NCBI GenBank assembly: GCA_003331265.1
Contig: QOPV01000006.1
Location: 1 to 61,498, forward strand
Length of the DNA: 61,498 nucleotides
DNA from: Cryomorphaceae bacterium
Lineage (GTDB): Bacteria > Bacteroidota > Bacteroidia > Flavobacteriales > Flavobacteriaceae
Direction: 5' to 3'
The notes below the pieces were generated by a model. It saw only the letters and a program-made list of their open reading frames with translations. It did no database searches and was not told the origin of the DNA. A program made the position numbers and the translations under genes. Below, in pieces: positions 1 through 61,498 of this stretch (the stretch's first letter is position 1; each line of letters starts with the position of its first letter).

Positions 1-132
1 GATGGTCTTGGAGATTTAGATCAATGCAATGGAAGATTTGGAGTAACCCCAGAATTCCCTGATGGTATTTATTATTATGTTGTTACAGATGATTTTCCTT
101 TTTTCACCAGATGTTTAAAGGGTGATGTTTAA
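1..132 (+). CDS. YHYH domain protein, C-terminal fragment
   Basis: The window opens inside a reading frame that runs to a TAA at 130-132 and gives the last 43 residues of a protein. The fragment contains GDLDQCNGRFGVTPEFPDG followed by a Tyr-rich strand and FPFFTRCLKGDV. This matches the C-terminal signature of the YHYH family (LDECNGRxGVTPEFPxGxYxY...FPYxPRCxKG), secreted proteins of unknown function that are common in marine Bacteroidota. The start lies outside the window, so a signal peptide and total length cannot be judged. The family call rests on pattern memory of the motif; the function is unknown. Confidence 0.7.
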   Translation, partial: DGLGDLDQCNGRFGVTPEFPDGIYYYVVTDDFPFFTRCLKGDV

Positions 133-194
133 TTAGTTTGTAATCTTTTTATTTTGTAATAACGTTCGAGTCCAAGGTAGACTACCCTTAAAAC

Positions 195-216
195 CCCTCT
201 TCTTGAGGGATATTTG
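195..216 (+). terminator. Possible weak terminator after the YHYH gene
   Basis: Stem CCCTC (195-199), loop TTCTT, stem GAGGG (205-209), then the T-rich stretch ATATTTGTTTTT. The stem has only five pairs. It lies between two genes that converge, just after the stop of the YHYH fragment and before the stop of the minus-strand permease. Confidence 0.4.
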
Positions 217-219
217 TTT

Positions 220-993
220 TTACAGCAACCCTAGTAACAGTCCTAATGACAAGAGTAAAATCAAAATAGCAACTAAAATTCGAATTCCACTTACAGTTAC
301 TTTTGTTAATAGCTTATTCCCAATCAAAGACCCTACTATCCCTGAGCTTATCGCAAAAATACCTAACACATAATGATCCGACAGATTTATATTAATTAAA
401 TTAGTTGAATAAACACCCAATCTGGTTAAGTCTACAAAAAATGAGATAAAAACCGTTGTGCCAATAAAAACCTTTTTTTCTAATCCAACTTTTATCAAAA
501 AAGCGCTTCTTAGCGCTCCTTGATTTCCGGTTAATCCGCCAAAAAACCCACTTAAAACCCCACCAATTGGTAAGCTTTTTTTATTAAATTTTAAATTACC
601 AAAAAACGGAACTAAATCAATTAAAGCAAAGAAAATAAGAAGAAGAGAAACTATAAACTTAATTAAAGAAACTTCTTTGAAATTTCCTAATAAGTTATAA
701 GAATAGACCACTATATTACTATTTATATTGAAAAGAATAAAAGACCCTATAAAAGCAGCAATAATCGCAGGAATACCAAATTTTATGAACACTTCTTTAT
801 TAACATAATTTCCAACTAAGAATAATTTAAAAATATTATTTGAAAAATGAATAACTCCCGTAAACGCAACTGCTACTTCAACGGGGAAAAAAACCATCAT
901 TAGTGGAGTTAAAATAGTTCCTAGGCCAAACCCTGAAAAAAAAGTTAAAATTGCAGCAAAAAAAGTAACTATAGAAATTATTAATATTTCCAT
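220..993 (-). CDS. Sulfite exporter TauE/SafE family membrane protein
   Basis: A 257-residue, very hydrophobic protein with about eight predicted membrane helices in two halves. It shows the family's glycine-rich first-helix pattern (SGFGLGTILTPLM) and its repeat in the second half (GVLSGFFGGLTGNQGALRS). TauE/SafE (DUF81) proteins are inner-membrane carriers for small anions such as sulfite or sulfoacetate, and some act in taurine or thiosulfate metabolism. Length is normal for the family. It starts at an ATG (993-991) and is transcribed alone, away from the 1121 gene cluster. The substrate cannot be inferred because no sulfur-metabolism gene is adjacent. Confidence 0.85.
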   Translation of the reverse strand: MEILIISIVTFFAAILTFFSGFGLGTILTPLMMVFFPVEVAVAFTGVIHFSNNIFKLFLVGNYVNKEVFIKFGIPAIIAAFIGSFILFNINSNIVVYSYNLLGNFKEVSLIKFIVSLLLIFFALIDLVPFFGNLKFNKKSLPIGGVLSGFFGGLTGNQGALRSAFLIKVGLEKKVFIGTTVFISFFVDLTRLGVYSTNLININLSDHYVLGIFAISSGIVGSLIGNKLLTKVTVSGIRILVAILILLLSLGLLLGLL

Positions 994-1120
994 TATTTTA
1001 AAATTTGTCTTAAAATTAAACTATAATTATTCTTCTACAATATTCTTAATTTGACTTTTTGACAGATTTGTTTTTTTTGGTATCTTATTTGTTACTTAAT
1101 AAGTAAGTTAGAAATAGTTC

Positions 1121-1279
1121 ATGGACGTAACAGATAAATTTTATCAAAAATCAATAGCTAAGCTTGAAAAAGGGGCTACAATTAATGAGCTCTATGAGTT
1201 GCTTTATAAATATGAAAGAATGGAAAATTATGACGCTTGCGCAGGAATTCACAAAGCGATTAAAGACAAATCAAATTAA
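1121..1279 (+). CDS. Small 52-residue protein, unknown function
   Basis: A short frame from ATG 1121 to TAA 1279 encodes 52 residues beginning MDVTDKFYQKSIAKLEKGAT and ending HKAIKDKSN. It is polar and probably all-helical (KLEKGATINELYELLYKYERMENY), with a single Cys. No signal peptide or membrane helix is visible. It is supported as a gene by its junction with the next gene: its TAA is directly followed by that gene's ATG (1280), so the two are probably translationally coupled. It would head a short operon with the lipoprotein and the M28 peptidase. I do not recognise the family. It is short enough that automatic callers may miss it. Confidence 0.6.
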   Translation: MDVTDKFYQKSIAKLEKGATINELYELLYKYERMENYDACAGIHKAIKDKSN

Positions 1280-1612
1280 ATGAAAAAAATCGTTTTAATA
1301 CTTTTATTATTCTTTGTTGTTTCATGTAACAGTTCTTTTGAGAAACTGAAATCAATTGATCAACTTGAGGGAAGATGGGAATCTAAGAAAGATATAATGA
1401 AAATCGACACTGATAAAATGACTATTTCTTACAATAAAGATTCCATGACCCTCATACTCTCATCAAGACCTTATGATAGGTCTAAAATTACTGTATCATC
1501 TGGAAGTGTCATGTATTTTGATGCCCATGTATATATCAACAATAATGGTTCAACAATCAGGATTGATGAAATTCATTCAGGGAAAAGTCAAGTTTACAAA
1601 AAAATCCAATAG
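1280..1612 (+). CDS. Hypothetical small lipoprotein
   Basis: A 110-residue protein with a lysine-rich start, a hydrophobic h-region and a lipobox-like VVSC, so Cys16 is the probable lipidated residue (MKKIVLILLLFFVVSCNSS). The mature part is about 95 residues, polar and rich in predicted beta strands, with no recognised domain. It is expected at the inner face of the outer membrane or the periplasmic side of the inner membrane. The ATG follows the TAA of the 52-residue gene without a gap, and the M28 peptidase begins 5 nt after its stop, so the three probably form one transcript. Confidence 0.75.
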   Translation: MKKIVLILLLFFVVSCNSSFEKLKSIDQLEGRWESKKDIMKIDTDKMTISYNKDSMTLILSSRPYDRSKITVSSGSVMYFDAHVYINNNGSTIRIDEIHSGKSQVYKKIQ

Positions 1613-1617
1613 TTTAT

Positions 1618-2544
1618 ATGTTTAAAAAAATTACTTTTTTACTATTAATTCTATCTCCGTTTCTAAATTCTCAAATAATTTCTGAAGAGTTGGTCAAGCG
1701 CCATATAACTGTACTTTCATCCGATTTAATGGAGGGTAGGAAAGCAGGAACTGAGGGAATAGAAAAAGCCGCTCGATATATTGAAAAAGAGTTTGGGAGA
1801 ATTGGATTAAAAAAATATGGAGAGCTAAAGACATACAGACAAAATTTTAATCAAGAAGGACTTTCTTTATTTAATGTAATAGGCTACATAGAGGGTAAAA
1901 GTAAAAAAGAAGAGTTTGTGGTAATTTCTGCTCATTACGATCACTTAGGAATTAAGCCAGGAAATGAAGGAGATTTAATTTTTAATGGAGCAAACGATAA
2001 TGCTTCTGGTGTTAGTGCCGTTCTTACTCTTGCTGAATTCTACTCTGAAAACAAAAATAACGAAAGAAGCATTCTTTTTGTAGCATTCACTGCTGAAGAA
2101 ATGGGGCTTCTTGGTTCAAATTACTTTGGAAAAAATATTGATCCTCAAAAAATATCAGCTGCTATAAACATTGAGATGATAGGAAAAAAATCTCCTTTTG
2201 GGCCTAAAAGTGCATGGTTAACTGGGTTTAATCGTTCTGATTTTGGAAAAATTATTCAAAAAAACCTCATTGGATCTGATTATAAAGTATATCCTGATCC
2301 ATACGTAAATTTTAATCTTTTTTTTAGATCTGACAATGCCTCATTAGCCCGGCTAGGAGTTCCTGCTCACACCTTTTCTACTAGTCCAATGGACAAAGAC
2401 TTAAATTACCATAAAGTTTCTGATGAAGTCAATACTTTAGATCCTTATACAATCTCTGAAACTATAAAGGCAATTGCTGCTGGTACAAAATCTATAATTG
2501 ACGGAAAAGACACTCCCTCTAGAGTAACAATTCTTAAAAAATAA
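1618..2544 (+). CDS. M28 family zinc peptidase, secreted
   Basis: A 308-residue protein with an N-terminal signal peptide (MFKKITFLLLILSPFLNSQ) and the metal-site motifs of the M28 aminopeptidase clan. The expected ligands are His106 in SAHYDHLG, Asp127 in GANDNASG, the Glu pair at 160-161 in FTAEEMG, Glu186 in INIEMIGKK and His265 in NYHKVSD. M28 enzymes are co-catalytic di-zinc exopeptidases; periplasmic Bacteroidota members trim peptides from extracellular proteolysis. The length fits a single-domain enzyme without a PA insert. It starts 5 nt after the lipoprotein stop and is probably cotranscribed with it. The peptide specificity cannot be predicted. Confidence 0.9.
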   Translation: MFKKITFLLLILSPFLNSQIISEELVKRHITVLSSDLMEGRKAGTEGIEKAARYIEKEFGRIGLKKYGELKTYRQNFNQEGLSLFNVIGYIEGKSKKEEFVVISAHYDHLGIKPGNEGDLIFNGANDNASGVSAVLTLAEFYSENKNNERSILFVAFTAEEMGLLGSNYFGKNIDPQKISAAINIEMIGKKSPFGPKSAWLTGFNRSDFGKIIQKNLIGSDYKVYPDPYVNFNLFFRSDNASLARLGVPAHTFSTSPMDKDLNYHKVSDEVNTLDPYTISETIKAIAAGTKSIIDGKDTPSRVTILKK

Positions 2545-2618
2545 ATTTTATAAAAAGGAGGTTTTATTCTTTTGATTCTTGTGGATATTAAACTATTTTT
2601 AAATAAATTAATATCAAT

Positions 2619-4067
2619 ATGAACAAAAAGTCAAGAAGAAACTTTATTAAAAATTCCTCCGTTCTAGGAGCTGGATTTTTCATAGTTCCTAGAAATGTCT
2701 TAGGCGGGGTAGGATATACTCCCCCTAGCGATCAATTAAACTTAGCAGCTATTGGAGCGGGCGGAAAAGGCTCAAGTGACATTTCAAACTCTTCAGTTAA
2801 TGGAAGAGAAAGAATTGGAGCTCTTTGCGATGTTGATTTTGCTGGTACTGCAAAAAGAACCGTTAGAAAATTCCCCAAAGCAAAGTTGTATTCTGATTTT
2901 AGAGAAATGTTAGACAAAGAAAAAGATCTTGATGCGGTAACTATTTCAACACCTGATCATGTTCATGGGTCTGCCGCAGTTTATGCAATGGAGAGAGGAA
3001 AGCATGTTTACGTACAAAAGCCTATTACTCATAATATAAGGGAAGCTAGGTTGTTAACAACTCTGGCTAGAAAACAAAAAGTAGTAACTCAAATGGGAAA
3101 TCAAGGCGGCTCTAACCCATTATTAAACCTTGTTCAAGGTTGGGTTGATTCTGGAAAAGTTGGTAAGATATCTGAAGTGAAGGTCTGGACCAACAGACCA
3201 GTTTGGCCTCAAGGAATTGAAATGATGAAACCAGATCCTGCTAAAAAACCTGATTCATTAAACTGGGACTTATGGTTAGGTCCAGCTAGTGATAAGCCTT
3301 ATACTCCAAATTTACATCCATTTAATTGGAGGGGTTGGTGGGAGTATGGAACAGGTGCTTTGGGAGATGTTGGGTGTCACTTAATAGACATCCCCTTCAG
3401 AACTTTAGGATTAAAATATCCGAAAGACGCGGAATGCAGCGTTGGAAGTGTTTATACAAAAATGTGGAACGCGGACTATTTCCCTGAGGGATGTCCTCCT
3501 TCTTCGTTAATTACATTGAACTTTGGATCTACAGAAAAAAATAATACTCCGATGCAATTAACTTGGACTGATGGTGGAATTAGGCCTCCTCATCCAGAAA
3601 TTATACCTGCAAACGACGACATAGGAGGCCCAGGAAGTTTTAACGGAGTTTTAATGATTGGAGAAAAAGGGATTATATCGACTAATATTAATGACAGTTC
3701 TCCACTAACTCCAAAATTATATTTATATAATGGTGAAACAGAATTTGGCCCGGGAACTGAAAAAATGTCTGAACCTGAATATGGACATCAAAGAAAATGG
3801 GTTGATGCATGTAAGGCTGGCTTTAACAGCAAAGAACATCAGGATCTAACTTCGTCTTTTGATTACGCTGGCCCAATGACAGAAACTGTTTTAATGGGTA
3901 ATCTTGCTATTAGAAGTTATATGTTGCGAAAAGAAAATTCAAAAGGGAATTTGGACTTTTTTGCAAGAAAAAAACTTTTGTGGGATGGAGAAAACATGAA
4001 AATAACAAATCTTGAAGAGGCAAATCAATTTGTAACAAGAGAATACAGGGAGGGCTGGAAGATTTAA
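2619..4067 (+). CDS. Gfo/Idh/MocA family oxidoreductase with Tat signal
   Basis: A 482-residue protein. The N-terminus SRRNFIKNSSVLGAGFF fits a twin-arginine signal, so export in folded form with bound cofactor is predicted. A Rossmann dinucleotide site follows (LNLAAIGAGGKG). The family's EKP motif appears as QKP (YVQKPITH), a variant I associate with exported members. The C-terminal half has GDVGCHLIDIPFR, consistent with the alpha/beta substrate domain. Relatives oxidise, reduce or hydrolyse sugars and inositols with NAD(P). It stands alone, 74 bp after the M28 gene, with the DUF6150 gene 33 bp downstream. A tatA gene is present at 54641-54850. The substrate is unknown. Confidence 0.9.
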   Translation: MNKKSRRNFIKNSSVLGAGFFIVPRNVLGGVGYTPPSDQLNLAAIGAGGKGSSDISNSSVNGRERIGALCDVDFAGTAKRTVRKFPKAKLYSDFREMLDKEKDLDAVTISTPDHVHGSAAVYAMERGKHVYVQKPITHNIREARLLTTLARKQKVVTQMGNQGGSNPLLNLVQGWVDSGKVGKISEVKVWTNRPVWPQGIEMMKPDPAKKPDSLNWDLWLGPASDKPYTPNLHPFNWRGWWEYGTGALGDVGCHLIDIPFRTLGLKYPKDAECSVGSVYTKMWNADYFPEGCPPSSLITLNFGSTEKNNTPMQLTWTDGGIRPPHPEIIPANDDIGGPGSFNGVLMIGEKGIISTNINDSSPLTPKLYLYNGETEFGPGTEKMSEPEYGHQRKWVDACKAGFNSKEHQDLTSSFDYAGPMTETVLMGNLAIRSYMLRKENSKGNLDFFARKKLLWDGENMKITNLEEANQFVTREYREGWKI

Positions 4068-4100
4068 TTTCAAGATTTTAATACATGGCATTATTTTTGG

Positions 4101-4448
4101 ATGTGTCAATTTGTGAAAAATTCTCTTTTACTAATAATTGCTTTATTGTTGAGCTCATCTTTGAGCTCACAAAAAGTTTTTTCGACAAGTAAATCATACC
4201 AAGCAGACATTAAAGTTTTTATAGTTAATCAGGGCTATCAAGCAGACTTAAAAGTTTTTAAAGTTAGTCGTGAATATGAAATAAAAGGGAATGAAGGTCT
4301 TTGGTTTTTTGTTAATCAAGAGTATAAGTCAGAAAAAAAAATACTTTTCGTTGATTATCAATACCAAGCCGATTTGAAGGTTTATTTTGTTGATTATAAA
4401 TATCAAGCTGGATGGAAAAATTCTGCTAAAAAATATTTATTATATTAA
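4101..4448 (+). CDS. DUF6150-type repeat protein, exported
   Basis: A 115-residue protein: a hydrophobic signal-like segment (residues 9-23, ending SSLSSQ) followed by about seven short degenerate repeats. The repeat unit is roughly YQADLKVFxVxx, seen as SYQADIKVF, GYQADLKVF, YEIKGNEGLWF, EYKSEKKILF, QYQADLKVYF and KYQAGWKN. Alternating aromatic, Asp-Leu-Lys and Val-Phe residues suggest stacked short beta strands. The pattern matches what I recall of DUF6150; no function is known. The ATG at 4101 gives a slightly long n-region, and a GTG at 4113 is an alternative start. It lies 33 bp after the Tat-exported oxidoreductase and may be cotranscribed with it. Confidence 0.7.
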   Translation: MCQFVKNSLLLIIALLLSSSLSSQKVFSTSKSYQADIKVFIVNQGYQADLKVFKVSREYEIKGNEGLWFFVNQEYKSEKKILFVDYQYQADLKVYFVDYKYQAGWKNSAKKYLLY

Positions 4449-4478
4449 AAATATTAATTTTCAGTCATGGTAATTAAT

Positions 4479-4486
4479 TATCTTTG
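4479..4486 (+). promoter_or_regulatory. -7 promoter box upstream of ubiE/menG
   Basis: TATCTTTG matches the Bacteroidota sigma-A -7 consensus TAnnTTTG and ends 20 nt before the ubiE ATG. The region 17-23 nt upstream is T-rich, without a clear TTTG -33 element. It would drive the menaquinone gene run. Confidence 0.55.
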
Positions 4487-4506
4487 AGAGCCGTTTAAAT
4501 CCACAA

Positions 4507-5229
4507 ATGAAGCCAAATCAAAAGCTAGATCTTCCAAAAAAGGCACAGATTCAAGACATGTTTGATTCTATCTCTATTGAGTATGATTTTTTAAATCGAT
4601 TAATGACTTTTGGAAATGATGTGAAGTGGAGAAAAAAAATCTATACCATTGCAAAATCTTATAACCCAAAAAATATTTTGGATATTGCTACTGGAACCGC
4701 TGACATTGCTCTAGAAATGTCTAAAATTGAAGGCTCTAATATAATCGGACTTGATATTTCAGAAAAAATGTTAGAGGTTGGGAGAAGAAAAGTTAGCAAA
4801 AAAAACCTATCAGATAAAATAACTTTAATTTCAGGAGATGCTGAAAACATTGATTTTAAAAATGAAGAATTTGATTTAGTAACTATTGGTTTTGGGGTTA
4901 GAAATTTTCAAGACTTAGAAAAAGGATTAAAAGAAAGTCATCGGGTGTTGAACCAAGGGGGAAAATTGATTGTTTTAGAAACATCTGTTCCTGAGAACTC
5001 AATAATTAAATTTTTTTACTTTCTTTTTAGTAAATCTTTTATACCATTTATGGGTTCTATATTTTCTAAAGACAAGACAGCCTACCAGTACCTTCAGAAG
5101 TCTGCTGAAAAATTTCCAAGTGGCAAAAAGTTCGTTTCTGTTTTAAAAAAGTGTGGTTTCACTAACGTCATGGTAAAACCTCAAATGCTGGGTGCAACAT
5201 CCATTTATATTGCTAATAAAAAAGATTAA
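4507..5229 (+). CDS. ubiE: Demethylmenaquinone methyltransferase (UbiE/MenG)
   Basis: A 240-residue SAM-dependent methyltransferase catalysing the last step of menaquinone synthesis, C-methylation of demethylmenaquinone. The SAM site is motif I ILDIATGTADIALEM (about residues 57-71), with GLDISEKMLEVGRRK and FDLVTIGFGVRNFQDL further on; GFGVRNF is characteristic of the UbiE/COQ5 family. The C-terminus has YQYLQKSAEKFPSGKKF, another family signature. Length is typical. Because all neighbours are menaquinone genes, the MenG role is favoured over a ubiquinone role. It is first in a run of seven men genes and is preceded by a -7 promoter box at 4479-4486. Confidence 0.95.
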   Translation: MKPNQKLDLPKKAQIQDMFDSISIEYDFLNRLMTFGNDVKWRKKIYTIAKSYNPKNILDIATGTADIALEMSKIEGSNIIGLDISEKMLEVGRRKVSKKNLSDKITLISGDAENIDFKNEEFDLVTIGFGVRNFQDLEKGLKESHRVLNQGGKLIVLETSVPENSIIKFFYFLFSKSFIPFMGSIFSKDKTAYQYLQKSAEKFPSGKKFVSVLKKCGFTNVMVKPQMLGATSIYIANKKD

Positions 5230-5245
5230 AAACCTAGAGCTAATT

Positions 5246-6292
5246 ATGATTTCTTGTCCTGATTTTTTTTTAAGGTTAAATTTCTTTTATAATCAAAAAA
5301 CTCCTTTTGTTTGCTTTAGATTACCAGGCACAAATACTTTAAAATGCTATAACGGAAAAGAACAAAAAATCAACCACAAAGCTTTTCCTAAAGACCCTGG
5401 TTTTATAATGATGCCTTTTGATAAAAGTAAGGAGGGATATTTTATATCAAGTAAAACAATGTTTGAGGCCAAAATCCTTTCAGATTCTTTAAAGAACTCT
5501 TTAACTGAAGAATTTAATCAACAAGAAAAGTTTAATTCACATAAAGAAAATTACTTAAAAAAAATAGTTGATATAAAAAACACAATATCAAAAACCGAAT
5601 TGATTAAGGTTGTATATTCTAACAGTTTTGAGCTGGATTTAATTGAAAATAATTTCGAAGCTTATTTCAAAAAACTATTAAGATTACATAAGGATGCTTT
5701 TTGTTATCTATTTTATATTCCTAACGAAGGTTATTGGATGGGCGCAAGCCCAGAAACTCTTTTAGAAGTTCAAGATAAAAAAATCACTACTATGGCGCTT
5801 GCTGGAACTAAAAAAAGAAACGTAGTTCGTTGGGGAAATAAAGAAATTCTTGAACAAAAAATCGTGAAAGATGAAATTAAGAAAAGGTTAACTCCTTTAT
5901 GTAAAAATCTTGAAACTACAAATTCCAGTACCATAAAGGCTGGAGGTATCGATCATTTAAAAACCACTATTTCTGGAACAACAATTTCTAGTCCTAGCCA
6001 GATTATAAATGCTATTCATCCAACGCCAGCAGTTGGTGGAGCCCCTAAGGAAAAGGCTCTTTTAATTATTAAAAAAGAAGAATCTCACAACCGATCTTTT
6101 TACTCTGGATATTTGGGTGAAATAGATAATATGAACTGTAAGCTTTTTGTAAACCTAAGATGTGTTCATGTTAAAATAAATAAAGCTAAAATATTTGTTG
6201 GTGGAGGAATAACTGTAGACAGTAAGCCTGAAAAAGAATGGGAAGAAATAATCAATAAATCGCAAACAATATTGAAAGCTCTTTTTAGGTAG
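5246..6292 (+). CDS. menF: Isochorismate synthase (MenF)
   Basis: A 348-residue chorismate-binding enzyme that converts chorismate to isochorismate, the entry step of menaquinone synthesis. Family motifs are GASPETLLEV, MALAGTKKR, HPTPAVGGAPKEKAL, FYSGYLGEID, LFVNLRCVHV and GGGITVDSKPEKEW, the last holding the conserved C-terminal Glu/Lys active-site region. I chose ATG 5246, 16 nt after the ubiE stop. The frame also opens at GTG 5192 inside ubiE, but that adds 18 residues unlike the family. No PaaI-type thioesterase gene lies next to it, although such a gene often does in relatives. Confidence 0.93.
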   Translation: MISCPDFFLRLNFFYNQKTPFVCFRLPGTNTLKCYNGKEQKINHKAFPKDPGFIMMPFDKSKEGYFISSKTMFEAKILSDSLKNSLTEEFNQQEKFNSHKENYLKKIVDIKNTISKTELIKVVYSNSFELDLIENNFEAYFKKLLRLHKDAFCYLFYIPNEGYWMGASPETLLEVQDKKITTMALAGTKKRNVVRWGNKEILEQKIVKDEIKKRLTPLCKNLETTNSSTIKAGGIDHLKTTISGTTISSPSQIINAIHPTPAVGGAPKEKALLIIKKEESHNRSFYSGYLGEIDNMNCKLFVNLRCVHVKINKAKIFVGGGITVDSKPEKEWEEIINKSQTILKALFR

Positions 6293-6309
6293 TCCATTAA
6301 TTCATTTAG

Positions 6310-6317
6310 TACATTTG
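6310..6317 (+). promoter_or_regulatory. -7 promoter box upstream of menD
   Basis: TACATTTG matches TAnnTTTG. It lies in the 35-nt gap between menF and menD and ends 10 nt before the menD ATG, which suggests an internal promoter with a very short leader. No clear -33 element is visible. Confidence 0.45.
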
Positions 6318-6327
6318 TATTGTGATA

Positions 6328-8097
6328 ATGTATCCTACAATACCTTGCGCCCAAACAATAATTCTTTCTTTCTTAAAGCTTAGAATTACCGATGTGGTCA
6401 TCTCTCCTGGTTCAAGAAATGCTCCGCTTACAATTGGCTTTGCTTCAAACAAAGAGTTCAATTGTTATAGTATTGTTGACGAGAGATCTGCAGGGTTTTT
6501 TGCCTTGGGGATAGCGCAGCAAACAAAAAAGCCGGTAATATTATTATGTACTTCAGGATCCGCTCTGTTGAATTACTCCGCCTCTGTTGCAGAAGCATTC
6601 TTTAGCGAAATTCCATTAATAATTCTTTCTGCTGATAGACCAAAATATAAAATAAACATAGGGGACGGACAAACAATTAACCAGCTTAATGTTTTTGGCA
6701 AGAATATTTTAAGCTCTGACGAGTTGATTCAAGATGTTACTCATCAAACCCAAACCATCCTAAGCAGTAATAAACAAAAGTTGTTACCCCCTAATCTTGA
6801 TAGTAAAGCTTTGGAGAAACTTCAATTGAAAACACAAAGCTTTAATGAAGAGCTATTAAACAGCAGAATTAATGCCTCTATTTTATTACAAAAACCCGTC
6901 CATATTAATGTTCCTCTTGAGGAACCTTTATATAATTTTATAAAAACCCCAACAGTTTCTCTACAAAATAAAGTAAAAAAGAAAACTGAGAAATTGCCAA
7001 AACTTAATTTAGATGAGTATAATAATATATTATCCAAAAACTCCAAAATACTTGTTTTAGTTGGGGCTTCTAAACCCGGCTGTTTTTCTAAAGAGGTCAT
7101 AAATAAAATAAAAGACAACTCAAGTATTGTCGTTTTAACTGAATCTACATCCAACTTACATGACAATTCTTTTTTTGGGAATATTGACCAATTAATTGCC
7201 CCTATAGAGCTTTTAAAAACAAGGAACGATCAGTTTGAAAATCTAAAACCAGAACTTCTAATAACAACAGGTGGGATGATAATTTCAAAAAAAATAAAAG
7301 ATTTTCTTAGAAAACACTCTCCTAGTCTCCATCTTCATGTTGGTGAAAATGAAGCAAAGGACACCTACTTTAAAGGGGTAAAGCACCTTGATATTTCTCC
7401 AAACTTATTTTTTAATAATTTATTGCCCAAGAAACCCATATCCTCTAAATTTAATGATTCATGGAAAAGGATTTCTGAAAAAAGGGTTTCTGCTCACAAT
7501 AAATTTATAAAGCTTGCAAATTTTTCAGATTTTATTGTTTTTTCTATCATATGCTCGCAAATTCCTGCGCAATACCAAATTCAAGCTGCAAATAGCTCCC
7601 CAATAAGATATCTTCAGCTTTTTAACCTTTCCAATTCTAATGACACATACTGCAATAGAGGAACCAGTGGGATTGACGGAAGCACCTCCACAGCAGTTGG
7701 GGCAGCTCTTGTAAGTGATTCTCCCGTGCTGTTAATAACTGGAGACCTCAGTTTTTTCTATGATATTAATGGGCTTTGGAACAATTATATTAAATCCGAT
7801 TTTAGAATCATTTTGATAAATAATAGTGGTGGTGGAATTTTTAGAATTCTTCCTGGTCACGAGAATAATGAAATTTTTTCAAAATTTATTGAAACTAAAC
7901 ATGATTTAAAAGCTAAAAAAATAGCTCAATTATATGGGTTCGACTACCAAAATAAAACAACAAAATGGGGGGTTAAGCTCGCCTTAAAAACTTTTTTTAA
8001 AAAATCAAAAAAACCTAAAATTTTAGAAATCACTACACCCTCTGAGCTAAGTTCAAAAACACTAAAAAATTACTTTGAATTTTTATCAAAAAATTGA
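6328..8097 (+). CDS. menD: SEPHCHC synthase (MenD)
   Basis: A 589-residue thiamine-diphosphate enzyme that joins isochorismate and 2-oxoglutarate to give SEPHCHC. The N-terminus TDVVISPGSRNAPL is the MenD substrate-site signature, followed by CTSGSALLNY and LSADRPKY. The C-terminal ThDP motif begins ITGDLSFFYDINGLWN and runs to NSGGGIFRILPG. Length is close to the family norm of about 550-590. I chose ATG 6328; a GTG two codons upstream (6322) is in frame but less likely. The gene lies between menF and menB, and a promoter-like box precedes it. Confidence 0.95.
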   Translation: MYPTIPCAQTIILSFLKLRITDVVISPGSRNAPLTIGFASNKEFNCYSIVDERSAGFFALGIAQQTKKPVILLCTSGSALLNYSASVAEAFFSEIPLIILSADRPKYKINIGDGQTINQLNVFGKNILSSDELIQDVTHQTQTILSSNKQKLLPPNLDSKALEKLQLKTQSFNEELLNSRINASILLQKPVHINVPLEEPLYNFIKTPTVSLQNKVKKKTEKLPKLNLDEYNNILSKNSKILVLVGASKPGCFSKEVINKIKDNSSIVVLTESTSNLHDNSFFGNIDQLIAPIELLKTRNDQFENLKPELLITTGGMIISKKIKDFLRKHSPSLHLHVGENEAKDTYFKGVKHLDISPNLFFNNLLPKKPISSKFNDSWKRISEKRVSAHNKFIKLANFSDFIVFSIICSQIPAQYQIQAANSSPIRYLQLFNLSNSNDTYCNRGTSGIDGSTSTAVGAALVSDSPVLLITGDLSFFYDINGLWNNYIKSDFRIILINNSGGGIFRILPGHENNEIFSKFIETKHDLKAKKIAQLYGFDYQNKTTKWGVKLALKTFFKKSKKPKILEITTPSELSSKTLKNYFEFLSKN

Positions 8098-8144
8098 AGT
8101 GTATTTAATTTTTAGAAGCCTTATATTTAATAAAAAATTTATTG

Positions 8145-8963
8145 ATGAATATCAAATGGGAAAACATAAAAGAATACTCTGATATAAAATTTGAATTTTA
8201 TAATGGGGTTGCAAAAATAACCATCAATAGACCTAAAGTTTATAATGCTTTTAGGCCTGAAACAAACATTCAAATGCTTGAAGCAATTGATACCTGTAAA
8301 GAGCGAAACGATATTGATATTATTATTTTTACAGGTGCTGGAGAAAAGGCGTTTTGCAGTGGGGGTGATCAAAATGTAAAAGGATCCGGTGGCTATATTG
8401 GCGATGATGGAGTTCCTCGATTAAATGTTTTGGATTTACATAAAAAAATCCGTGAGATTCCAAAACCCGTAATCGCTATGGTTAATGGATATGCCATCGG
8501 GGGGGGTCATGTGTTGCATGTGGTTTGTGACCTCACTATTGCTAGTGAAAATGCTGTTTTTGGACAAACCGGACCCAAAGTAGGAAGTTTTGATGGAGGG
8601 TTTGGTTCCGCTTATTTAGCTCGACATGTTGGTCAAAAAAAAGCAAGAGAAATATGGTTTCTTTGTGAACAATATTCTGCTCAAGATGCTTTAAATATGG
8701 GGATGGTAAATAAAGTAGTCCCACTGAAGGAACTAGAAAAGGTTACTCTTGAATGGTGTGCAATCATGCAAAAAAGAAGTCCACTGGCTTTAAGAATGAT
8801 AAAGCGAAGTCTTAATGCAGAATTAGATGGCCAACACGGACTGATGCAGCTTGCAGGTGACGCAACTCTTTTATATTATCTTACTGACGAAGCGCAAGAA
8901 GGGAAAAACGCTTTTCTAGAGAAAAGAGATCCAAATTTTAAAAAATATCCAAAATTTCCTTGA
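8145..8963 (+). CDS. menB: 1,4-dihydroxy-2-naphthoyl-CoA synthase (MenB)
   Basis: A 272-residue crotonase-fold enzyme that cyclises o-succinylbenzoyl-CoA to DHNA-CoA. Oxyanion-hole and active-site segments are visible: [29 protein letters not shown] and the MenB-specific [18 protein letters not shown], which carries the catalytic Asp. The C-terminal [18 protein letters not shown] is typical of MenB. I chose ATG 8145 rather than the TTG one codon upstream. It follows menD after 47 nt and precedes menA by 29 nt in the same direction, in line with one transcript. Confidence 0.96.
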
Positions 8964-8992
8964 AATTGATTTTATTTTAAAATTTATATAAT

Positions 8993-9904
8993 ATGCCTTT
9001 AAAGCTAAATGAATGGATTTTGGCAGCTAGACTTAGAACAATTCCATTGTCTATTTCTGGAATTTTAATAGGTTCTTTTGCCGCATTTTCAGAAAACAAA
9101 TTTGATGTTTCTATATTTTTGATAGCTATTTTTACAGCTATTTCTTATCAAATTCTATCCAATTTTTCAAATGACTTAGGAGACGGAATAAAAGGAACTG
9201 ACGACAATCGAATAGGTCCCAAAAGAGCAATTCATAGTGGCGGGATTAGTGTGGGCGAAATCAAAAAAGGTATTTTTATCTTAGTCTTAATTTCCGTCTC
9301 TTTAACATTATCCTTAGTGCTTCTTTCTTTTTGGGGAGATACAATTAATTTAGCTCTTTTTGTTTTACTTGGCTTTTTGGCAATAACTGCTGCTATAAAA
9401 TATACTGTGGGCGAAAATGCTTACGGTTACTCAGGATTTGGCGACCTTTTTGTTTTTTTATTTTTTGGACTTATTAGTGTATTAGGGTCTAATTATTTGT
9501 TTACCGCATCCCTAAACTATATTCTAATATATCCATCTTGCATAATTGGATTGTTAAGCGTGGGTGTTTTAAACTTAAATAACATGAGGGATATAGAAAA
9601 TGACCGTAAATATAAAAAAAATACAATTGCAGTAAAACTTGGGGTTTTCAAGTCTAAACTGTACCATTATTTTTTAATATGTGGTGCTATAGCTTTAATG
9701 ACAATCTTTCATGTCAAGCTAGAGTCAGATTCCAGCCTACTACTGTCTTTAATTATTTGTAATATTTTATGGCTAATTTTTCATGTTTTTCAAGTTTCAA
9801 AAGTCAAGGCTCCCAAAATATTTGATGAATTTCTAAAACCTTTAGGGCTATCTACTTTTTTATATGCTGTTATTTTATCGTTATATTTTTATGAAATTTT
9901 ATAA
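8993..9904 (+). CDS. menA: DHNA polyprenyltransferase (MenA)
   Basis: A 303-residue UbiA-superfamily integral membrane prenyltransferase with about eight to nine helices. It attaches the polyprenyl chain to 1,4-dihydroxy-2-naphthoate with loss of CO2, giving demethylmenaquinone. The first Asp-rich motif is in NDLGDGIKGTDDNRIG and the second in NNMRDIENDRKYKKNT, where the Asp residues bind the Mg-diphosphate. The segment RAIHSGGIS is typical of MenA. It lies 29 nt after menB and 3 nt before menC, so cotranscription is very likely. Confidence 0.94.
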   Translation: MPLKLNEWILAARLRTIPLSISGILIGSFAAFSENKFDVSIFLIAIFTAISYQILSNFSNDLGDGIKGTDDNRIGPKRAIHSGGISVGEIKKGIFILVLISVSLTLSLVLLSFWGDTINLALFVLLGFLAITAAIKYTVGENAYGYSGFGDLFVFLFFGLISVLGSNYLFTASLNYILIYPSCIIGLLSVGVLNLNNMRDIENDRKYKKNTIAVKLGVFKSKLYHYFLICGAIALMTIFHVKLESDSSLLLSLIICNILWLIFHVFQVSKVKAPKIFDEFLKPLGLSTFLYAVILSLYFYEIL

Positions 9905-9907
9905 TTC

Positions 9908-10960
9908 ATGAAGGCCTATTGTTTTAAACATTTACTAAAATTTAAAATCCCTGGCGGAACATCAAGAGGTATTTTAAATGATAAAGAAAGTTGGTTTATC
10001 ATAATTATAAATGGTGAGAATTACGGCATAGGAGAATGTAGTTTAATAAAAGGATTAAGCCCTGATCCTGATTCTACCTTTGAATTAAAATTAAAAGACA
10101 TCTGCCGTAAAATTCATCTTGGATTTTCAAATCTTTCTTTAGAGCTAGAAAGTTATCCTGCTATTTTATTTGGCCTAGAAACAGCATTTCGTTCTTTTGA
10201 AAGTAAAAATCCTTTTGTTTTTTCAAAATCTAACTTTACAACAGGTGAGGGTTCTTTATCTATCAATGGCTTAATTTGGATGGGTAAAAAATCTTTTATG
10301 AAAAAGCAAATAAAAGAAAAAATCGAATCTGGATTTAAATGCATAAAAATAAAAGTTGGAGCATTAGATTTTGATTTAGAATGTGAGATTTTAAAATCGC
10401 TGAGGGCTGAATATTCACAGTCTGATATCGAAGTAAGATTAGATGCTAACGGATCTTTTTCTTTGAGCTCCGCATTTGAAAAGCTCGAAAAGCTTTCTGC
10501 TTTCAAAATCCATTCTATTGAACAGCCAATCTCTGTAAAACAATGGCAAGAAATGGCTTTTCTTTGCAAAAAATCTCCAATTCCTATAGCATTAGACGAG
10601 GAGCTTGTTGGAGTGCCAAGTTTCATAGAACAGAAAAAAATGTTGCTTGAAATAAATCCCGCTTATATAATTTTAAAGCCAAGTCTAATTGGGGGTCTTA
10701 AGAAAGCAGATGATTGGATTAAATTAGCATCCTCCTTAAATATTCAGTGGTGGTCTACTAGTGCCTTAGAAAGCAATATTGGTCTTAACGCCATTTCTCA
10801 ATGGGCATTTAACAAAGAACCTTTATTGCCACAAGGCTTAGGTACCGGAATGCTCTATTCCAATAATATAGATTCTCCTTATTTTATCGATAACGGATTT
10901 TTAAAATATAATTCTGATATAGCCTGGAACTCTAGTTTGTTTAAAGATTTTATTTCTTAA
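9908..10960 (+). CDS. menC: o-Succinylbenzoate synthase (MenC)
   Basis: A 350-residue enolase-superfamily enzyme that dehydrates SHCHC to o-succinylbenzoate. The catalytic Lys pair is in CIKIKVG, the metal ligands are in VRLDANGS (Asp), SIEQPI (Glu) and ALDEEL (Asp), and the second catalytic Lys is in YIILKPSLIGG. The N-terminal capping domain is divergent, as is usual for this family. It starts 3 nt after menA and ends 1 nt before the ATG of menE, which strongly suggests a single operon with translational coupling. Confidence 0.92.
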   Translation: MKAYCFKHLLKFKIPGGTSRGILNDKESWFIIIINGENYGIGECSLIKGLSPDPDSTFELKLKDICRKIHLGFSNLSLELESYPAILFGLETAFRSFESKNPFVFSKSNFTTGEGSLSINGLIWMGKKSFMKKQIKEKIESGFKCIKIKVGALDFDLECEILKSLRAEYSQSDIEVRLDANGSFSLSSAFEKLEKLSAFKIHSIEQPISVKQWQEMAFLCKKSPIPIALDEELVGVPSFIEQKKMLLEINPAYIILKPSLIGGLKKADDWIKLASSLNIQWWSTSALESNIGLNAISQWAFNKEPLLPQGLGTGMLYSNNIDSPYFIDNGFLKYNSDIAWNSSLFKDFIS

Positions 10961-10961
10961 T

Positions 10962-12014
10962 ATGCTTAAAGATCACCAAAGAGTTCACCCTAAATTTAAG
11001 TTAAACGGAGCTTCGCTTAAAGAATTGGCTTTTACGTTAAAAAACAAGAATTCTTTAATAGAGAACAAAAGCTTGGCTTCTTTTCTTTTTGATTGGCTAA
11101 ACGACAATGATCAAATCACTCTTAAAACTTCTGGAACAACGGGAAATCCAAAAAAAATAAAAGTAAATAAAAATGCTATGATTTTGTCAGCTCAAAGCAC
11201 TGGAAAATACTTTAATATTGTCGCTGGAGATAAAGCGCTTCTCTGCTTACCAATAGAATTTATTGCTGGAAAAATGATGATTGTAAGAGCAATCGTATTG
11301 GGTTTAGATTTGCATATCACAAGCCCAAGCAGATCTCCAATAAATGAACTTACTCAAGATTTTGATTTTGTAGCAATGACTCCTATTCAGTTGAGGGAAA
11401 CCATTAATTATATTCATAAAATAAAATGCTTACTAATTGGAGGAAGTCCTGTTGGCAAAAATTTAAGAGAAAAAATTCTAAATAAAACCTCAGGAGTGTT
11501 TGAAACATATGGAATGACAGAGACCCTATCCCATGTAGCCGTTAAAAACTTAAGCGCTGGAGAAGAGTCGTTTAAAGCTGTTTTCGGAATTACGTTCAAG
11601 GACAACATGGGTTGCTTAGAAATTATTGCGCCATTTATTTCTAAATTGCCTATTAAAACAAATGACAAAGTTGAACTAATTTCCAATACTAGATTTAAGT
11701 GGATTGGAAGAAATAGCCTTATAATAAATTCGGGTGGGATTAAATTTAACCCAGAAAAGATTGAAAGAAAACTAGATGATTTGTATGATCAATCATTTAT
11801 AATATGTGGACTGCCGGATGAAATTCTTGGCGAAAAAATTGTTATAGTTTTTGAAGAAAAAATTCCATTAAATGCGGAATTATCTTTTAAAAAATTAAAT
11901 AAATATGAAAAGCCAAAAGAAATTTTCTTATTGCAAAGTTTTATAAGAAATAATGGAAAAATAGAAAGAAGAGATGTTAGGGCGAGACTTTTAAGTAAAA
12001 AGAATGGAAGCTAA
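10962..12014 (+). CDS. menE: o-Succinylbenzoyl-CoA synthetase-like AMP-binding enzyme (MenE)
   Basis: A 350-residue member of the adenylate-forming superfamily, shorter than typical MenE (about 450-490 residues) because the N-terminal subdomain is reduced. The ATP-binding P-loop is LKTSGTTGNPKKIKV, the adenine motif is YGMTETLSHVA, and the hinge and C-terminal region has NSGGIKFNPEKIE and NNGKIERRDVRA with the catalytic Lys. It activates o-succinylbenzoate with CoA for MenB. A short MenE placed after menC is common in Flavobacteriia. Its last 11 bases overlap the next gene, hemolysin III. Confidence 0.88.
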   Translation: MLKDHQRVHPKFKLNGASLKELAFTLKNKNSLIENKSLASFLFDWLNDNDQITLKTSGTTGNPKKIKVNKNAMILSAQSTGKYFNIVAGDKALLCLPIEFIAGKMMIVRAIVLGLDLHITSPSRSPINELTQDFDFVAMTPIQLRETINYIHKIKCLLIGGSPVGKNLREKILNKTSGVFETYGMTETLSHVAVKNLSAGEESFKAVFGITFKDNMGCLEIIAPFISKLPIKTNDKVELISNTRFKWIGRNSLIINSGGIKFNPEKIERKLDDLYDQSFIICGLPDEILGEKIVIVFEEKIPLNAELSFKKLNKYEKPKEIFLLQSFIRNNGKIERRDVRARLLSKKNGS

Positions 12015-12624
12015 AGAAGAAGAATTTTGGAATGTCATTACCCATTTTATTGGGCTTATATTGAGTATAATAGGTTTGCCCATTTTACTTTATTACGACC
12101 AGAAACTGACAGGTTTTAGTTTAATTAGTATTCTTTTATTTGAATTTGGATTAATTTGCGTATACACTGCATCTACTCTATATCATTACGTAAGTGATCC
12201 GGAACTGAAACAGAAGCTTAGAATTTTTGACCATGTTAGCATTTTCTATTTAATTGCTGGATCGTACGCCCCAGTCTGTTTAATTACTTTATATAACGGT
12301 ATTGGTTTGAAAATTTTTATTTCAATAATTATAATCACGTTAGTAGGAACAATTTTTAAAGTTTTTTATACTGGAAAATACGAAAAGTTCTCATTAGCCC
12401 TTTATCTTGCTATGGGCTGGATAATAGTTCTTGACTTTAAATCAATACTAGAGCTTTTTAGCTTAAATGCTATTATTTTACTTGTAGCAAGCGGTTTATT
12501 TTACTCCTTAGGCACTGTTTTTTATAGTCTTCAAAAGATAAAGTATTCACATGCTATATGGCACTTATTTGTTTTAGCAGGAAGCACTTCACATTATTTC
12601 TTAATACTATTGTATGTAATATAG
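12004..12624 (+). CDS. Hemolysin III / PAQR family membrane protein
   Basis: A 206-residue protein with seven predicted membrane helices and the conserved His/Asp residues of the hemolysin III (PAQR) family: ASTLYHYVSD in the second helix region, FDHVSIFYLIAGSYAP, and the C-terminal HAIWHLFVLAGSTSHY. These residues form a metal site in the related adiponectin receptors. Bacterial members have been linked to membrane fluidity control and the biochemical activity is unclear. The ATG at 12004 lies inside the end of menE (11 bp overlap), so expression is probably coupled to the menaquinone operon. Confidence 0.9.
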   Translation: MEAKEEEFWNVITHFIGLILSIIGLPILLYYDQKLTGFSLISILLFEFGLICVYTASTLYHYVSDPELKQKLRIFDHVSIFYLIAGSYAPVCLITLYNGIGLKIFISIIIITLVGTIFKVFYTGKYEKFSLALYLAMGWIIVLDFKSILELFSLNAIILLVASGLFYSLGTVFYSLQKIKYSHAIWHLFVLAGSTSHYFLILLYVI

Positions 12625-12713
12625 GCTTCTTATGTTCTTTTAAAGCTATATATTTATATTATAATTTTTAAAAACAGTTTTTTAAATGTAAACTGTCCTT
12701 TAATCTATTTTAT

Positions 12714-13256
12714 ATGCCTAAATACTTTCTCATTTTATTTTCATTTATTATGTTCTCTCAAGAAAACGAAACTCAAAAATACGAAGTAATTAAAGCCTTA
12801 GATGATATTGAAATCCGATACTACCCCTCTGCAATGAAAGCAAAAGTTAGTTCAAATAGGAATTTTTCAAAACTGTTTCAATATATAAGTGGAAATAATG
12901 AAAAAAACGAAAAAATAGCTATGACAACCCCAGTATACATGACTGAACAAAATGGCAAGAGCACAATGGAATTTGTATTACCGTCTAAATATTCCAAAGC
13001 AAATGCAGCTCTTCCGAAAGATAAAGATATCGAAGTGTACAGCTCAATACCAGCTTATTATGCGGCCATTCGTTTTGGAGGCTATACCAATACCGAAAAA
13101 ATAGGTAAATACCACAAAATTCTTCTGGAAAAAATAAAAACAAACAAGCTTTCTACTAAAAGCTCAAGACCTATTGTTTTGTCTTACAATAGCCCATATA
13201 AAGTTTTTAATCGACGAAATGAAGTTCTTGTTGAAATTAACGAGTTGGATGATTGA
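12714..13256 (+). CDS. SOUL family haem-binding protein, exported
   Basis: A 180-residue protein with an N-terminal signal-like segment (MPKYFLILFSFIMFSQE) followed by a SOUL domain. Typical elements are YEVIKALDDIEIRYYPS near the start, KIAMTTPVYM in the middle (the family has xIxMTxPV), MEFVLPSKY, and AAIRFGGYTN. SOUL/HBP proteins bind haem or porphyrin; the function of bacterial exported members is not established. It follows the hemolysin III gene by 89 bp and converges on addB, with stops 1 nt apart. Confidence 0.88.
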   Translation: MPKYFLILFSFIMFSQENETQKYEVIKALDDIEIRYYPSAMKAKVSSNRNFSKLFQYISGNNEKNEKIAMTTPVYMTEQNGKSTMEFVLPSKYSKANAALPKDKDIEVYSSIPAYYAAIRFGGYTNTEKIGKYHKILLEKIKTNKLSTKSSRPIVLSYNSPYKVFNRRNEVLVEINELDD

Positions 13257-13257
13257 A

Positions 13258-15882
13258 CTACACTTTTGAGCTAAAAGGAATATTAGGGTCCATAATTTCT
13301 AAAATTAATTTTTTAAGTTTTTTTTCAAATTCCTTTAATTTGATTTCATCAATATTATGATCTATTTCTGTCGAGGATTGTCTTATCCCAAATTTCATTA
13401 AACCTTTGTTTAGGTCTCTAAAAGAAATTAGACCTGCATGTACGTTTTTGCAAGTTTTATTGTTTTTAAAAAACATAAGCGAATAAAAAAGCAACTGCAT
13501 ACACTTTAAGTGTGTTAAGCCGAAACACGATTCGATACTTTTTACAAAAACTTCGTTCGGCCTTATAAGGCCTGTTTTGTAGTCTATTATTCTAATGATT
13601 CCGTTTCTTTTATCTAATCTGTCGATAATTCCTTTTAAACTTACGACCACTTTGATTTCTTCAAACCTCAATTTACATTCCATTTTTTTTTCTAGTGCGA
13701 TAATCTCAATTTTATTTCCAAGTTCAATATCTTTTATTTCATTTCTTAAAAGTGTAACAACTCTATTTTTTACCACCTCAAAAGCGATCAAACCTTTTCC
13801 TGTTTTATAGTCTTTAAATAAATTTTTAATAAAGGCTCTCCCTACGTAATTATCAATATTAGACAAGGCAGATTGAATATTTTTTTTTAAAATTATTTCT
13901 CCAATAAATGGTGTGTAAATAGCCTCCAAAGAGTCATGAAAAACAAGCCCTATGGTTCTCGGGTTTATTGTGTCTGTATCGTAAGTGTCTCTAATGTTTA
14001 AAAGAGTTTTAAAGTAAAATTCTTCAGGTGTTTTAATGTAGCTTTCAAGAGCAGATGGAGAATAGCCATTTTTAGCTAATAATTTTAGTTTCTTTATCAC
14101 ACTTGGAGTTTTCAATAGAACATGACCCTTATCTGCTTGATGGATTATGGGGTTATAGGTTTTTCTAACTATATTATGGTTCCCTTCGATTTCAATTTGA
14201 TGAATAAATCTGCTTTTTTCTCCTCCTAACACACCCTCACTAAAATTATTATAAATCAAAAAAATATTTTTTGCTCTTTTAATGAGCCTATAAAAATGGT
14301 ATGTGTAAATAGCATCTCTGTCTCCATAAGTTAAAAGACCATGTGTTTTTCTTAAATCAAATGGTATTAAAGAGTCTTGTGTTTTGCCCTTGGGCAAAAT
14401 TCCTTCATTTAATGAAGTGATTATCACATTTTCAAAATCAATAGCTCTAGATTCTAAAAGACCCATTATGTGGATGTTTGCATTTAAATTTGGCTTAAAC
14501 TTTACTAAAGATTCTTCAATTTGAGATATAATAATAGCCTTTAGTGTTTTAAGATCTTTAACAAAAGAATGATCACTTATTATCTCAAGGCATTTTTCCA
14601 AGGATTCTAAAGCGGATTTAATTTGAATAAATTCATTAGTGTTTTTTTCAAAACTTAAAATTATATGCTGAAAAAACTTTATTAAATTATTTAACGCTGT
14701 TTTAGGGTTGTTCCATTTTTTTAAAATTAAATGAGCACTGTCTGATTTATTTAAATCTAACTTTTCCGTTTTTGAAACAATTTTTTTAATTAGCCATGAA
14801 AAATTTAGTTCTTTAAAGCACAACTCTCTACTTGCTTTATGGCTTAATTGAATTTCAAAAATTTGTAAAATTATATTTTTAATTTCCCTTAACTCTTTAC
14901 TTGGCTTGGTTGTAACATTTATATTTCTTAGATTTTTGGGAATATAATTCAAAACAGGTGTTATAATCGACTCTTCACCTAAAACGACTATGGTATTACT
15001 GCCCTTTGAACAGTCAATAGATGACAAAACACTTCCGACGATTTTAGCCTGACCGATTAGCTTTGGGCTACTCAATATTTGTATGTTTTTCTTTTTATTA
15101 TAATCTTCACCTGGCCACTTAAAGGACTTTTTATTAAATCTGCTCCATGAGTTTTTATATTTTTTTATAAAAAAAGAAGACCCATGGCTATTATTCTTTA
15201 GAAAATCGTTGTCAATATCCCAATAAATATCCCCATTATTATATTCCAATAATTCTTTAATTATCAACTCTTCTGATTTACTTAATGAGTTTAATCCAAC
15301 GAAAAAATGCTGTAAATTATTATTTGCCTCTTTATAATGTTCTAAATTTTCTTTTGCCTCTTTATAGCAAATTCCTTTTGTTCCTAAATCACTTTTAAGT
15401 AATTCTTGTTTAAAAAAATCGTATAAGCTTGGTAAAATCTCCCAAAACAAAGATTTTTTTTCTTTGTATGATTTATCCTCTGACCAATTGTTGATTTTAT
15501 TTATTTCTAAAAGCTCGAAAAGTATACTTTTTACTTTTAATAAATTTTGATCCATTTCACTAACATCTTTTAAAAATATTGGTGCCCATGAACTAAACTC
15601 TTCAAAAGATTCTATTTCTTTTGATTCTTTTAGGGCTATATAAGATTCATATAAAGTCAAAATCTGTTTAGAAAGCTTAGCTTCATTAAGTCCTGAAATT
15701 TGAATTATAAAGGAATCTATGTCATATACTAAGGGGGCGAAAGTTGTCTTTTCTGTTTTTTCTAATAATTTTTTCTTAAAATGGCTAGAAGATCTTCTGT
15801 TGGGAAGAATAAAACACGTAGACATAAAGTCTAGGGTGTTTATATTAATATCGTTTATTACTTTATCTAAAAAAGATTCCAT
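13258..15882 (-). CDS. addB: AddB-like PD-(D/E)XK nuclease/helicase-related protein
   Basis: An 874-residue protein. The N-terminal half resembles an inactivated helicase: it has no Walker A lysine motif, only FILPNRRSS near residue 30. The middle has NVIITSLNEGILPKGK and ALESYIKTPEEFYFKTLL, as in AddB. The C-terminal nuclease shows the His of GLVFHDSLE, the Asp of GIIDRLD and the D-x-K core of IRIIDYKTG. I do not see the four-Cys iron-sulfur pattern of Bacillus AddB. With the AddA-like helicase at 17413-20499 it should form an AddAB double-strand-break processing enzyme. Length is below the Firmicutes norm of about 1160 but usual for Bacteroidota. Confidence 0.8.
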   Translation of the reverse strand: MESFLDKVINDININTLDFMSTCFILPNRRSSSHFKKKLLEKTEKTTFAPLVYDIDSFIIQISGLNEAKLSKQILTLYESYIALKESKEIESFEEFSSWAPIFLKDVSEMDQNLLKVKSILFELLEINKINNWSEDKSYKEKKSLFWEILPSLYDFFKQELLKSDLGTKGICYKEAKENLEHYKEANNNLQHFFVGLNSLSKSEELIIKELLEYNNGDIYWDIDNDFLKNNSHGSSFFIKKYKNSWSRFNKKSFKWPGEDYNKKKNIQILSSPKLIGQAKIVGSVLSSIDCSKGSNTIVVLGEESIITPVLNYIPKNLRNINVTTKPSKELREIKNIILQIFEIQLSHKASRELCFKELNFSWLIKKIVSKTEKLDLNKSDSAHLILKKWNNPKTALNNLIKFFQHIILSFEKNTNEFIQIKSALESLEKCLEIISDHSFVKDLKTLKAIIISQIEESLVKFKPNLNANIHIMGLLESRAIDFENVIITSLNEGILPKGKTQDSLIPFDLRKTHGLLTYGDRDAIYTYHFYRLIKRAKNIFLIYNNFSEGVLGGEKSRFIHQIEIEGNHNIVRKTYNPIIHQADKGHVLLKTPSVIKKLKLLAKNGYSPSALESYIKTPEEFYFKTLLNIRDTYDTDTINPRTIGLVFHDSLEAIYTPFIGEIILKKNIQSALSNIDNYVGRAFIKNLFKDYKTGKGLIAFEVVKNRVVTLLRNEIKDIELGNKIEIIALEKKMECKLRFEEIKVVVSLKGIIDRLDKRNGIIRIIDYKTGLIRPNEVFVKSIESCFGLTHLKCMQLLFYSLMFFKNNKTCKNVHAGLISFRDLNKGLMKFGIRQSSTEIDHNIDEIKLKEFEKKLKKLILEIMDPNIPFSSKV

Positions 15883-15897
15883 GTATAAAAATAAAAA

Positions 15898-15926
15898 AGC
15901 GCCTAATAAAATTAGGCGCTTTTTTT
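15898..15926 (-). terminator. Rho-independent terminator of the OmpA gene
   Basis: Nine-pair stem AGCGCCTAA (15898-15906), loop TAAAA, TTAGGCGCT (15912-15920), flanked by A and T runs on both sides. Read on the minus strand it follows the OmpA stop at 15948 and ends in TTTTTT, so it should stop transcription before addB. It could also work on the plus strand. Confidence 0.85.
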
Positions 15927-15947
15927 AATTAATTAAAATTTTTGAGT

Positions 15948-17327
15948 TTATTCTACAACCTTGAACTCAACTCTTCTATTGCTTTCTCTTCCTTTTCTAG
16001 TGTTGTTGGAGTTAGAAGGTTTATCTTCTCCGTAACCAACAGCAGAAAGTCGTTCAGAGCTTATTCCTTTTTCAACTAAAAAGTCTAAAACAGATTTTGC
16101 TCTTCTTTCAGAAAGTTTTTGATTGAATGCTTTTGGGCCTGACGTATCAGTATGTCCTTCAATAACAAATGTTGTAGTTGGATACTTTTGCATTATTCCA
16201 AAAACTATATCTAGTATTGTTGTAAATTCTTTCCCAAAGTCTGATTTATTTAGTTTAAAAGGGACTTTAGCACCAACCGCGTTTAACTCGTCCATAACTT
16301 CTTTTGTAGGTTGAGGACAGCCATTGTTTGAAACTAAACCTGGAACTTCAGGACATTCATCGTCTTTATCTAAAACAGTATCTCCATCAGTGTCAGGCCA
16401 TGGACAACCATTATTTTCAGATGGACCAGTAACATCAACACAATTGTCAATATTGTCTGCAACCCCATCTCCGTCTGAATCTGGGCAACCATTCATTTCA
16501 ATAGACCCAGGCTCATTAACACAAGCATCTTTTGAATCCTGCGTTCCATCGCCGTCGGTGTCAGGGCATCCCTGGAACTCTATAAGCCCTGGTGTATCAG
16601 GACATGCATCCTTGCTGTTTTCTATTCCATCTCCGTCATTATCTGGACAGCCATTAAACTCAGGAAGGCCTGGTTCTTGAGGACAATCATCATGTTGATC
16701 ATAAATTCCATCTTTATCAGAATCCTTTCCTCCAAAATTAATTGCTAACGTTAAGGAGTGTTGAAAATGAGCCTGCAAGTCTTGCATATCATTAAAAGCG
16801 TGCTTATAGGCCGTGTTTACTTTTAAGGAAACTTTTTCAGAAAGTGGTGTGTTAATACCAACACCTCCATTCATGGTCAAAGATTTTTGACTTCCAAACC
16901 AGGTATATCCGGTTCCTCCCTCAAGGTAAGGCTCAATGTTACAAAATTTAAAACCGTCTCCAAGCTTGTAATCAACAAAAACATCTAAACTAGCTATCCT
17001 TTTGGGTGAAATTCTTTTTCTTTCATCTCCCATTCTTGTTATTTGGTTCAAAGAACCTCTTAATCCAAAATTGAACTTTTCATTAGCATATCTAGAAAAA
17101 CTCATACTATTAATTGCTGTTTGAGTATTCCAATTATCCTGGATATTGAAGTATTCACTAAACCAATGTCCAGTTGCATTATCTCCCGTATCCGTTCCTA
17201 CAGGGTGAAAATCAACAGCGTTAGTCCCAAAACTAACTTGCCATTGGTTGTTTTTATCTTGAGCTAAGGTAGAGTTAACATAAAATAGCACAGTAAAAAC
17301 TAAAATTAATTTTCCAAATTTTTTCAT
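15948..17327 (-). CDS. OmpA family outer-membrane protein with TSP3 repeats
   Basis: A 459-residue protein: signal peptide ([23 protein letters not shown]); an N-terminal beta-barrel-like domain to about residue 195; five thrombospondin type 3 calcium-binding repeats of the form DxDxDGxxDxxDxCP (for example [19 protein letters not shown]) to about residue 335; and a C-terminal OmpA peptidoglycan-binding domain with [11 protein letters not shown] and [17 protein letters not shown]. This OprF-like layout is common and often abundant in Flavobacteriia, tying the outer membrane to peptidoglycan. It lies between addA and addB on the same strand, but a strong terminator after it argues for its own transcript. 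Confidence 0.93.
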
Positions 17328-17412
17328 TGTAATAGTTTTTTATAATAATCCTTAATTGCAAACTTAATGAATTTACTGAATATACGACTCCTGTTGTTTG
17401 GGTTTTCTGAAA

Positions 17413-20400
17413 TTAAAGCTGAATTACCTCTAAAGAGGGCAAAATATAAACCAGAATACTTTTTTCTACATTCAGTCCCATGTCCAACAACGTATTTGAA
17501 TATTTTTTTGTTTGTAAAATGTCCTCTTTTCTCTTTTTTCCCGTCTTAAACTCAATAATTGTATAAATTAAATCTTGTGATACGGCAATCCTGTCTGGAA
17601 CTATAATTTCTTTTTTATTTGTAAAAATTTCTTTTTCACAAATAACACTATATTTTTTAGTAAAATATTCTGAAAGAATTTTATGATTTATAGTTTTATT
17701 TGCTAGGAATATTATTTTATCCAAAACCTCCTTGCTAACATTTTTTTTATTTCTAAAAGCCTTTTCTTCCTTTAAAAATTGAAAAGAATATTCAATTTTA
17801 GAAATGAATTCATGAAACAAATCTCCAAACAATGTTTGGTCATCCTTGTAGAAACTGTTGAGCTTTGGAATATAATCTGTTTTAAAAAAATTTAAGTTAA
17901 TGTTATTTTCCAAATGAAAATTTGTTGTCTTCAAAGAATATTTTTTTATTTTTTCTCCCCACACATAATTTAATTTATCTGATTTAAATATCCCTAAGTG
18001 TTTTACATAAGACATTAAAAGACCATTATGAGAACTCATTGATAAGGTTTTTGGAGAGGATGCTATTATGTAGCTCTCATTAACTGCTCTCGTTAAGGCA
18101 ACATAAAGAATGTTTATATTGTCTAATTCTTCTTCTCTTTCAATTCTATTAAACAAATCAAGGCCTGTTTCTCCATTTTTCACTATAGTTTTACTGTAAG
18201 GAATCAACAAGTCTATTTCTTCTTCTCTCCAACAATATGGCAGCCATACCTTTTTGGTATTTGGTTTGTGAGATGTGGAATCGGCGAAAGGATATATAAC
18301 TACCGGAAACTCTAAACCCTTGGCCTTGTGTATTGTTAAAATTTGAATAGCATTTATTGCTCCGCTCATGACAACGTTTAATTTGTCTTGATTATTATCC
18401 CAATAATCTAAAAACTGCTTTTCGTTTCCACCGCTTGAAAACAAAAAACCCAACAGCTCTTCGTTTAAAAACTGGACATGAGCATCTTCCTCGAAATCAA
18501 AGCCTAATTTGCGCTGTAAAGTAATTATGGCATCGTAGAAGGAAAGACTAATGAACTTCTCAAAGGACATTTCAAATAAAATTTTAAAAAAGTTAGTAAT
18601 ATTTTCGTTTAACAAATTCTTGTAAAACTCAAAAACATCAACTGGACTTTTATTTTCAACAAAATATTTAATTACTGTTCGTCTAGAGCTTAAATTATCT
18701 GGTTCTAATCTCAAGCGAATAGCTTCAATTAATAAACTAACTTTCAATGAGGACTTAATCAGTAACGCCTCTGCTGAAATAACGGCAATATTATTTTTTA
18801 ATAAAAAATCTGCTATTAATTTTTGTTGATTTTTGTTCCTTACTAAAATACTTTGATCTGAAAGTTCAAACCCTCTACTCTTGCAATCCTTTATAATCTT
18901 CAAAACCTTTTCTAAAATAAAGCTTTCTGTAATCGTTTTATCTTTTTGCTTTTCTGTAAAGTCAAGGGATACTAATCCTCCTTTTTTATTGTTTAATTCT
19001 TGATGATTTCCGAGCCTGTATAATTCCTTGTTTTTTGTAAAATCTATATTTTTAGAAACAAAATCAAACAAGCCATTATTAAAAAGGATGATACTATTAC
19101 AACTTCTGTAGTTTCTCATTAAGGGCTTTATAGATCCTGAAATAGAAAATGGGCTTTCATTATTTATCAGAGAAAAAAACATGTCAGGATTTGCACCTCT
19201 CCATCTGTACAAAGATTGCTTGGGATCTCCGACCAAAAGCAAAGAACCTAAATCATTATCATTTTCTGCAGATTCAATAGAGTGAGAAATTAAAGGAACT
19301 AAATTTCTCCATTGAAGGGTTGAGGTGTCTTGAAACTCGTCTATTAAATAGTGTTTGTATTTGTTGCCTATTTTCTCAAATATGTAAGGTGCAGGGTGCT
19401 CTTTTATTTCTTCATTTATAATTTTGTTGAATTCTCCTATCATAAGTTCCCCTTTTTCCTTTTGTATTTTTTTTGAAATTTTCTCAATTTTATTAAGCAA
19501 TGACAAGGGGCCTAACGAATCATAAAATCCTTTTAAAAGTTCCCACTGACTTAATGCCTTCTCTATTTTTTTATATGTTTCCGCCAAATTAGATGTAAGT
19601 TCTGATACCGCCTTTTCTCTGCCAAGTGCGCTTTTTTTAGTGATGATCGCTTTTTTTTCGATAAGACGACTTATTGATTCTAAATTGATTTTTTTAAAAC
19701 TTTTATTTTTTAATTTTCCTAGAAAAATAGGAAAAGAATTTCTGGAGAACACTATTTCTGTATCAGACCCCTTTATTAAATCAAATGAAAGGTTCGCTTG
19801 ATTTTCTATTTTTTTTTCTAATTCATTCTGCTCTTTAATCATTTTATCTTTCAAAAACATAAAATCTTTCAGAGTTTTTTTGTTTAAAACCTTAATTTTA
19901 TTGTAATGATTTTCATTCTCTAGTAAAATCGACAGCTCTTTTAAATCAAAAGTTATATCCCAAGATTTTCCTTCGCTAACTTTAGAATTTGCGAAATCTA
20001 AGAGAGCTTTCGTAACATCCTTTTCTTTTCCAACTTGATTTAACAAGGTTTCTATTGATTCGTTTATCAATTCTTCTGAGTCTAAAATGACCCTAAAATC
20101 AGATGCTATTTTTAAATCTTTTGAAAAGGATCTAATTATATTGTGACTAAAACTATCTAATGTCGATACATTAAAAAAAGAATAGTTGTGAAGCAAAAGA
20201 GTTAGCCTTTTTTTAGACCTAACGACGATATCATCATAAGAAATCCCTAATTGCCTTTGTACTTCCTTTAGCATAAATGAGGGATCTTCACCATTTTTTC
20301 GATTAGAAAACTCTTTTAAAGAAGATAAAATTCTATTTTTCATCTCCTCTGAAGCTTTATTTGTAAAGGTCAGGGCTAAAATTCTTTTAAAACTTTCATT

Positions 20401-20499
20401 TTGAGAGCTTCCCAAAAACTTAACTAGATATCGAGAGGTGAGTGTAAAAGTCTTGCCAGATCCGGCAGAAGCATTGTAAATTTCAAAGATAGAGTTCAA
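17413..20499 (-). CDS. addA: AddA-like UvrD/PcrA-type helicase-nuclease
   Basis: A 1028-residue superfamily 1A helicase. Visible motifs in order are Walker A YNASAGSGKTFTLTSRYLV (residues 8-26), motif II HYLIDEFQDTS, motif III LLVGDPKQSLYRWRGANP, motif IV NYRS, motif V ILTIHKAKGLEFPVVIYPF and motif VI ILYVALTRA. The C-terminus adds a PD-(D/E)XK nuclease: the His of FGDLFHEF, then VPDRIAVSQD and the E-x-K core TIIEFKTGKK. Helicase plus nuclease equals AddA, which unwinds and degrades double-strand ends before RecA loading. The start is TTG 20499, with no ATG near; the family begins just before this NASAGSGK, so the start fits. Confidence 0.88.
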   Translation of the reverse strand: MNSIFEIYNASAGSGKTFTLTSRYLVKFLGSSQNESFKRILALTFTNKASEEMKNRILSSLKEFSNRKNGEDPSFMLKEVQRQLGISYDDIVVRSKKRLTLLLHNYSFFNVSTLDSFSHNIIRSFSKDLKIASDFRVILDSEELINESIETLLNQVGKEKDVTKALLDFANSKVSEGKSWDITFDLKELSILLENENHYNKIKVLNKKTLKDFMFLKDKMIKEQNELEKKIENQANLSFDLIKGSDTEIVFSRNSFPIFLGKLKNKSFKKINLESISRLIEKKAIITKKSALGREKAVSELTSNLAETYKKIEKALSQWELLKGFYDSLGPLSLLNKIEKISKKIQKEKGELMIGEFNKIINEEIKEHPAPYIFEKIGNKYKHYLIDEFQDTSTLQWRNLVPLISHSIESAENDNDLGSLLLVGDPKQSLYRWRGANPDMFFSLINNESPFSISGSIKPLMRNYRSCNSIILFNNGLFDFVSKNIDFTKNKELYRLGNHQELNNKKGGLVSLDFTEKQKDKTITESFILEKVLKIIKDCKSRGFELSDQSILVRNKNQQKLIADFLLKNNIAVISAEALLIKSSLKVSLLIEAIRLRLEPDNLSSRRTVIKYFVENKSPVDVFEFYKNLLNENITNFFKILFEMSFEKFISLSFYDAIITLQRKLGFDFEEDAHVQFLNEELLGFLFSSGGNEKQFLDYWDNNQDKLNVVMSGAINAIQILTIHKAKGLEFPVVIYPFADSTSHKPNTKKVWLPYCWREEEIDLLIPYSKTIVKNGETGLDLFNRIEREEELDNINILYVALTRAVNESYIIASSPKTLSMSSHNGLLMSYVKHLGIFKSDKLNYVWGEKIKKYSLKTTNFHLENNINLNFFKTDYIPKLNSFYKDDQTLFGDLFHEFISKIEYSFQFLKEEKAFRNKKNVSKEVLDKIIFLANKTINHKILSEYFTKKYSVICEKEIFTNKKEIIVPDRIAVSQDLIYTIIEFKTGKKRKEDILQTKKYSNTLLDMGLNVEKSILVYILPSLEVIQL

Positions 20500-20580
20500 A
20501 AAAAAAATTTATATCTGTATAAAAGTACGTGATTATTGCTTAATTTTATAAGGAAATTAACACTCTTTAAACTATCTATT

Positions 20581-21189
20581 ATGAGCTTCGAATTACCTGA
20601 ACTTCCTTACTCTAATGACGCCTTAGAGCCTCACATTGACGCTAAAACTATGGAAATACACCATGGGAAGCATCATGCTGGTTACACAAATAATTTAAAT
20701 AGCGCTCTTCAAGGGACCTCAATGGAAGGCTTGCCAATTGAAGAGGTTCTATCGAGTCTTGACATGACAAACATGGCTGTTAGAAATAATGGGGGAGGGT
20801 TTTTTAATCATAGCTTGTTTTGGAGCGTTATGAGTTCAAATGGTGGTGGTATCCCCGAAGGAGAATTAATGTCTGCAATAAATGATGCTTTTGGTAGTTT
20901 TGAAGGTTTTAAAACTGCTTTTACAAAAGCCGCTGCCACAAGGTTTGGTTCTGGTTGGGCTTGGCTTTGTGTACACGCTGGAGGTAAGCTAGAGGTTTGT
21001 TCTACTGCAAATCAAGACAACCCCCTTATGAAAGGTATTGGCTGTACAGGGCATCCCATTTTAGGGTTAGATGTTTGGGAGCATGCCTATTACCTCAATT
21101 ATCAAAACAGAAGACCAGATTACATTGCTGGATTTTTTAATGTTATTAATTGGGATGTTGTTTCAAAAAATTATTTAGAGAGAAGCTAG
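20581..21189 (+). CDS. sodA: Superoxide dismutase (Mn type or cambialistic)
   Basis: A 202-residue Fe/Mn superoxide dismutase that converts superoxide to peroxide and oxygen. The four metal ligands are His27 (EIHHGKHH), the His of FFNHSLFW, and Asp and His of [18 protein letters not shown]. Two features favour manganese: GGGFFNH rather than the AAQxxNH of FeSOD, and the C-domain Gln in ANQDNPLM. No signal peptide, so cytoplasmic. I chose ATG 20581 ([10 protein letters not shown]); an upstream in-frame ATG at 20536 would add 15 residues that are not family-like. It diverges from addA and converges on purF. Confidence 0.95.
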
Positions 21190-21193
21190 TTTT

Positions 21194-23062
21194 TTAATAG
21201 GCTCTTTTTTTAACTCCCTGGTAAAAATTAACAAACGCTTGATTCACAACTTTGTTTCCCCCAGGTGTAGGGTAGTTTCCTGTAAAATACCAATCTCCTA
21301 AATTTTGGGGACATGCGTCATGTAAATCTTCAACTGTTTGAAAAATCACATTAATTTCTGCCTTAATTCCTTCTTCTTTTAACATTTCTGATATCTTCTC
21401 AGAAATCTGATCATTAGAAAAGTCATCATATACTGCTTTAACTTTGTTTTTCATTTTTATCACGGGAAGCTTTAACTCTTCTAAACAATCTTTATATATT
21501 GTTTCTAGAATTCCTTTTTTATTTTCTTTAATCAATTCTAGTACCGCTCGAAAAGCAATAAAATCTTCCATTTTTGCCATATCAATTCCATAACAATCAG
21601 GATATCTAATTTGAGGCGCGCTAGAAACAACAATTATTTTTTTTGGATTAAGCCTGTCTAATATTTTTAATATACTTTTCTGAAGAGTTGTTCCTCTGAC
21701 AATACTGTCGTCAATTATAACAAGGTTGTCTGTTTTTTTTATGGAACCATACGTTATATCATAAACGTGTGCTACTAATTCGTCTCTGTTGATATCATCA
21801 GCTATAAAAGTCCTGAGCTTAGCATCCTTGATAGCCACTTTTTCAATCCTAGGCTTGTTGGAAAGCAATTTATCTAATCTCTTTGAATTAATTGTATCCT
21901 TATTGTCAATAATTTCTCTTATTGCTTGATTGTGCATATAGTCCTGAACCTCCTGAACTAGTCCAAAAAAGGAAGTCTCTGCTGTATTAGGAATGTAAGA
22001 AAAAACTGTATTTATAAGATCTCCTTTTAATCTTTCTAATATTTTTGGAAAAAGTAATTTGCCTAATTTCTTCCTTTCATAATATATTTCCGCATCACTT
22101 CCCCTTGAGAAATAAATTCTTTCAAAAGAACAAGATTTTTTCTCAGTTGGGAGCAAAACCTCCTCAATAGAGAAGTTCCCGGACTTCTTAATAATTATAC
22201 TTTTGCCTGGGTCTAGCTCTTTAACATCCTCAAAATTTACATTAAAAACTGTTTGAATCACGGGCCTTTCAGAAGCTACAACTACAACCTCGTCATTTTT
22301 AAAATAGTATGCTGGTCGAATTCCTGCCGGGTCTCTCAAGAAAAAGGCGTCACCATGACCAATTAATCCTGCCATCGCATATCCTCCATCCCAATCTTTA
22401 GAAGCTTTTTTTAATATTTTAGAGAGGTTTAGCCTTTCCTCTATCAAAGCCGATGCCATCATTTTACTGACACCCTCTTTCTTTAACTTTCGATAAATTT
22501 TTGAAACAGAATCATCTAAAAAATGTCCTATTTTTTCCATTACTGTAATGCCGTCTGCTTTGTCTTTTGGATGCTGTCCTAGTTTGACCAAGTTGTCGAA
22601 AAGCTCTTGGTTGTTTGTCATATTAAAATTTCCCGCAACAATCAAGTTTCTATGCTTCCAATTATTTTGTCTTAAGAAGGGGTGCACACTTTCAATATTA
22701 TTTTTTCCAAAAGTTCCATACCTAACGTGACCTAACATCAACTGTCCGATGTAAGGAATATTTCCATCAATATCTAAAGGCGTGTGATTCTTGATTTCGT
22801 TGTTGATTTCTTGAAAAATTTCCTGTATTGGCTGTTTTCCCGCTGATCTCCTTCTATGCACATATTTCTCCCCTGGGCTTGCGTCAAGCCTTACGCTAGC
22901 AAACCCCGCGCCATCTTGCCCCCTATTGTGTTGTTTTTCCATCATCAAATACATCTTATTAACACCATAGCTTATGGTTCCGTACTTTTTTTGATAAAAT
23001 TCAAGAGGTTTGAGTAGTCTAATAAGAGCTATTCCGCATTCATGATTAATTTGGTCGCTCAT
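21194..23062 (-). CDS. purF: Amidophosphoribosyltransferase-type protein (PurF)
   Basis: A 622-residue protein with an N-terminal class II glutamine amidotransferase domain and a C-terminal phosphoribosyltransferase domain. The catalytic Cys is residue 9 (HECGIALIRL), so an eight-residue leader must be removed, as in propeptide-type PurF. Other motifs are KQHNRGQDGAGFAS, HVRYGTFGKNN and the PRPP loop VIIDDSIVRGTTLQKS. The enzyme makes 5-phosphoribosylamine, the first step of purine synthesis. It is about 120 residues longer than E. coli PurF; I recall this long form from Bacteroidota, where a second standard PurF may coexist, so the exact role is less certain than the fold. Confidence 0.88.
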   Translation of the reverse strand: MSDQINHECGIALIRLLKPLEFYQKKYGTISYGVNKMYLMMEKQHNRGQDGAGFASVRLDASPGEKYVHRRRSAGKQPIQEIFQEINNEIKNHTPLDIDGNIPYIGQLMLGHVRYGTFGKNNIESVHPFLRQNNWKHRNLIVAGNFNMTNNQELFDNLVKLGQHPKDKADGITVMEKIGHFLDDSVSKIYRKLKKEGVSKMMASALIEERLNLSKILKKASKDWDGGYAMAGLIGHGDAFFLRDPAGIRPAYYFKNDEVVVVASERPVIQTVFNVNFEDVKELDPGKSIIIKKSGNFSIEEVLLPTEKKSCSFERIYFSRGSDAEIYYERKKLGKLLFPKILERLKGDLINTVFSYIPNTAETSFFGLVQEVQDYMHNQAIREIIDNKDTINSKRLDKLLSNKPRIEKVAIKDAKLRTFIADDINRDELVAHVYDITYGSIKKTDNLVIIDDSIVRGTTLQKSILKILDRLNPKKIIVVSSAPQIRYPDCYGIDMAKMEDFIAFRAVLELIKENKKGILETIYKDCLEELKLPVIKMKNKVKAVYDDFSNDQISEKISEMLKEEGIKAEINVIFQTVEDLHDACPQNLGDWYFTGNYPTPGGNKVVNQAFVNFYQGVKKRAY

Positions 23063-23128
23063 GGCTGTAAACTTTAAATGTAAAAATAACTAATTTTTTA
23101 AAGAGCTTTGAGGAAATTATTATCTTTT

Positions 23129-24046
23129 TTAAACAGAATGGCTTGTGAATGTTTTAAATGCATTGATTCTTTGGAATACTTCTTTTTTTTGTAAGTTTTC
23201 CATTGAGGAAGTGCCAAAGCTTTCCACACAAAAGGAAGCCATTATGGTTCCGTAAATGATCCCGTTTTTTAGATTTTCAAAATTCACTTCATTTTGTTCA
23301 GAGAGATATCCAGCAAGGCCGCCTGCAAATGTGTCTCCCGCGCCAGTTGGGTCTATTACTTCTTTTATGGGAAATGCCGGGGAAACAAAGAAACCTTCAT
23401 CGCCAAACAACATAGAACCGTGCTCTCCTTTTTTTATAACAACATATTTTGGTCCTAATTTCAAAATTTCTTCAGCAGCTAAAAACAGAGACTCTTTTCC
23501 GGAAAGTTGGACCGCCTCCTCATCATTAATTACAATTACGTCTACTCTTTTTACTATTTTCAATAATTCTTCAAGTGCAGAATCCATCCAAAAATTCATA
23601 GTATCTAGTATAATTGCGTCTGGGGTTTTTACCAATTGGTCCAATACAGCTCCTTGAACGGCTGGATGTAAATTTCCTAAAACAACTATTTCTGATGCAG
23701 CAAAATCTTCTGAAACTTTAGGGTTAAAGTCTGCTAAAACATTTAAATCAGTTACTAGAGTGTCTCTTTTATTCCAATCTTTATGATATTTTCCTTTCCA
23801 ATAAAAAGTTTTGCCATTTGAAATTACCTCAATAGAATTTATGTCAATATCTTTTTTCTTTAATAGTTCTAAATGTGTGCTTTCAAAATCTCCACCTACT
23901 ACAGAAACCACAGAGGCCTTGATTTTGAAATGAGAACATGCTAAGGCAATGTAGGTGCCTGCTCCACCCAATATTTTTCCAGAGCTTCCTTTACAGGTTT
24001 CTATTTCATCATAGGCTACTGTGCCAACAATTAAAGTTTTTTTCAT
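23129..24046 (-). CDS. PfkB family carbohydrate kinase
   Basis: A 305-residue ribokinase-type kinase. The N-terminal substrate lid has KILGGAGTYIALACSHF, and the C-terminal anion hole and catalytic base are in DPTGAGDTFAGGLAGYL, the second PfkB signature. The family phosphorylates sugars or nucleosides with ATP; the substrate is not evident. It is the last gene of a minus-strand unit purN-rnhA-pfkB, with an ATGA overlap to rnhA (24043-24046), and purF lies 66 bp downstream. The linkage with purN and purF may hint at a nucleoside or ribose substrate; this is inference only. Confidence 0.88.
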   Translation of the reverse strand: MKKTLIVGTVAYDEIETCKGSSGKILGGAGTYIALACSHFKIKASVVSVVGGDFESTHLELLKKKDIDINSIEVISNGKTFYWKGKYHKDWNKRDTLVTDLNVLADFNPKVSEDFAASEIVVLGNLHPAVQGAVLDQLVKTPDAIILDTMNFWMDSALEELLKIVKRVDVIVINDEEAVQLSGKESLFLAAEEILKLGPKYVVIKKGEHGSMLFGDEGFFVSPAFPIKEVIDPTGAGDTFAGGLAGYLSEQNEVNFENLKNGIIYGTIMASFCVESFGTSSMENLQKKEVFQRINAFKTFTSHSV

Positions 24047-24525
24047 AATAATTTTATTTCTAAATTTTCATAACCATGATCAATTAAAAGATCCTTTTTT
24101 TTTGACGCCTCCACTGCAAGTTTGTCGCATCGCTCGTTTTGTGGATGGTTATTGTGTCCTTTAATCCAAATAAATTTAATTGAGTGGGTTGGGTATATTT
24201 TTAAAAATTTAGTCCACAAATCTATGTTTTTTTTATTTTTAAAATTATTTTTTTTCCAATTAAAAACCCATTTTTTTTCAACAGAATCTGAAACATATTT
24301 TGAGTCTGTGTAAACCACAACATTTGCGTTTTTTGTTTTTATTTTATTTAAAGCCTCTATTACAGCCAACAACTCCATTCTGTTGTTTGTGGTTGTTCTA
24401 AAGCCCTCAGAAAATTCTTTGAAATATCCCGTTCCTTTTTGCTCCATAACAATTCCATAGCCGCCTGGGCCTGGATTTCCTCTTGATGATCCGTCTGTAT
24501 ATATGTATATAGCCTTATTTTCCAC
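24043..24525 (-). CDS. rnhA: Ribonuclease HI
   Basis: A 160-residue RNase HI, which cleaves the RNA of RNA-DNA hybrids. The catalytic carboxylates are in YIYTDGSSRGNPGPGGYG (Asp), NNRMELLAVIEAL (Glu), VVYTDSKYV (Asp) and the NERCDKLAVEA helix (Asp), with the conserved KGHNNHPQNE segment before it. Length is normal. The start is GTG at 24525; no ATG precedes the first beta strand. It overlaps purN by 11 bp and the PfkB kinase by 4 bp, so the three genes form an operon. Confidence 0.95.
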   Translation of the reverse strand: MENKAIYIYTDGSSRGNPGPGGYGIVMEQKGTGYFKEFSEGFRTTTNNRMELLAVIEALNKIKTKNANVVVYTDSKYVSDSVEKKWVFNWKKNNFKNKKNIDLWTKFLKIYPTHSIKFIWIKGHNNHPQNERCDKLAVEASKKKDLLIDHGYENLEIKLL

Positions 24526-25093
24526 TTTCTAAAACTTGATTAATTATTCTTGGAAAAAAATTGTGTTCCAATTTTAGTATTCTTGAGGAAAGTTCTTCCG
24601 GAGTTTCATTTTTTTTAATATCAATTGTTTTTTGAAAAATAACCTCTCCTTCGTCATAATTTTTGTTTACATAATGAATAGTGATTCCAGATTTTGTTTC
24701 TTTTTTTTCAATAACGGCATTGTGAATGTTAATTCCGTACATACCCTTGCCTCCAAATTTTGGAAGCAGGGCTGGATGAATATTAATTATCTTTTCAGGG
24801 AAAGCCTTTATCAATTTTTCTGGTATTTTCCACAGAAACCCCGCTAATACAATTAAACTTGGGTTTATATTTAAAATTTTTTCTAAAACAGCTGAAGAAT
24901 TGTAAAACGATTCATAATCTATAATCATACTATTAATAAAATATTTATTTGTTTTCTTTAAGACTTTGGCGTTTGGGTTATTACAGACTAATAACTCTAA
25001 GGAAACATTCTTTTTTTTTTCAAAATATTTACATATTTTTTCTGCATTAGATCCTGATCCAGAGGCAAACAAAATAATTTTTTTTAAATTCAA
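24515..25093 (-). CDS. purN: Phosphoribosylglycinamide formyltransferase (PurN)
   Basis: A 192-residue folate-dependent GAR formyltransferase, third step of purine synthesis. Motifs are ILFASGSGSNAEKI at the start, VLAGFLWKIPEKLI, the catalytic INIHPALLPKFGGKGMYG (Asn-His) and SGITIHYVNKNYDEGEVIFQ (the Asp lies in the YDEG loop). There is no ATG in frame. I chose TTG 25093 (MNLKKIILFAS), where family members usually begin. A TTG at 25117 would add eight residues, but it lies in a promoter-like TTATTTTG. It is the first gene of purN-rnhA-pfkB, divergent from acpP. Confidence 0.92.
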   Translation of the reverse strand: MNLKKIILFASGSGSNAEKICKYFEKKKNVSLELLVCNNPNAKVLKKTNKYFINSMIIDYESFYNSSAVLEKILNINPSLIVLAGFLWKIPEKLIKAFPEKIINIHPALLPKFGGKGMYGINIHNAVIEKKETKSGITIHYVNKNYDEGEVIFQKTIDIKKNETPEELSSRILKLEHNFFPRIINQVLESGK

Positions 25094-25186
25094 TTTAAAA
25101 CCAGTTATAATAAACAAAATAACGGAATTATGACTCTTTATTCAACTTAAACTCTCATTCTTTTTTTGTAATTTTTTTAAAAAAGA

Positions 25187-25216
25187 GTTGTTATAAGTTA
25201 AAGTTTTTTATTTTTG
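25187..25216 (+). promoter_or_regulatory. Promoter of acpP-fabF
   Basis: A -33 element GTTG (25187-25190), an 18-nt spacer and a -7 element TATTTTTG (25209-25216) agree with the Bacteroidota consensus TTTG/TTG-N17-23-TAnnTTTG. It ends 24 nt before the acpP ATG. It is the best-formed promoter in the window. Confidence 0.7.
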
Positions 25217-25240
25217 TCTGAACTTTAAACCAAAAGAATT

Positions 25241-25474
25241 ATGTCAGATATTTCATCGCGTGTAAACGCCATCATTGTTGACAAGCTCGGAGTCGACGAA
25301 AACGAAGTCGTTCCTTCAGCAAGCTTCACTAACGATTTAGGGGCAGACTCTCTAGATACTGTTGAATTAATTATGGAATTTGAAAGAGAGTTTGATATAC
25401 AGATTCCTGATGACCAAGCTGAAAAAATAGCTACTGTTGGACAGGCTGTCCAATATATTGAAAGTTCAAAATAA
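25241..25474 (+). CDS. acpP: Acyl carrier protein
   Basis: A 77-residue acidic four-helix protein carrying acyl chains in fatty-acid synthesis. The phosphopantetheine attachment site is Ser37 in [15 protein letters not shown], with the usual [10 protein letters not shown]-like approach ([10 protein letters not shown]). Length and charge are typical. It has a clear promoter 24 nt upstream and is followed 6 nt later by fabF, the usual acpP-fabF pair. Confidence 0.98.
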
Positions 25475-25480
25475 TTTTTT

Positions 25481-26734
25481 ATGAGTCTAAGGCGTGTTGT
25501 TGTTACCGGATTAGGTGCATTAACACCTATCGGAAATACAGTTCCTGATTATTGGGAGGGCCTAATTAATGGCAAAAGCGGTGCGGCTCCTATTACTTAT
25601 TTTGATGCTTCCCTTTTTAAAACCCAATTTGCTTGCGAGCTAAAGGGGTTTGATCCTGAAAATTTTATGGACAGAAAACTTTTCCGTAAAATGGATCGTT
25701 TCGCTCAATACGCTATTGTTTCATCAGATGAAGCGATTAAAGACTGTGGTCTTGATTTAGAAAAGGCTAATAAGGACCGAATTGGCGTTATATGGGGTGC
25801 AGGAATTGGAGGCTTAGAAACTTTTCAAAATGAAGTGCTCGGGTTTGCCTCAGGAAACGGAACACCAAGATTTAACCCCTTTATGATTCCTAAAATGATA
25901 CCTGATATAGCGCCTGGAATTATTTCCATTAGACACGGTCTTAGAGGCCCAAATTTTGCGACTGTCTCCGCTTGCGCTTCATCTGCCAACGCCATAATCG
26001 ATGGATTAAATTATATTCGTTTAGGCTATGCTGATGTTATCGTTTCAGGTGGTTCCGAGGCTGGAGTTTCCATTTCTGGAATTGGAGGTTTTAATGCGCT
26101 GCATGCGCTGTCTACAAAAAATGCAGATCCAAAATCCGCTTCTCGACCTTTTGACAAAGACAGAGATGGTTTTGTGCTTGGAGAAGGCGGGGGTTGTCTC
26201 ATTTTAGAGGACTTTGAGCACGCATTAAAAAGAGGGGCAAAAATATATGCAGAAATTATTGGAGGCGGCTTGTCAGCTGACGCACACCACATGACGGCTC
26301 CACATCCTGAAGGGATTGGCGCAACAAAAGTGATGCAAAATTGTATTAAAGATGCTAAAATTCATTTATCAGAAATTGACACAATCAACATGCATGGTAC
26401 CTCAACACAGCTCGGAGATGTTGCAGAGGCTAAAGCTTTATGTGATGTTTTTGGTCAACACCTTTATAATATGAATATAAATTCAACTAAATCTATGACT
26501 GGCCATCTTTTAGGTGCCGCTGGTGCTGTAGAGGCCATCTCCTCAATTCTTTCAATTAATAACGGTATTGTTCCTCCAACAATTAATTATCACACTGCTG
26601 ATGAAAAAATCGACAATAAAATAAACTTTACTTTTAATAAATCTCAAAAAAGAACGGTTAATGTTGCTATGAGCAATACTTTTGGTTTTGGCGGACATAA
26701 TGCTTGTGTTGTTTTCAAAAAGTTTGATGATTAG
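25481..26734 (+). CDS. fabF: Beta-ketoacyl-ACP synthase II (FabF)
   Basis: A 417-residue thiolase-fold condensing enzyme that elongates acyl-ACP with malonyl-ACP. The catalytic triad is Cys165 (TVSACASSANAI), His in MHGTSTQLGD and His in KSMTGHLLGAAGAVEA. The N-terminal RVVVTGLGALTPIGN and C-terminal NTFGFGGHNACVVFKK are standard for FabF. It lies 6 nt after acpP in the same transcript. Nothing is missing or unusual. Confidence 0.97.
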   Translation: MSLRRVVVTGLGALTPIGNTVPDYWEGLINGKSGAAPITYFDASLFKTQFACELKGFDPENFMDRKLFRKMDRFAQYAIVSSDEAIKDCGLDLEKANKDRIGVIWGAGIGGLETFQNEVLGFASGNGTPRFNPFMIPKMIPDIAPGIISIRHGLRGPNFATVSACASSANAIIDGLNYIRLGYADVIVSGGSEAGVSISGIGGFNALHALSTKNADPKSASRPFDKDRDGFVLGEGGGCLILEDFEHALKRGAKIYAEIIGGGLSADAHHMTAPHPEGIGATKVMQNCIKDAKIHLSEIDTINMHGTSTQLGDVAEAKALCDVFGQHLYNMNINSTKSMTGHLLGAAGAVEAISSILSINNGIVPPTINYHTADEKIDNKINFTFNKSQKRTVNVAMSNTFGFGGHNACVVFKKFDD

Positions 26735-26762
26735 ATAGTTTTAAATAAAAATCAACTAATTG

Positions 26763-26770
26763 TATCTTTG
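26763..26770 (+). promoter_or_regulatory. -7 promoter box 4 nt before the IPExxxVDY gene
   Basis: TATCTTTG is a perfect TAnnTTTG box ending 4 nt before ATG 26775. Bacteroidota transcription starts a few nt after this box, so the mRNA would begin at or next to the start codon, that is, it would be leaderless. No clear -33 element is visible. Confidence 0.5.
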
Positions 26771-26774
26771 TAAA

Positions 26775-27236
26775 ATGCCTAAACATGTTTTGTTGAGCAA
26801 CGAATTGGAAGACAAAGGCAAAATAATTGCCATACACTGCGCGTTGGAGCTCTTTGATTTAGCTTATAAAATTAACTCTTCTCTAAATCTAAGGCTATAC
26901 AGGTGTGACTTAGATATCAGTTTTAAAAAAAATAAAGAAAAATACATGGTATACAAAAATTCAGAAAGCGAAAAGGGTCTGTCTGTTTGGCTTTACTCTA
27001 ACTCTTTTATAGATTCAAACCTAAATAAAACTTCTCAGCTATTGTTTTCTGAAGAAGCCGTGGAAAGGTCTTTAATGCCGGAGTTTCCTAAAGTAGACTA
27101 TCTCTTAAAGCTAATTGGTGAAGAAAAGTTTTTAAAACCTTTTTTAAAATCTATATCTTTAATAAACGAGGTTTCTTCTTGTTATTTAGTTCAAGAAAAC
27201 AAAATAAAATCTAAAAATAACTTAATCTTCGATTAA
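26775..27236 (+). CDS. IPExxxVDY family protein, unknown function
   Basis: A 153-residue cytoplasmic protein with no membrane segment. Near residue 113 it has MPEFPKVDYLLKL, a variant of the name-giving IPExxxVDY motif with Met for Ile. The N-terminal half (FDLAYKINSSLNLRLYRCDLDISF) fits what I recall of this Bacteroidota-specific family, which regularly sits between fabF or rnc and pyk. Its function is unknown. I chose ATG 26775; an upstream TTG at 26760 is in frame but lies before the promoter-like box. Its TAA shares one base with the pyk ATG (TAATG), implying translational coupling. Confidence 0.8.
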   Translation: MPKHVLLSNELEDKGKIIAIHCALELFDLAYKINSSLNLRLYRCDLDISFKKNKEKYMVYKNSESEKGLSVWLYSNSFIDSNLNKTSQLLFSEEAVERSLMPEFPKVDYLLKLIGEEKFLKPFLKSISLINEVSSCYLVQENKIKSKNNLIFD

Positions 27237-28660
27237 TGAAATTGAATAAAACCAAGATTGTCGCCACTCTAGGGCCTGCTTCTAGATCAAGGCCTATGTT
27301 GAAAAAACTTATGAGGGCGGGTGTAGATGTGTTTCGAATTAATTTTTCTCACTCCTCTCACAAAGAAACTGCTGAAACAATTAAAATCATAAGAGAGCTT
27401 AGTCTTGAACTAAAAATTCATGCTTCTATTTTGGGGGACCTACAAGGTCCTAAAATTAGGCTTGGAATAATCAAAGAGAGTGTAATTGTAAAGAAGGGTG
27501 ATATAATTAGTATTACAACCAATAATATAATTGAGGGAGATGATAAAAAAATATCTATTAACTATTTGGATTTTCCCAAGGACATAAACCCAAATGAAAA
27601 GATCCTAATAAATGATGGTAAACTTATCTTTAAGGTCATTGAAACAAATAAAAAAGATTTTGTTAAGGCTAAAGTTATTCAAGGGGGTGCTTTAGAGTCC
27701 AGAAAAGGTGTCAACCTTCCCAACACTAATATTTCTCTTCCAGCCTTAACCCCAAAAGATAAAGAAGATGCTTTATTTGCTATTAAACACCAAATAGACT
27801 GGATAGCTCTTTCGTTTGTAAGATCAAAAAAAGATATCACGATTTTAGAAAAACTTATTGAAGAAAACTCTAATTATAAAATACCCATCATAGCTAAAAT
27901 TGAAAAGCCTGAGGCTATAGAAAATATGGATGACATAATTAAAAAGTCTGACGGAATAATGGTTGCTAGAGGAGATCTAGGGCTTGAAATTCCAAGTGAG
28001 GAAGTCCCATTAAATCAAAAGCTTTTAGTAAGCAAGGCAAAAAAAGCTCGAAAGCCAATTATAATAGCAACTCAAATGATGGAGTCAATGATAGAAAGCC
28101 TAACTCCCTCGAGAGCAGAAGTAAACGACGTTGCAAATTCAATTATGGACGGGGCAGATGCTGTTATGTTGTCTGGAGAAACCTCAGTAGGTAAATTTCC
28201 TGTTGAGGTTGTTAATACAATGGAACGAATAATTAGAAGGGTCGAAGACTCCCCTTTAATTAAAAGTCCTTTTAACGCACCTGGTTTAAAGGCTAAAAGA
28301 CTTTTAACAAAATCTGTTTGTTTTCATGCTGCTAGCATTGCTAACGAGCTCAATGCCTCGGCAATTTGCACCCTAACTAATAGCGGCTACACCGCATGGC
28401 AAATTTCTTCTTTAAGGCCAAATTCAATGATACTTGTCTTCACTTCAAATAAAAAAATTCTGTCACAATTAAATCTTCTTTGGGGGGTTAAATGTCTTTT
28501 TTATGATAATTTTGTTAGCACAGATGCAACAATTGAGGAGGTTAATCAAATGGCTGTTGATAGCGGTTTTATAAAAAAGAACGACCATGTTATCAATCTG
28601 TCAGCTATGCCAATTATTGAAAGGGGTGAAGTGAATACCTTAAGGATTTCCAAAATTTAA
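27236..28660 (+). CDS. pyk: Pyruvate kinase
   Basis: A 474-residue glycolytic enzyme that transfers phosphate from phosphoenolpyruvate to ADP. Landmarks are TKIVATLGPASRS at the N-terminus, VDVFRINFSHSSH, ILGDLQGPKIRLG, the active-site IPIIAKIEKPEAIEN with the catalytic Lys, DGIMVARGDLGLEIP and ATQMMESMIESLTPSRAEV. The C-terminal effector domain is present and of normal length. The start codon overlaps the stop of the IPExxxVDY gene by one base. Confidence 0.97.
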   Translation: MKLNKTKIVATLGPASRSRPMLKKLMRAGVDVFRINFSHSSHKETAETIKIIRELSLELKIHASILGDLQGPKIRLGIIKESVIVKKGDIISITTNNIIEGDDKKISINYLDFPKDINPNEKILINDGKLIFKVIETNKKDFVKAKVIQGGALESRKGVNLPNTNISLPALTPKDKEDALFAIKHQIDWIALSFVRSKKDITILEKLIEENSNYKIPIIAKIEKPEAIENMDDIIKKSDGIMVARGDLGLEIPSEEVPLNQKLLVSKAKKARKPIIIATQMMESMIESLTPSRAEVNDVANSIMDGADAVMLSGETSVGKFPVEVVNTMERIIRRVEDSPLIKSPFNAPGLKAKRLLTKSVCFHAASIANELNASAICTLTNSGYTAWQISSLRPNSMILVFTSNKKILSQLNLLWGVKCLFYDNFVSTDATIEEVNQMAVDSGFIKKNDHVINLSAMPIIERGEVNTLRISKI

Positions 28661-28676
28661 TGAAAATTCTTTTGCT

Positions 28677-28684
28677 TATTTTTG
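28677..28684 (+). promoter_or_regulatory. -7 promoter box 4 nt before rbfA
   Basis: TATTTTTG matches TAnnTTTG and ends 4 nt before the rbfA ATG (28689), in the 28-nt gap after pyk. The same 4-nt spacing occurs before the IPExxxVDY gene and holB. A leaderless rbfA transcript is predicted. Confidence 0.45.
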
Positions 28685-28688
28685 TTTA

Positions 28689-29081
28689 ATGGAAACTACT
28701 CGCCAAAAAAAAATAGGTGGAATTTTACAAAATGATCTTACTCTTATTTTGCAAAAGCTTATAAAAAGTGTCGGTAAAAATTCTGTCATTTCATCTATAA
28801 CTAAAGTTAAGATTTCGTCAGACCTTTCTATTGCAAAAGTATATGTAAGTGTTTTCCCTGTTTCTCAATTTGAATCAATTTTTGAGTTAATAGAGCTTAA
28901 CAAAAGCTCTATTAGAAATTCTTTGGGAATTCTTATCAAAGATCAGGTCCGCCGCATTCCTGTTCTATCATTTTATATTGATGATTCTCTTGAACATATT
29001 GATGCTGTTGAAAAAGCGCTACAAGGCAAATCAGACCCGATAAAAAATTCTAGTCTGTTGGATAAAAGAAAATCCATTTAG
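28689..29081 (+). CDS. rbfA: Ribosome-binding factor A
   Basis: A 130-residue KH-like protein that binds free 30S subunits and helps 16S rRNA 5'-end maturation, important in the cold. It begins METTRQKKIGGILQNDLTLI (family: RxxRVxxxIxxEL) and has VSSITKVKISSDLS-like and SIAKVYVSVFPV strands and the region DQVRRIPVLSFYIDDS, matching RbfA RxxPxLxFxxDxS. Length is typical. The next gene starts 1 nt after its stop. Confidence 0.93.
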   Translation: METTRQKKIGGILQNDLTLILQKLIKSVGKNSVISSITKVKISSDLSIAKVYVSVFPVSQFESIFELIELNKSSIRNSLGILIKDQVRRIPVLSFYIDDSLEHIDAVEKALQGKSDPIKNSSLLDKRKSI

Positions 29082-29082
29082 C

Positions 29083-30285
29083 GTGGGGTTCTCCAGTTTT
29101 ATAGCCAAAAAATATTATCATTCTAAAAGCAAGTGGAATATTGTGAATATTATTAGCCGCTCCGCTTCTTTCGTTTTGGTAATTGCTGTTTGCTCTTTTT
29201 TTGTTGTACTGTCAGTTTTTTCTGGATTAAAAACTTTTGGAGATAATTATACAAAGGCTTTTGATCCTGAAATTAAAATTACTTCAAATAATAATAAATT
29301 CCTTTTGACTAATGAAACTAATGAAACTAAAATTAAAAATATTAAGGGGGTTAGCAAGTATTCTAAAATAATAGAGGAAAAGGTCCTTGTTCAAAACGAA
29401 GAAAACAATGGGTTTGCGAATTTACATGGTGTGGATAGTTTTTATAATTCTGTGGTTGAGATTGACAGCATAATCTCCATTGGAAAGTGGTTAAGTCCCG
29501 GTTCTGAAAACCAAGAAGTTGTTGTAAGTTATAATTTGGCTGACAACCTTGATTTAGGGTTGTTTAATTATGGAGGGGGGTTAAGTATTTTGGTTCCTTC
29601 AAAAAAACAAAAGAACAATCTTTTTAAAAAATCTTTTTCCTCTTCTTTTCACATGGTTTCCGGTGTTTTTAACTCCAGTGATGTTTCGGATCAAAGAACT
29701 TTATTTACTACTTTAAATTCTGCTCAAAAACTTCTTGGCCTTAATGAAAAAATGTTTTCGGCGATTGCCGTCAAAACTAACGTTAATTCAAATGTTGTTG
29801 AGGTTGCCAATCAAATAAAAAAAGTTTTAGGAAAAGAATATACTGTTAAAACTAGGCGAGAATTAAATGAAACATACTATAAAATGCTAAATGCGGAAAG
29901 TTTGATTTTAAACTTTGTTTTGGGGCTAATTTTAATTGTGGCCATGTTTAATACTATAGGTGCTGTAATTATTTTAATAATAGAAAAGAAAAGGGACATA
30001 CAAACGCTTTACAAAATAGGAGCAAATGAATCACAGATTACTAAGGTTTTTTTTAAACACGGCTTGTACTTGTCTTATTCTGGCGGTTTTATTGGTCTAG
30101 TATTAGGGTGTTTGATTGTCTTTTTACAAGAACAATTTAACCTTATTCTTTTGTCCGGAACATCAATTCCTTATCCAGTAACTTTTGATTTCAATAATTT
30201 TTTAATAGTAATTGGATGGCTGTTGGTTGTCGGGGCGGGAGGTTCTTTTGTTTCTTCAATTGCTTTAAAAAAAATCAAACTATAA
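29083..30285 (+). CDS. ABC transporter permease, LolC/LolE-like (FtsX domain)
   Basis: A 400-residue permease with one N-terminal membrane helix (about residues 25-50), a large periplasmic domain, and three C-terminal helices of the FtsX/MacB fold ending in GAGGSFVSSIALKKIKL. The N-terminus FIAKKYYHSKSKWNIVNIIS resembles lipoprotein-releasing permeases of the Lol system, in which a LolD ATPase powers lipoprotein extraction from the inner membrane. No ATPase gene is adjacent. The start is GTG 29083, one base after the rbfA stop; no in-frame ATG gives the conserved N-terminus. Its 3' end overlaps the convergent dusB by 11 bp. Confidence 0.85.
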   Translation: MGFSSFIAKKYYHSKSKWNIVNIISRSASFVLVIAVCSFFVVLSVFSGLKTFGDNYTKAFDPEIKITSNNNKFLLTNETNETKIKNIKGVSKYSKIIEEKVLVQNEENNGFANLHGVDSFYNSVVEIDSIISIGKWLSPGSENQEVVVSYNLADNLDLGLFNYGGGLSILVPSKKQKNNLFKKSFSSSFHMVSGVFNSSDVSDQRTLFTTLNSAQKLLGLNEKMFSAIAVKTNVNSNVVEVANQIKKVLGKEYTVKTRRELNETYYKMLNAESLILNFVLGLILIVAMFNTIGAVIILIIEKKRDIQTLYKIGANESQITKVFFKHGLYLSYSGGFIGLVLGCLIVFLQEQFNLILLSGTSIPYPVTFDFNNFLIVIGWLLVVGAGGSFVSSIALKKIKL

Positions 30286-31270
30286 CCCTAAAGCTTGACT
30301 TCATTTCTGACAGCTCCTGAAATACGTCCATAACCTCATTTTTCGACTCTCCCGTAACCAGTCTCGTTCTATAGGGCTTAAAGTTTGCTATTCCTCTGAA
30401 ATAATTTGAATAATGTCTTCTTGTTTCTAATAAGCCCAATCTTTCACCTTTCCATTTTATGGCCATCTCAAGATGTCTTTTTGCGGTATAAATCCTTTCT
30501 TCTAAAGAGGGGTGTTTGATTGATTTTTGTGTTTTTAAATATTCTTTTACTTGTTTAAAAAACCAAGGGTTTCCTATACTTGCTCTTCCTATCATGGCTC
30601 CGTCCAACCCATATTCATCTCTCATTATTCTGGCTTTTTCAGGTGAATCAACATCTCCATTCCCAAAAATAGGGATTTTCATTCTTTGATTGTTTTTAAC
30701 CTTTGATATTAAAGTCCAATCTGCTTTCCCTTTATACATCTGCGATCGAGTTCTTCCGTGAATTGCAATTGCTTTAGCCCCTACATCTTGTAGCCTTTCT
30801 GCAACCTCAACAATTTTAATTGTATTTTCATCCCAACCAAGCCTAGTTTTTACAGTAACAGGTAAAGAGGTTCTCTTAACCATTTCGGATGTTAACTTAA
30901 CCATCAAGTCAATATCTTTTAGAATTCCTGCTCCAGCCCCTTTAGAAACAACTTTTTTCACTGGACATCCAAAATTGATGTCTATTATGTCTGGATTACT
31001 CTTTTCTACAATTTCAACTGATTGTAGCATAGAATCTAGATTAGCTCCAAAAATCTGAATACCTACTGGTCTTTCTTTTTCGTAAATATCCAATTTCATT
31101 ACGCTTTTTGCAGCATTTCTGATTAGACCTTCACTAGAAATAAATTCCGTGTAAACAACGTCAGCACCCTGCTCCTTACACAAAGCTCTAAAAGGGGGGT
31201 CGCTAACGTCCTCCATAGGAGCCAATAAAAGAGGAAATAATCCAAGCTCGATATCGTCTATTTTTACCAA
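30275..31270 (-). CDS. dusB: tRNA-dihydrouridine synthase (DusB type)
   Basis: A 331-residue FMN enzyme that reduces uridines in the tRNA D-loop. Motifs are LLLAPMEDVSDPPFRALC (FMN site), GIQIFGAN, IDINFGCPVKKVVSKGAGAG with the catalytic Cys, KTRLGW, IHGRTRSQMYKGKADW and GNGDVDSPEKA. I chose TTG 31270 (MVKIDDIELG), which matches the usual N-terminus. A TTG at 31294 would add eight residues, but those bases form the last three of a TACTTTTG promoter box, so they are probably untranscribed. It diverges from lepA. Confidence 0.93.
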   Translation of the reverse strand: MVKIDDIELGLFPLLLAPMEDVSDPPFRALCKEQGADVVYTEFISSEGLIRNAAKSVMKLDIYEKERPVGIQIFGANLDSMLQSVEIVEKSNPDIIDINFGCPVKKVVSKGAGAGILKDIDLMVKLTSEMVKRTSLPVTVKTRLGWDENTIKIVEVAERLQDVGAKAIAIHGRTRSQMYKGKADWTLISKVKNNQRMKIPIFGNGDVDSPEKARIMRDEYGLDGAMIGRASIGNPWFFKQVKEYLKTQKSIKHPSLEERIYTAKRHLEMAIKWKGERLGLLETRRHYSNYFRGIANFKPYRTRLVTGESKNEVMDVFQELSEMKSSFRVIV

Positions 31271-31291
31271 ATTGATTTTATCTATTAAATG

Positions 31292-31299
31292 CAAAAGTA
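31292..31299 (-). promoter_or_regulatory. -7 promoter box upstream of dusB
   Basis: Read on the minus strand this is TACTTTTG, matching TAnnTTTG. It ends 21 nt before the proposed TTG start of dusB at 31270. It also explains why the in-frame TTG at 31294, which overlaps it, is unlikely to be the start. Confidence 0.5.
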
Positions 31300-31337
31300 A
31301 AATATTAATTCATATGGCTCTAGTGTATTAATTGACT

Positions 31338-31345
31338 TATATTTG
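31338..31345 (+). promoter_or_regulatory. -7 promoter box upstream of lepA
   Basis: TATATTTG matches TAnnTTTG and ends 19 nt before the lepA ATG (31365), in the divergent dusB-lepA region. No good -33 element is seen. It supports the 31365 start over an upstream TTG at 31332, which lies before the box. Confidence 0.5.
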
Positions 31346-31364
31346 TTCACTAATTTCAGAACCT

Positions 31365-33161
31365 ATGAGTGCTATAAGAAACTTCTGTATTATTGCGCAT
31401 ATTGACCACGGAAAAAGCACTCTTGCAGATAGGCTTCTTGATTTCACAGGTGCAGTAAGTTCTAGGGAAAAGCAAGATCAGCTTTTAGACAATATGGATA
31501 TTGAAAGGGAAAGGGGTATAACCATAAAATCTCATGCGATTCAAATGAATTACTCTAAAAATGGGGAAGATTATGTTTTAAATCTTATTGACACACCTGG
31601 CCATGTTGATTTTTCTTATGAAGTTTCCAGGTCTATTGCCGCATGCGAAGGAGCATTGTTAGTTGTTGATGCTGCTCAAAACATACAGGCTCAAACCATT
31701 TCAAACCTATATTTGGCCCTAGAAAACGATCTTGAAATAATTCCTGTTTTAAATAAAGTTGACCTGCCCTCTGCTAACCCAGAGGAAGTAAGTGATGATA
31801 TAATTGATTTATTAGGCTGTAAAAAAGAAGAAATAATACACGCCTCAGCTAAAACAGGGTTAGGAATCGAAGAAATTTTAGACGCTATTATCTCGGTTAT
31901 TCCTGAGCCAGAGACTGATAGTGAGGCCCCTTTAAAGGCATTAATTTTCGACTCTGTCTACAATCCTTTTAGGGGTGTAGAAACTTATTTTAGAGTCTTT
32001 TCGGGCCAAATAGAAAAAGGCCAGTCTATAAAGTTTTTAGCCACTCAAAAAAAATATAACGCTGATGAGGTTGGAACCCTAAATCTAACTCAAACGCCCA
32101 AAAAATGTATTAAGGCTGGTGATGTTGGGTATTTAATTACCGGAATCAAAAACGCAAAAGAGGTAAAGGTTGGGGATACAATTATAAATTCCGATTCCCA
32201 AATTACGGAAGGTGTTTCTGGTTTTGAAGATGTAAAGCCAATGGTTTTCGCAGGAATATACCCCGTAGATACAGAAGAGTATGAAGACTTAAGGTCTTCA
32301 ATGGAAAAACTTCAGTTAAACGACGCTTCTTTAGTCTTTATTCCTGAAAGTTCTTCTGCCCTTGGTTTTGGTTTCAGATGTGGGTTTTTAGGAATGCTTC
32401 ATTTAGAGATAATTCAAGAAAGACTTGAAAGGGAGTTTAACATGTCTGTTATTACAACTGTTCCTAACGTATCATATCAAGCTTACAAAAGAAAAAATCC
32501 CGACTTAGGTGTTCTTGTAAACAACCCATCTGACCTTCCTGATCCTAGTAGTTTAGATAGAGTTGAAGAACCTTATATAAAAGCTACTATTATCACCAAA
32601 TCCGATTACGTTGGAAACGTTATGAGTTTGTGCATAGAAAAACGGGGGCAAATTCAAAACCAAACCTACTTAACAACCCAAAGGGTAGAGCTTGTTTTTG
32701 ATATGCCTTTAGCAGAAATAGTTTTTGATTTTTATGATCGTCTCAAAACAGTTTCAAAAGGATACGCTTCTTTTGACTACTCTCCAATTGGCATGCGTTC
32801 ATCGAAGCTGGTTAAGGTAGATCTTCTTTTAAATGGAAGCTCAGTTGACGCTCTTTCGTCTTTAATTCACTTTGACAGCGCTTATTCTATAGGAAAAAAA
32901 ATGTGTGAAAAACTCCGAACTTTAATTCCTAGACAACAATTTGATATTCCAATTCAAGCCGCTATCGGGGCAAAAATAATTTCTAGAGAAACTATAAAAG
33001 CCTTAAGAAAAGATGTAACCGCAAAATGTTACGGTGGAGATATCACAAGAAAAAGGAAGCTTTTAGAAAAACAAAAAAAAGGAAAGAAGAAAATGCGTCA
33101 AATAGGCAGTGTTGAAATTCCTCAAGAAGCTTTTATGGCTGTTTTAAAACTAAACGATTAA
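31365..33161 (+). CDS. lepA: Elongation factor 4 (LepA)
   Basis: A 598-residue translational GTPase that back-translocates or remodels stalled ribosomes. G motifs are [11 protein letters not shown] (P-loop), [12 protein letters not shown] (switch I), IDTPGHVDF (G3), LNKVDLPSA (G4) and [10 protein letters not shown] (G5). LepA-specific C-terminal features are [20 protein letters not shown] and [10 protein letters not shown]. Length is typical. I chose ATG 31365 ([12 protein letters not shown]), which matches family starts and lies 19 nt after a promoter box. Confidence 0.97.
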
Positions 33162-33332
33162 ATCTTTTGGTTTTATCCAACCCTTCTGAATTAAAAAGAC
33201 ATGAAAAGTAGATTAAAAAAGGTTTTATTCTCTTTTGTTGTGAGCCAAACAACTTGTTAAAGATATTTTTATATTAAAAAACTCTCTTTAAATCTTTATT
33301 TAAAAGAATTATTTTTATTAATTTAATTACCA

Positions 33333-35534
33333 ATGAAAAAACTGGAACGCAGCCTTTCTTTATCATATGTAATTGCCATTAGCATTGGTGGCATGTTAGG
33401 AAGTGGAATTTTTGTGCTTCCTGGTCTGGCTTCTGGCATAACAGGGTCTTCTGTGTGGCTAGCTTATTTATTGGGGGCTTTATGTGTGCTTCCTGCCGCG
33501 CTTTCCAAATCGGAACTCGCAACAGCAATGCCATCTTCTGGGGGTACTTATGTCTATATTGAGCGTGCATTTGGGCCTTTGTTTGGTACTATTTCAGGAA
33601 TTGGACTTTGGCTTTCTTTACTCTTAAAAAGCTCTTTTGCTTTAATTGGGCTTAGCGCATATTTATCCGTTTTAATAGAAATAGACGACGGCATGGCTCG
33701 TATCGTTGCTTTAGGGTTTTTATGTTTTATTCTGCTTTTAAATATTTTTGGTGTTAAAAAAGTTGGCAAAGTTCAGCTGATAATTGTTACAATAAGTTTA
33801 ATTTGTTTGATCGCGGTCTTTATATTTGGGTTTAATAATATAAACACTGATTTTCTCGGTCCTTTTATGTCTGAGGGAAATGCGGGTTTAATCTCTGCCG
33901 TAGCATTCGTTTATATTTCTTATTCTGGTGTTATAAAAGTTGCTGCAATAGCAGGGGAAATTCAAAATCCTAATAAAAACCTGCCTCTTGCAATGATTCT
34001 TTCATTATTATCAATCACTGCCGTTTATGTGTTTACTGCTTTTATTTTAGTGGGTAATGTTCCTCCCGAGGTTTTGGCTATAGATATAAAGCCTGTGCAT
34101 ACTGTTGCAAATCTTTTGGGGGGGGAATATTTTGGTTATACAGCAGCTGTTATTGGGGTGCTTACTCTTATGTCGGGCGCAAACTCTGGAGTTCTTGCCT
34201 CTTCTAGATTCCCTTTTGCAATGGCAAGAGACTTATTAATGCCTGGTTTTTTTGCCAAAATTCATTCAAAATATTTAACTCCTATAGTGGCTATTCTTTT
34301 TACAGGATTATTAATGTGTCTCGTTATACTGTTCTTAGACGTGGTTAAGATAGCTAAGCTAGCAAGTGCTTTTATGGTAATGATGTTTATTGCAGTTAAC
34401 TTTTGTGTTATTATTTTACGAGAAACTTCTGCTCAGTGGTATAAGCCTACCTACCGGTCCCCATTATATCCGTTTTTGCAAGCTTTTGGAATCCTTAGCG
34501 GGTTTGTTTTACTAATACTGCTAGGGTGGATGCCTTTAGCCTCTATTGTTGTTATCTTTTTAATTGGCTTTGTTGTTTATCTTTTTATAGGGAAAAACGC
34601 CACCAGAACAGGGGTATTAAAAAATTACGGCCACATCCCCGCTTTATTTTTGTTTTATAAAAAAGACTCCCCTAAAACAGCTGGAGGATTAAGTGATTTA
34701 TCCTCCTCCAATTTAGACGGTAAGCTTGCTTCTGATGCTGGAACAATTGTTCCTTTACTTGGAAACGAAAACTCTACTGAAATGTTAGTTGAAATGGCTT
34801 GTGCCATTAACACAAGAAGCTCTGTTCAAGCGGTAAATATAACGGAGGTGCCTAATCAAACATTTTTGGAGGCTTTAAATAAAGACACCCCTAAAATTCT
34901 TTCTGTTGAAAGAAGGTTAAAAAAACTATCTCAATCTCAAAATTTAAATATTGATTTTGAATCTGTTGTAACACATGAAGTCTCTAACACTATTGCTGAA
35001 CTTAGTGCACAAACAAATTGTGACTGGCTCGTAATGGGCTGGAGCGGAAGAGCTCACAGTGGAATTCTAGTGAGGAATCCCATTGGTTGGCTTTTAGCCA
35101 ACGTGTACTCTAACTTTGCTTTATTTAAAGATAATGGAATCAAAAATATTGGAAAAGTGTTGATTGCTCTAAGGCCTGGAAGAAAAGACAAAAACTTTTT
35201 GTCTGTTGCTGAACGAATTTGTTCTTTTTACGGTGCTTCTTTAACATTATTACACATAACGCCTGGTTCTTTTTCTGAAATTGACTCTAAAAAAATGGAA
35301 GAAAAATCTTTATTATTGTTGTCTAGACTAAAGGTTCCTAATAATTTGAGAATTCAAGCGAGTGAAGACCCTATCGATTCTATTTCAACGATTTCTTCTG
35401 AATATGATCTTTTAATTTTAGGGGCCCCAGAAAAGGATAACTGGATTCGTATTCTTTTAGGAACGGGCAGGGATAAATTCACCGAAAACTCTGCTTGCTC
35501 TGTTTTAAGACTAACTACAAAAAATGAAAAATGA
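33333..35534 (+). CDS. APC-family amino acid permease with C-terminal universal stress domains
   Basis: A 733-residue fusion. Residues 1 to about 430 form a 12-helix amino acid/polyamine/organocation permease starting SLSYVIAISIGGMLGSGIFV, the conserved first helix with the GSGIF unwound segment. Residues about 450-733 are cytoplasmic and look like two UspA-type units. The first has CDWLVMGWSGRAHSGIL; the second has KNIGKVLIALRPGRKDKNFL, EYDLLILGAPEKDN and GTGRDKFTENSACSVLRL, like the G-2x-G-9x-G-S/T nucleotide motif of Usp. Such fusions suggest nucleotide control of transport. The substrate is unknown. Its stop overlaps the next ATG (ATGA). Confidence 0.88.
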   Translation: MKKLERSLSLSYVIAISIGGMLGSGIFVLPGLASGITGSSVWLAYLLGALCVLPAALSKSELATAMPSSGGTYVYIERAFGPLFGTISGIGLWLSLLLKSSFALIGLSAYLSVLIEIDDGMARIVALGFLCFILLLNIFGVKKVGKVQLIIVTISLICLIAVFIFGFNNINTDFLGPFMSEGNAGLISAVAFVYISYSGVIKVAAIAGEIQNPNKNLPLAMILSLLSITAVYVFTAFILVGNVPPEVLAIDIKPVHTVANLLGGEYFGYTAAVIGVLTLMSGANSGVLASSRFPFAMARDLLMPGFFAKIHSKYLTPIVAILFTGLLMCLVILFLDVVKIAKLASAFMVMMFIAVNFCVIILRETSAQWYKPTYRSPLYPFLQAFGILSGFVLLILLGWMPLASIVVIFLIGFVVYLFIGKNATRTGVLKNYGHIPALFLFYKKDSPKTAGGLSDLSSSNLDGKLASDAGTIVPLLGNENSTEMLVEMACAINTRSSVQAVNITEVPNQTFLEALNKDTPKILSVERRLKKLSQSQNLNIDFESVVTHEVSNTIAELSAQTNCDWLVMGWSGRAHSGILVRNPIGWLLANVYSNFALFKDNGIKNIGKVLIALRPGRKDKNFLSVAERICSFYGASLTLLHITPGSFSEIDSKKMEEKSLLLLSRLKVPNNLRIQASEDPIDSISTISSEYDLLILGAPEKDNWIRILLGTGRDKFTENSACSVLRLTTKNEK

Positions 35535-36382
35535 ATATATACCCAATAGAAGCTGGTAATTTTAAGCTAGATGGAGGGGCAATGTTTGGGGTTATTCCCA
35601 AGTCATTATGGCAAAGAACTAATCCTTCTGATTCAGATAATTTAATTGAAATGTCTTCTAGGTGTCTCTTAGTGGAAAACGGTAATAAGCTTACTTTAAT
35701 TGATGCCGGAATGGGAGACAAACAATCTGAAAAGTTTTTTAGTTTTTATAAAAGATCGGGGGATTATGACCTTGTAAGCTCTATAAAGTCTGCGGGTTTT
35801 TCAACTGATGACATAACAGATGTTTTGTTAACTCATCTACATTTCGATCACTGTGGCGGAGCCTCTATTAAAAATAATTTTGGAAAAAATGAAGTTCTTT
35901 TTAAAAATGCCGAATATTGGTCGAATCAAAAACATTGGGACTGGGCAACAACGCCCAACCCTAGGGAGAAAGCTTCTTTTCTACATGAAAACCTCAGTCC
36001 AATAAAAGAGTCAGGACAGTTAAATTTCATTACTGCTAAAAAAGACGGTTTTAATTTTTATGAAGAGATAGGTTTTGAAATTATGTTTGTTGATGGTCAC
36101 ACAGAAAAACAAATGATTCCAAAATTAAACTATAAAAATCAAGAGATTGTTTTTGCTGCAGATCTTATTCCAACAGCTGGACATATACCTATTCCATATT
36201 TAATGGGTTATGACGTAAGACCGCTTTTAACGATGAAAGAAAAAAAGTTGTTTTTAGATGATGCTGAAAAAAATAACTGGCTACTGTTTCTAGAACACGA
36301 TCCGTACAATGAAGTTGTTTCATTAAAAAAAACCGACAAAGGAGTAAGGCTAAACGGCTCTTATTCATTTAAAGAACTATAA
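35531..36382 (+). CDS. MBL-fold metallo-hydrolase
   Basis: A 283-residue metallo-beta-lactamase-fold enzyme. The zinc motif is LTHLHFDHCGGA (His102, His104, Asp106, His107), the third His is in VDGHTEKQMIP, the bridging Asp in FAADLIPTAGH, and the last His in LEHDP. It has no signal peptide. The arrangement resembles AttM-type lactonases and related hydrolases, but quorum quenching cannot be claimed from motifs. It is coupled to the permease gene by a 4-bp overlap and lies 2 nt before the M1 peptidase gene. Confidence 0.9.
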   Translation: MNIYPIEAGNFKLDGGAMFGVIPKSLWQRTNPSDSDNLIEMSSRCLLVENGNKLTLIDAGMGDKQSEKFFSFYKRSGDYDLVSSIKSAGFSTDDITDVLLTHLHFDHCGGASIKNNFGKNEVLFKNAEYWSNQKHWDWATTPNPREKASFLHENLSPIKESGQLNFITAKKDGFNFYEEIGFEIMFVDGHTEKQMIPKLNYKNQEIVFAADLIPTAGHIPIPYLMGYDVRPLLTMKEKKLFLDDAEKNNWLLFLEHDPYNEVVSLKKTDKGVRLNGSYSFKEL

Positions 36383-36384
36383 TT

Positions 36385-38202
36385 ATGCTTAGATTATTTT
36401 TATTACTTGTATTTGTACAATTCTCCTTTTCTCAAAATTATTGGCAACAGCACGTGGAATATTATATGGATATTGACATGAACGTCTCTGACTTTACGTT
36501 TTCTGGTGAACAAAAACTCATATACACAAACAACTCTCCAGACACTATAAACAAAGTATACTACCATTTGTTTTTTAATGCCTTTAGGCCTGGAAGCCAA
36601 ATGGATATTCGCTCGAGAACAATTCAAGATCCTGATAGCAGGGTGGGTAATAGAATTTTTGAGCTTGGCCCTGAAGATTATGGTTTATTAAATGTTGCTT
36701 CCTTAAAACAAAATGGCAAGGAAATAAGGTTCGAAACAAAAGAAACAATACTGCTTGCAAGGTTAGAAAAACCTCTTTTGCCGGGAAAAAAAACCGAACT
36801 TTTTATGGTTTTTAATGGTCAAGTTCCTCTTCAAATAAGAAGATCAGGAAAAATGAATAAAGAGGGTGTGCACCTAACAATGACACAATGGTTTCCAAAG
36901 CTTTCTGAATATGATTTTGAAGGCTGGCATCCAAACCCTTATATTGGCAGGGAATTCCATGGTGTTTGGGGTGATTATAGCGTTAATATAACAATTGATA
37001 AAAATTACGTTATTGGGGGAACTGGCTATCTTAAAAACGCCAATGAAATAGGTCATGGTTATTCAAATAAAAACAAGAAACCCAAAGGAGAAACTTTGAC
37101 TTGGGAATTTTACGCCCCAAACGTTCATGATTTTGCGTGGGCTGCTGACCCCGATTATATACACGACACACGGCGCTCCGAATCTGGTGTTGACCTTCAC
37201 TTTTTTTACAAGCCTGACGCAGGAAAAGAAAATTGGAAAAGACTTCAAGAAGATACTTTAGGTTTATTAGATTATTTTGAAACCAATATTGGACCATATC
37301 CCTGGCGGCAATATTCTGTTATACAGGGTGGTGATGGGGGGATGGAATACGCCATGTGTACTATGATTACCGGCAAAAGATCTTATCCTAGTTTGTTTGG
37401 GGTAACGGCACATGAACTAGCTCACGCTTGGTTTCAGCAGATTCTTGCAAACAATGAGGCTAAACATCCTTGGATGGACGAAGGCTTCACTGAATACATT
37501 ACCTCTCTAGCGGAAAAGGCTGTGTTAGGAAAATCCTCTTTCTTTCCTCACAAAGGCAGCTACGAAAGTTACTACAGAATAAATGAAATACAGTTGCAAA
37601 ACCCCGGGCTTACTATAGAACAACCGCTAACTATTCACTCAGACAGGTTTGACTACAACTTTACATATGGGGCGTCATCCTATAGTAAGGGTGCGGTGTT
37701 TTTATCACAACTTGGCTATATTATAGGAGAAAAAAACCTCTCAAAAACAATTAAAAGGTATTACGAAGAGTTTAAGTTCAAGCACCCCACGCCTAATGAT
37801 TTTAAAAGAGTGGCAGAGAAGGTTTCGGATTTAGAACTTGAGTGGTATCTAAACGACTGGACAAGGACCACAAACAAAGTGGATTATGACCTCGCTCTTT
37901 TTGAAAAAGGGTCAAGAAATCTTTCTGTTAAAAGGGTTGGAAGAATACCTATGCCTCTTGAGATTTTGATTTCTTTTGGTGATGGTTCTACTGCCATGTA
38001 TTATATTCCTATAGATTTAATGCAAGGCAACAAAACCTTTAGTAATGAAACTATTGTTCTTGAGCCATGGTCGTGGGTTAATACAGACTATGTGTTTAAA
38101 ATTCAAGGAAATAAAAAAGTTTTAAAAATAGAAATTGATCCTTCAAAAAGAATCGCAGACGTTAATCAAAACAAGAACAAGCTTGATTTTCAAAATGATT
38201 AA
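36385..38202 (+). CDS. M1 family metallopeptidase, secreted
   Basis: A 605-residue protein with a signal peptide (MLRLFLLLVFVQFSFSQ), an N-terminal beta domain and a gluzincin domain. The zinc site is complete: HELAHAW (His343, Glu344, His347) and Glu366 in MDEGFTEY, spaced as HExxH-18x-E. The exopeptidase motif GGMEYAMCTMI takes the place of GAMEN. It probably removes N-terminal residues from peptides in the periplasm. It follows the MBL hydrolase by 2 nt, and its last 8 bases overlap rnpA. Shorter than ERAP-type M1 enzymes, as is usual in Bacteroidota. Confidence 0.93.
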   Translation: MLRLFLLLVFVQFSFSQNYWQQHVEYYMDIDMNVSDFTFSGEQKLIYTNNSPDTINKVYYHLFFNAFRPGSQMDIRSRTIQDPDSRVGNRIFELGPEDYGLLNVASLKQNGKEIRFETKETILLARLEKPLLPGKKTELFMVFNGQVPLQIRRSGKMNKEGVHLTMTQWFPKLSEYDFEGWHPNPYIGREFHGVWGDYSVNITIDKNYVIGGTGYLKNANEIGHGYSNKNKKPKGETLTWEFYAPNVHDFAWAADPDYIHDTRRSESGVDLHFFYKPDAGKENWKRLQEDTLGLLDYFETNIGPYPWRQYSVIQGGDGGMEYAMCTMITGKRSYPSLFGVTAHELAHAWFQQILANNEAKHPWMDEGFTEYITSLAEKAVLGKSSFFPHKGSYESYYRINEIQLQNPGLTIEQPLTIHSDRFDYNFTYGASSYSKGAVFLSQLGYIIGEKNLSKTIKRYYEEFKFKHPTPNDFKRVAEKVSDLELEWYLNDWTRTTNKVDYDLALFEKGSRNLSVKRVGRIPMPLEILISFGDGSTAMYYIPIDLMQGNKTFSNETIVLEPWSWVNTDYVFKIQGNKKVLKIEIDPSKRIADVNQNKNKLDFQND

Positions 38203-38530
38203 ATCCCTTAAAAGCGAAAAAAAAATAAAAAAAATCTTTGATAATGGACTTACAATCAAACAAGAAGCGTTGTCCTTAAAGTTTTATAATTTTAAAGACA
38301 ACGAAAAACTTTTTGGTGTCAGTGTGCCAAAAAAAAACTTTAAACAAGCGGTTAAAAGAAATCTTTTAAAAAGAAAAATTAGAGAACAGGTGATTTCTTC
38401 TAATTTATATGGCTCTGTTTCTTTTGGTGTTTCTTTTTTTATAATATATAATTCAAAAGAAATTCTTGGGTCTAAGGAAATTAAAGCAGCTCTTGAGGTT
38501 ATTGCTCAAAAACTTGCTCTTAAAAATTAA
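38195..38530 (+). CDS. rnpA: Ribonuclease P protein component
   Basis: A 111-residue basic protein that binds RNase P RNA and helps cleave the tRNA 5' leader. It starts SLKSEKKIKKIFDNG (family: LxxxxeFxxvfxxG) and has the RNR motif FKQAVKRNLLKRKIREQV. I chose ATG 38195, which overlaps the M1 peptidase stop by 8 bp; an upstream start at 38135 would add 20 residues unlike the family. rpmH and dnaA, common partners elsewhere, are absent here. Confidence 0.9.
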   Translation: MIKSLKSEKKIKKIFDNGLTIKQEALSLKFYNFKDNEKLFGVSVPKKNFKQAVKRNLLKRKIREQVISSNLYGSVSFGVSFFIIYNSKEILGSKEIKAALEVIAQKLALKN

Positions 38531-38561
38531 AAACTTTCCTTTAATGTGAATTTCGTTTTGT

Positions 38562-38999
38562 CTACTGTAAGTACATCGCATAATGCGGAATGCCGTCTTC
38601 CATGTATTCTTTTCCTTTAACCAGGAACCCATGGGAGGAATAAAAATCTTTTAAATATGATTGGGCTGAGATTTTTATCGGAGATTGTTTGTTTGTTTTT
38701 AAATGCTCTAAAGACTTTTTAACTAGAAGGTGTCCATACCCCTCGCCTCTGTGTGTTTTTTTAACTACCGCTCTACCAAAGGATGCCTCTTTAAAATAAA
38801 TATTTTCATTAAAAACCCTAGTGTAGCCAACAAGCTTATTATTAATGACTAATAAGACATGGTCTGCTTTTTCGTCTTTTCCATCAACGTCTTGGTATAC
38901 ACACTCTTGTTCTACTATAAAAACTTCTGATCTTAAACTAAAAATATCGTTAATTTCTTTCCTTGAAAGCTGTTCCCAAGTTTTTATTTCTAATTTCAT
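38562..38999 (-). CDS. ElaA-like GNAT N-acetyltransferase
   Basis: A 145-residue GNAT-fold protein of the ElaA branch. The N-terminus IFSLRSEVFIVEQECVYQDV and DGKDEKADH are ElaA signatures. The acetyl-CoA loop is in GRAVVKKTHRGEGYGHLLV (family R/Q-x-x-G-x-G/A). The substrate of ElaA proteins is not established. It converges on rnpA and lies 9 bp downstream of rpiB on the same strand. Confidence 0.9.
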   Translation of the reverse strand: MKLEIKTWEQLSRKEINDIFSLRSEVFIVEQECVYQDVDGKDEKADHVLLVINNKLVGYTRVFNENIYFKEASFGRAVVKKTHRGEGYGHLLVKKSLEHLKTNKQSPIKISAQSYLKDFYSSHGFLVKGKEYMEDGIPHYAMYLQ

Positions 39000-39008
39000 T
39001 AAGCCCTT

Positions 39009-39437
39009 TTATTTATTTATTTTATTTACCCTTCTTTCGTGTCTTCCTCCTTCAAAGTCTGTTTTTAAAAAAACCTCTACTATTTCTAAGGCTTGTTTAA
39101 TTGAAAGAAACCTTGCTGGTAAGCTTAATATGTTTGCGTCGTTGTGTTTTCTTATTAGTTCAGCTATTTCTTTGCTCCAACATAATCCAGCCCTAACCCC
39201 TTTATATTTATTAGCTACCATACTAACGCCATTTCCTGTTCCACACATAATAATTCCTATTTTCTCTTTATTATTAGAAATTTCTTTTGCAAGAGGGTGA
39301 ATAATGTCTGGATAATCAACACTATCTCCTGAGTTGTCTCCTAAATTTACTACAACATGTCCTTTCTTTTTTAAAAACCTATCGACAGCATTTTTTAGTT
39401 CAACCCCTGCGTGATCGTTTGAAATAAGTATATTCAT
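39009..39437 (-). CDS. rpiB: Ribose-5-phosphate isomerase B
   Basis: A 142-residue RpiB/LacAB-fold isomerase interconverting ribose 5-phosphate and ribulose 5-phosphate. It begins ILISNDHAGVELKNAV and has the active-site segment GIIMCGTGNGVSMVANK with the catalytic Cys and the GTGNG anion loop, then AGLCWSKEIAELIRKHNDAN. Length is typical. It is followed 9 bp later by the ElaA acetyltransferase gene. Upstream is the 392-bp AT-rich spacer shared with rnr. Confidence 0.95.
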   Translation of the reverse strand: MNILISNDHAGVELKNAVDRFLKKKGHVVVNLGDNSGDSVDYPDIIHPLAKEISNNKEKIGIIMCGTGNGVSMVANKYKGVRAGLCWSKEIAELIRKHNDANILSLPARFLSIKQALEIVEVFLKTDFEGGRHERRVNKINK

Positions 39438-39829
39438 TGTGTTTATTAATTGTTTACTTTATTTAATAACTCTGTTAACTTAATGGTTTTTTAAAATTAA
39501 TTCTCTTTTGTCATTATTTGTTATCTGTTTAGTAACAATATTAACTCAATTATTAACATTTAATTTAATTTTTATTATTAACACTTTTTTATATTAACAG
39601 AATACTAATAAATATATAGTATATTGATTATCAGTTTTTTATTTTATTTTATTTGTTAATAACCGTTTAATACTTTATAAAAATTATTTGATTTTTTTCT
39701 TTTATAGTATAAATTAACATGCAATCATAGGTTTAAAATTTATATTTAAAATTTACTTAATATATAATGTTTGTTCATTACTATTTTTATACCTCACTTT
39801 AAGTTAAATAAAATTAACTTAGCAGTTCA
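39438..39829. other. 392-bp AT-rich divergent spacer with repeated TTATTAACA
   Basis: The only gene-free stretch over 300 bp. It is extremely AT-rich and separates divergent rpiB and rnr. It holds TTATTAACA at 39550-39558 and 39575-39583, the near copy ATATTAACA at 39591-39599 and the reverse complement TGTTAATAA at 39654-39662; AATTAAC recurs near 39711 and 39810. No frame longer than a few codons stands out, and there is no exact DnaA box (TTATCCACA). It must hold the promoters of both genes. It could bind a regulator or be an unwinding element; neither is shown. Confidence 0.5.
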
Positions 39830-41950
39830 ATGAAAAAAAAAGATAATAATTTATTAAGTAATCACCTTTTATCTTTTTTTAAAAAATCACCCAAAAAAAA
39901 GTATAATTATAGGCAGTTATTAAGCCAATTACCTTACCAAGTAAAAAACAATGAAGTAAAAGAGGCGTTGTTTTTGTTAGAACAAAGAAAAAAAATTAAA
40001 CAAATTAATCCAGGCAGCTATATTTTAAACAAAACCAATAAAACTCTTGAGGGTTTTCTAGACAAAACAAATAACGGGTCAGGCTATATAGTAAGAAAGG
40101 AAGTTGAAAAAGATGTTTATGTTTCTGAAAAAAACATGTTAAATGCTTTTGATGGAGATTTAGTTCAGTTTGTAATGATATCAAATAGAGAGGCTAAAAT
40201 TATTAACATAAAAAAAAGAAAGAAAATTAATTTCGTTGGAGTAACAAAAATAATATCCAATAAACTTTTTGTTTCCACAACTGGAAAAAAAGATAAAGTA
40301 GACTTTATTATTAATGAACAAAAAACAATAAAAGAAAACCAGCTTGTTGTGGTTGGCTTTTTAAACTGGAATAATCAATACCCAGAAGCAAAAATTATAA
40401 AAATAATAGGAGAACAAGGATTGGTAGATAATGAAATACATGCTATTTTACAAGAGTATAATCTACCCTATGAATTTTCGAATGATTTAATAAAAGAAGC
40501 AGAGAGTTTAAAAAAACTACAAAATAAAGAAGAAACAAAAAAGAGAAAGGATTTAAGAGATATAAATACGATAACAATTGATCCGGACGACGCAAAAGAT
40601 TTTGATGATGCAATTTCAGTAGAGATCAAACAAAATAAAATTGAAATTGGTATTCATATAGCAGACGTTTCGCATTTCTTAACAAAAGATTCAATTTTAG
40701 ACAAAGAAGCTTACAAAAGGGGAACGTCCGTTTATTTAGTTGACAGGGTTGTACCAATGCTTCCCGAGTCACTCTCAAATAATTTATGTTCTTTAAGGCC
40801 AAAAGAAGATAAATACACCTTTTCAGCATTATTCACATTTAATAAAAAATTTCAAATTGAAGAACAATGGTTTGGTAAAGCAGTAATTAATTCAAATCAA
40901 AGACTTAGTTATAATGAAGCACAATACATAATTGAAAACAATACTGTAATAATTCCGAAGGAGGTGTCATTATCTAGAGAAATGCACCATATTGAAAAGG
41001 AAATTAAAGACTCAATTATATTATTAAATAAAATAGCAACAGATTTAAGAGCTAAAAGAATAAACAAAGGTTCAATATTATTCAATAAAAAGGAAGTAAA
41101 GTTTATTTTAAATAATGAAAAAGAACCAATAGATACGATAGTGAAAGAATCAAAAGCCTCTAACAAGCTGGTCGAAGAGTTTATGCTGTTAGCTAACAAA
41201 AAAGTAGCAGAAATATTTTTAAAACAAAAAAACAAAAAAAATATTTACAGAATTCATGATCATCCTGATGAGGAAAAGTTAATAGCGTTAGAGAGAATAA
41301 TTAAAAACCTAGGCTATAAAAACCGATTCGAAAGTTATAAAAACCTACACCAGAACATAAATGATCTTTTAAAAAAAGTAGAAAAAACACCAGAAAAAAA
41401 CTTAATAGATACTTTAGTTATCAGAAGCATGAGTAAAGCTAAATACAGTTCACAAAACATAGGCCATTTTGGTTTGTCTTTCGAAAAATACACGCATTTT
41501 ACCTCCCCAATTAGAAGATACCCTGATGTTATTGTTCACAGAAACCTAGAAAACATTTTAAATAACAGCCAAAAACAAAACAAAAATCTAGAAGACCAGT
41601 GTCTTTATTTATCGTCGAGAGAAGAACTCTCTACGAAAGCAGAAAGAAGTTCTATTAAGTTTATGCAAGTCAAATACATGTCTTCAAAAATTAATAAAAA
41701 ATACACTGGCGTTGTTTCAGGAATAATGGAAAGGGGTGTTTTTATAGAAATTAAAAAAAACAAATGCGAAGGTTTTATTAAAGCTAAAGATATACCAGGA
41801 GATTATTTTGTGTTTAAAGAAAAAGAATTTTTAATGATGGGAAGAAACACAAAAGAAGAATATAGGCTTGGAGATGAAGTTTTAGTAAAAGTTAAAGGGG
41901 TTAATGAAAACAAAAAACAAATTGATTTTTTATTATTGGAAAAGCTTTAG
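39830..41950 (+). CDS. rnr: Ribonuclease R
   Basis: A 706-residue 3'-5' exoribonuclease. The N-terminal winged-helix-like and cold-shock regions (SQLPYQVKNNEVKEALFLL, GFLDKTNNGSGYIVRKE) precede an RNB domain with the four-Asp catalytic signature TIDPDDAKDFDDAISV and the C-terminal signature HFTSPIRRYPDVIVHR. An S1 domain follows (YTGVVSGIMERGVFIEI), with a short tail. It degrades structured RNA. The gene looks more AT-rich than its neighbours and the protein is unusually rich in Lys, Asn and Ile. LysE starts 21 nt downstream. Confidence 0.94.
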   Translation: MKKKDNNLLSNHLLSFFKKSPKKKYNYRQLLSQLPYQVKNNEVKEALFLLEQRKKIKQINPGSYILNKTNKTLEGFLDKTNNGSGYIVRKEVEKDVYVSEKNMLNAFDGDLVQFVMISNREAKIINIKKRKKINFVGVTKIISNKLFVSTTGKKDKVDFIINEQKTIKENQLVVVGFLNWNNQYPEAKIIKIIGEQGLVDNEIHAILQEYNLPYEFSNDLIKEAESLKKLQNKEETKKRKDLRDINTITIDPDDAKDFDDAISVEIKQNKIEIGIHIADVSHFLTKDSILDKEAYKRGTSVYLVDRVVPMLPESLSNNLCSLRPKEDKYTFSALFTFNKKFQIEEQWFGKAVINSNQRLSYNEAQYIIENNTVIIPKEVSLSREMHHIEKEIKDSIILLNKIATDLRAKRINKGSILFNKKEVKFILNNEKEPIDTIVKESKASNKLVEEFMLLANKKVAEIFLKQKNKKNIYRIHDHPDEEKLIALERIIKNLGYKNRFESYKNLHQNINDLLKKVEKTPEKNLIDTLVIRSMSKAKYSSQNIGHFGLSFEKYTHFTSPIRRYPDVIVHRNLENILNNSQKQNKNLEDQCLYLSSREELSTKAERSSIKFMQVKYMSSKINKKYTGVVSGIMERGVFIEIKKNKCEGFIKAKDIPGDYFVFKEKEFLMMGRNTKEEYRLGDEVLVKVKGVNENKKQIDFLLLEKL

Positions 41951-41971
41951 TTTTATAAAACAGATAATTAC

Positions 41972-42604
41972 ATGAGTGAATTTTTACCCGCCATACCAAT
42001 TGGAATAGTTCTTGCTTTTACAATTGGCCCGGTTTTTTTTACAGTACTAGAAACTAGCATTAGCAAAGGTATTAAGGCGGCAATTTTTGTCGATATTGGC
42101 GTTGTGCTTTCAGACGTTATGTTTTTTATAATAGCTTTTTTCAGTACAAATAGTCTTTTAAATTCTATAGAAGAAAACACGGATTCTTGGTATTTTTTGG
42201 GAGGAGTTTTGTTAGTTGCCTATGCTGGCGTGAGCCTTATTAAAATCATACAAGAAAAAAACAACCCCGAAAACAAAGAGGGTGCGTTAATTGAAAACAG
42301 TCCTAATCTTTTAAAAATGGTTGTGAAGGGGTTTTTATTAAATATTATAAATGTGGTTGTTCTTTTCTATTGGGTGGGTATTATATTATACTTTGGTCCA
42401 CAATTAGAAATGAACGAATCAAAGATATATTTGTTTTTCATCATTATAATATCCACCTATTTTACAATCGACTTAGGAAAGATATACTTAGCTCAACAGC
42501 TAAAAAAAAAGCTTACCGACATGGTTATCAAAACTATAAAAATCGTGGTAAATTCTTTTATTGTGATTTGCGGATTGTTTTTAATATTTAAAGGAATTGT
42601 ATAA
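41972..42604 (+). CDS. LysE family translocator
   Basis: A 210-residue inner-membrane protein with about six helices. The N-terminus AIPIGIVLAFTIGPVFFTVLE matches the LysE/RhtB signature (GPxxxxxxxxxxxxGxxxG) and is followed by SISKGIKAAIFVDIGVVLSD. Family members export amino acids or similar small molecules; the substrate is unknown. It starts 21 nt after rnr. Its stop codon (42602-42604) directly precedes a bidirectional terminator. Confidence 0.87.
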   Translation: MSEFLPAIPIGIVLAFTIGPVFFTVLETSISKGIKAAIFVDIGVVLSDVMFFIIAFFSTNSLLNSIEENTDSWYFLGGVLLVAYAGVSLIKIIQEKNNPENKEGALIENSPNLLKMVVKGFLLNIINVVVLFYWVGIILYFGPQLEMNESKIYLFFIIIISTYFTIDLGKIYLAQQLKKKLTDMVIKTIKIVVNSFIVICGLFLIFKGIV

Positions 42605-42606
42605 AA

Positions 42607-42630
42607 AAACCTTCCCGTTAAGGAAGGTTT
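42607..42630 (-). terminator. Terminator between the LysE gene and tRNA-Cys
   Basis: Nine-pair stem AAACCTTCC (42607-42615), loop CGTTAA, GGAAGGTTT (42622-42630). On the minus strand it follows tRNA-Cys and ends in a T run of about seven. On the plus strand it follows the LysE stop with a shorter TTTT tail, so it may serve both. Confidence 0.85.
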
Positions 42631-42632
42631 TG

Positions 42633-42703
42633 AGGCACCGAGCGGATTCGAACCGCTGTACAAGCTTTTGCAGAGCTCTGCCTAGCCACTCGGCCACAGT
42701 GCC
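42633..42703 (-). tRNA. tRNA-Cys (anticodon GCA)
   Basis: The 71-nt minus-strand sequence folds as a cloverleaf. Acceptor GGCACTG pairs with CGGTGCC; the D arm is in GCCGAGTGGCTAGGC; the anticodon stem GAGCT/AGCTT encloses loop CTGCAAA with anticodon GCA; the T arm AGCGG-TTCGAAT-CCGCT is perfect. The discriminator is T (U), which is characteristic of tRNA-Cys. The 3' CCA is not encoded. A -7 box lies 10 nt upstream and a terminator follows. Confidence 0.97.
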
Positions 42704-42713
42704 ATTTGATTTG

Positions 42714-42721
42714 CAAAACTA
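42714..42721 (-). promoter_or_regulatory. -7 promoter box of tRNA-Cys
   Basis: Read on the minus strand this is TAGTTTTG, a TAnnTTTG match ending 10 nt before the 5' end of tRNA-Cys. It sits in the short gap after folB, so the tRNA may have its own promoter as well as read-through from folB. Confidence 0.5.
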
Positions 42722-42727
42722 CATTTT

Positions 42728-43096
42728 TTAAATTTTTTTCCCTCTTTTTTGAGATAATTTTATAGCAACACTTTCAACATCCCCATTAATTGGAGGACAA
42801 AGCTTGCTTACAGAAACTGTTATTTTTTGAATTCTCTGGTCTTCTTTTAAAACTCTGTCTAAAATACGTTTAGCAACTGTTTCTAAAAGCTTAGAGGGAA
42901 TAGACATTTCCTCAGTAATTACTTTATTTAAAAAAACGTAATCAATGGCATCATCAATTTTGTCTGACAGCGAAGCTTTTCCCAAAGCCCCTTTAGCCCA
43001 GAGGTTAACCAAATATTCGCTTCCAATAACGCCTTCTTCTTTTAAGCATCCATGAAAGCTATAGCAACGAACATTTTTTAAATATACTTCTACCAT
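42728..43096 (-). CDS. folB: Dihydroneopterin aldolase (FolB)
   Basis: A 122-residue FolB-fold enzyme that releases glycolaldehyde from dihydroneopterin in folate synthesis. It starts VEVYLKNVRCYSFHGCLKEE (family: LxxxxxxGxHGxxxxE), has IDDAIDYVFLNKVITEEM and LLETVAKRILDRVL with the conserved Glu, and ends with a strand containing KLCPPINGDVESVAI. I chose ATG 43096 rather than TTG 43105. A -7 box lies 10 nt upstream. It diverges from glnS. Confidence 0.92.
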   Translation of the reverse strand: MVEVYLKNVRCYSFHGCLKEEGVIGSEYLVNLWAKGALGKASLSDKIDDAIDYVFLNKVITEEMSIPSKLLETVAKRILDRVLKEDQRIQKITVSVSKLCPPINGDVESVAIKLSQKRGKKI

Positions 43097-43106
43097 AAAA
43101 AACAAT

Positions 43107-43114
43107 CAAAGATA
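43107..43114 (-). promoter_or_regulatory. -7 promoter box of folB
   Basis: Minus-strand TATCTTTG, a perfect TAnnTTTG box, ends 10 nt before the folB ATG at 43096. It predicts a leader of only a few nucleotides and supports that ATG over the TTG at 43105. Confidence 0.5.
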
Positions 43115-43160
43115 AATAAAGAATAGAGATGAATTCTTTAACTTTGATTTTTATTTTATT

Positions 43161-44831
43161 TTGTCTAATTCAAAAAACTTTATCGAACAAATCATAGACG
43201 AAGACTTAAATAATGGGTTTTCATCATCAAAATTAAAGTTTCGGTTTCCGCCAGAACCCAACGGATTTTTGCACATAGGTCATGTTAAGGCAATCTGTAT
43301 AAATTTCAGCTTAGCTAAAAGACATGACGCTCCAATTGTGTTAAGGTTTGACGACACTAATCCCGAAAAGGAAGAAAAAAAATACATAGACGCTATAAAA
43401 CAAGATATCTCTTGGCTCGGATTTGAGTGGGACGAAGAGCGCTATGCCTCAGATTATTTTGGCAAGCTTTTTAATTGGGCCTTGGAGTTGATAAAAGATG
43501 GGAAAGCTTATATAGATTCTCAGAGTTCAGAGAAAATTGCCGAGCAAAAAGGAACTCCCACCTCGCCTGGATCAAACAGTCCAAACAGAAACAGGTCAGT
43601 TGAAGAGAACTTAGATCTTTTTGGCAAAATGAAAGAAGGGGTATTTGATGAAGGCACACATGTTCTAAGAGCTAAAATTGACATGAACTCCCCCAATATG
43701 CTTATGCGTGATCCTGTTATATACAGGGTGCTAAAAAAAAGTCATCCCAGAACAAATAATGATTGGGTTATTTATCCAATGTACGACTGGGCACATGGAG
43801 AATCAGACTATATTGAACAGATTTCCCATTCGCTATGTACGCTTGAGTTTGAACCTCACAGAGAATTATATAATTGGTTTTTAGACCAAGTTGTTGAAGC
43901 CAACAAAATTAGGCCCAAACAAAGAGAATTTGCAAGACTTAATTTAAGCCACACCATTACCTCTAAAAGAAAACTAATGTTTTTAGTTGAGCAGGGTCAC
44001 GTTATGGGTTGGGATGACCCAAGAATGCCAACGGTTTCGGGGTTACAGAGAAGAGGGTACCCTCCAAGCGCTTTAGTTTCTTTTGTCAAAACAGCTGGCG
44101 TAGCCAAAAGGGAAAACGTTATTGAAGCGTCACTTTTAGAATTTTGTGCAAGAGAAGAGTTAAACAAATCATCCAAAAGAGCCATGGTTGTTTTAGACCC
44201 GCTAAAAATTACTATAACAAACTATCCAGAGGATCAGATAGAACTTATAAGTTCTGAAAACAACCCTGAAGATCCTGAAACTGACTTTAGGGAAATTCCC
44301 TTCTCCAGAGAAATTTTAATTGAACGAGAAGACTTTAAGCCTGAAGCTAACAGGAAGTTTTTTAGGCTAAAACTAGGTAAAGAGGTGCGGCTCAAAAGCG
44401 CGTATATTATATGTGCTAATGAAGTTGTATACGGAGACAATGAAGAAATTATAGAGGTTAAGTGTAGTTATGACCCATTAAGCAAAAGTGGAAGTGGAAC
44501 AGAGGAAAGTCAACGTAAGGTAAAAGGCACTCTTCATTGGGTATCGAAAAATCAAGCAATACCAGTGGAGGTAAGGGAGTATGATAGATTGTTTTTACAC
44601 CCATCACCCTCAGCTGCGAAAACAGACGAGGAACTTGCGCAGATGCTTAACCCAAACTCAAAAAAAATTACTAAAGCCTTTGCTGAGCCATCGTTGAAAT
44701 CCTCAAAGTCAGGGGACAGGTTTCAGTTTCAAAGAAAAGGCTACTTCGTTGTTGATAAGGACACCAGCCATAATAAAATTGTTTTTAACAAGACGGTTGG
44801 GCTCAGAGATAATTGGAAAAGCCTTAACTAG
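43161..44831 (+). CDS. glnS: Glutamine--tRNA ligase
   Basis: A 556-residue class I aminoacyl-tRNA synthetase. The HIGH motif is in FPPEPNGFLHIGHVKAI, the ATP-site partner in RFDDTNPEKEEKKYI and YASDYFGKLFNWA, and the KMSKS-type loop is ITSKRKLMFLVEQGHV, followed by GWDDPRMPTVSGLQRRGY. Two C-terminal anticodon-binding barrels are present. The start is TTG 43161 (MSNSKNFIEQIIDED); no in-frame ATG lies near, and the family starts here. Its 3' end overlaps the convergent SPFH gene by 8 bp. A gltX gene is 1 kb downstream, so both Glu and Gln enzymes exist. Confidence 0.97.
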   Translation: MSNSKNFIEQIIDEDLNNGFSSSKLKFRFPPEPNGFLHIGHVKAICINFSLAKRHDAPIVLRFDDTNPEKEEKKYIDAIKQDISWLGFEWDEERYASDYFGKLFNWALELIKDGKAYIDSQSSEKIAEQKGTPTSPGSNSPNRNRSVEENLDLFGKMKEGVFDEGTHVLRAKIDMNSPNMLMRDPVIYRVLKKSHPRTNNDWVIYPMYDWAHGESDYIEQISHSLCTLEFEPHRELYNWFLDQVVEANKIRPKQREFARLNLSHTITSKRKLMFLVEQGHVMGWDDPRMPTVSGLQRRGYPPSALVSFVKTAGVAKRENVIEASLLEFCAREELNKSSKRAMVVLDPLKITITNYPEDQIELISSENNPEDPETDFREIPFSREILIEREDFKPEANRKFFRLKLGKEVRLKSAYIICANEVVYGDNEEIIEVKCSYDPLSKSGSGTEESQRKVKGTLHWVSKNQAIPVEVREYDRLFLHPSPSAAKTDEELAQMLNPNSKKITKAFAEPSLKSSKSGDRFQFQRKGYFVVDKDTSHNKIVFNKTVGLRDNWKSLN

Positions 44832-45762
44832 TTTTTTCTTTATTTTCTTTTCTTGCCGCTGCTTTTTTCATTTCTTCTCCAATTTGATTGCTAGCCGTAA
44901 AAGAGGCAACCATGTTGTTTAGCATTTCTGATCCAGCCTGCGGAGAGTTAGGAAGTAAAATTAGATTGCTGTTGGTAGCTCCTCCAACAGACTGAAGCGT
45001 GTCATAATGTTGCGTTACGACAATAAGCGCGGACGCTTCTTGAGAGTTAATATCTACATTGTTCAATACCTTTACAGAGTCTTCAAGACCTCTGGCAATT
45101 TCTCTTCTTTGATCAGCAATACCTTGACCCTGTAGCCTTTTGCTTTCTGCTTCTGCTTTTGCCTTTTCCACTATTAAAATACGTTGAGCATCCCCCTCAA
45201 ATTGAGCAGCGACCTTTTCTCTTTCAGAAGCGTTAATCCTGTTCATCGCCTCTTTAACTTGTAGATCAGGATCAATATCAGTTACTAAAGTTTTAATAAT
45301 ATCATAACCGTAATTAATCATTGCATCGTTAAGCTCAGATTTTACAGCAATCGCAATATCGTCTTTTCTCTCGAAGACATCATCTAATTTCATTTTAGGC
45401 ACTTCTGCTCTTACAACGTCAAAAACATATGATGTAATTTGGTCCTGCGGAAAATCAAGCTTATAAAAAGCCTCATAAACCTTGTCTTTTATGACCTTGT
45501 ATTGTACTGACACTTTTAATTTCACAAAAACATCATCTTTTGTCTTAGTTTCAATAACCACATCAAGCTGTTGAATTTTTAAACTAATTCTACCCGCGAC
45601 ACGGTCAATAATAGGAATTTTCAATTGTAAGCCAGATTGACGAGTGCTAACGTATTTTCCAAACCTTTCTATCAAAGCGGATGTTTGCTGCTTTACAACA
45701 AAAAAAGTTCCAAATAAAAGAAGTGCAAAAAGAAGTATTAGTATCGGAGTAAGAAAAATCAT
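44824..45762 (-). CDS. SPFH / band 7 (stomatin-like) membrane protein
   Basis: A 312-residue protein: one N-terminal membrane helix (MIFLTPILILLFALLLFGTF), an SPFH domain with VVKQQTSALIERFGKYV and SGLQLKIPIIDRVAGRIS, then a charged coiled-coil segment (ASEREKVAAQFEGDAQRIL, KAKAEAESKRLQGQG) and a short C-terminal tail. Such proteins form ring-like membrane scaffolds, and in bacteria they are often paired with NfeD, which is not present here. I chose ATG 45762; a longer frame from 45879 would run 56 bp into gltX and add 39 non-family residues. It converges on glnS. Confidence 0.9.
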   Translation of the reverse strand: MIFLTPILILLFALLLFGTFFVVKQQTSALIERFGKYVSTRQSGLQLKIPIIDRVAGRISLKIQQLDVVIETKTKDDVFVKLKVSVQYKVIKDKVYEAFYKLDFPQDQITSYVFDVVRAEVPKMKLDDVFERKDDIAIAVKSELNDAMINYGYDIIKTLVTDIDPDLQVKEAMNRINASEREKVAAQFEGDAQRILIVEKAKAEAESKRLQGQGIADQRREIARGLEDSVKVLNNVDINSQEASALIVVTQHYDTLQSVGGATNSNLILLPNSPQAGSEMLNNMVASFTASNQIGEEMKKAAARKENKEKTS

Positions 45763-45823
45763 ATGAGAATAAGTTAAAGTTATACTCTTATAAGTTACAA
45801 ATATCGTGCCGAATACGAAAGCT

Positions 45824-47332
45824 TTATGGCAAAAAATTAGCAAGCGCCTTAATTCTTTTGATAGATGCGGTTTGGCCAACTATTTCTATTGTTTCGAATA
45901 AATCTGGCCCAGATAGCTCCCCGACTATTGCTAGCCTAATCAAGCCTAAAACTTTTCCAAATCCTAGATTGCGCCCTTTGGCATAGTTTTCTATATCAAG
46001 TTTTATTTTGGGGGATTTAAAAACCCCAATATTTTCAATAACAGTCGACACGCCAAAGAGCGTTTGGGGACTGTTATGGTCACAAATTTTATTTATTGCT
46101 TTAGCGTTATAATTTTTTGGAGACACAAAAAAGTAAATCGAAGAAGGTAAAACACTAGTTAATAAATCAAGTCTAGGGCGAATAAGCCTTATAATTGAAT
46201 CAAGTTTTTTAAAGTCATAATCAATTTTGTTTTGTTTTAAACACTCCTCAAGCAAGTTAATTAATGTAGGGCCCTCTAGTTTTAACATATGCTGCTGGTT
46301 AAACCAAATGTTTTTTTCAGGATCAAATCGTGCGCCAGAGTTATTTAAGTTTTTTAAAGAGAATTCTTTTTCTAGTTGTTTTAATGTAAAAACCTCTTTT
46401 TCAGTTCCTGGGTTCCAGCCTAAAAGCGCAAGAAAATTTATAGTGGCTTCGGGCATAAACCCGGATTCTTTATAGCCGCTAATCACCAAATCATCTGACG
46501 TCCATTTTAGTGGATAAACGGGAAAGCCAAATTTCGCGCCATCTCTTTTAGATAGCTTTCCTTTCCCTGTTGGCTTTAGAATTAAAGGAAGGTGTACAAA
46601 CTTAGGTTTTGTCCAGTCAAAAGCATCATATAACAACCAGTGCAAAGCTAAAGAAGGTAACCACTCTTCCCCTCTTATTACATGAGAAATGTTCATCTCG
46701 TGATCATCTATAACATTAGCAAAATGATAAGTTGGGTTTCCATCACTTTTATACAAGACTTTGTCGTCCATTAACGAAGAGGACAAAACCACTTTTCCCC
46801 TAAGAACGTCGTAGCACGTAATCTCTTTATCTTTTGGGGTCTTAAAGCGAACCGTGTAATCTCCCCTCTTTAAAAGTTCGGCCGTTTTCTCCTTGTTTAA
46901 AGCAAGAGAGTTTTTAAAATGGTGTCGATTATGAGCATTATAAATAAAAACTTTCCCGTCTTTTTCAGACTCCAAGCGTACTTTTTCTAACTCTTCTCGA
47001 GTGTCAAAAGCGTAGTATGCTTTTTCTAGCGAAACCAATTTTTCGATTTGGCTTCTGTAGAGCTCTTTTCTTTCACTTTGCCTGTAAGGCCCAAAATTAC
47101 CACCCTGTGTAGGCCCTTCGTTTATAGTAAGGCCACACCAATCCAAAGAATCAATGATGTGTTTCTCGCTTCCTGTCACATACCTTTTTTGGTCTGTGTC
47201 TTCAATTCTTAACACAAAATCTCCGTTGTTCTTTTTTGCAAATAAATAATTAAATAAAGCAGTTCTTAAGCCACCTATGTGAAGAGGCCCAGTTGGGCTA
47301 GGAGCGAAACGAACTCGAATTTTTTTTAACAT
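45824..47332 (-). CDS. gltX: Glutamate--tRNA ligase
   Basis: A 502-residue class I synthetase. The HIGH motif is RFAPSPTGPLHIGGLRTALF, followed by LRIEDTDQKRYV; the KMSKS motif appears as KLSKRDGAKFG. The discriminating region HVIRGEEWLPSLALHWLLYDAF and the C-terminal alpha-helical cage are present. There is only one gltX here, alongside glnS, so direct charging of both tRNAs is expected. The ATG at 47332 faces the ybeY promoter region. The SPFH gene starts 61 nt downstream. Confidence 0.97.
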   Translation of the reverse strand: MLKKIRVRFAPSPTGPLHIGGLRTALFNYLFAKKNNGDFVLRIEDTDQKRYVTGSEKHIIDSLDWCGLTINEGPTQGGNFGPYRQSERKELYRSQIEKLVSLEKAYYAFDTREELEKVRLESEKDGKVFIYNAHNRHHFKNSLALNKEKTAELLKRGDYTVRFKTPKDKEITCYDVLRGKVVLSSSLMDDKVLYKSDGNPTYHFANVIDDHEMNISHVIRGEEWLPSLALHWLLYDAFDWTKPKFVHLPLILKPTGKGKLSKRDGAKFGFPVYPLKWTSDDLVISGYKESGFMPEATINFLALLGWNPGTEKEVFTLKQLEKEFSLKNLNNSGARFDPEKNIWFNQQHMLKLEGPTLINLLEECLKQNKIDYDFKKLDSIIRLIRPRLDLLTSVLPSSIYFFVSPKNYNAKAINKICDHNSPQTLFGVSTVIENIGVFKSPKIKLDIENYAKGRNLGFGKVLGLIRLAIVGELSGPDLFETIEIVGQTASIKRIKALANFLP

Positions 47333-47417
47333 TGTAATTTTTTGCTAAAATACACTCTTGAAAAGATTTTTTAATAGTTTTTACGTCTTTTTCATTTATT
47401 AAGGCACAAGAGGGTTC

Positions 47418-47432
47418 ATGTTTCTGAAACAT
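47418..47432. promoter_or_regulatory. Perfect 15-bp palindrome in the gltX-ybeY spacer
   Basis: ATGTTTCTGAAACAT is a perfect inverted repeat (ATGTTTC/GAAACAT around one T). It lies in the divergent gltX-ybeY region, 86 nt upstream of the gltX ATG on the other strand. It resembles an operator for a dimeric regulator. It also contains parS-like half-sites TGTTTC/GAAACA but with 1 nt instead of 4 between them. Confidence 0.35.
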
Positions 47433-47528
47433 AATCACGGCATCAGACTTGGTAAAGAGGTGTTTAAGATTTTTATTTTGCCTAATATAAAAAAAGATGA
47501 ACAAGTTTCATTATATGTATCAAGAAAC

Positions 47529-47536
47529 TATATTTG
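47529..47536 (+). promoter_or_regulatory. -7 promoter box upstream of ybeY-mnmG
   Basis: TATATTTG matches TAnnTTTG and ends 13 nt before ATG 47550 of ybeY. It lies inside the longer in-frame extension from 47418, so it supports the shorter ybeY start. A T-rich GTTTC at 47505-47509 may be a poor -33 element. Confidence 0.5.
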
Positions 47537-47549
47537 CAAAAAACATTTA

Positions 47550-47972
47550 ATGCCAATACAGTACGTTTATAACACCGACTTCAAGCTTCAAAACGAACAA
47601 GAGTTATCGTCATGGCTTAATAAAGTTATTAAATCAGAAAAACGCGTTTTAGGGGACCTAACATATGCTTTTTTTAACGATGAGGGCTTAAAAAAGATTA
47701 ATGTAAAACACTTGAATCGGGACTATTACACTGATGTGATATCCTTCGATGATTCCTCGAATGAAGTTATCAATGGTAATATTGCAATTTCAGTTGACAG
47801 GGTTAAAGAAAACGCTAAAGATTATAATTGTGATTTTCGCAATGAGATGCTAAGGGTTATGGTTCACGGCTTATTGCACTTTATGGGCTTTAATGATAAA
47901 ACTAAAAAGCAAAAGTTTTCGATGAAGAAAGCTGAAAACGAAAAAATTAACATGTTCCACGTGGAACACTAA
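47550..47972 (+). CDS. ybeY: Endoribonuclease YbeY, rRNA maturation factor
   Basis: A 140-residue zinc endoribonuclease for 16S rRNA 3'-end maturation and ribosome quality control. Motifs are LTYAFFNDEGLKKINVKHL, RDYYTDVISFD and MVHGLLHFMGFNDKTKK; the third zinc His of GYDH is absent, as I recall for Bacteroidota. I chose ATG 47550 (MPIQYVYN), 13 nt after a promoter box; the frame is open from 47418, but the first 44 residues are not family-like. The C-terminus MFHVEH is encoded by a parS-like palindrome (47953-47968), so a DNA site shapes the protein tail. mnmG starts 5 nt later. Confidence 0.9.
   Translation: MPIQYVYNTDFKLQNEQELSSWLNKVIKSEKRVLGDLTYAFFNDEGLKKINVKHLNRDYYTDVISFDDSSNEVINGNIAISVDRVKENAKDYNCDFRNEMLRVMVHGLLHFMGFNDKTKKQKFSMKKAENEKINMFHVEH
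47953..47968. other. parS-like ParB binding site 1
   Basis: TGTTCCACGTGGAACA, a perfect 16-bp palindrome. It differs from the Bacillus parS consensus TGTTNCACGTGAAACA at one position, and that change makes it fully symmetric. It lies in the last codons of ybeY, just before mnmG. parS sites usually cluster near oriC. Confidence 0.8.
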
Positions 47973-47977
47973 AGGGT

Positions 47978-49849
47978 ATGTTTAAATCAGAGTATGATGT
48001 AATTGTAGTTGGCGCTGGACACGCCGGGTCGGAAGCTGCCGCCTCCGCCGCCAACATGGGTAGTAAAACACTACTGGTTACAATGAATCTTCAAAATATT
48101 GCGCAAATGTCTTGTAACCCTGCCATGGGGGGAATTGCAAAAGGCCAAATAGTTAGAGAGATAGATGCCCTAGGTGGTTACAGCGGGATTGTAACAGACG
48201 ATTCAGCTATTCAGTTTAAAATGTTAAATATGTCTAAGGGTCCCGCAATGTGGAGTCCAAGAGCTCAGTCTGATCGCATGCGTTTTGCAGAGTGTTGGCG
48301 AGGCATGTTAGAGCAAACTAAAAATCTTGATTTTTATCAAGAAATGGTTTCGGGATTGTTAATAAGTAAAGGAAGTGTAGTTGGCATCAAAACATCCCTA
48401 GGCCTAGAAATAAAATCAAAGTCCGTTGTTTTAACCAATGGAACTTTTCTTAATGGGCTTATTCACATTGGCGAAAAACAGTTTGGTGGCGGTCGTGCAG
48501 GAGAAAAAGCCTCAACTGGTATTACAGAAGAATTAATTGATTATGGTTTTGTTTCAGGAAGGATGAAAACGGGAACGCCTCCACGCGTAGACGGACGCTC
48601 GTTAAACTATAGCTTAATGTCTTCCCAGCCAGGGGACTCAAACCCCGGAAAGTTTTCTTACTCTCAAAGAACCTCCCCACTAACAAAACAGCTTGACTGC
48701 CACATGACTTACACGAGCCCAGAGGTTCATAGTCTTTTGAGAGAAGGCTTTGATAGGTCCCCTATGTTTAATGGATCAATTAATAGTGTAGGGCCCAGAT
48801 ACTGTCCTTCGATTGAAGATAAGATTAACAGATTCTCGGAAAAAGATCGACATCAAATTTTTGTTGAGCCCGAGGGTTGGAACACTGTAGAGGTTTACGT
48901 CAACGGCTTTTCAACCTCTTTACCTGAAGACATACAGTTTAGAGCCTTGTCCTCTGTTAAAGGATTTGAAAAAGTCAAGTTTTTTAGACCGGGCTATGCA
49001 ATAGAGTATGATTATTTTCCGCCTACCCAATTAAAAAATTCACTAGAAACTAAGCCGATTTCAGGTCTTTTCTTCGCGGGGCAAATCAATGGTACCACGG
49101 GATACGAGGAGGCTGCGGCTCAAGGATTGATGGCAGGAATAAATGCTCATTTGTCAATAAACAATAAAGAAGCTTTTGTGTTAAAAAGAAATGAAGCTTA
49201 TATAGGGGTACTTATAGATGACCTTATTACAAAAGGAACAGAAGAGCCATACAGAATGTTTACCTCTAGAGCCGAATACAGAACCTTGTTGAGACAGGAT
49301 AACGCTGACCTAAGGCTAACAGAAATTTCACACACTCTAGGTTTAGCAAGCCAAGAAAGCGTTGGAAGAGTTGAAAAAAAAAGAGCCCAAACAGACTCTT
49401 TTGTTTCTTTTTTTAAAAAAACAAGCGTTAAGCCAGAAGAAATTAACCCAGTCTTAAAACAAAAAAACTCATCTGAGATAAAACAATCCGTCAAGCTTTT
49501 TAAGCTTTTTTCAAGACCCAATATCGGTCTGGAAGATATTTCTAAAGTGCAATCCGTTAAAGATTATTTAGATCACAATCATTTTAACAGTGGTGTTTTG
49601 GAGCAGACAGTAGTTCAGGTCAAATACTCTGGATACATAGAGAAAGAAAAGATTAATGCAGAAAAGTTAAACAACCTGGAAAACATTAAAATTCCAACAA
49701 ACTTTATTTACAAGAAAGTTCACTCCTTATCCTCTGAAGCAATTCAAAAGCTTGAAAAAATCAAACCAACCACTTTGTCGCAAGCGTCTAGAATAAGCGG
49801 AGTTTCTCCAAACGACATAAGTGTTTTGATGGTTTATATGGGGAGGTAG
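47978..49849 (+). CDS. mnmG: tRNA uridine-5-carboxymethylaminomethyl modification enzyme MnmG
   Basis: A 623-residue FAD enzyme (GidA) that with MnmE modifies U34 of several tRNAs. The FAD site is DVIVVGAGHAGSEAAASAAN, followed by SCNPAMGGIAKGQIVREIDA, both MnmG signatures. Others are MKTGTPPRVDGRSL, GPRYCPSIEDKINRF, FFAGQINGTTGYEEAAAQGL and MFTSRAEYRTLLRQDNADLR. Length is standard. It starts 5 nt after ybeY and is bracketed by two parS-like palindromes. In many bacteria mnmG lies close to oriC and parAB, which fits. Confidence 0.97.
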   Translation: MFKSEYDVIVVGAGHAGSEAAASAANMGSKTLLVTMNLQNIAQMSCNPAMGGIAKGQIVREIDALGGYSGIVTDDSAIQFKMLNMSKGPAMWSPRAQSDRMRFAECWRGMLEQTKNLDFYQEMVSGLLISKGSVVGIKTSLGLEIKSKSVVLTNGTFLNGLIHIGEKQFGGGRAGEKASTGITEELIDYGFVSGRMKTGTPPRVDGRSLNYSLMSSQPGDSNPGKFSYSQRTSPLTKQLDCHMTYTSPEVHSLLREGFDRSPMFNGSINSVGPRYCPSIEDKINRFSEKDRHQIFVEPEGWNTVEVYVNGFSTSLPEDIQFRALSSVKGFEKVKFFRPGYAIEYDYFPPTQLKNSLETKPISGLFFAGQINGTTGYEEAAAQGLMAGINAHLSINNKEAFVLKRNEAYIGVLIDDLITKGTEEPYRMFTSRAEYRTLLRQDNADLRLTEISHTLGLASQESVGRVEKKRAQTDSFVSFFKKTSVKPEEINPVLKQKNSSEIKQSVKLFKLFSRPNIGLEDISKVQSVKDYLDHNHFNSGVLEQTVVQVKYSGYIEKEKINAEKLNNLENIKIPTNFIYKKVHSLSSEAIQKLEKIKPTTLSQASRISGVSPNDISVLMVYMGR

Positions 49850-49854
49850 CGGGC

Positions 49855-49870
49855 CGTTCCACGTGGAACA
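49855..49870. other. parS-like ParB binding site 2
   Basis: CGTTCCACGTGGAACA: the central 14 bases (49856-49869) form a perfect palindrome identical to site 1; only the first base differs (C for T). It lies between mnmG and the methyltransferase gene, 1.9 kb from site 1. Confidence 0.75.
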
Positions 49871-49878
49871 TTACAAGT

Positions 49879-50724
49879 ATGAAAAACACAAAAGAATATA
49901 TTAAGGTAAAGGACGAGTTTTTAAGTAAAGAAGTTTTTTCTTTGGCTATAGATGAAGCTGCAGAAATGCTCTTAACATTACCTAAGCCTAAACAAGATAG
50001 GCTTGCGTTTTACTACGACACTCCTAATTATATTTCTCACACAAACAAAGCAAAAGGCTTGTTTTCTAAAATATATTTTTTTTCCAGAAAAGTAATGCTT
50101 TCCGTAAAGCTAAGAATGATATCAAGGTTGTTTTTGAAACCAGGATTAGCGCTGGATGTAGGTTCAGGGACAGGGGTTTTTTTAAATGCTTTAAAAAAAA
50201 GTGGATGGAAGGTAAAAGGCCTTGAGCCTAATAAAATCGCAAAAGAGCGCGCGCAAAAGACAGGGATAGACCATTTAATAAGTCTAAAAAAATTAGACGG
50301 AATACAACAAGATCTTATTACCTTTTGGCACTCTCTAGAACATGTTTACAGTTTAAAAGAAACTATAGATGAGGTGGAAAAAACACTAAGGCCTGGCGGA
50401 GTTTTAATTGTTGCTTGTCCGAATTATACTTCTTGGGACGCTAAATATTATAAAAAAAACTGGGCTGCTTGGGACGTGCCTAGGCATTTGCGGCATTTTT
50501 CGCCAACCTCTCTTCAGCTTCTTTTGGGCCCTAAAGGTTTTACTCAAATAAAAAAACGCCCTCTTTTTCTAGACGCATTTTATGTTTCGATACTTTCAGA
50601 AAAGTCAATGGGTCATCGGTTTAGCTTTGTAAGAGGTTTGGTTATTGGTCTAATATCTAATTTAGTAGGCTGCTTAACAAACAATTACTCTTCTCAGGTT
50701 TATGTTTTTAAAAAACACGTTTAA
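49879..50724 (+). CDS. Class I SAM-dependent methyltransferase
   Basis: A 281-residue protein with a SAM site ALDVGSGTGVFLNALKKSG (about residues 92-110), the acidic-loop region GLEPNKIAKERA, and a C-terminal half with FWHSLEHVYSLKETIDEVEK and PGGVLIVACPNY. These are typical of the UbiG-like or Methyltransf_23 group, which methylates small molecules or lipids. The segment DVPRHLRHFSP is common in members encoded near surface-polysaccharide or housekeeping genes. The substrate is unknown. It follows mnmG by 29 nt and probably shares its transcript. Confidence 0.85.
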   Translation: MKNTKEYIKVKDEFLSKEVFSLAIDEAAEMLLTLPKPKQDRLAFYYDTPNYISHTNKAKGLFSKIYFFSRKVMLSVKLRMISRLFLKPGLALDVGSGTGVFLNALKKSGWKVKGLEPNKIAKERAQKTGIDHLISLKKLDGIQQDLITFWHSLEHVYSLKETIDEVEKTLRPGGVLIVACPNYTSWDAKYYKKNWAAWDVPRHLRHFSPTSLQLLLGPKGFTQIKKRPLFLDAFYVSILSEKSMGHRFSFVRGLVIGLISNLVGCLTNNYSSQVYVFKKHV

Positions 50725-50806
50725 AAGCGCTGTGAGCGTCGTTTGCCTCTGTTTTCATACGATTAGTTTGTTTGTAAAAAGAAGTTTCTCTATAGAAAAG
50801 TATGGG

Positions 50807-50842
50807 GCTAGTTAGCGATAAGAAAAAATTATCAAAACTAGC
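50807..50842. other. Imperfect hairpin between convergent genes
   Basis: GCTAGTT (50807-50813) pairs with AACTAGC (50836-50842), and inside it GATAA (50817-50821) pairs with TTATC (50829-50833), with small internal bulges and a GAAAAAA loop. There is no strong T run on either side. It may end transcription of one or both convergent genes, or belong to a small RNA; evidence is weak. Confidence 0.35.
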
Positions 50843-50853
50843 AACAAAATAGA

Positions 50854-51240
50854 CTAAACCAATGCTAGCCCGATCATTGATAAAATGAAATAGATTGTTA
50901 TTGTTTTCGCACCATCATAATTTTTGGATAGACGCTGCCCAAATAGCAATACTAGTAAAGCGACAGAACCTATGATTAATCCCGCTTGTCCAATTTTAGA
51001 GGATTCAGACAATAAACCCTGAGCTATTCCTGCCAGACATAAAAAGCCAGAAAAAAGCTCCAATAAAGTAACTGAGTAAAAGGCAAGTTTGATTAAACCT
51101 TCACTAAAAGTCTCTTTAAGCAAATCCATTAGAAAGCTTAAGTTACCTTGTTTATCCAGAACCTTATCTAAACCACTTTGGATAAATACAATTGAGAAGA
51201 AGCTTAAAATAAATAGAAAAACAATTTTTGTAGACAACAT
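50854..51240 (-). CDS. DoxX-like membrane protein
   Basis: A 128-residue protein with four predicted membrane helices. The first helix ends FIQSGLDKVLDKQGN, the DoxX-like pattern (FxxxGxxKxxD), and the second half has LLELFSGFLCLAGI and LVLLFGQRLSKNYDGA. DoxX proteins are small quinone- or thiol-linked membrane proteins with poorly defined roles. It starts 8 nt after the holB stop on the same strand, so the two may be cotranscribed. Assignment is from helix pattern and length. Confidence 0.7.
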   Translation of the reverse strand: MLSTKIVFLFILSFFSIVFIQSGLDKVLDKQGNLSFLMDLLKETFSEGLIKLAFYSVTLLELFSGFLCLAGIAQGLLSESSKIGQAGLIIGSVALLVLLFGQRLSKNYDGAKTITIYFILSMIGLALV

Positions 51241-51248
51241 ATTAAAAT

Positions 51249-52379
51249 TTAATTTTTATGAATTAAACGAGTAAGCTTTAGGGAAAGGTCTGTAAAAATC
51301 ATATTTGCATTCCCGTTTGATTGAACGTACAAATATGCTTTTTCTAGCTCAGAAGAAATTTCCTCAATATTTGTGCCCCCTATAAATTTAGAAAAGACCT
51401 TAAAATTAAAGTCAGATGATAAAGAATGATAATTTAATTCTTTTAAGCCATAATTAACCATAAGAGCTTGACGAAAGGTTTCAAGACTATACTTTATAAA
51501 TTGCTTTTGAGTTTCTCTGCCTTCTTTTGAGATGGTTTTACTCCAAACAATAAGCTCTAACACAGCCTCCCTTTTTTTTTTGACCTTGAAAGCTGATCGA
51601 ACCCAAGATTGAAACCACCCTTCAAAGATTATATCATTCTCTTTTCCTTTAACCAAAGAAAGAGCTTTGTTGTAATTCCCGTTAGATTCAATAGAAGCTT
51701 TATTTGCCAGTTCATCAGAAAAGCCTTTATATTTTAATGCCTTTTTTATAAGTGAACTAGGAATTTTATTTAAAACTGTTTTTTGACATCTAGAAACAAG
51801 AGTGTCCATTAAAAGAGAATCATCTTCTGCCACAAAAACAAAAAGAGTGTTTTTGGGAGGCTCTTCAACTAACTTAAGTAGCTTATTCGTAGCGGTTGCG
51901 TTCATTTTTTCTGCCATCCAAACAACAACAACTTTCCAACCACCTTCAAAGGGTTTTAAGGAAATTTTTTTAATAAGATCTTCAGCCTCATCTTTTCCAA
52001 TTTTTCCTTGTTTGTTTTCAATCCCTAAAGAATTGTACCAATCAAAAAGACTTCCATAGGGGTTGTGAAAAACAAAGTCCCTCCATTTTGAAATAAAGTT
52101 AGAGGAAATAGCCTTGCTTTTGACATCTTGGTTGTTAGCAACTGGAAAAATAAAGTGTAGATCAGGGTGTTTTATTTCACTCACTTTTAAATTGCATGAT
52201 TCAGAATTATCAGAAAGGCTATTGCAAATAATTAGTCTAGCATAGGCAATAGCCATTGGTAAGGCTCCAGACCCTTCAGGACCAGTGATCAATTGACAAT
52301 GAGGAATCCTTCCTGTGAAAGCATTTTTTTGAAATTCTTTTTTTACAAGATCTTGTCCTATTACATCATTAAATAGCAT
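51249..52379 (-). CDS. holB: DNA polymerase III delta' subunit (HolB)
   Basis: A 376-residue clamp-loader AAA+ subunit. It begins DVIGQDLVKKEFQKNAFTGR, as in delta' (DxxGQxxxxxxLxxxxxxxRxxHA), with IPHCQLITGPEGSG as a degenerate Walker A lacking the catalytic Lys, typical of the non-ATPase delta' role. The sensor and arginine-finger region is NKLLKLVEEPPKNTLF and DTLVSRCQK (SRC motif). The C-terminal domain is divergent. A TATATTTG box lies 4 nt before its ATG, predicting a leaderless mRNA. It is divergent from pgk. Confidence 0.93.
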   Translation of the reverse strand: MLFNDVIGQDLVKKEFQKNAFTGRIPHCQLITGPEGSGALPMAIAYARLIICNSLSDNSESCNLKVSEIKHPDLHFIFPVANNQDVKSKAISSNFISKWRDFVFHNPYGSLFDWYNSLGIENKQGKIGKDEAEDLIKKISLKPFEGGWKVVVVWMAEKMNATATNKLLKLVEEPPKNTLFVFVAEDDSLLMDTLVSRCQKTVLNKIPSSLIKKALKYKGFSDELANKASIESNGNYNKALSLVKGKENDIIFEGWFQSWVRSAFKVKKKREAVLELIVWSKTISKEGRETQKQFIKYSLETFRQALMVNYGLKELNYHSLSSDFNFKVFSKFIGGTNIEEISSELEKAYLYVQSNGNANMIFTDLSLKLTRLIHKN

Positions 52380-52383
52380 AAAT

Positions 52384-52391
52384 CAAATATA
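52384..52391 (-). promoter_or_regulatory. -7 promoter box 4 nt before holB
   Basis: Minus-strand TATATTTG ends exactly 4 nt before the holB ATG (52379), the same spacing as for rbfA and the IPExxxVDY gene. A leaderless transcript is expected. Confidence 0.5.
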
Positions 52392-52423
52392 AAGTTTTAT
52401 ATTCTTTAAACTTAACAATTCCA

Positions 52424-52431
52424 TATCTTTG
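52424..52431 (+). promoter_or_regulatory. -7 promoter box of pgk
   Basis: TATCTTTG, a perfect TAnnTTTG match, ends 20 nt before the pgk ATG (52452) in the divergent holB-pgk spacer. No good -33 element is seen. Confidence 0.5.
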
Positions 52432-52451
52432 ATTACTTATTTTGGGAAGAG

Positions 52452-53639
52452 ATGATTTCTATAGACAAACAAAGTTTTAAAGGTAGGCGTGCGATAATTA
52501 GAGTAGATTTCAATGTGCCTATGGATTCTAATAAAAATGTTTTAGACAACTCAAGAATTAAAGCTGCAAAGTCTACAATATTAAAAGTAATAAAAGACGG
52601 AGGAAGCACCATCTTAATGTCTCATTTAGGAAGACCAAATGGAAAAGAAGAAAGCTGTTCTTTAAGGCATGTTTTAAACGAAACACAAAAGGTTTTAGGG
52701 CTAAATGTTTTATTTGCAGGAGATGCATTAGGTCAAAAAACAGAAGATTTAATAAGTGCCTTAAAACCAGGTCAAGTCTTACTACTTGAGAACTTAAGAT
52801 TTTATCCTGAAGAAACTAGTGGAGATGAGATGTTTGCAAAAAAACTAGCCTCATATGCTGATTGTTATATTAATGATGCTTTTGGAACTGCGCATAGAGC
52901 GCACGCTTCAACAACTATTATTGCTAAGTTTTTTAAAAACAACAAATATTCTGGGCATTTACTTTCTAAAGAAGTAGATTCTATAAAAAAAGTACTTGAA
53001 ACCGGAAAAAAACCAGTTTTAGCAATCTTAGGAGGAGCAAAGGTTTCATCTAAAATAACCATTATTGAAAGTGTTTTAAACAAGGTTGACGAAATTATAA
53101 TTGGAGGAGGGATGTCCTTTACTTTTATTAAAGCTTTAGGAGGTCAAATTGGAGAATCAATTTGTGAGGATGACAAACTAAACCTTGCTTTGTCTATTTT
53201 AGAAAAAGCGAAACAAAAAGGAGTGATTATTCATCTTCCTCAGGATGTGATTTGTTCCAAAGAGTTTTCGGATGATGGAGATAAAAAAACTGCAAGTATA
53301 AATAATATTCCAGCAAACTGGCAGGGTTTAGATGCGGGGCCAAAGTCGAGAGAGGTCTTTGCCAAAGTTGTTAACAGGGCTAAAACAATTTTATGGAACG
53401 GTCCAATTGGTGTATTTGAATTAAAAAGCTTTTCAAGCGGAACAATCGAACTAGGAGAGTCAATAATAGAAAGCACAAAAAACGGAGCGTTTTCCTTAGT
53501 TGGGGGCGGAGATTCAGTCTCTGCAGTTAAAAAGTTTAATTTTCAGGACGGGGTGAGTTATGTATCAACTGGCGGGGGCGCAATGTTAGAGAGTCTTGAA
53601 GGAAAAGAACTTCCAGGAATAGCAGCTCTTTCAAATTAA
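52452..53639 (+). CDS. pgk: Phosphoglycerate kinase
   Basis: A 395-residue glycolytic kinase. Landmarks are RAIIRVDFNVPMD at the N-terminus, MSHLGRPNGK, LLLENLRFYPEE, INDAFGTAHRAHAS, the ADP-binding AILGGAKVSSKI, the hinge IIGGGMSFTF, ILWNGPIGVFEL and the C-terminal GGGDSVSAV and STGGGAMLESLEGKELPG. Length is normal. It is followed 9 nt later by the DUF4837 lipoprotein gene; a terminator after that gene likely ends both. Confidence 0.97.
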   Translation: MISIDKQSFKGRRAIIRVDFNVPMDSNKNVLDNSRIKAAKSTILKVIKDGGSTILMSHLGRPNGKEESCSLRHVLNETQKVLGLNVLFAGDALGQKTEDLISALKPGQVLLLENLRFYPEETSGDEMFAKKLASYADCYINDAFGTAHRAHASTTIIAKFFKNNKYSGHLLSKEVDSIKKVLETGKKPVLAILGGAKVSSKITIIESVLNKVDEIIIGGGMSFTFIKALGGQIGESICEDDKLNLALSILEKAKQKGVIIHLPQDVICSKEFSDDGDKKTASINNIPANWQGLDAGPKSREVFAKVVNRAKTILWNGPIGVFELKSFSSGTIELGESIIESTKNGAFSLVGGGDSVSAVKKFNFQDGVSYVSTGGGAMLESLEGKELPGIAALSN

Positions 53640-53648
53640 ATTATTTTA

Positions 53649-54629
53649 ATGAACTTTAGAATCTTTATTTTAATCTTTATTTTTTCTATTTCTTGTGATA
53701 GCCCAAAATCTAATTACACACCAAAATCTAGCGGAAACATAAACACCCTAACAGTTGTTATGGAAAATTCTATATGGGAATCATCTGTTGGAGACGTGGT
53801 TAGAGAGTCTTTTGCCTCAGAGTTTTTAGGCCTTCCACAGCAAGAGCCTATTTTTAGCTTAAAACAAATGCCATTTGAGGCTTTTTCCGGTTTTACTCGT
53901 GAAAGCAGAAACATACTTTTGATTAAGAAAAGTAATAAAGTAAATTTTGCTTTAGAAAAAGATAAATATGCCAGGCCACAATCTATAGCAATCATTACTG
54001 GCCCAAGCGATGAAGTTATAGAAGAAAAAATAAAATTAAATAAAGAAAAAATCATTTCTGAAATAAAAAAGAATGAAATCAAAGAAAAACAAAGAAGGAT
54101 AAAAATATCTAGATTGGAAGAAAATGATTTAAGCTCTTTATTGTCAATAGACCTAATAATGCCTTCAGCTTATAAAATATTTAAAAAAGGAACGGATAAA
54201 ATAATATGGATTCAAAGAGATACCGACAAAGGAACGGTTAATATTTTAGCATATGAACTAAGCGAAAGCAGTTTTTTAAAGACAAACACTCTTAAAAGCA
54301 TAATAAAACTAAGAGACTCTATCGGAAAGGTGTTTATACCCGGGAGAAACAAGGGCTCTTACATGGTAACAGAAGAGGCTTACGAACCTTATGTCAAAAA
54401 AACTAAAGTTGGAGGCAAGGAAGCTGTAGAAACAAGAGGAACGTGGGAGTTGAAAAACGATTTTATGGCAGGCCCTTTTTTAAATTATATTATAAAAGAT
54501 AAAGAGAACAAAAGAACACTTGTTTTAGAGGGATTTGTTTTTTCTCCTTCCTCGAAAAAAAGAGATTTAATTTTTGAGTTGGAAGCAGTGTTTAGATCAC
54601 TTAAAATCTATAAAAAAAAGGATAATTAA
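53649..54629 (+). CDS. DUF4837 family lipoprotein
   Basis: A 326-residue protein with a lipoprotein signal (MNFRIFILIFIFSISCDSP, lipidated Cys16). The mature part has VVMENSIWESSVGDVVRE near the start, RQSFAxE-like ESFASEFLGLPQQEPIF, then KFIWIQRDT-like KIIWIQRDTDKGTVNILAY and a C-terminal RGTWELKNDFMAGPF. These agree with what I recall of DUF4837, a Bacteroidota-specific envelope family of unknown function. A long charged helix (about residues 130-160) suggests a coiled segment. It follows pgk by 9 nt. Confidence 0.8.
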   Translation: MNFRIFILIFIFSISCDSPKSNYTPKSSGNINTLTVVMENSIWESSVGDVVRESFASEFLGLPQQEPIFSLKQMPFEAFSGFTRESRNILLIKKSNKVNFALEKDKYARPQSIAIITGPSDEVIEEKIKLNKEKIISEIKKNEIKEKQRRIKISRLEENDLSSLLSIDLIMPSAYKIFKKGTDKIIWIQRDTDKGTVNILAYELSESSFLKTNTLKSIIKLRDSIGKVFIPGRNKGSYMVTEEAYEPYVKKTKVGGKEAVETRGTWELKNDFMAGPFLNYIIKDKENKRTLVLEGFVFSPSSKKRDLIFELEAVFRSLKIYKKKDN

Positions 54630-54640
54630 AAAAGAAAAGA

Positions 54641-54850
54641 CTAATCCTCTAATTTGGAGGATTTTTTTTTGGTCAAAGGGTTTTCCTCAGACTCTTCCTC
54701 TTTTACCCCTTTTTTAAACTCCTTTATTCCACTTCCAAGGCCTTTCATAAGTTCAGGGATTTTTTTACCCCCAAACAATAAAAGAATTACAACAGCTACT
54801 AAAACAACTTGCCATGGGCCGATCGCTAATAATAAGTTTAATGATAACAT
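54641..54850 (-). CDS. tatA: Sec-independent translocase subunit TatA
   Basis: A 69-residue protein with one N-terminal membrane helix (ATG at 54850) followed by an amphipathic helix and a charged tail. The signature is [23 protein letters not shown], seen as [12 protein letters not shown] then [11 protein letters not shown], characteristic of TatA/TatE. It forms the pore of the twin-arginine pathway; the Gfo/Idh/MocA protein at 2619 is a likely client. tatC is not in the window. Its 3' end encodes the terminator of the convergent pgk unit. Confidence 0.95.
54643..54670 (+). terminator. Rho-independent terminator of pgk-DUF4837
   Basis: AATCCTC (54643-54649), loop TAATTTG, GAGGATT (54657-54663), then a run of seven T. 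It lies 13 nt after the DUF4837 stop. The stem falls inside the 3' end of tatA on the opposite strand. Confidence 0.8.
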
Positions 54851-54867
54851 ATTTTTAAATTATTAAG

Positions 54868-54875
54868 CAAAAGTA
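54868..54875 (-). promoter_or_regulatory. -7 promoter box of tatA
   Basis: Minus-strand TACTTTTG, a TAnnTTTG match ending 17 nt before the tatA ATG. The upstream sequence contains GTTG but at a shorter than usual distance (12 nt), so the -33 assignment is unclear. Confidence 0.45.
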
Positions 54876-54947
54876 TAAATAATTAAACAACTTTTATTGG
54901 TTAATCTATAAAATAAGTAACGAAGAGATAATGTAGCAAGTGATTCT

Positions 54948-54955
54948 TATATTTG
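54948..54955 (+). promoter_or_regulatory. -7 promoter box of the M23 peptidase gene
   Basis: TATATTTG ends 7 nt before ATG 54963. Transcription would begin at or very close to the start codon. No -33 element is evident. Confidence 0.45.
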
Positions 54956-54962
54956 TTCAAGA

Positions 54963-55820
54963 ATGAAAGAAAAAACAAAAAAACCATTTAGACAAAAGCT
55001 TTTAAACCAGTACAGGTTAGTGGTTTTGAATGAATCTACTTATGAAGAAAGACTGTCTTACAAGCTTAGTAGACTTAATATTTTTCTTTTTTTCTCTCTT
55101 ATAGCTACCCTTATAATCATCTCTACAATATGCTTAATAGCTTTTACTTCAATAAAGGAATACATCCCAGGATATGATTCTACCGCATTAAGAACAAGTG
55201 CCGTTAAGAACATTGAGGTGTTAGACTCTTTAACTTTGGTGATTGAAAAAAATCAAGATTATTTAAATTCTATAGGTTCAGTTCTTTTAGGAGAAAAATC
55301 TAAAGAGGTCGTTCAAAAAGAAGGAAAAATTTCTAGGTTAGAGCTATCAAATATTGAGTTCAAAACAAATGAAGAAGACTCTGTTTTAAGAAAAATTGTG
55401 GAAAAAGAAGACCGCTTTAATGTTTTAGAGTCCGCTTCTTCAAAGGTGCAGTTTGTGCTAATTAGCCCTATTTTTGGCCAAGTTACCTCAAGGTTTGACT
55501 ACAGTATAAAGCATTTTGGTATTGATATAGCTGTACCTACTAATTCACCAGTAAAAGCAATTGCTAGCGGAACAGTCGTTTTAGCAGAATGGACTGTTCA
55601 AACGGGCTATGTCGTAGTTGTAGAACATGCATTCGGATTGACAAGTATATATAAACATAATGATTCGGGGCTTATTTCTCAAGGAGATTTGGTTGAGGCC
55701 GGACAAGTAATTGCTCTTTCAGGAAACACAGGGGAGCTTACCACCGGACCACATTTGCATTTTGAATTATGGAGATATGGTAACCCAGTTAATCCAGAAG
55801 ACTATATTAGTTTTGAATAA
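54963..55820 (+). CDS. M23 family metallopeptidase, membrane-anchored
   Basis: A 285-residue protein with a short cytoplasmic start, one membrane helix near residues 40-62, a helical stalk, and a C-terminal LytM/M23 domain. The zinc site is seen in KHFGIDIAVPTNSPV (His and Asp of the HxxxD motif) and HLHFELWRYGNPVNPEDY (HxH), with VVEHAFGLTSIYKHN between. M23 enzymes cut peptidoglycan cross-bridges or act as regulators of division amidases. All expected ligands appear present, so it is probably active. The GH3-family gene follows after 6 nt. Confidence 0.92.
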   Translation: MKEKTKKPFRQKLLNQYRLVVLNESTYEERLSYKLSRLNIFLFFSLIATLIIISTICLIAFTSIKEYIPGYDSTALRTSAVKNIEVLDSLTLVIEKNQDYLNSIGSVLLGEKSKEVVQKEGKISRLELSNIEFKTNEEDSVLRKIVEKEDRFNVLESASSKVQFVLISPIFGQVTSRFDYSIKHFGIDIAVPTNSPVKAIASGTVVLAEWTVQTGYVVVVEHAFGLTSIYKHNDSGLISQGDLVEAGQVIALSGNTGELTTGPHLHFELWRYGNPVNPEDYISFE

Positions 55821-55826
55821 ATAATT

Positions 55827-57326
55827 ATGAGCGTAAAAGGATTAGCAGCAAAATTTTTAGCAAAATTTTTTGTTTGGAAAATCAGAAAATGGTCAAAAAA
55901 CCCAATTGAAACTCAAAATAAAGTTTTCAGACAATTAATATTTAATGGCAAAAACACTGACTTTGGAAAAGACCATAACTTTTATAAAATTAATTCACAT
56001 TCTGAGTTTATTGCAAATGTTAAAGTAAAAGATTATGAGGGCCTATTGCCATATATTGAAAGAATATTGAAAGGAGAAAAAGATGTTTTATGGCCAGGAA
56101 AACCAGTTTATCTTGCAAAAACATCAGGAACAACCTCTGGAATAAAACATATTCCAATAACTAAGGAATCGATGCCTACACATGTTAACGGGTCAAGGGA
56201 TGCAATTTTTCATTATATAAATGAAACAGGTAAAACAGGTTTCTTAAAAAGAAAAGTAATTTTTTTACAAGGCAGCCCTATTTTAAAAGAATTAAACGGG
56301 ATTAAAACTGGACGACTTTCGGGAATTGTTGCTCATTATACACCTTCTTATTTAAAAACGAACATTATGCCTAGTTGGAAATCAAACTGTATTGAAGACT
56401 GGGAAAAAAAGGTTGAAGAAATAACAAACGAAACAATAAATGAGGATATGGCAGTAATAGGGGGAATCCCGCCATGGGTTCAAATGTATTTCGAAAAATT
56501 AAAAAAAGTATCAGGTAAAAAAACAATATCTGAATTATTTCCAAATTTTAAGCTATTTGTCTATGGGGGCGTGAATTATGAACCATACAGAAATACCTTT
56601 AACAAACTAATTGGAAAAAAAATAGATACTTTGGAATATTTTCCTGCTTCAGAGGGTTTTTTCGCGTATCAGGATTCTCAAAAATCAAATGGATTACTTC
56701 TTCAGTTAAATTCTGGTATTTTTTATGAATTCATTAAGCTCAAGGATATGGGTTTGGAAAACCCAAAAAGATACACAGTTGAAAATGTTACAAAAGACAC
56801 TAATTATGTGCTAATTATTTCTACTAATGCTGGTTTGTGGGCATATAATACAGGCGATACCATTGCTTTTACTTCATTGTTTCCACACAGAATAATTGTA
56901 ACAGGCAGATATAAACATTTTATTTCTGCTTTTGGAGAACATGTAATAGCAAGCGAAGTGGAAAAATCTTTAAAGCTTGCCTTAGAAAAACAGCCTTTTG
57001 AGGTAAATGAGTTCTGTGTTGTGCCACAGGTTACTCCAAAAAAAGGCCTACCCTTTCACGAGTGGTGGATAGAGTTTAAAAAACCACCAAGCAAAAGTGA
57101 GGTTAAAAAATTATCTGCCGCCTTAGATTATCACATGCAAATCAATAACATTTATTATAAAGATTTGATTGAGGGAAAGATCTTAAAGGAATTAGAGATC
57201 ATTGTTTTGAAGGAAGGTGTTTTTAAAAAATATATGAAAAGCAAAGGAAAACTGGGGGGGCAAAACAAACTGCCAAGATTATCAAACGACAGAACAGTAG
57301 TTGAGGAGATTGTTCTGAAAAACTAA
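55827..57326 (+). CDS. GH3 (auxin-responsive promoter) family adenylating protein
   Basis: A 499-residue protein with the GH3 fold of the acyl-adenylate superfamily. The ATP loop is LAKTSGTTSGIKHIPITKE, followed by IGGIPPWVQMYFEKL, FVYGGVNYEPY, EYFPASEGFFAYQ and the C-terminal ITGRYKHFISAFGEH-like VTGRYKHFISAFGEHV. Plant GH3 enzymes conjugate amino acids to hormones; the bacterial reaction is unknown, presumably adenylation of a carboxylic acid and transfer to an amine or thiol. It is probably cotranscribed with the M23 gene (6-nt gap). Its end overlaps the convergent propeller gene by 4 bp. Confidence 0.9.
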   Translation: MSVKGLAAKFLAKFFVWKIRKWSKNPIETQNKVFRQLIFNGKNTDFGKDHNFYKINSHSEFIANVKVKDYEGLLPYIERILKGEKDVLWPGKPVYLAKTSGTTSGIKHIPITKESMPTHVNGSRDAIFHYINETGKTGFLKRKVIFLQGSPILKELNGIKTGRLSGIVAHYTPSYLKTNIMPSWKSNCIEDWEKKVEEITNETINEDMAVIGGIPPWVQMYFEKLKKVSGKKTISELFPNFKLFVYGGVNYEPYRNTFNKLIGKKIDTLEYFPASEGFFAYQDSQKSNGLLLQLNSGIFYEFIKLKDMGLENPKRYTVENVTKDTNYVLIISTNAGLWAYNTGDTIAFTSLFPHRIIVTGRYKHFISAFGEHVIASEVEKSLKLALEKQPFEVNEFCVVPQVTPKKGLPFHEWWIEFKKPPSKSEVKKLSAALDYHMQINNIYYKDLIEGKILKELEIIVLKEGVFKKYMKSKGKLGGQNKLPRLSNDRTVVEEIVLKN

Positions 57327-58678
57327 GGTTTAATTATAAGTTTAAACTTGTCTTGCAACACGTAAACAACCTGTCTTGAATCTAAACTATCACTTTTTTT
57401 AATGATCAAGTCATTTCCAAAGACATCTTTAAACTTTTCATTAAAGTCTAGAATTAATTTATTTTTCTTTTTTATCACAGCATCTAAAGACTTAGTCTCG
57501 TCAGAGAAAAGACTTAAAACCAAGGCATTTTCTAAATAGTTGTTAAGACCAAAAGCTTTTAACAATTTGAATTCATCACTGAGAATAATAATTGAGGAAG
57601 AATCATTGAACAAAGAATCACTAGTTAAATATAAAAGAGTCTTTTTTGTTTTAAAATAGAAAAATGTAATTAGAATAAATGCAATTATAAATAGTCCTGC
57701 AAAAATGAAATATCTTTTGAAAAGATATTTGTCATCCAATATAAATAATTCTTGTCCAGAAAAATCAAAAGAATGAATATCAACATAGGAAACCTTATAT
57801 TTTAATCTGTCAGCAGTTTTCGATGAATAAACCAAATAGTTTCCAACTAAAATTCCTTTTGGGCCTAGCTGTGTAAGCCTATTGTTTGAATTGTACCTTA
57901 AAACACTGTTTTCGACAGGGTTTGTTATTGTATAAAAAAGATCATTAGGATATTTTAGAAATATAGAGCCGGAAAAGTTAATTCTACTTGATCCAAAAAC
58001 ATTCTCAATTTTTGTTTCTTTACGATCTGCCAACATTCCCTTTTTGAACCATTCTAATTTTGAAAGATCAAGTTCAAATAAATTTTGATTTTGCTTATCA
58101 ACGCTTGAAGAAGAGCTTCTAGTGTAAAAATCATAGACAAGAATACTATCCCCCCTTTTAATAAAAGAACCTTGATTAATTCCACCCTTTGGGGCAGAGC
58201 CCTTTGTTGGGACAACATCCCAGCTTTTAGACTGAAAATTAAATTTTGTCAAGTAATTTTTTGCTTCCCAGTAGCCATACCCCCCTAAAAGATATAGTTC
58301 GTTTTTATGTGAAAAGAAGAAACCTGAATATTGGTTTCTGTGTGCAAAACTCTCATCAATCCTTATTATTGTATTGTTTTTGAATTGAAACAAGAGTCCA
58401 CCACCTGGGAATAAAAAATAGATAGACCCATCAACCCTAAGAGGGGATAATGTGTTAAAATAAATCCCGGAGAGACTTTTAGGAACTTCTTTGGAATATT
58501 CGGAATATTTTGTAGAATACTCTCCGTCGCCCAGTAATAAAGAAGTATAAACTCCTTTTTTAGTAAAAGCATAAAATGATGTGGAGTCTTTTTCTACCAA
58601 TAGGAAATCTTCAAAATCTTCCTGTCCAAAGGAAAGAATTGAAATCATAAATACACAAATAATGAAAGGAATTTTCAT
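57323..58678 (-). CDS. Propeller-TM-winged-helix protein 1 (unnamed family)
   Basis: A 451-residue protein: signal peptide (MKIPFIICVFMISILSFGQ), a periplasmic Kelch-like propeller domain to about residue 320 (motifs FTKKGVYTSLL, NELYLLGGYGYWEAKNYLT, SKSWDVVPTKG), one membrane helix at 323-342, and a cytoplasmic domain of about 105 residues ending near SLDSRQVVYVL. It shares this layout and several short motifs with the gene at 59770-61173, although overall identity looks low. The last domain resembles a winged helix, its wing resembling MarR (DPxDRR). It starts inside the phosphoglycosyltransferase gene (ATGA overlap) and may sense an envelope signal; function is inference. Confidence 0.7.
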   Translation of the reverse strand: MKIPFIICVFMISILSFGQEDFEDFLLVEKDSTSFYAFTKKGVYTSLLLGDGEYSTKYSEYSKEVPKSLSGIYFNTLSPLRVDGSIYFLFPGGGLLFQFKNNTIIRIDESFAHRNQYSGFFFSHKNELYLLGGYGYWEAKNYLTKFNFQSKSWDVVPTKGSAPKGGINQGSFIKRGDSILVYDFYTRSSSSSVDKQNQNLFELDLSKLEWFKKGMLADRKETKIENVFGSSRINFSGSIFLKYPNDLFYTITNPVENSVLRYNSNNRLTQLGPKGILVGNYLVYSSKTADRLKYKVSYVDIHSFDFSGQELFILDDKYLFKRYFIFAGLFIIAFILITFFYFKTKKTLLYLTSDSLFNDSSSIIILSDEFKLLKAFGLNNYLENALVLSLFSDETKSLDAVIKKKNKLILDFNEKFKDVFGNDLIIKKSDSLDSRQVVYVLQDKFKLIIKP

Positions 58679-59736
58679 TTAAAAAACACGTAGTAAAAGG
58701 TTATCATAAGAGCAGTAGTGATTATAACACAAAAGTTAAGGCCTATGTATTGAAACAAAAAGAAATTTGTAATTAAGAGGGTAATGGACAAAACAAAAAT
58801 AAGCAATGAGGCGGCCCAATGTTCATACCCTTTATCGGCCAAACGATGATGTAAATGAATCCTGTCAGCTACAAAAGGAGATTGATTTTTAAAAGAACGA
58901 AGAACAATAGCTCTTAATGTATCGGACAAAGGGTAGATTAAGATCAAAACACAAAAGAGTGGTCTCGAAAGATATTGATCCGTTATAATTTGACTTGAAC
59001 TATCTAGTACAAACACGATAAAAGAAGCCATTGAAGCTCCAATAAAAAGAGAGCCGGTATCTCCTAAAAAGACCTTTCTAACTGAATTGAAATTATGAAG
59101 AAGAAATCCCAATAGCGTTCCAATAATTATGGGAAAGAAGAGGAACATTTCGTTAGCTCCAATCATTACAACTCCCCCCATTACAATTAAAAACTTTATA
59201 GAAATTAAAGAAGCCAAACCATCTAGACCATCAATTAAATTTACGGCGTTCACTATAATTAAAAACACAAAAAGAGTTACAATTGTCGAGAGCCAATACG
59301 GAATTTCAAAAACACCAAAAATACCATGAAAAGAATTTATTGAATACCCCGATTGGAGAAGAATAAGTCCAGCAAAAAGTTGTAAAAAAAACTTTTCTCT
59401 ATAGCGAACATTAAAAAAATCATCAGCGATTCCTGTTAGCGCCATAAACGAAACACTTAAATATATATAAGGGTTTATTGATAAGCTGTTCGTTGATCCG
59501 GCAATTGCTAAACAAAGGCAAATACTCAAAAAAACAGAAAGCCCACCAGATCTTGTTGCTTTGGATCTGTGAGAGGACCGACTTGTAATAGGATCTAATA
59601 TTTTATTGTTTGAAAAAATCGAGTAGATGTATCCATTTAAAAAATAAGAAACAATTCCACCCAACAATAGAAACATAGAAACAGAAATAATGCCAGAAAT
59701 AGTTCCAAAAACTGCACTTATGTTATAAAAAATCAT
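58675..59736 (-). CDS. WecA/MraY-like undecaprenyl-phosphate sugar-1-phosphate transferase
   Basis: A 353-residue polytopic membrane protein (about ten helices) of the glycosyltransferase 4 / PNPT family. Motifs are GIADDFFNVRYREKFFLQ, the Mg site NLIDGLDGLASL, FLGDTGSLFIG, and the cytoplasmic DRIHLHHRLADKG, the HIHH-type motif of WecA/TagO. It links a UDP-sugar phosphate to undecaprenyl phosphate, the first step of many surface-polysaccharide repeats. Motifs favour the WecA branch over the peptidoglycan MraY. Its stop overlaps the propeller gene 57323-58678 (ATGA), and it is divergent from the other propeller gene, so both probably relate to its pathway. Confidence 0.92.
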   Translation of the reverse strand: MIFYNISAVFGTISGIISVSMFLLLGGIVSYFLNGYIYSIFSNNKILDPITSRSSHRSKATRSGGLSVFLSICLCLAIAGSTNSLSINPYIYLSVSFMALTGIADDFFNVRYREKFFLQLFAGLILLQSGYSINSFHGIFGVFEIPYWLSTIVTLFVFLIIVNAVNLIDGLDGLASLISIKFLIVMGGVVMIGANEMFLFFPIIIGTLLGFLLHNFNSVRKVFLGDTGSLFIGASMASFIVFVLDSSSQIITDQYLSRPLFCVLILIYPLSDTLRAIVLRSFKNQSPFVADRIHLHHRLADKGYEHWAASLLIFVLSITLLITNFFLFQYIGLNFCVIITTALMITFYYVFFK

Positions 59737-59769
59737 AAAGTTTAAATTATATTTATTTAAAAAAAAATT

Positions 59770-61173
59770 TTGAAAACTATTATTAGCATAATAGCATTGT
59801 TTACTTGTTTACAATCAGAAGATTTATTCGCCCAGGATATTCCGCTTCCTGAAAATTTGCCCGACGAATATCTTTTTGGACAAAACCAAAAATCAGATCC
59901 AAAAATCATCACCAAAAAAGGAGTTTATTTGTTTAAAAACAAATGGTCATATAGTGATTATGAAAAGATCTATCCGAATACTTTTATTTTAGAAAACTTA
60001 AATGAATTCAACAACCAAAATTTTAATGTTATAAACGATTCTTTGAGCACTTTAATCATTATTTCGGGCGGAGGCCACGTCTTTTCTTCAACAAAAAAAA
60101 GTATAAAAAGGCTTGATAGTTCAGTGGATCAAAAAAATCAATTTTATTCGTCACTTTTCCTATATAACAATCAAAGCTACATGTACGGTGGCTATGGTTT
60201 TTGGACCTTTAAGGACTATATAACCACGTTTGATAAATCTACGGGTCAGTGGGAGTTAGTTAGTATTAAATCAGATTATGTCCCAGAGGGAAGGTGGAAA
60301 GCCATCTCTCATGTTATGAACGACAAGTTATATGTGCTTGGCGGAAGAAACAGCCCTAAAGAATCTGCCAACAAAGACGTTCCCTTGAATGATTTCTTTT
60401 ATTTTGATTTTTTAAATTCAAAGTTTGTGAACCTTGGCGAAACAAACCAATTAATTCCAACTGTTAACTCTGTAAATTCTAATGTAATAATCAATGAAAA
60501 AAAAGCTTATCTAGATAATGATAAAATTATCATTTTTGATTTTATAAAAGACACAGTAACAAGCTATGTTTCAAAAAACATATTCGAAGGAATTGATTTA
60601 AAAAATCCCGTTGTCAATAGGCAAGATACATTATACTACATTAAAAACGTTAATAATAATAAGCTTTTAGCAAGGTTCCCAATTAATGATTTAAATCAGA
60701 TTAAACCAAAAACTTATTCGATATCATCAAAAAAAGAGCTACCCTATAAATCATATTTCGCTGTAACTTTAGCTGCTTTATTGTGTTGGATAAGCTACAG
60801 GCTGTTTACTTTTAAAGACCATTTGAAGGGCCTTGTCTTGTTTGATGAAAGAAGACTTTATTTTAATCAAAACTCTTCTTTGGTTACGGAAAAACAACTT
60901 CTGTTAATTCAACATTTAGAAAAAAAGAGCTTTATTTCATCAAGTGAACTCAACACTATCATTAGCTCTAAAAAATACGTCAAGTCTCACTTCACCCTAC
61001 TTAGAACAGAATTTATTGAGGAGATCAATATTATTTTAAAAAGCGTTACAGACAATAAAAGAGATCTAATCGAAGAAATTAAGGATCCATTGGACAAAAG
61101 ATATAAAGTTTATAAAATCAACGCACAGATTTCAAAGAGAGAACCCTTTTTAAGCTTTTTATTTAAGATTTAA
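59770..61173 (+). CDS. Propeller-TM-winged-helix protein 2 (unnamed family)
   Basis: A 467-residue protein: signal-like segment (MKTIISIIALFTCLQSEDLFA), a periplasmic Kelch-like domain (IITKKGVYLF, SYMYGGYGFWTFKDYIT, GQWELVSIKSD, KLYVLGGRNS), a membrane helix at about 328-346, and a cytoplasmic domain with SSELNTIISSKKYVKSHFTL and DPLDKRYKVYKIN. The last two look like a recognition helix and MarR-like wing. It is a relative of the gene at 57323-58678. The start is TTG 59770; the signal peptide supports it because no downstream start would keep one. It faces away from the phosphoglycosyltransferase and overlaps wzz by 11 bp at its end. Confidence 0.7.
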   Translation: MKTIISIIALFTCLQSEDLFAQDIPLPENLPDEYLFGQNQKSDPKIITKKGVYLFKNKWSYSDYEKIYPNTFILENLNEFNNQNFNVINDSLSTLIIISGGGHVFSSTKKSIKRLDSSVDQKNQFYSSLFLYNNQSYMYGGYGFWTFKDYITTFDKSTGQWELVSIKSDYVPEGRWKAISHVMNDKLYVLGGRNSPKESANKDVPLNDFFYFDFLNSKFVNLGETNQLIPTVNSVNSNVIINEKKAYLDNDKIIIFDFIKDTVTSYVSKNIFEGIDLKNPVVNRQDTLYYIKNVNNNKLLARFPINDLNQIKPKTYSISSKKELPYKSYFAVTLAALLCWISYRLFTFKDHLKGLVLFDERRLYFNQNSSLVTEKQLLLIQHLEKKSFISSSELNTIISSKKYVKSHFTLLRTEFIEEINIILKSVTDNKRDLIEEIKDPLDKRYKVYKINAQISKREPFLSFLFKI

Positions 61174-61498
61174 TCTCTTTTATAATTTGCAAAAAAGGAG
61201 TTTTTATTAGAACGAAACCACAGCCAAGTATAAACCCAATAAAACTGTAAATAACAACCGTTAAAGATCTTTTGGGTGCAGACCTTTGGTTGGGAATAGT
61301 CACTTTTTTAATTACCGAGAACACCGGAGTATCTCTACTGACTTGTAATTTAGACTGTTCTAGCTGCTTTGAGACCTCTTGATACACCGCGCTGACAATG
61401 TTAAACTCTGATTCAAGACCGCTTAATTTGTTTTGAAATCTTGAGTCAACTATGTTTAAATTAGAATCTTTAAACAAAGCTAATTTATTTTGTAAGCT
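61163..61498 (-). CDS. Wzz-type polysaccharide chain-length protein, C-terminal part
   Basis: The minus-strand frame is open from the window edge (61498) and ends at TAA 61163, giving 111 C-terminal residues. It shows a coiled-coil stretch (SGLESEFNIVSAVYQEVSKQ), a Pro-rich loop ending IPNQRSAPKRSL, and one C-terminal membrane helix (TVVIYSFIGFILGCGFVLIK). This is the typical end of Wzz/GumC co-polymerases that set the chain length of O-antigen or exopolysaccharide. It supports a polysaccharide locus extending to the right. Confidence 0.82.
   Translation of the reverse strand, partial: SLQNKLALFKDSNLNIVDSRFQNKLSGLESEFNIVSAVYQEVSKQLEQSKLQVSRDTPVFSVIKKVTIPNQRSAPKRSLTVVIYSFIGFILGCGFVLIKTPFLQIIKEIKS

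Follow-up and report, generated by a model that had tools for sequence, protein, structure and literature searches.

Paired palindromes across mnmG as probable parS sites beside the replication origin of a flavobacterial chromosome

What is a pair of matching palindromes doing on either side of a gene for a tRNA-modifying enzyme? The question is raised by a 61,498-nucleotide stretch of DNA from a Cryomorphaceae bacterium (hereafter, the window), in which two sites with a perfect 14-bp palindromic core bracket mnmG, just as a first-pass annotation of the sequence had reported. Our analysis leads to the reading, to which we give a probability of roughly 93%, that the two palindromes are chromosomal parS sites, and hence the centromere, beside a replication origin, with parB and dnaA lying at a distance in the relatives of this species. 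The features concerned are the following.

47418-47972, plus strand: ybeY, rRNA maturation RNase (TIGR00043, 89.3 bits; open reading frame)
47953-47968: putative parS site 1, TGTTCCACGTGGAACA, in the 3' end of ybeY and 9 bp ahead of the mnmG start codon
47978-49849, plus strand: mnmG (gidA), tRNA-modifying enzyme, between both sites (TIGR00136, 837.5 bits; open reading frame)
49855-49870: putative parS site 2, CGTTCCACGTGGAACA, within the 29-bp gap that separates mnmG from the methyltransferase-like gene, 8 bp before the latter
49879-50724, plus strand: methyltransferase-like gene after site 2 (open reading frame; UbiG-type match below cut-off)

The common 14-mer core, GTTCCACGTGGAAC, occupies positions 47954-47967 and 49856-49869, the first copy falling within the site carried by the last codons of ybeY (M-F-H-V-E-H-stop). 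Two exact copies occur in the window, against none in 100 dinucleotide shuffles, and composition alone predicts 0.00005 per window and 0.001 per assembly; the earlier contention that such a core would not turn up twice in 60 kb by chance is thus borne out for exact matches. Outside the two sites, the window holds no match to GTTCCACGTGGAAC even when three mismatches are allowed, a tolerance at which two matches are not rare by chance (mean 0.81; two or more in 19 of 100 shuffles). Throughout the source assembly (1,532,442 bases or 1.53 Mb, 43 contigs, 79.9% complete), the mnmG pair provides the only matches with zero or one mismatch, and five more appear with two. The degenerate form GTTYCACGTGRAAC adds three further one-mismatch matches in this assembly, each on a separate contig.

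The identity of the palindromes is suggested by their sequence. The parS of Pseudomonas putida and P. aeruginosa is printed as TGTTCCACGTGGAACA, a 16-mer identical to site 1, and that of Myxococcus xanthus as TGTTCCACGTGGAACG, which differs from it at one outer base (PMC7022226). Both have the parS form TGTTNCACGTGNAACA; site 1 agrees with the P. putida version at all 16 positions, and site 2 departs from it at the first outer base. The titles of papers that print the 14-mer GTTCCACGTGGAAC mostly name ParB, parS, ParABS, the centromere, or chromosome segregation or dynamics. The identification as parS is therefore supported by a sequence already published under that name, and the same comparison disposes of the proposal that the symmetric C/G form is special to this lineage (PMC7022226). 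Furthermore, the two positions flanking mnmG are occupied in Chryseobacterium by the canonical TGTTTCACGTGAAACA, a link between the C/G form and the textbook one. The copies are also few and clustered, as is usual of parS, with two lying 1.9 kb apart, similar pairs in relatives and no other exact copy in the assembly. What we have here is most probably an ordinary parS in an unusual layout.

Conservation was assessed by a scan for mnmG that returned at least 591 confirmed relatives, from which the 80 best were taken, every one of them being used, with 'beside mnmG' defined as the 1,000 bp ahead of the gene and the 400 bp past it. Among these best 80 of at least 591 loci, GTTYCACGTGRAAC stands on both sides of mnmG in 63, upstream only in 11, downstream only in three and on neither side in three (L065, L085 and L086); with one mismatch allowed, the corresponding counts in the same set are 70, six, one and three. 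Density tells the same story, with 174 copies in the 111 kb beside mnmG against seven in the remaining 915 kb of the best 80 of at least 591 loci. When up to two free mismatches are permitted, 192 sites are found beside mnmG in this set, and 112 of the 132 differences that they contain are at the one half-site base that is degenerate in parS.

Whole genomes extend this picture. The exact 14-mer GTTCCACGTGGAAC occurs in 57 of 100 genomes, the source assembly included (once in 21, twice in 33, three times in two and four times in one), and a reversed-pattern control matches in one of the 100. The other 43 hold no exact copy, and variants can take its place, as in G015. Across the phylum, among 392 genomes drawn at 95% completeness or above, TGTTYCACGTGRAACA with at most one mismatch is present somewhere in the genome in 361, commonly in two copies; its reversed control at the same tolerance also matches a minority of phylum genomes. 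In the source assembly, in 17 genomes and at the best 80 of at least 591 mnmG loci, the motif is not evenly scattered.

Several relatives elaborate on the pattern. Three Flavobacterium loci (L031, at 4813-5924, L034 and L036) have arrays of parS-like sites before mnmG; that of L031 includes six copies, most of them centred on ACATGG, that repeat at intervals of 116-118 bp between 5339 and 5924. In loci from Tenacibaculum, Kordia, Polaribacter and an uncultured member of the Flavobacteriaceae (L046, L048, L049, L057, L058 and L061), some of the mnmG-side places carry the altered centres CATGTGG, CACATGG, CTCGTGG or CACGAGG, and a drift in ParB specificity in these genera is possible. A near-match, CTTCCACGTGAAAC, was considered as a third parS and rejected. 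It lies about 4.5-5.6 kb after mnmG in seven of the best 80 of at least 591 loci (L009, L010, L013, L014, L017, L020 and L024), and in all seven it encodes the protein motif LPRETAGY.

If the sites mark a centromere, where is the origin? As a general rule, parS sites are found near it (PMC7333895). The source assembly is too fragmented, at 43 contigs, and too weakly skewed to show the origin directly; in the window itself the skew is only faint. Nine single-contig relatives were sampled in 20-kb stretches, twenty evenly spaced stretches each for G034, G043, G052, G088 and G100, and ten each, symmetric about the sites, for G041, G045, G060 and G062. Skew was measured at third codon positions and averaged over both gene strands; gene-strand bias gave no usable origin signal. 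Only in G100 (Polaribacter sp. BM10) was mnmG itself located between the sites; in the other eight, a spacing of 1.9-2.0 kb was the ground for taking them as the mnmG pair, with the exception of G043, in which three sites span 1.6 kb.

In eight of the nine, the skew origin coincides with the sites or is no more than 2.5% of the chromosome from them; two of these are weak fits and four have a resolution of only about 5% of the chromosome, because the samples were centred on the sites. The distance from best origin to sites, as a percentage of the chromosome, is 0.5 in G043, 0.9 in G034, 1.7 in G052 and 2.5 in G100. In G041, G045, G060 and G062, the origin falls in the sampled gap around the sites, with five positive samples on one side and five negative on the other. 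The fits have an R2 of 0.81-0.93 in G034, G041, G045, G052, G060 and G062, 0.60 in G100 (0.45 with the origin fixed exactly at the sites) and 0.30 in G043. Plain GC skew gives a consistent picture apart from G045, whose origin it places 10% away; its fit to G100 is poor (R2 0.22). The exception among the nine is G088, whose skew is weak and whose best origin (R2 0.43) lies 29% from the sites and 4.6% from dnaA. The expectation that a skew origin would be found near the sites thus holds in eight of nine relatives; together with the rarity of the motif and its conservation at mnmG, this supports the proposal that the region is the centromere of the chromosome.

The companion expectation, that dnaA would be close by, fails in these relatives. 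It lies 23.7-49.3% of the chromosome away from the sites in nine of nine genomes, and parB is likewise distant, at 21.6-46.1% in all eight genomes searched (G100 was left out). An arrangement common in other bacteria has parAB adjoining oriC; in the relatives studied here, by contrast, a long stretch of chromosome separates the sites from both parB and dnaA.

This layout has partial precedents. For two other members of the Flavobacteriaceae, Mariniflexile litorale KMM 9835 and Algorimicrobium strain KMM 8389, Ori-Finder together with GC skew locates oriC at mnmG or adjacent to it, and the main text of neither report mentions parS (PMC11278836, PMC12843772). In M. litorale, dnaA is not aligned with the skew, and the figure legend contradicts the text as to which end is oriC (PMC11278836). 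According to a Prevotella genome paper, oriC in the Bacteroidetes is commonly far from dnaA (PMC4755523), and in a flavobacterial endosymbiont that has no dnaA, the skew origin falls in dapB (PMC2768785). In Bacteroides caecimuris and Muribaculum intestinale, which are gut species outside the Flavobacteriales, parS clusters likewise mark the origins by Hi-C, and the report found no known condensin (PMC10197239). In view of these published origins, the layout is in part known.

The protein that would read the sites is widespread. ParB (TIGR00180) was found in 91 of the 100 genomes searched, a set that includes the source assembly, and in 89 it scored above the curated cut-off; among genus mates, 18 of 21 have a ParB above cut-off and three do not. 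Nineteen of 20 fetched ParB loci were aligned to the Caulobacter chain (L111, whose frame was not recovered, was left out), and the equivalents of R173 and G201, residues characteristic of parS-type recognition, are invariant in 19 of 19. A binding site for the protein Noc (NBS), whose type sequence we take to be ATTTCCCGGGAAAT, was also considered and rejected: the window holds no match to it with two or fewer mismatches, and the 19 ParBs of relatives keep R173 and G201 and not the Noc residues Q and R. In Caulobacter ParB, R173 and G201 are described as absolutely conserved in ParB orthologs (PMC7383237).

The source assembly itself, at 80% completeness, yielded no ParB by TIGR00180 or by a profile built from the 19 ParBs (a profile run without a positive control); PF02195 gave matches below cut-off only, and a search for ParA found none. 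In the genus mates G003, G011 and G016, ParA directly precedes ParB. In another mate, G014 (88% complete), ParA and full ParB are both absent. The genes missing from the source assembly are probably assembly gaps, since roughly one gene in five can be expected to be lacking from an assembly of 80% completeness.

These absences are also the starting point for regarding the palindromes as relics, kept by inertia in a species that has lost parAB. The lack of parA and of a full parB in both the source assembly and G014 is what such a loss would leave, but the two assemblies are only 80% and 88% complete, ParB scores above cut-off in 18 of 21 genus mates, and two perfect palindromes suggest selection; we consider this history quite improbable. 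Slightly less credit still is due to an operator reading, in which the palindromes would serve not as a centromere but as targets of a transcription regulator that acts on the ybeY-mnmG-methyltransferase region. Both do adjoin gene starts, lying 9 bp before mnmG and 8 bp before the methyltransferase-like gene. Site 1, however, is a published parS base for base (PMC7022226), the 1 kb preceding mnmG holds as many as seven sites in some loci, and operators would not be expected to coincide with a skew origin.

Two further explanations would locate the constraint in RNA or in protein. A hairpin or terminator in the transcript is scarcely credible: any palindrome can fold, and on the minus strand a terminator-like stem was scored at site 1, but folding is no better than that of shuffles (z -1.28 and +0.14), and the RNA pair is not protected, because 40 of 64 asymmetric mnmG-side sites break it (C-A) while 24 keep a wobble (U-G). 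Nor is there more than a negligible chance that the repeat is maintained by coding for the MFHVEH end of YbeY. Site 1 is in frame in ybeY, and of the 76 relatives that have a site before mnmG, 23 have the closest one within a frame of more than 100 codons, presumably ybeY; the other 53 do not, and site 2 is intergenic. Here the contrast with CTTCCACGTGAAAC, which is coding in every locus that carries it, is instructive.

How parS sites at this position might work can be sketched from other bacteria. ParB nucleates at parS and associates with neighbouring DNA, and ParA moves the resulting complex, while SMC is loaded at parS in many bacteria (PMC7333895). By analogy, we infer ParB binding, loading and segregation, and the presence of parAB, in this species. 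ParB dimers would be loaded at each of the 16-bp sites and extend from there across mnmG and the genes around it to form one partition complex; ParA would then move the newly replicated origin region apart. ParAB and DnaA would act from a distance, parB and dnaA each lying a fifth to half a chromosome away in relatives.

The usual parS-loaded condensin has ScpA as a core part. ScpA was found in none of 17 Flavobacteriales genomes searched, with a control positive in nine of 14, and therefore the SMC-ScpAB branch, judged from the ScpA search, seems to be missing.

The location of the origin can perhaps be narrowed further. Across the mnmG loci as a whole, DnaA boxes of the Escherichia coli type are a poor guide, as the best cluster per 400 bp averages 1.85 boxes in 66 loci longer than 12 kb against 1.69 in 140 control stretches. 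Eight loci from Chryseobacterium, Kaistella and three Cyclobacteriaceae-like genomes (L069, L076, L077, L078, L080, L082, L083 and L084) are richer, with four to seven DnaA-like boxes 2.5-3.8 kb after mnmG. In L076, L078 and L082, the cluster starts in the gap between pgk-like and rpiB-like genes, as judged by eye (in L076 and L078 part of the boxes fall within the rpiB-like frame), and it was these three that drew attention to the rpiB gap in the window, 8 kb upstream of the palindrome pair.

39009-39437, minus strand: rpiB, ribose 5-phosphate isomerase B (PF02502 at 39018-39431, E 3.5e-54; gene ends by eye)
39438-39829: candidate oriC, the gap between divergent rpiB and rnr (392 bp, 85% A+T; TTATTAACA at 39550, 39575 and 39654)
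39830-41950, plus strand: rnr, RNase R-like (PF00773 RNB domain; open reading frame)

An open reading frame on the plus strand at 38845-39300 was discarded as spurious; it has no Pfam match, and the real gene there is rpiB on the minus strand.

The neighbourhood of rpiB and the palindromes recurs in relatives. A search of 30 genomes located rpiB in 26, and where gene and site lie on one contig (22 genomes), rpiB is 3-54 kb from a site in 21 and 419 kb away in G071; of the remaining genomes with rpiB, G004 has its site on another contig, and G006, G008 and G009 have no exact site among those listed. Eleven gaps were read, seven from this genus and four from other genera (590 bases each of the latter, which may include coding sequence). 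They contain 22 copies of TTATTAACA, in 10 of 11 genomes (G011 has none), against 1.8 expected in order-2 Markov sequence (sd 1.3; maximum 7 in 300 trials) and a single copy of the reversed motif, although the seven gap sequences of the genus are not independent, because its members are related. To judge by their likeness to TTATNCACA, which we take to be a DnaA box, the TTATTAACA copies may be DnaA boxes. An A+T-rich gap with repeated DnaA-like boxes is thus present here and in relatives, and we tentatively regard the rpiB-rnr gap as the replication origin of this flavobacterium. Boxes of the Escherichia coli type, presumably TTATCCACA, are another matter: the window has no exact copy and no cluster of three or more such boxes within 500 bp. 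The gap also contains a block, TATTAACAnnCTATnATA, whose loose pattern matched in 10 of 11 genomes (not G062), a count that has no control beside it.

Taken together, the rpiB gap with its TTATTAACA boxes and two parS sites some 1.9 kb apart on either side of mnmG might form a minimal origin-centromere module of the Flavobacteriales, served by unlinked dnaA and parAB and working without SMC-ScpAB, so that ParB would either load an unrecognised condensin or separate origins via ParA alone; we would put this proposal at a little under even odds. The kind of element is already known. The present analysis contributes three points: many Flavobacteriales keep the pair around mnmG, in the closed relatives examined it lies far from both dnaA and parB, and the rpiB gap is put forward as a candidate oriC. 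In the open-licence literature, as far as its accessible text extends, we found no report of parS at a flavobacterial mnmG or of the rpiB gap as an origin, which is not to claim that none is in print.

For a large group whose dnaA is a misleading origin marker, the pair offers a sequence landmark of the replication origin and the centromere, and so can help to orient draft genomes. It also presents a natural case of an unlinked centromere, initiator gene and partition genes, and sharpens the question of what ParB does at parS in a group in which ScpA was not found.

Elsewhere in the window, two divergent proteins of 451 residues (57323-58678, minus strand) and 467 residues (59770-61173, plus strand) share similar wording by eye (LLGGYGYWEAKNY and MYGGYGFWTFKDY) and flank a membrane protein of 353 residues.
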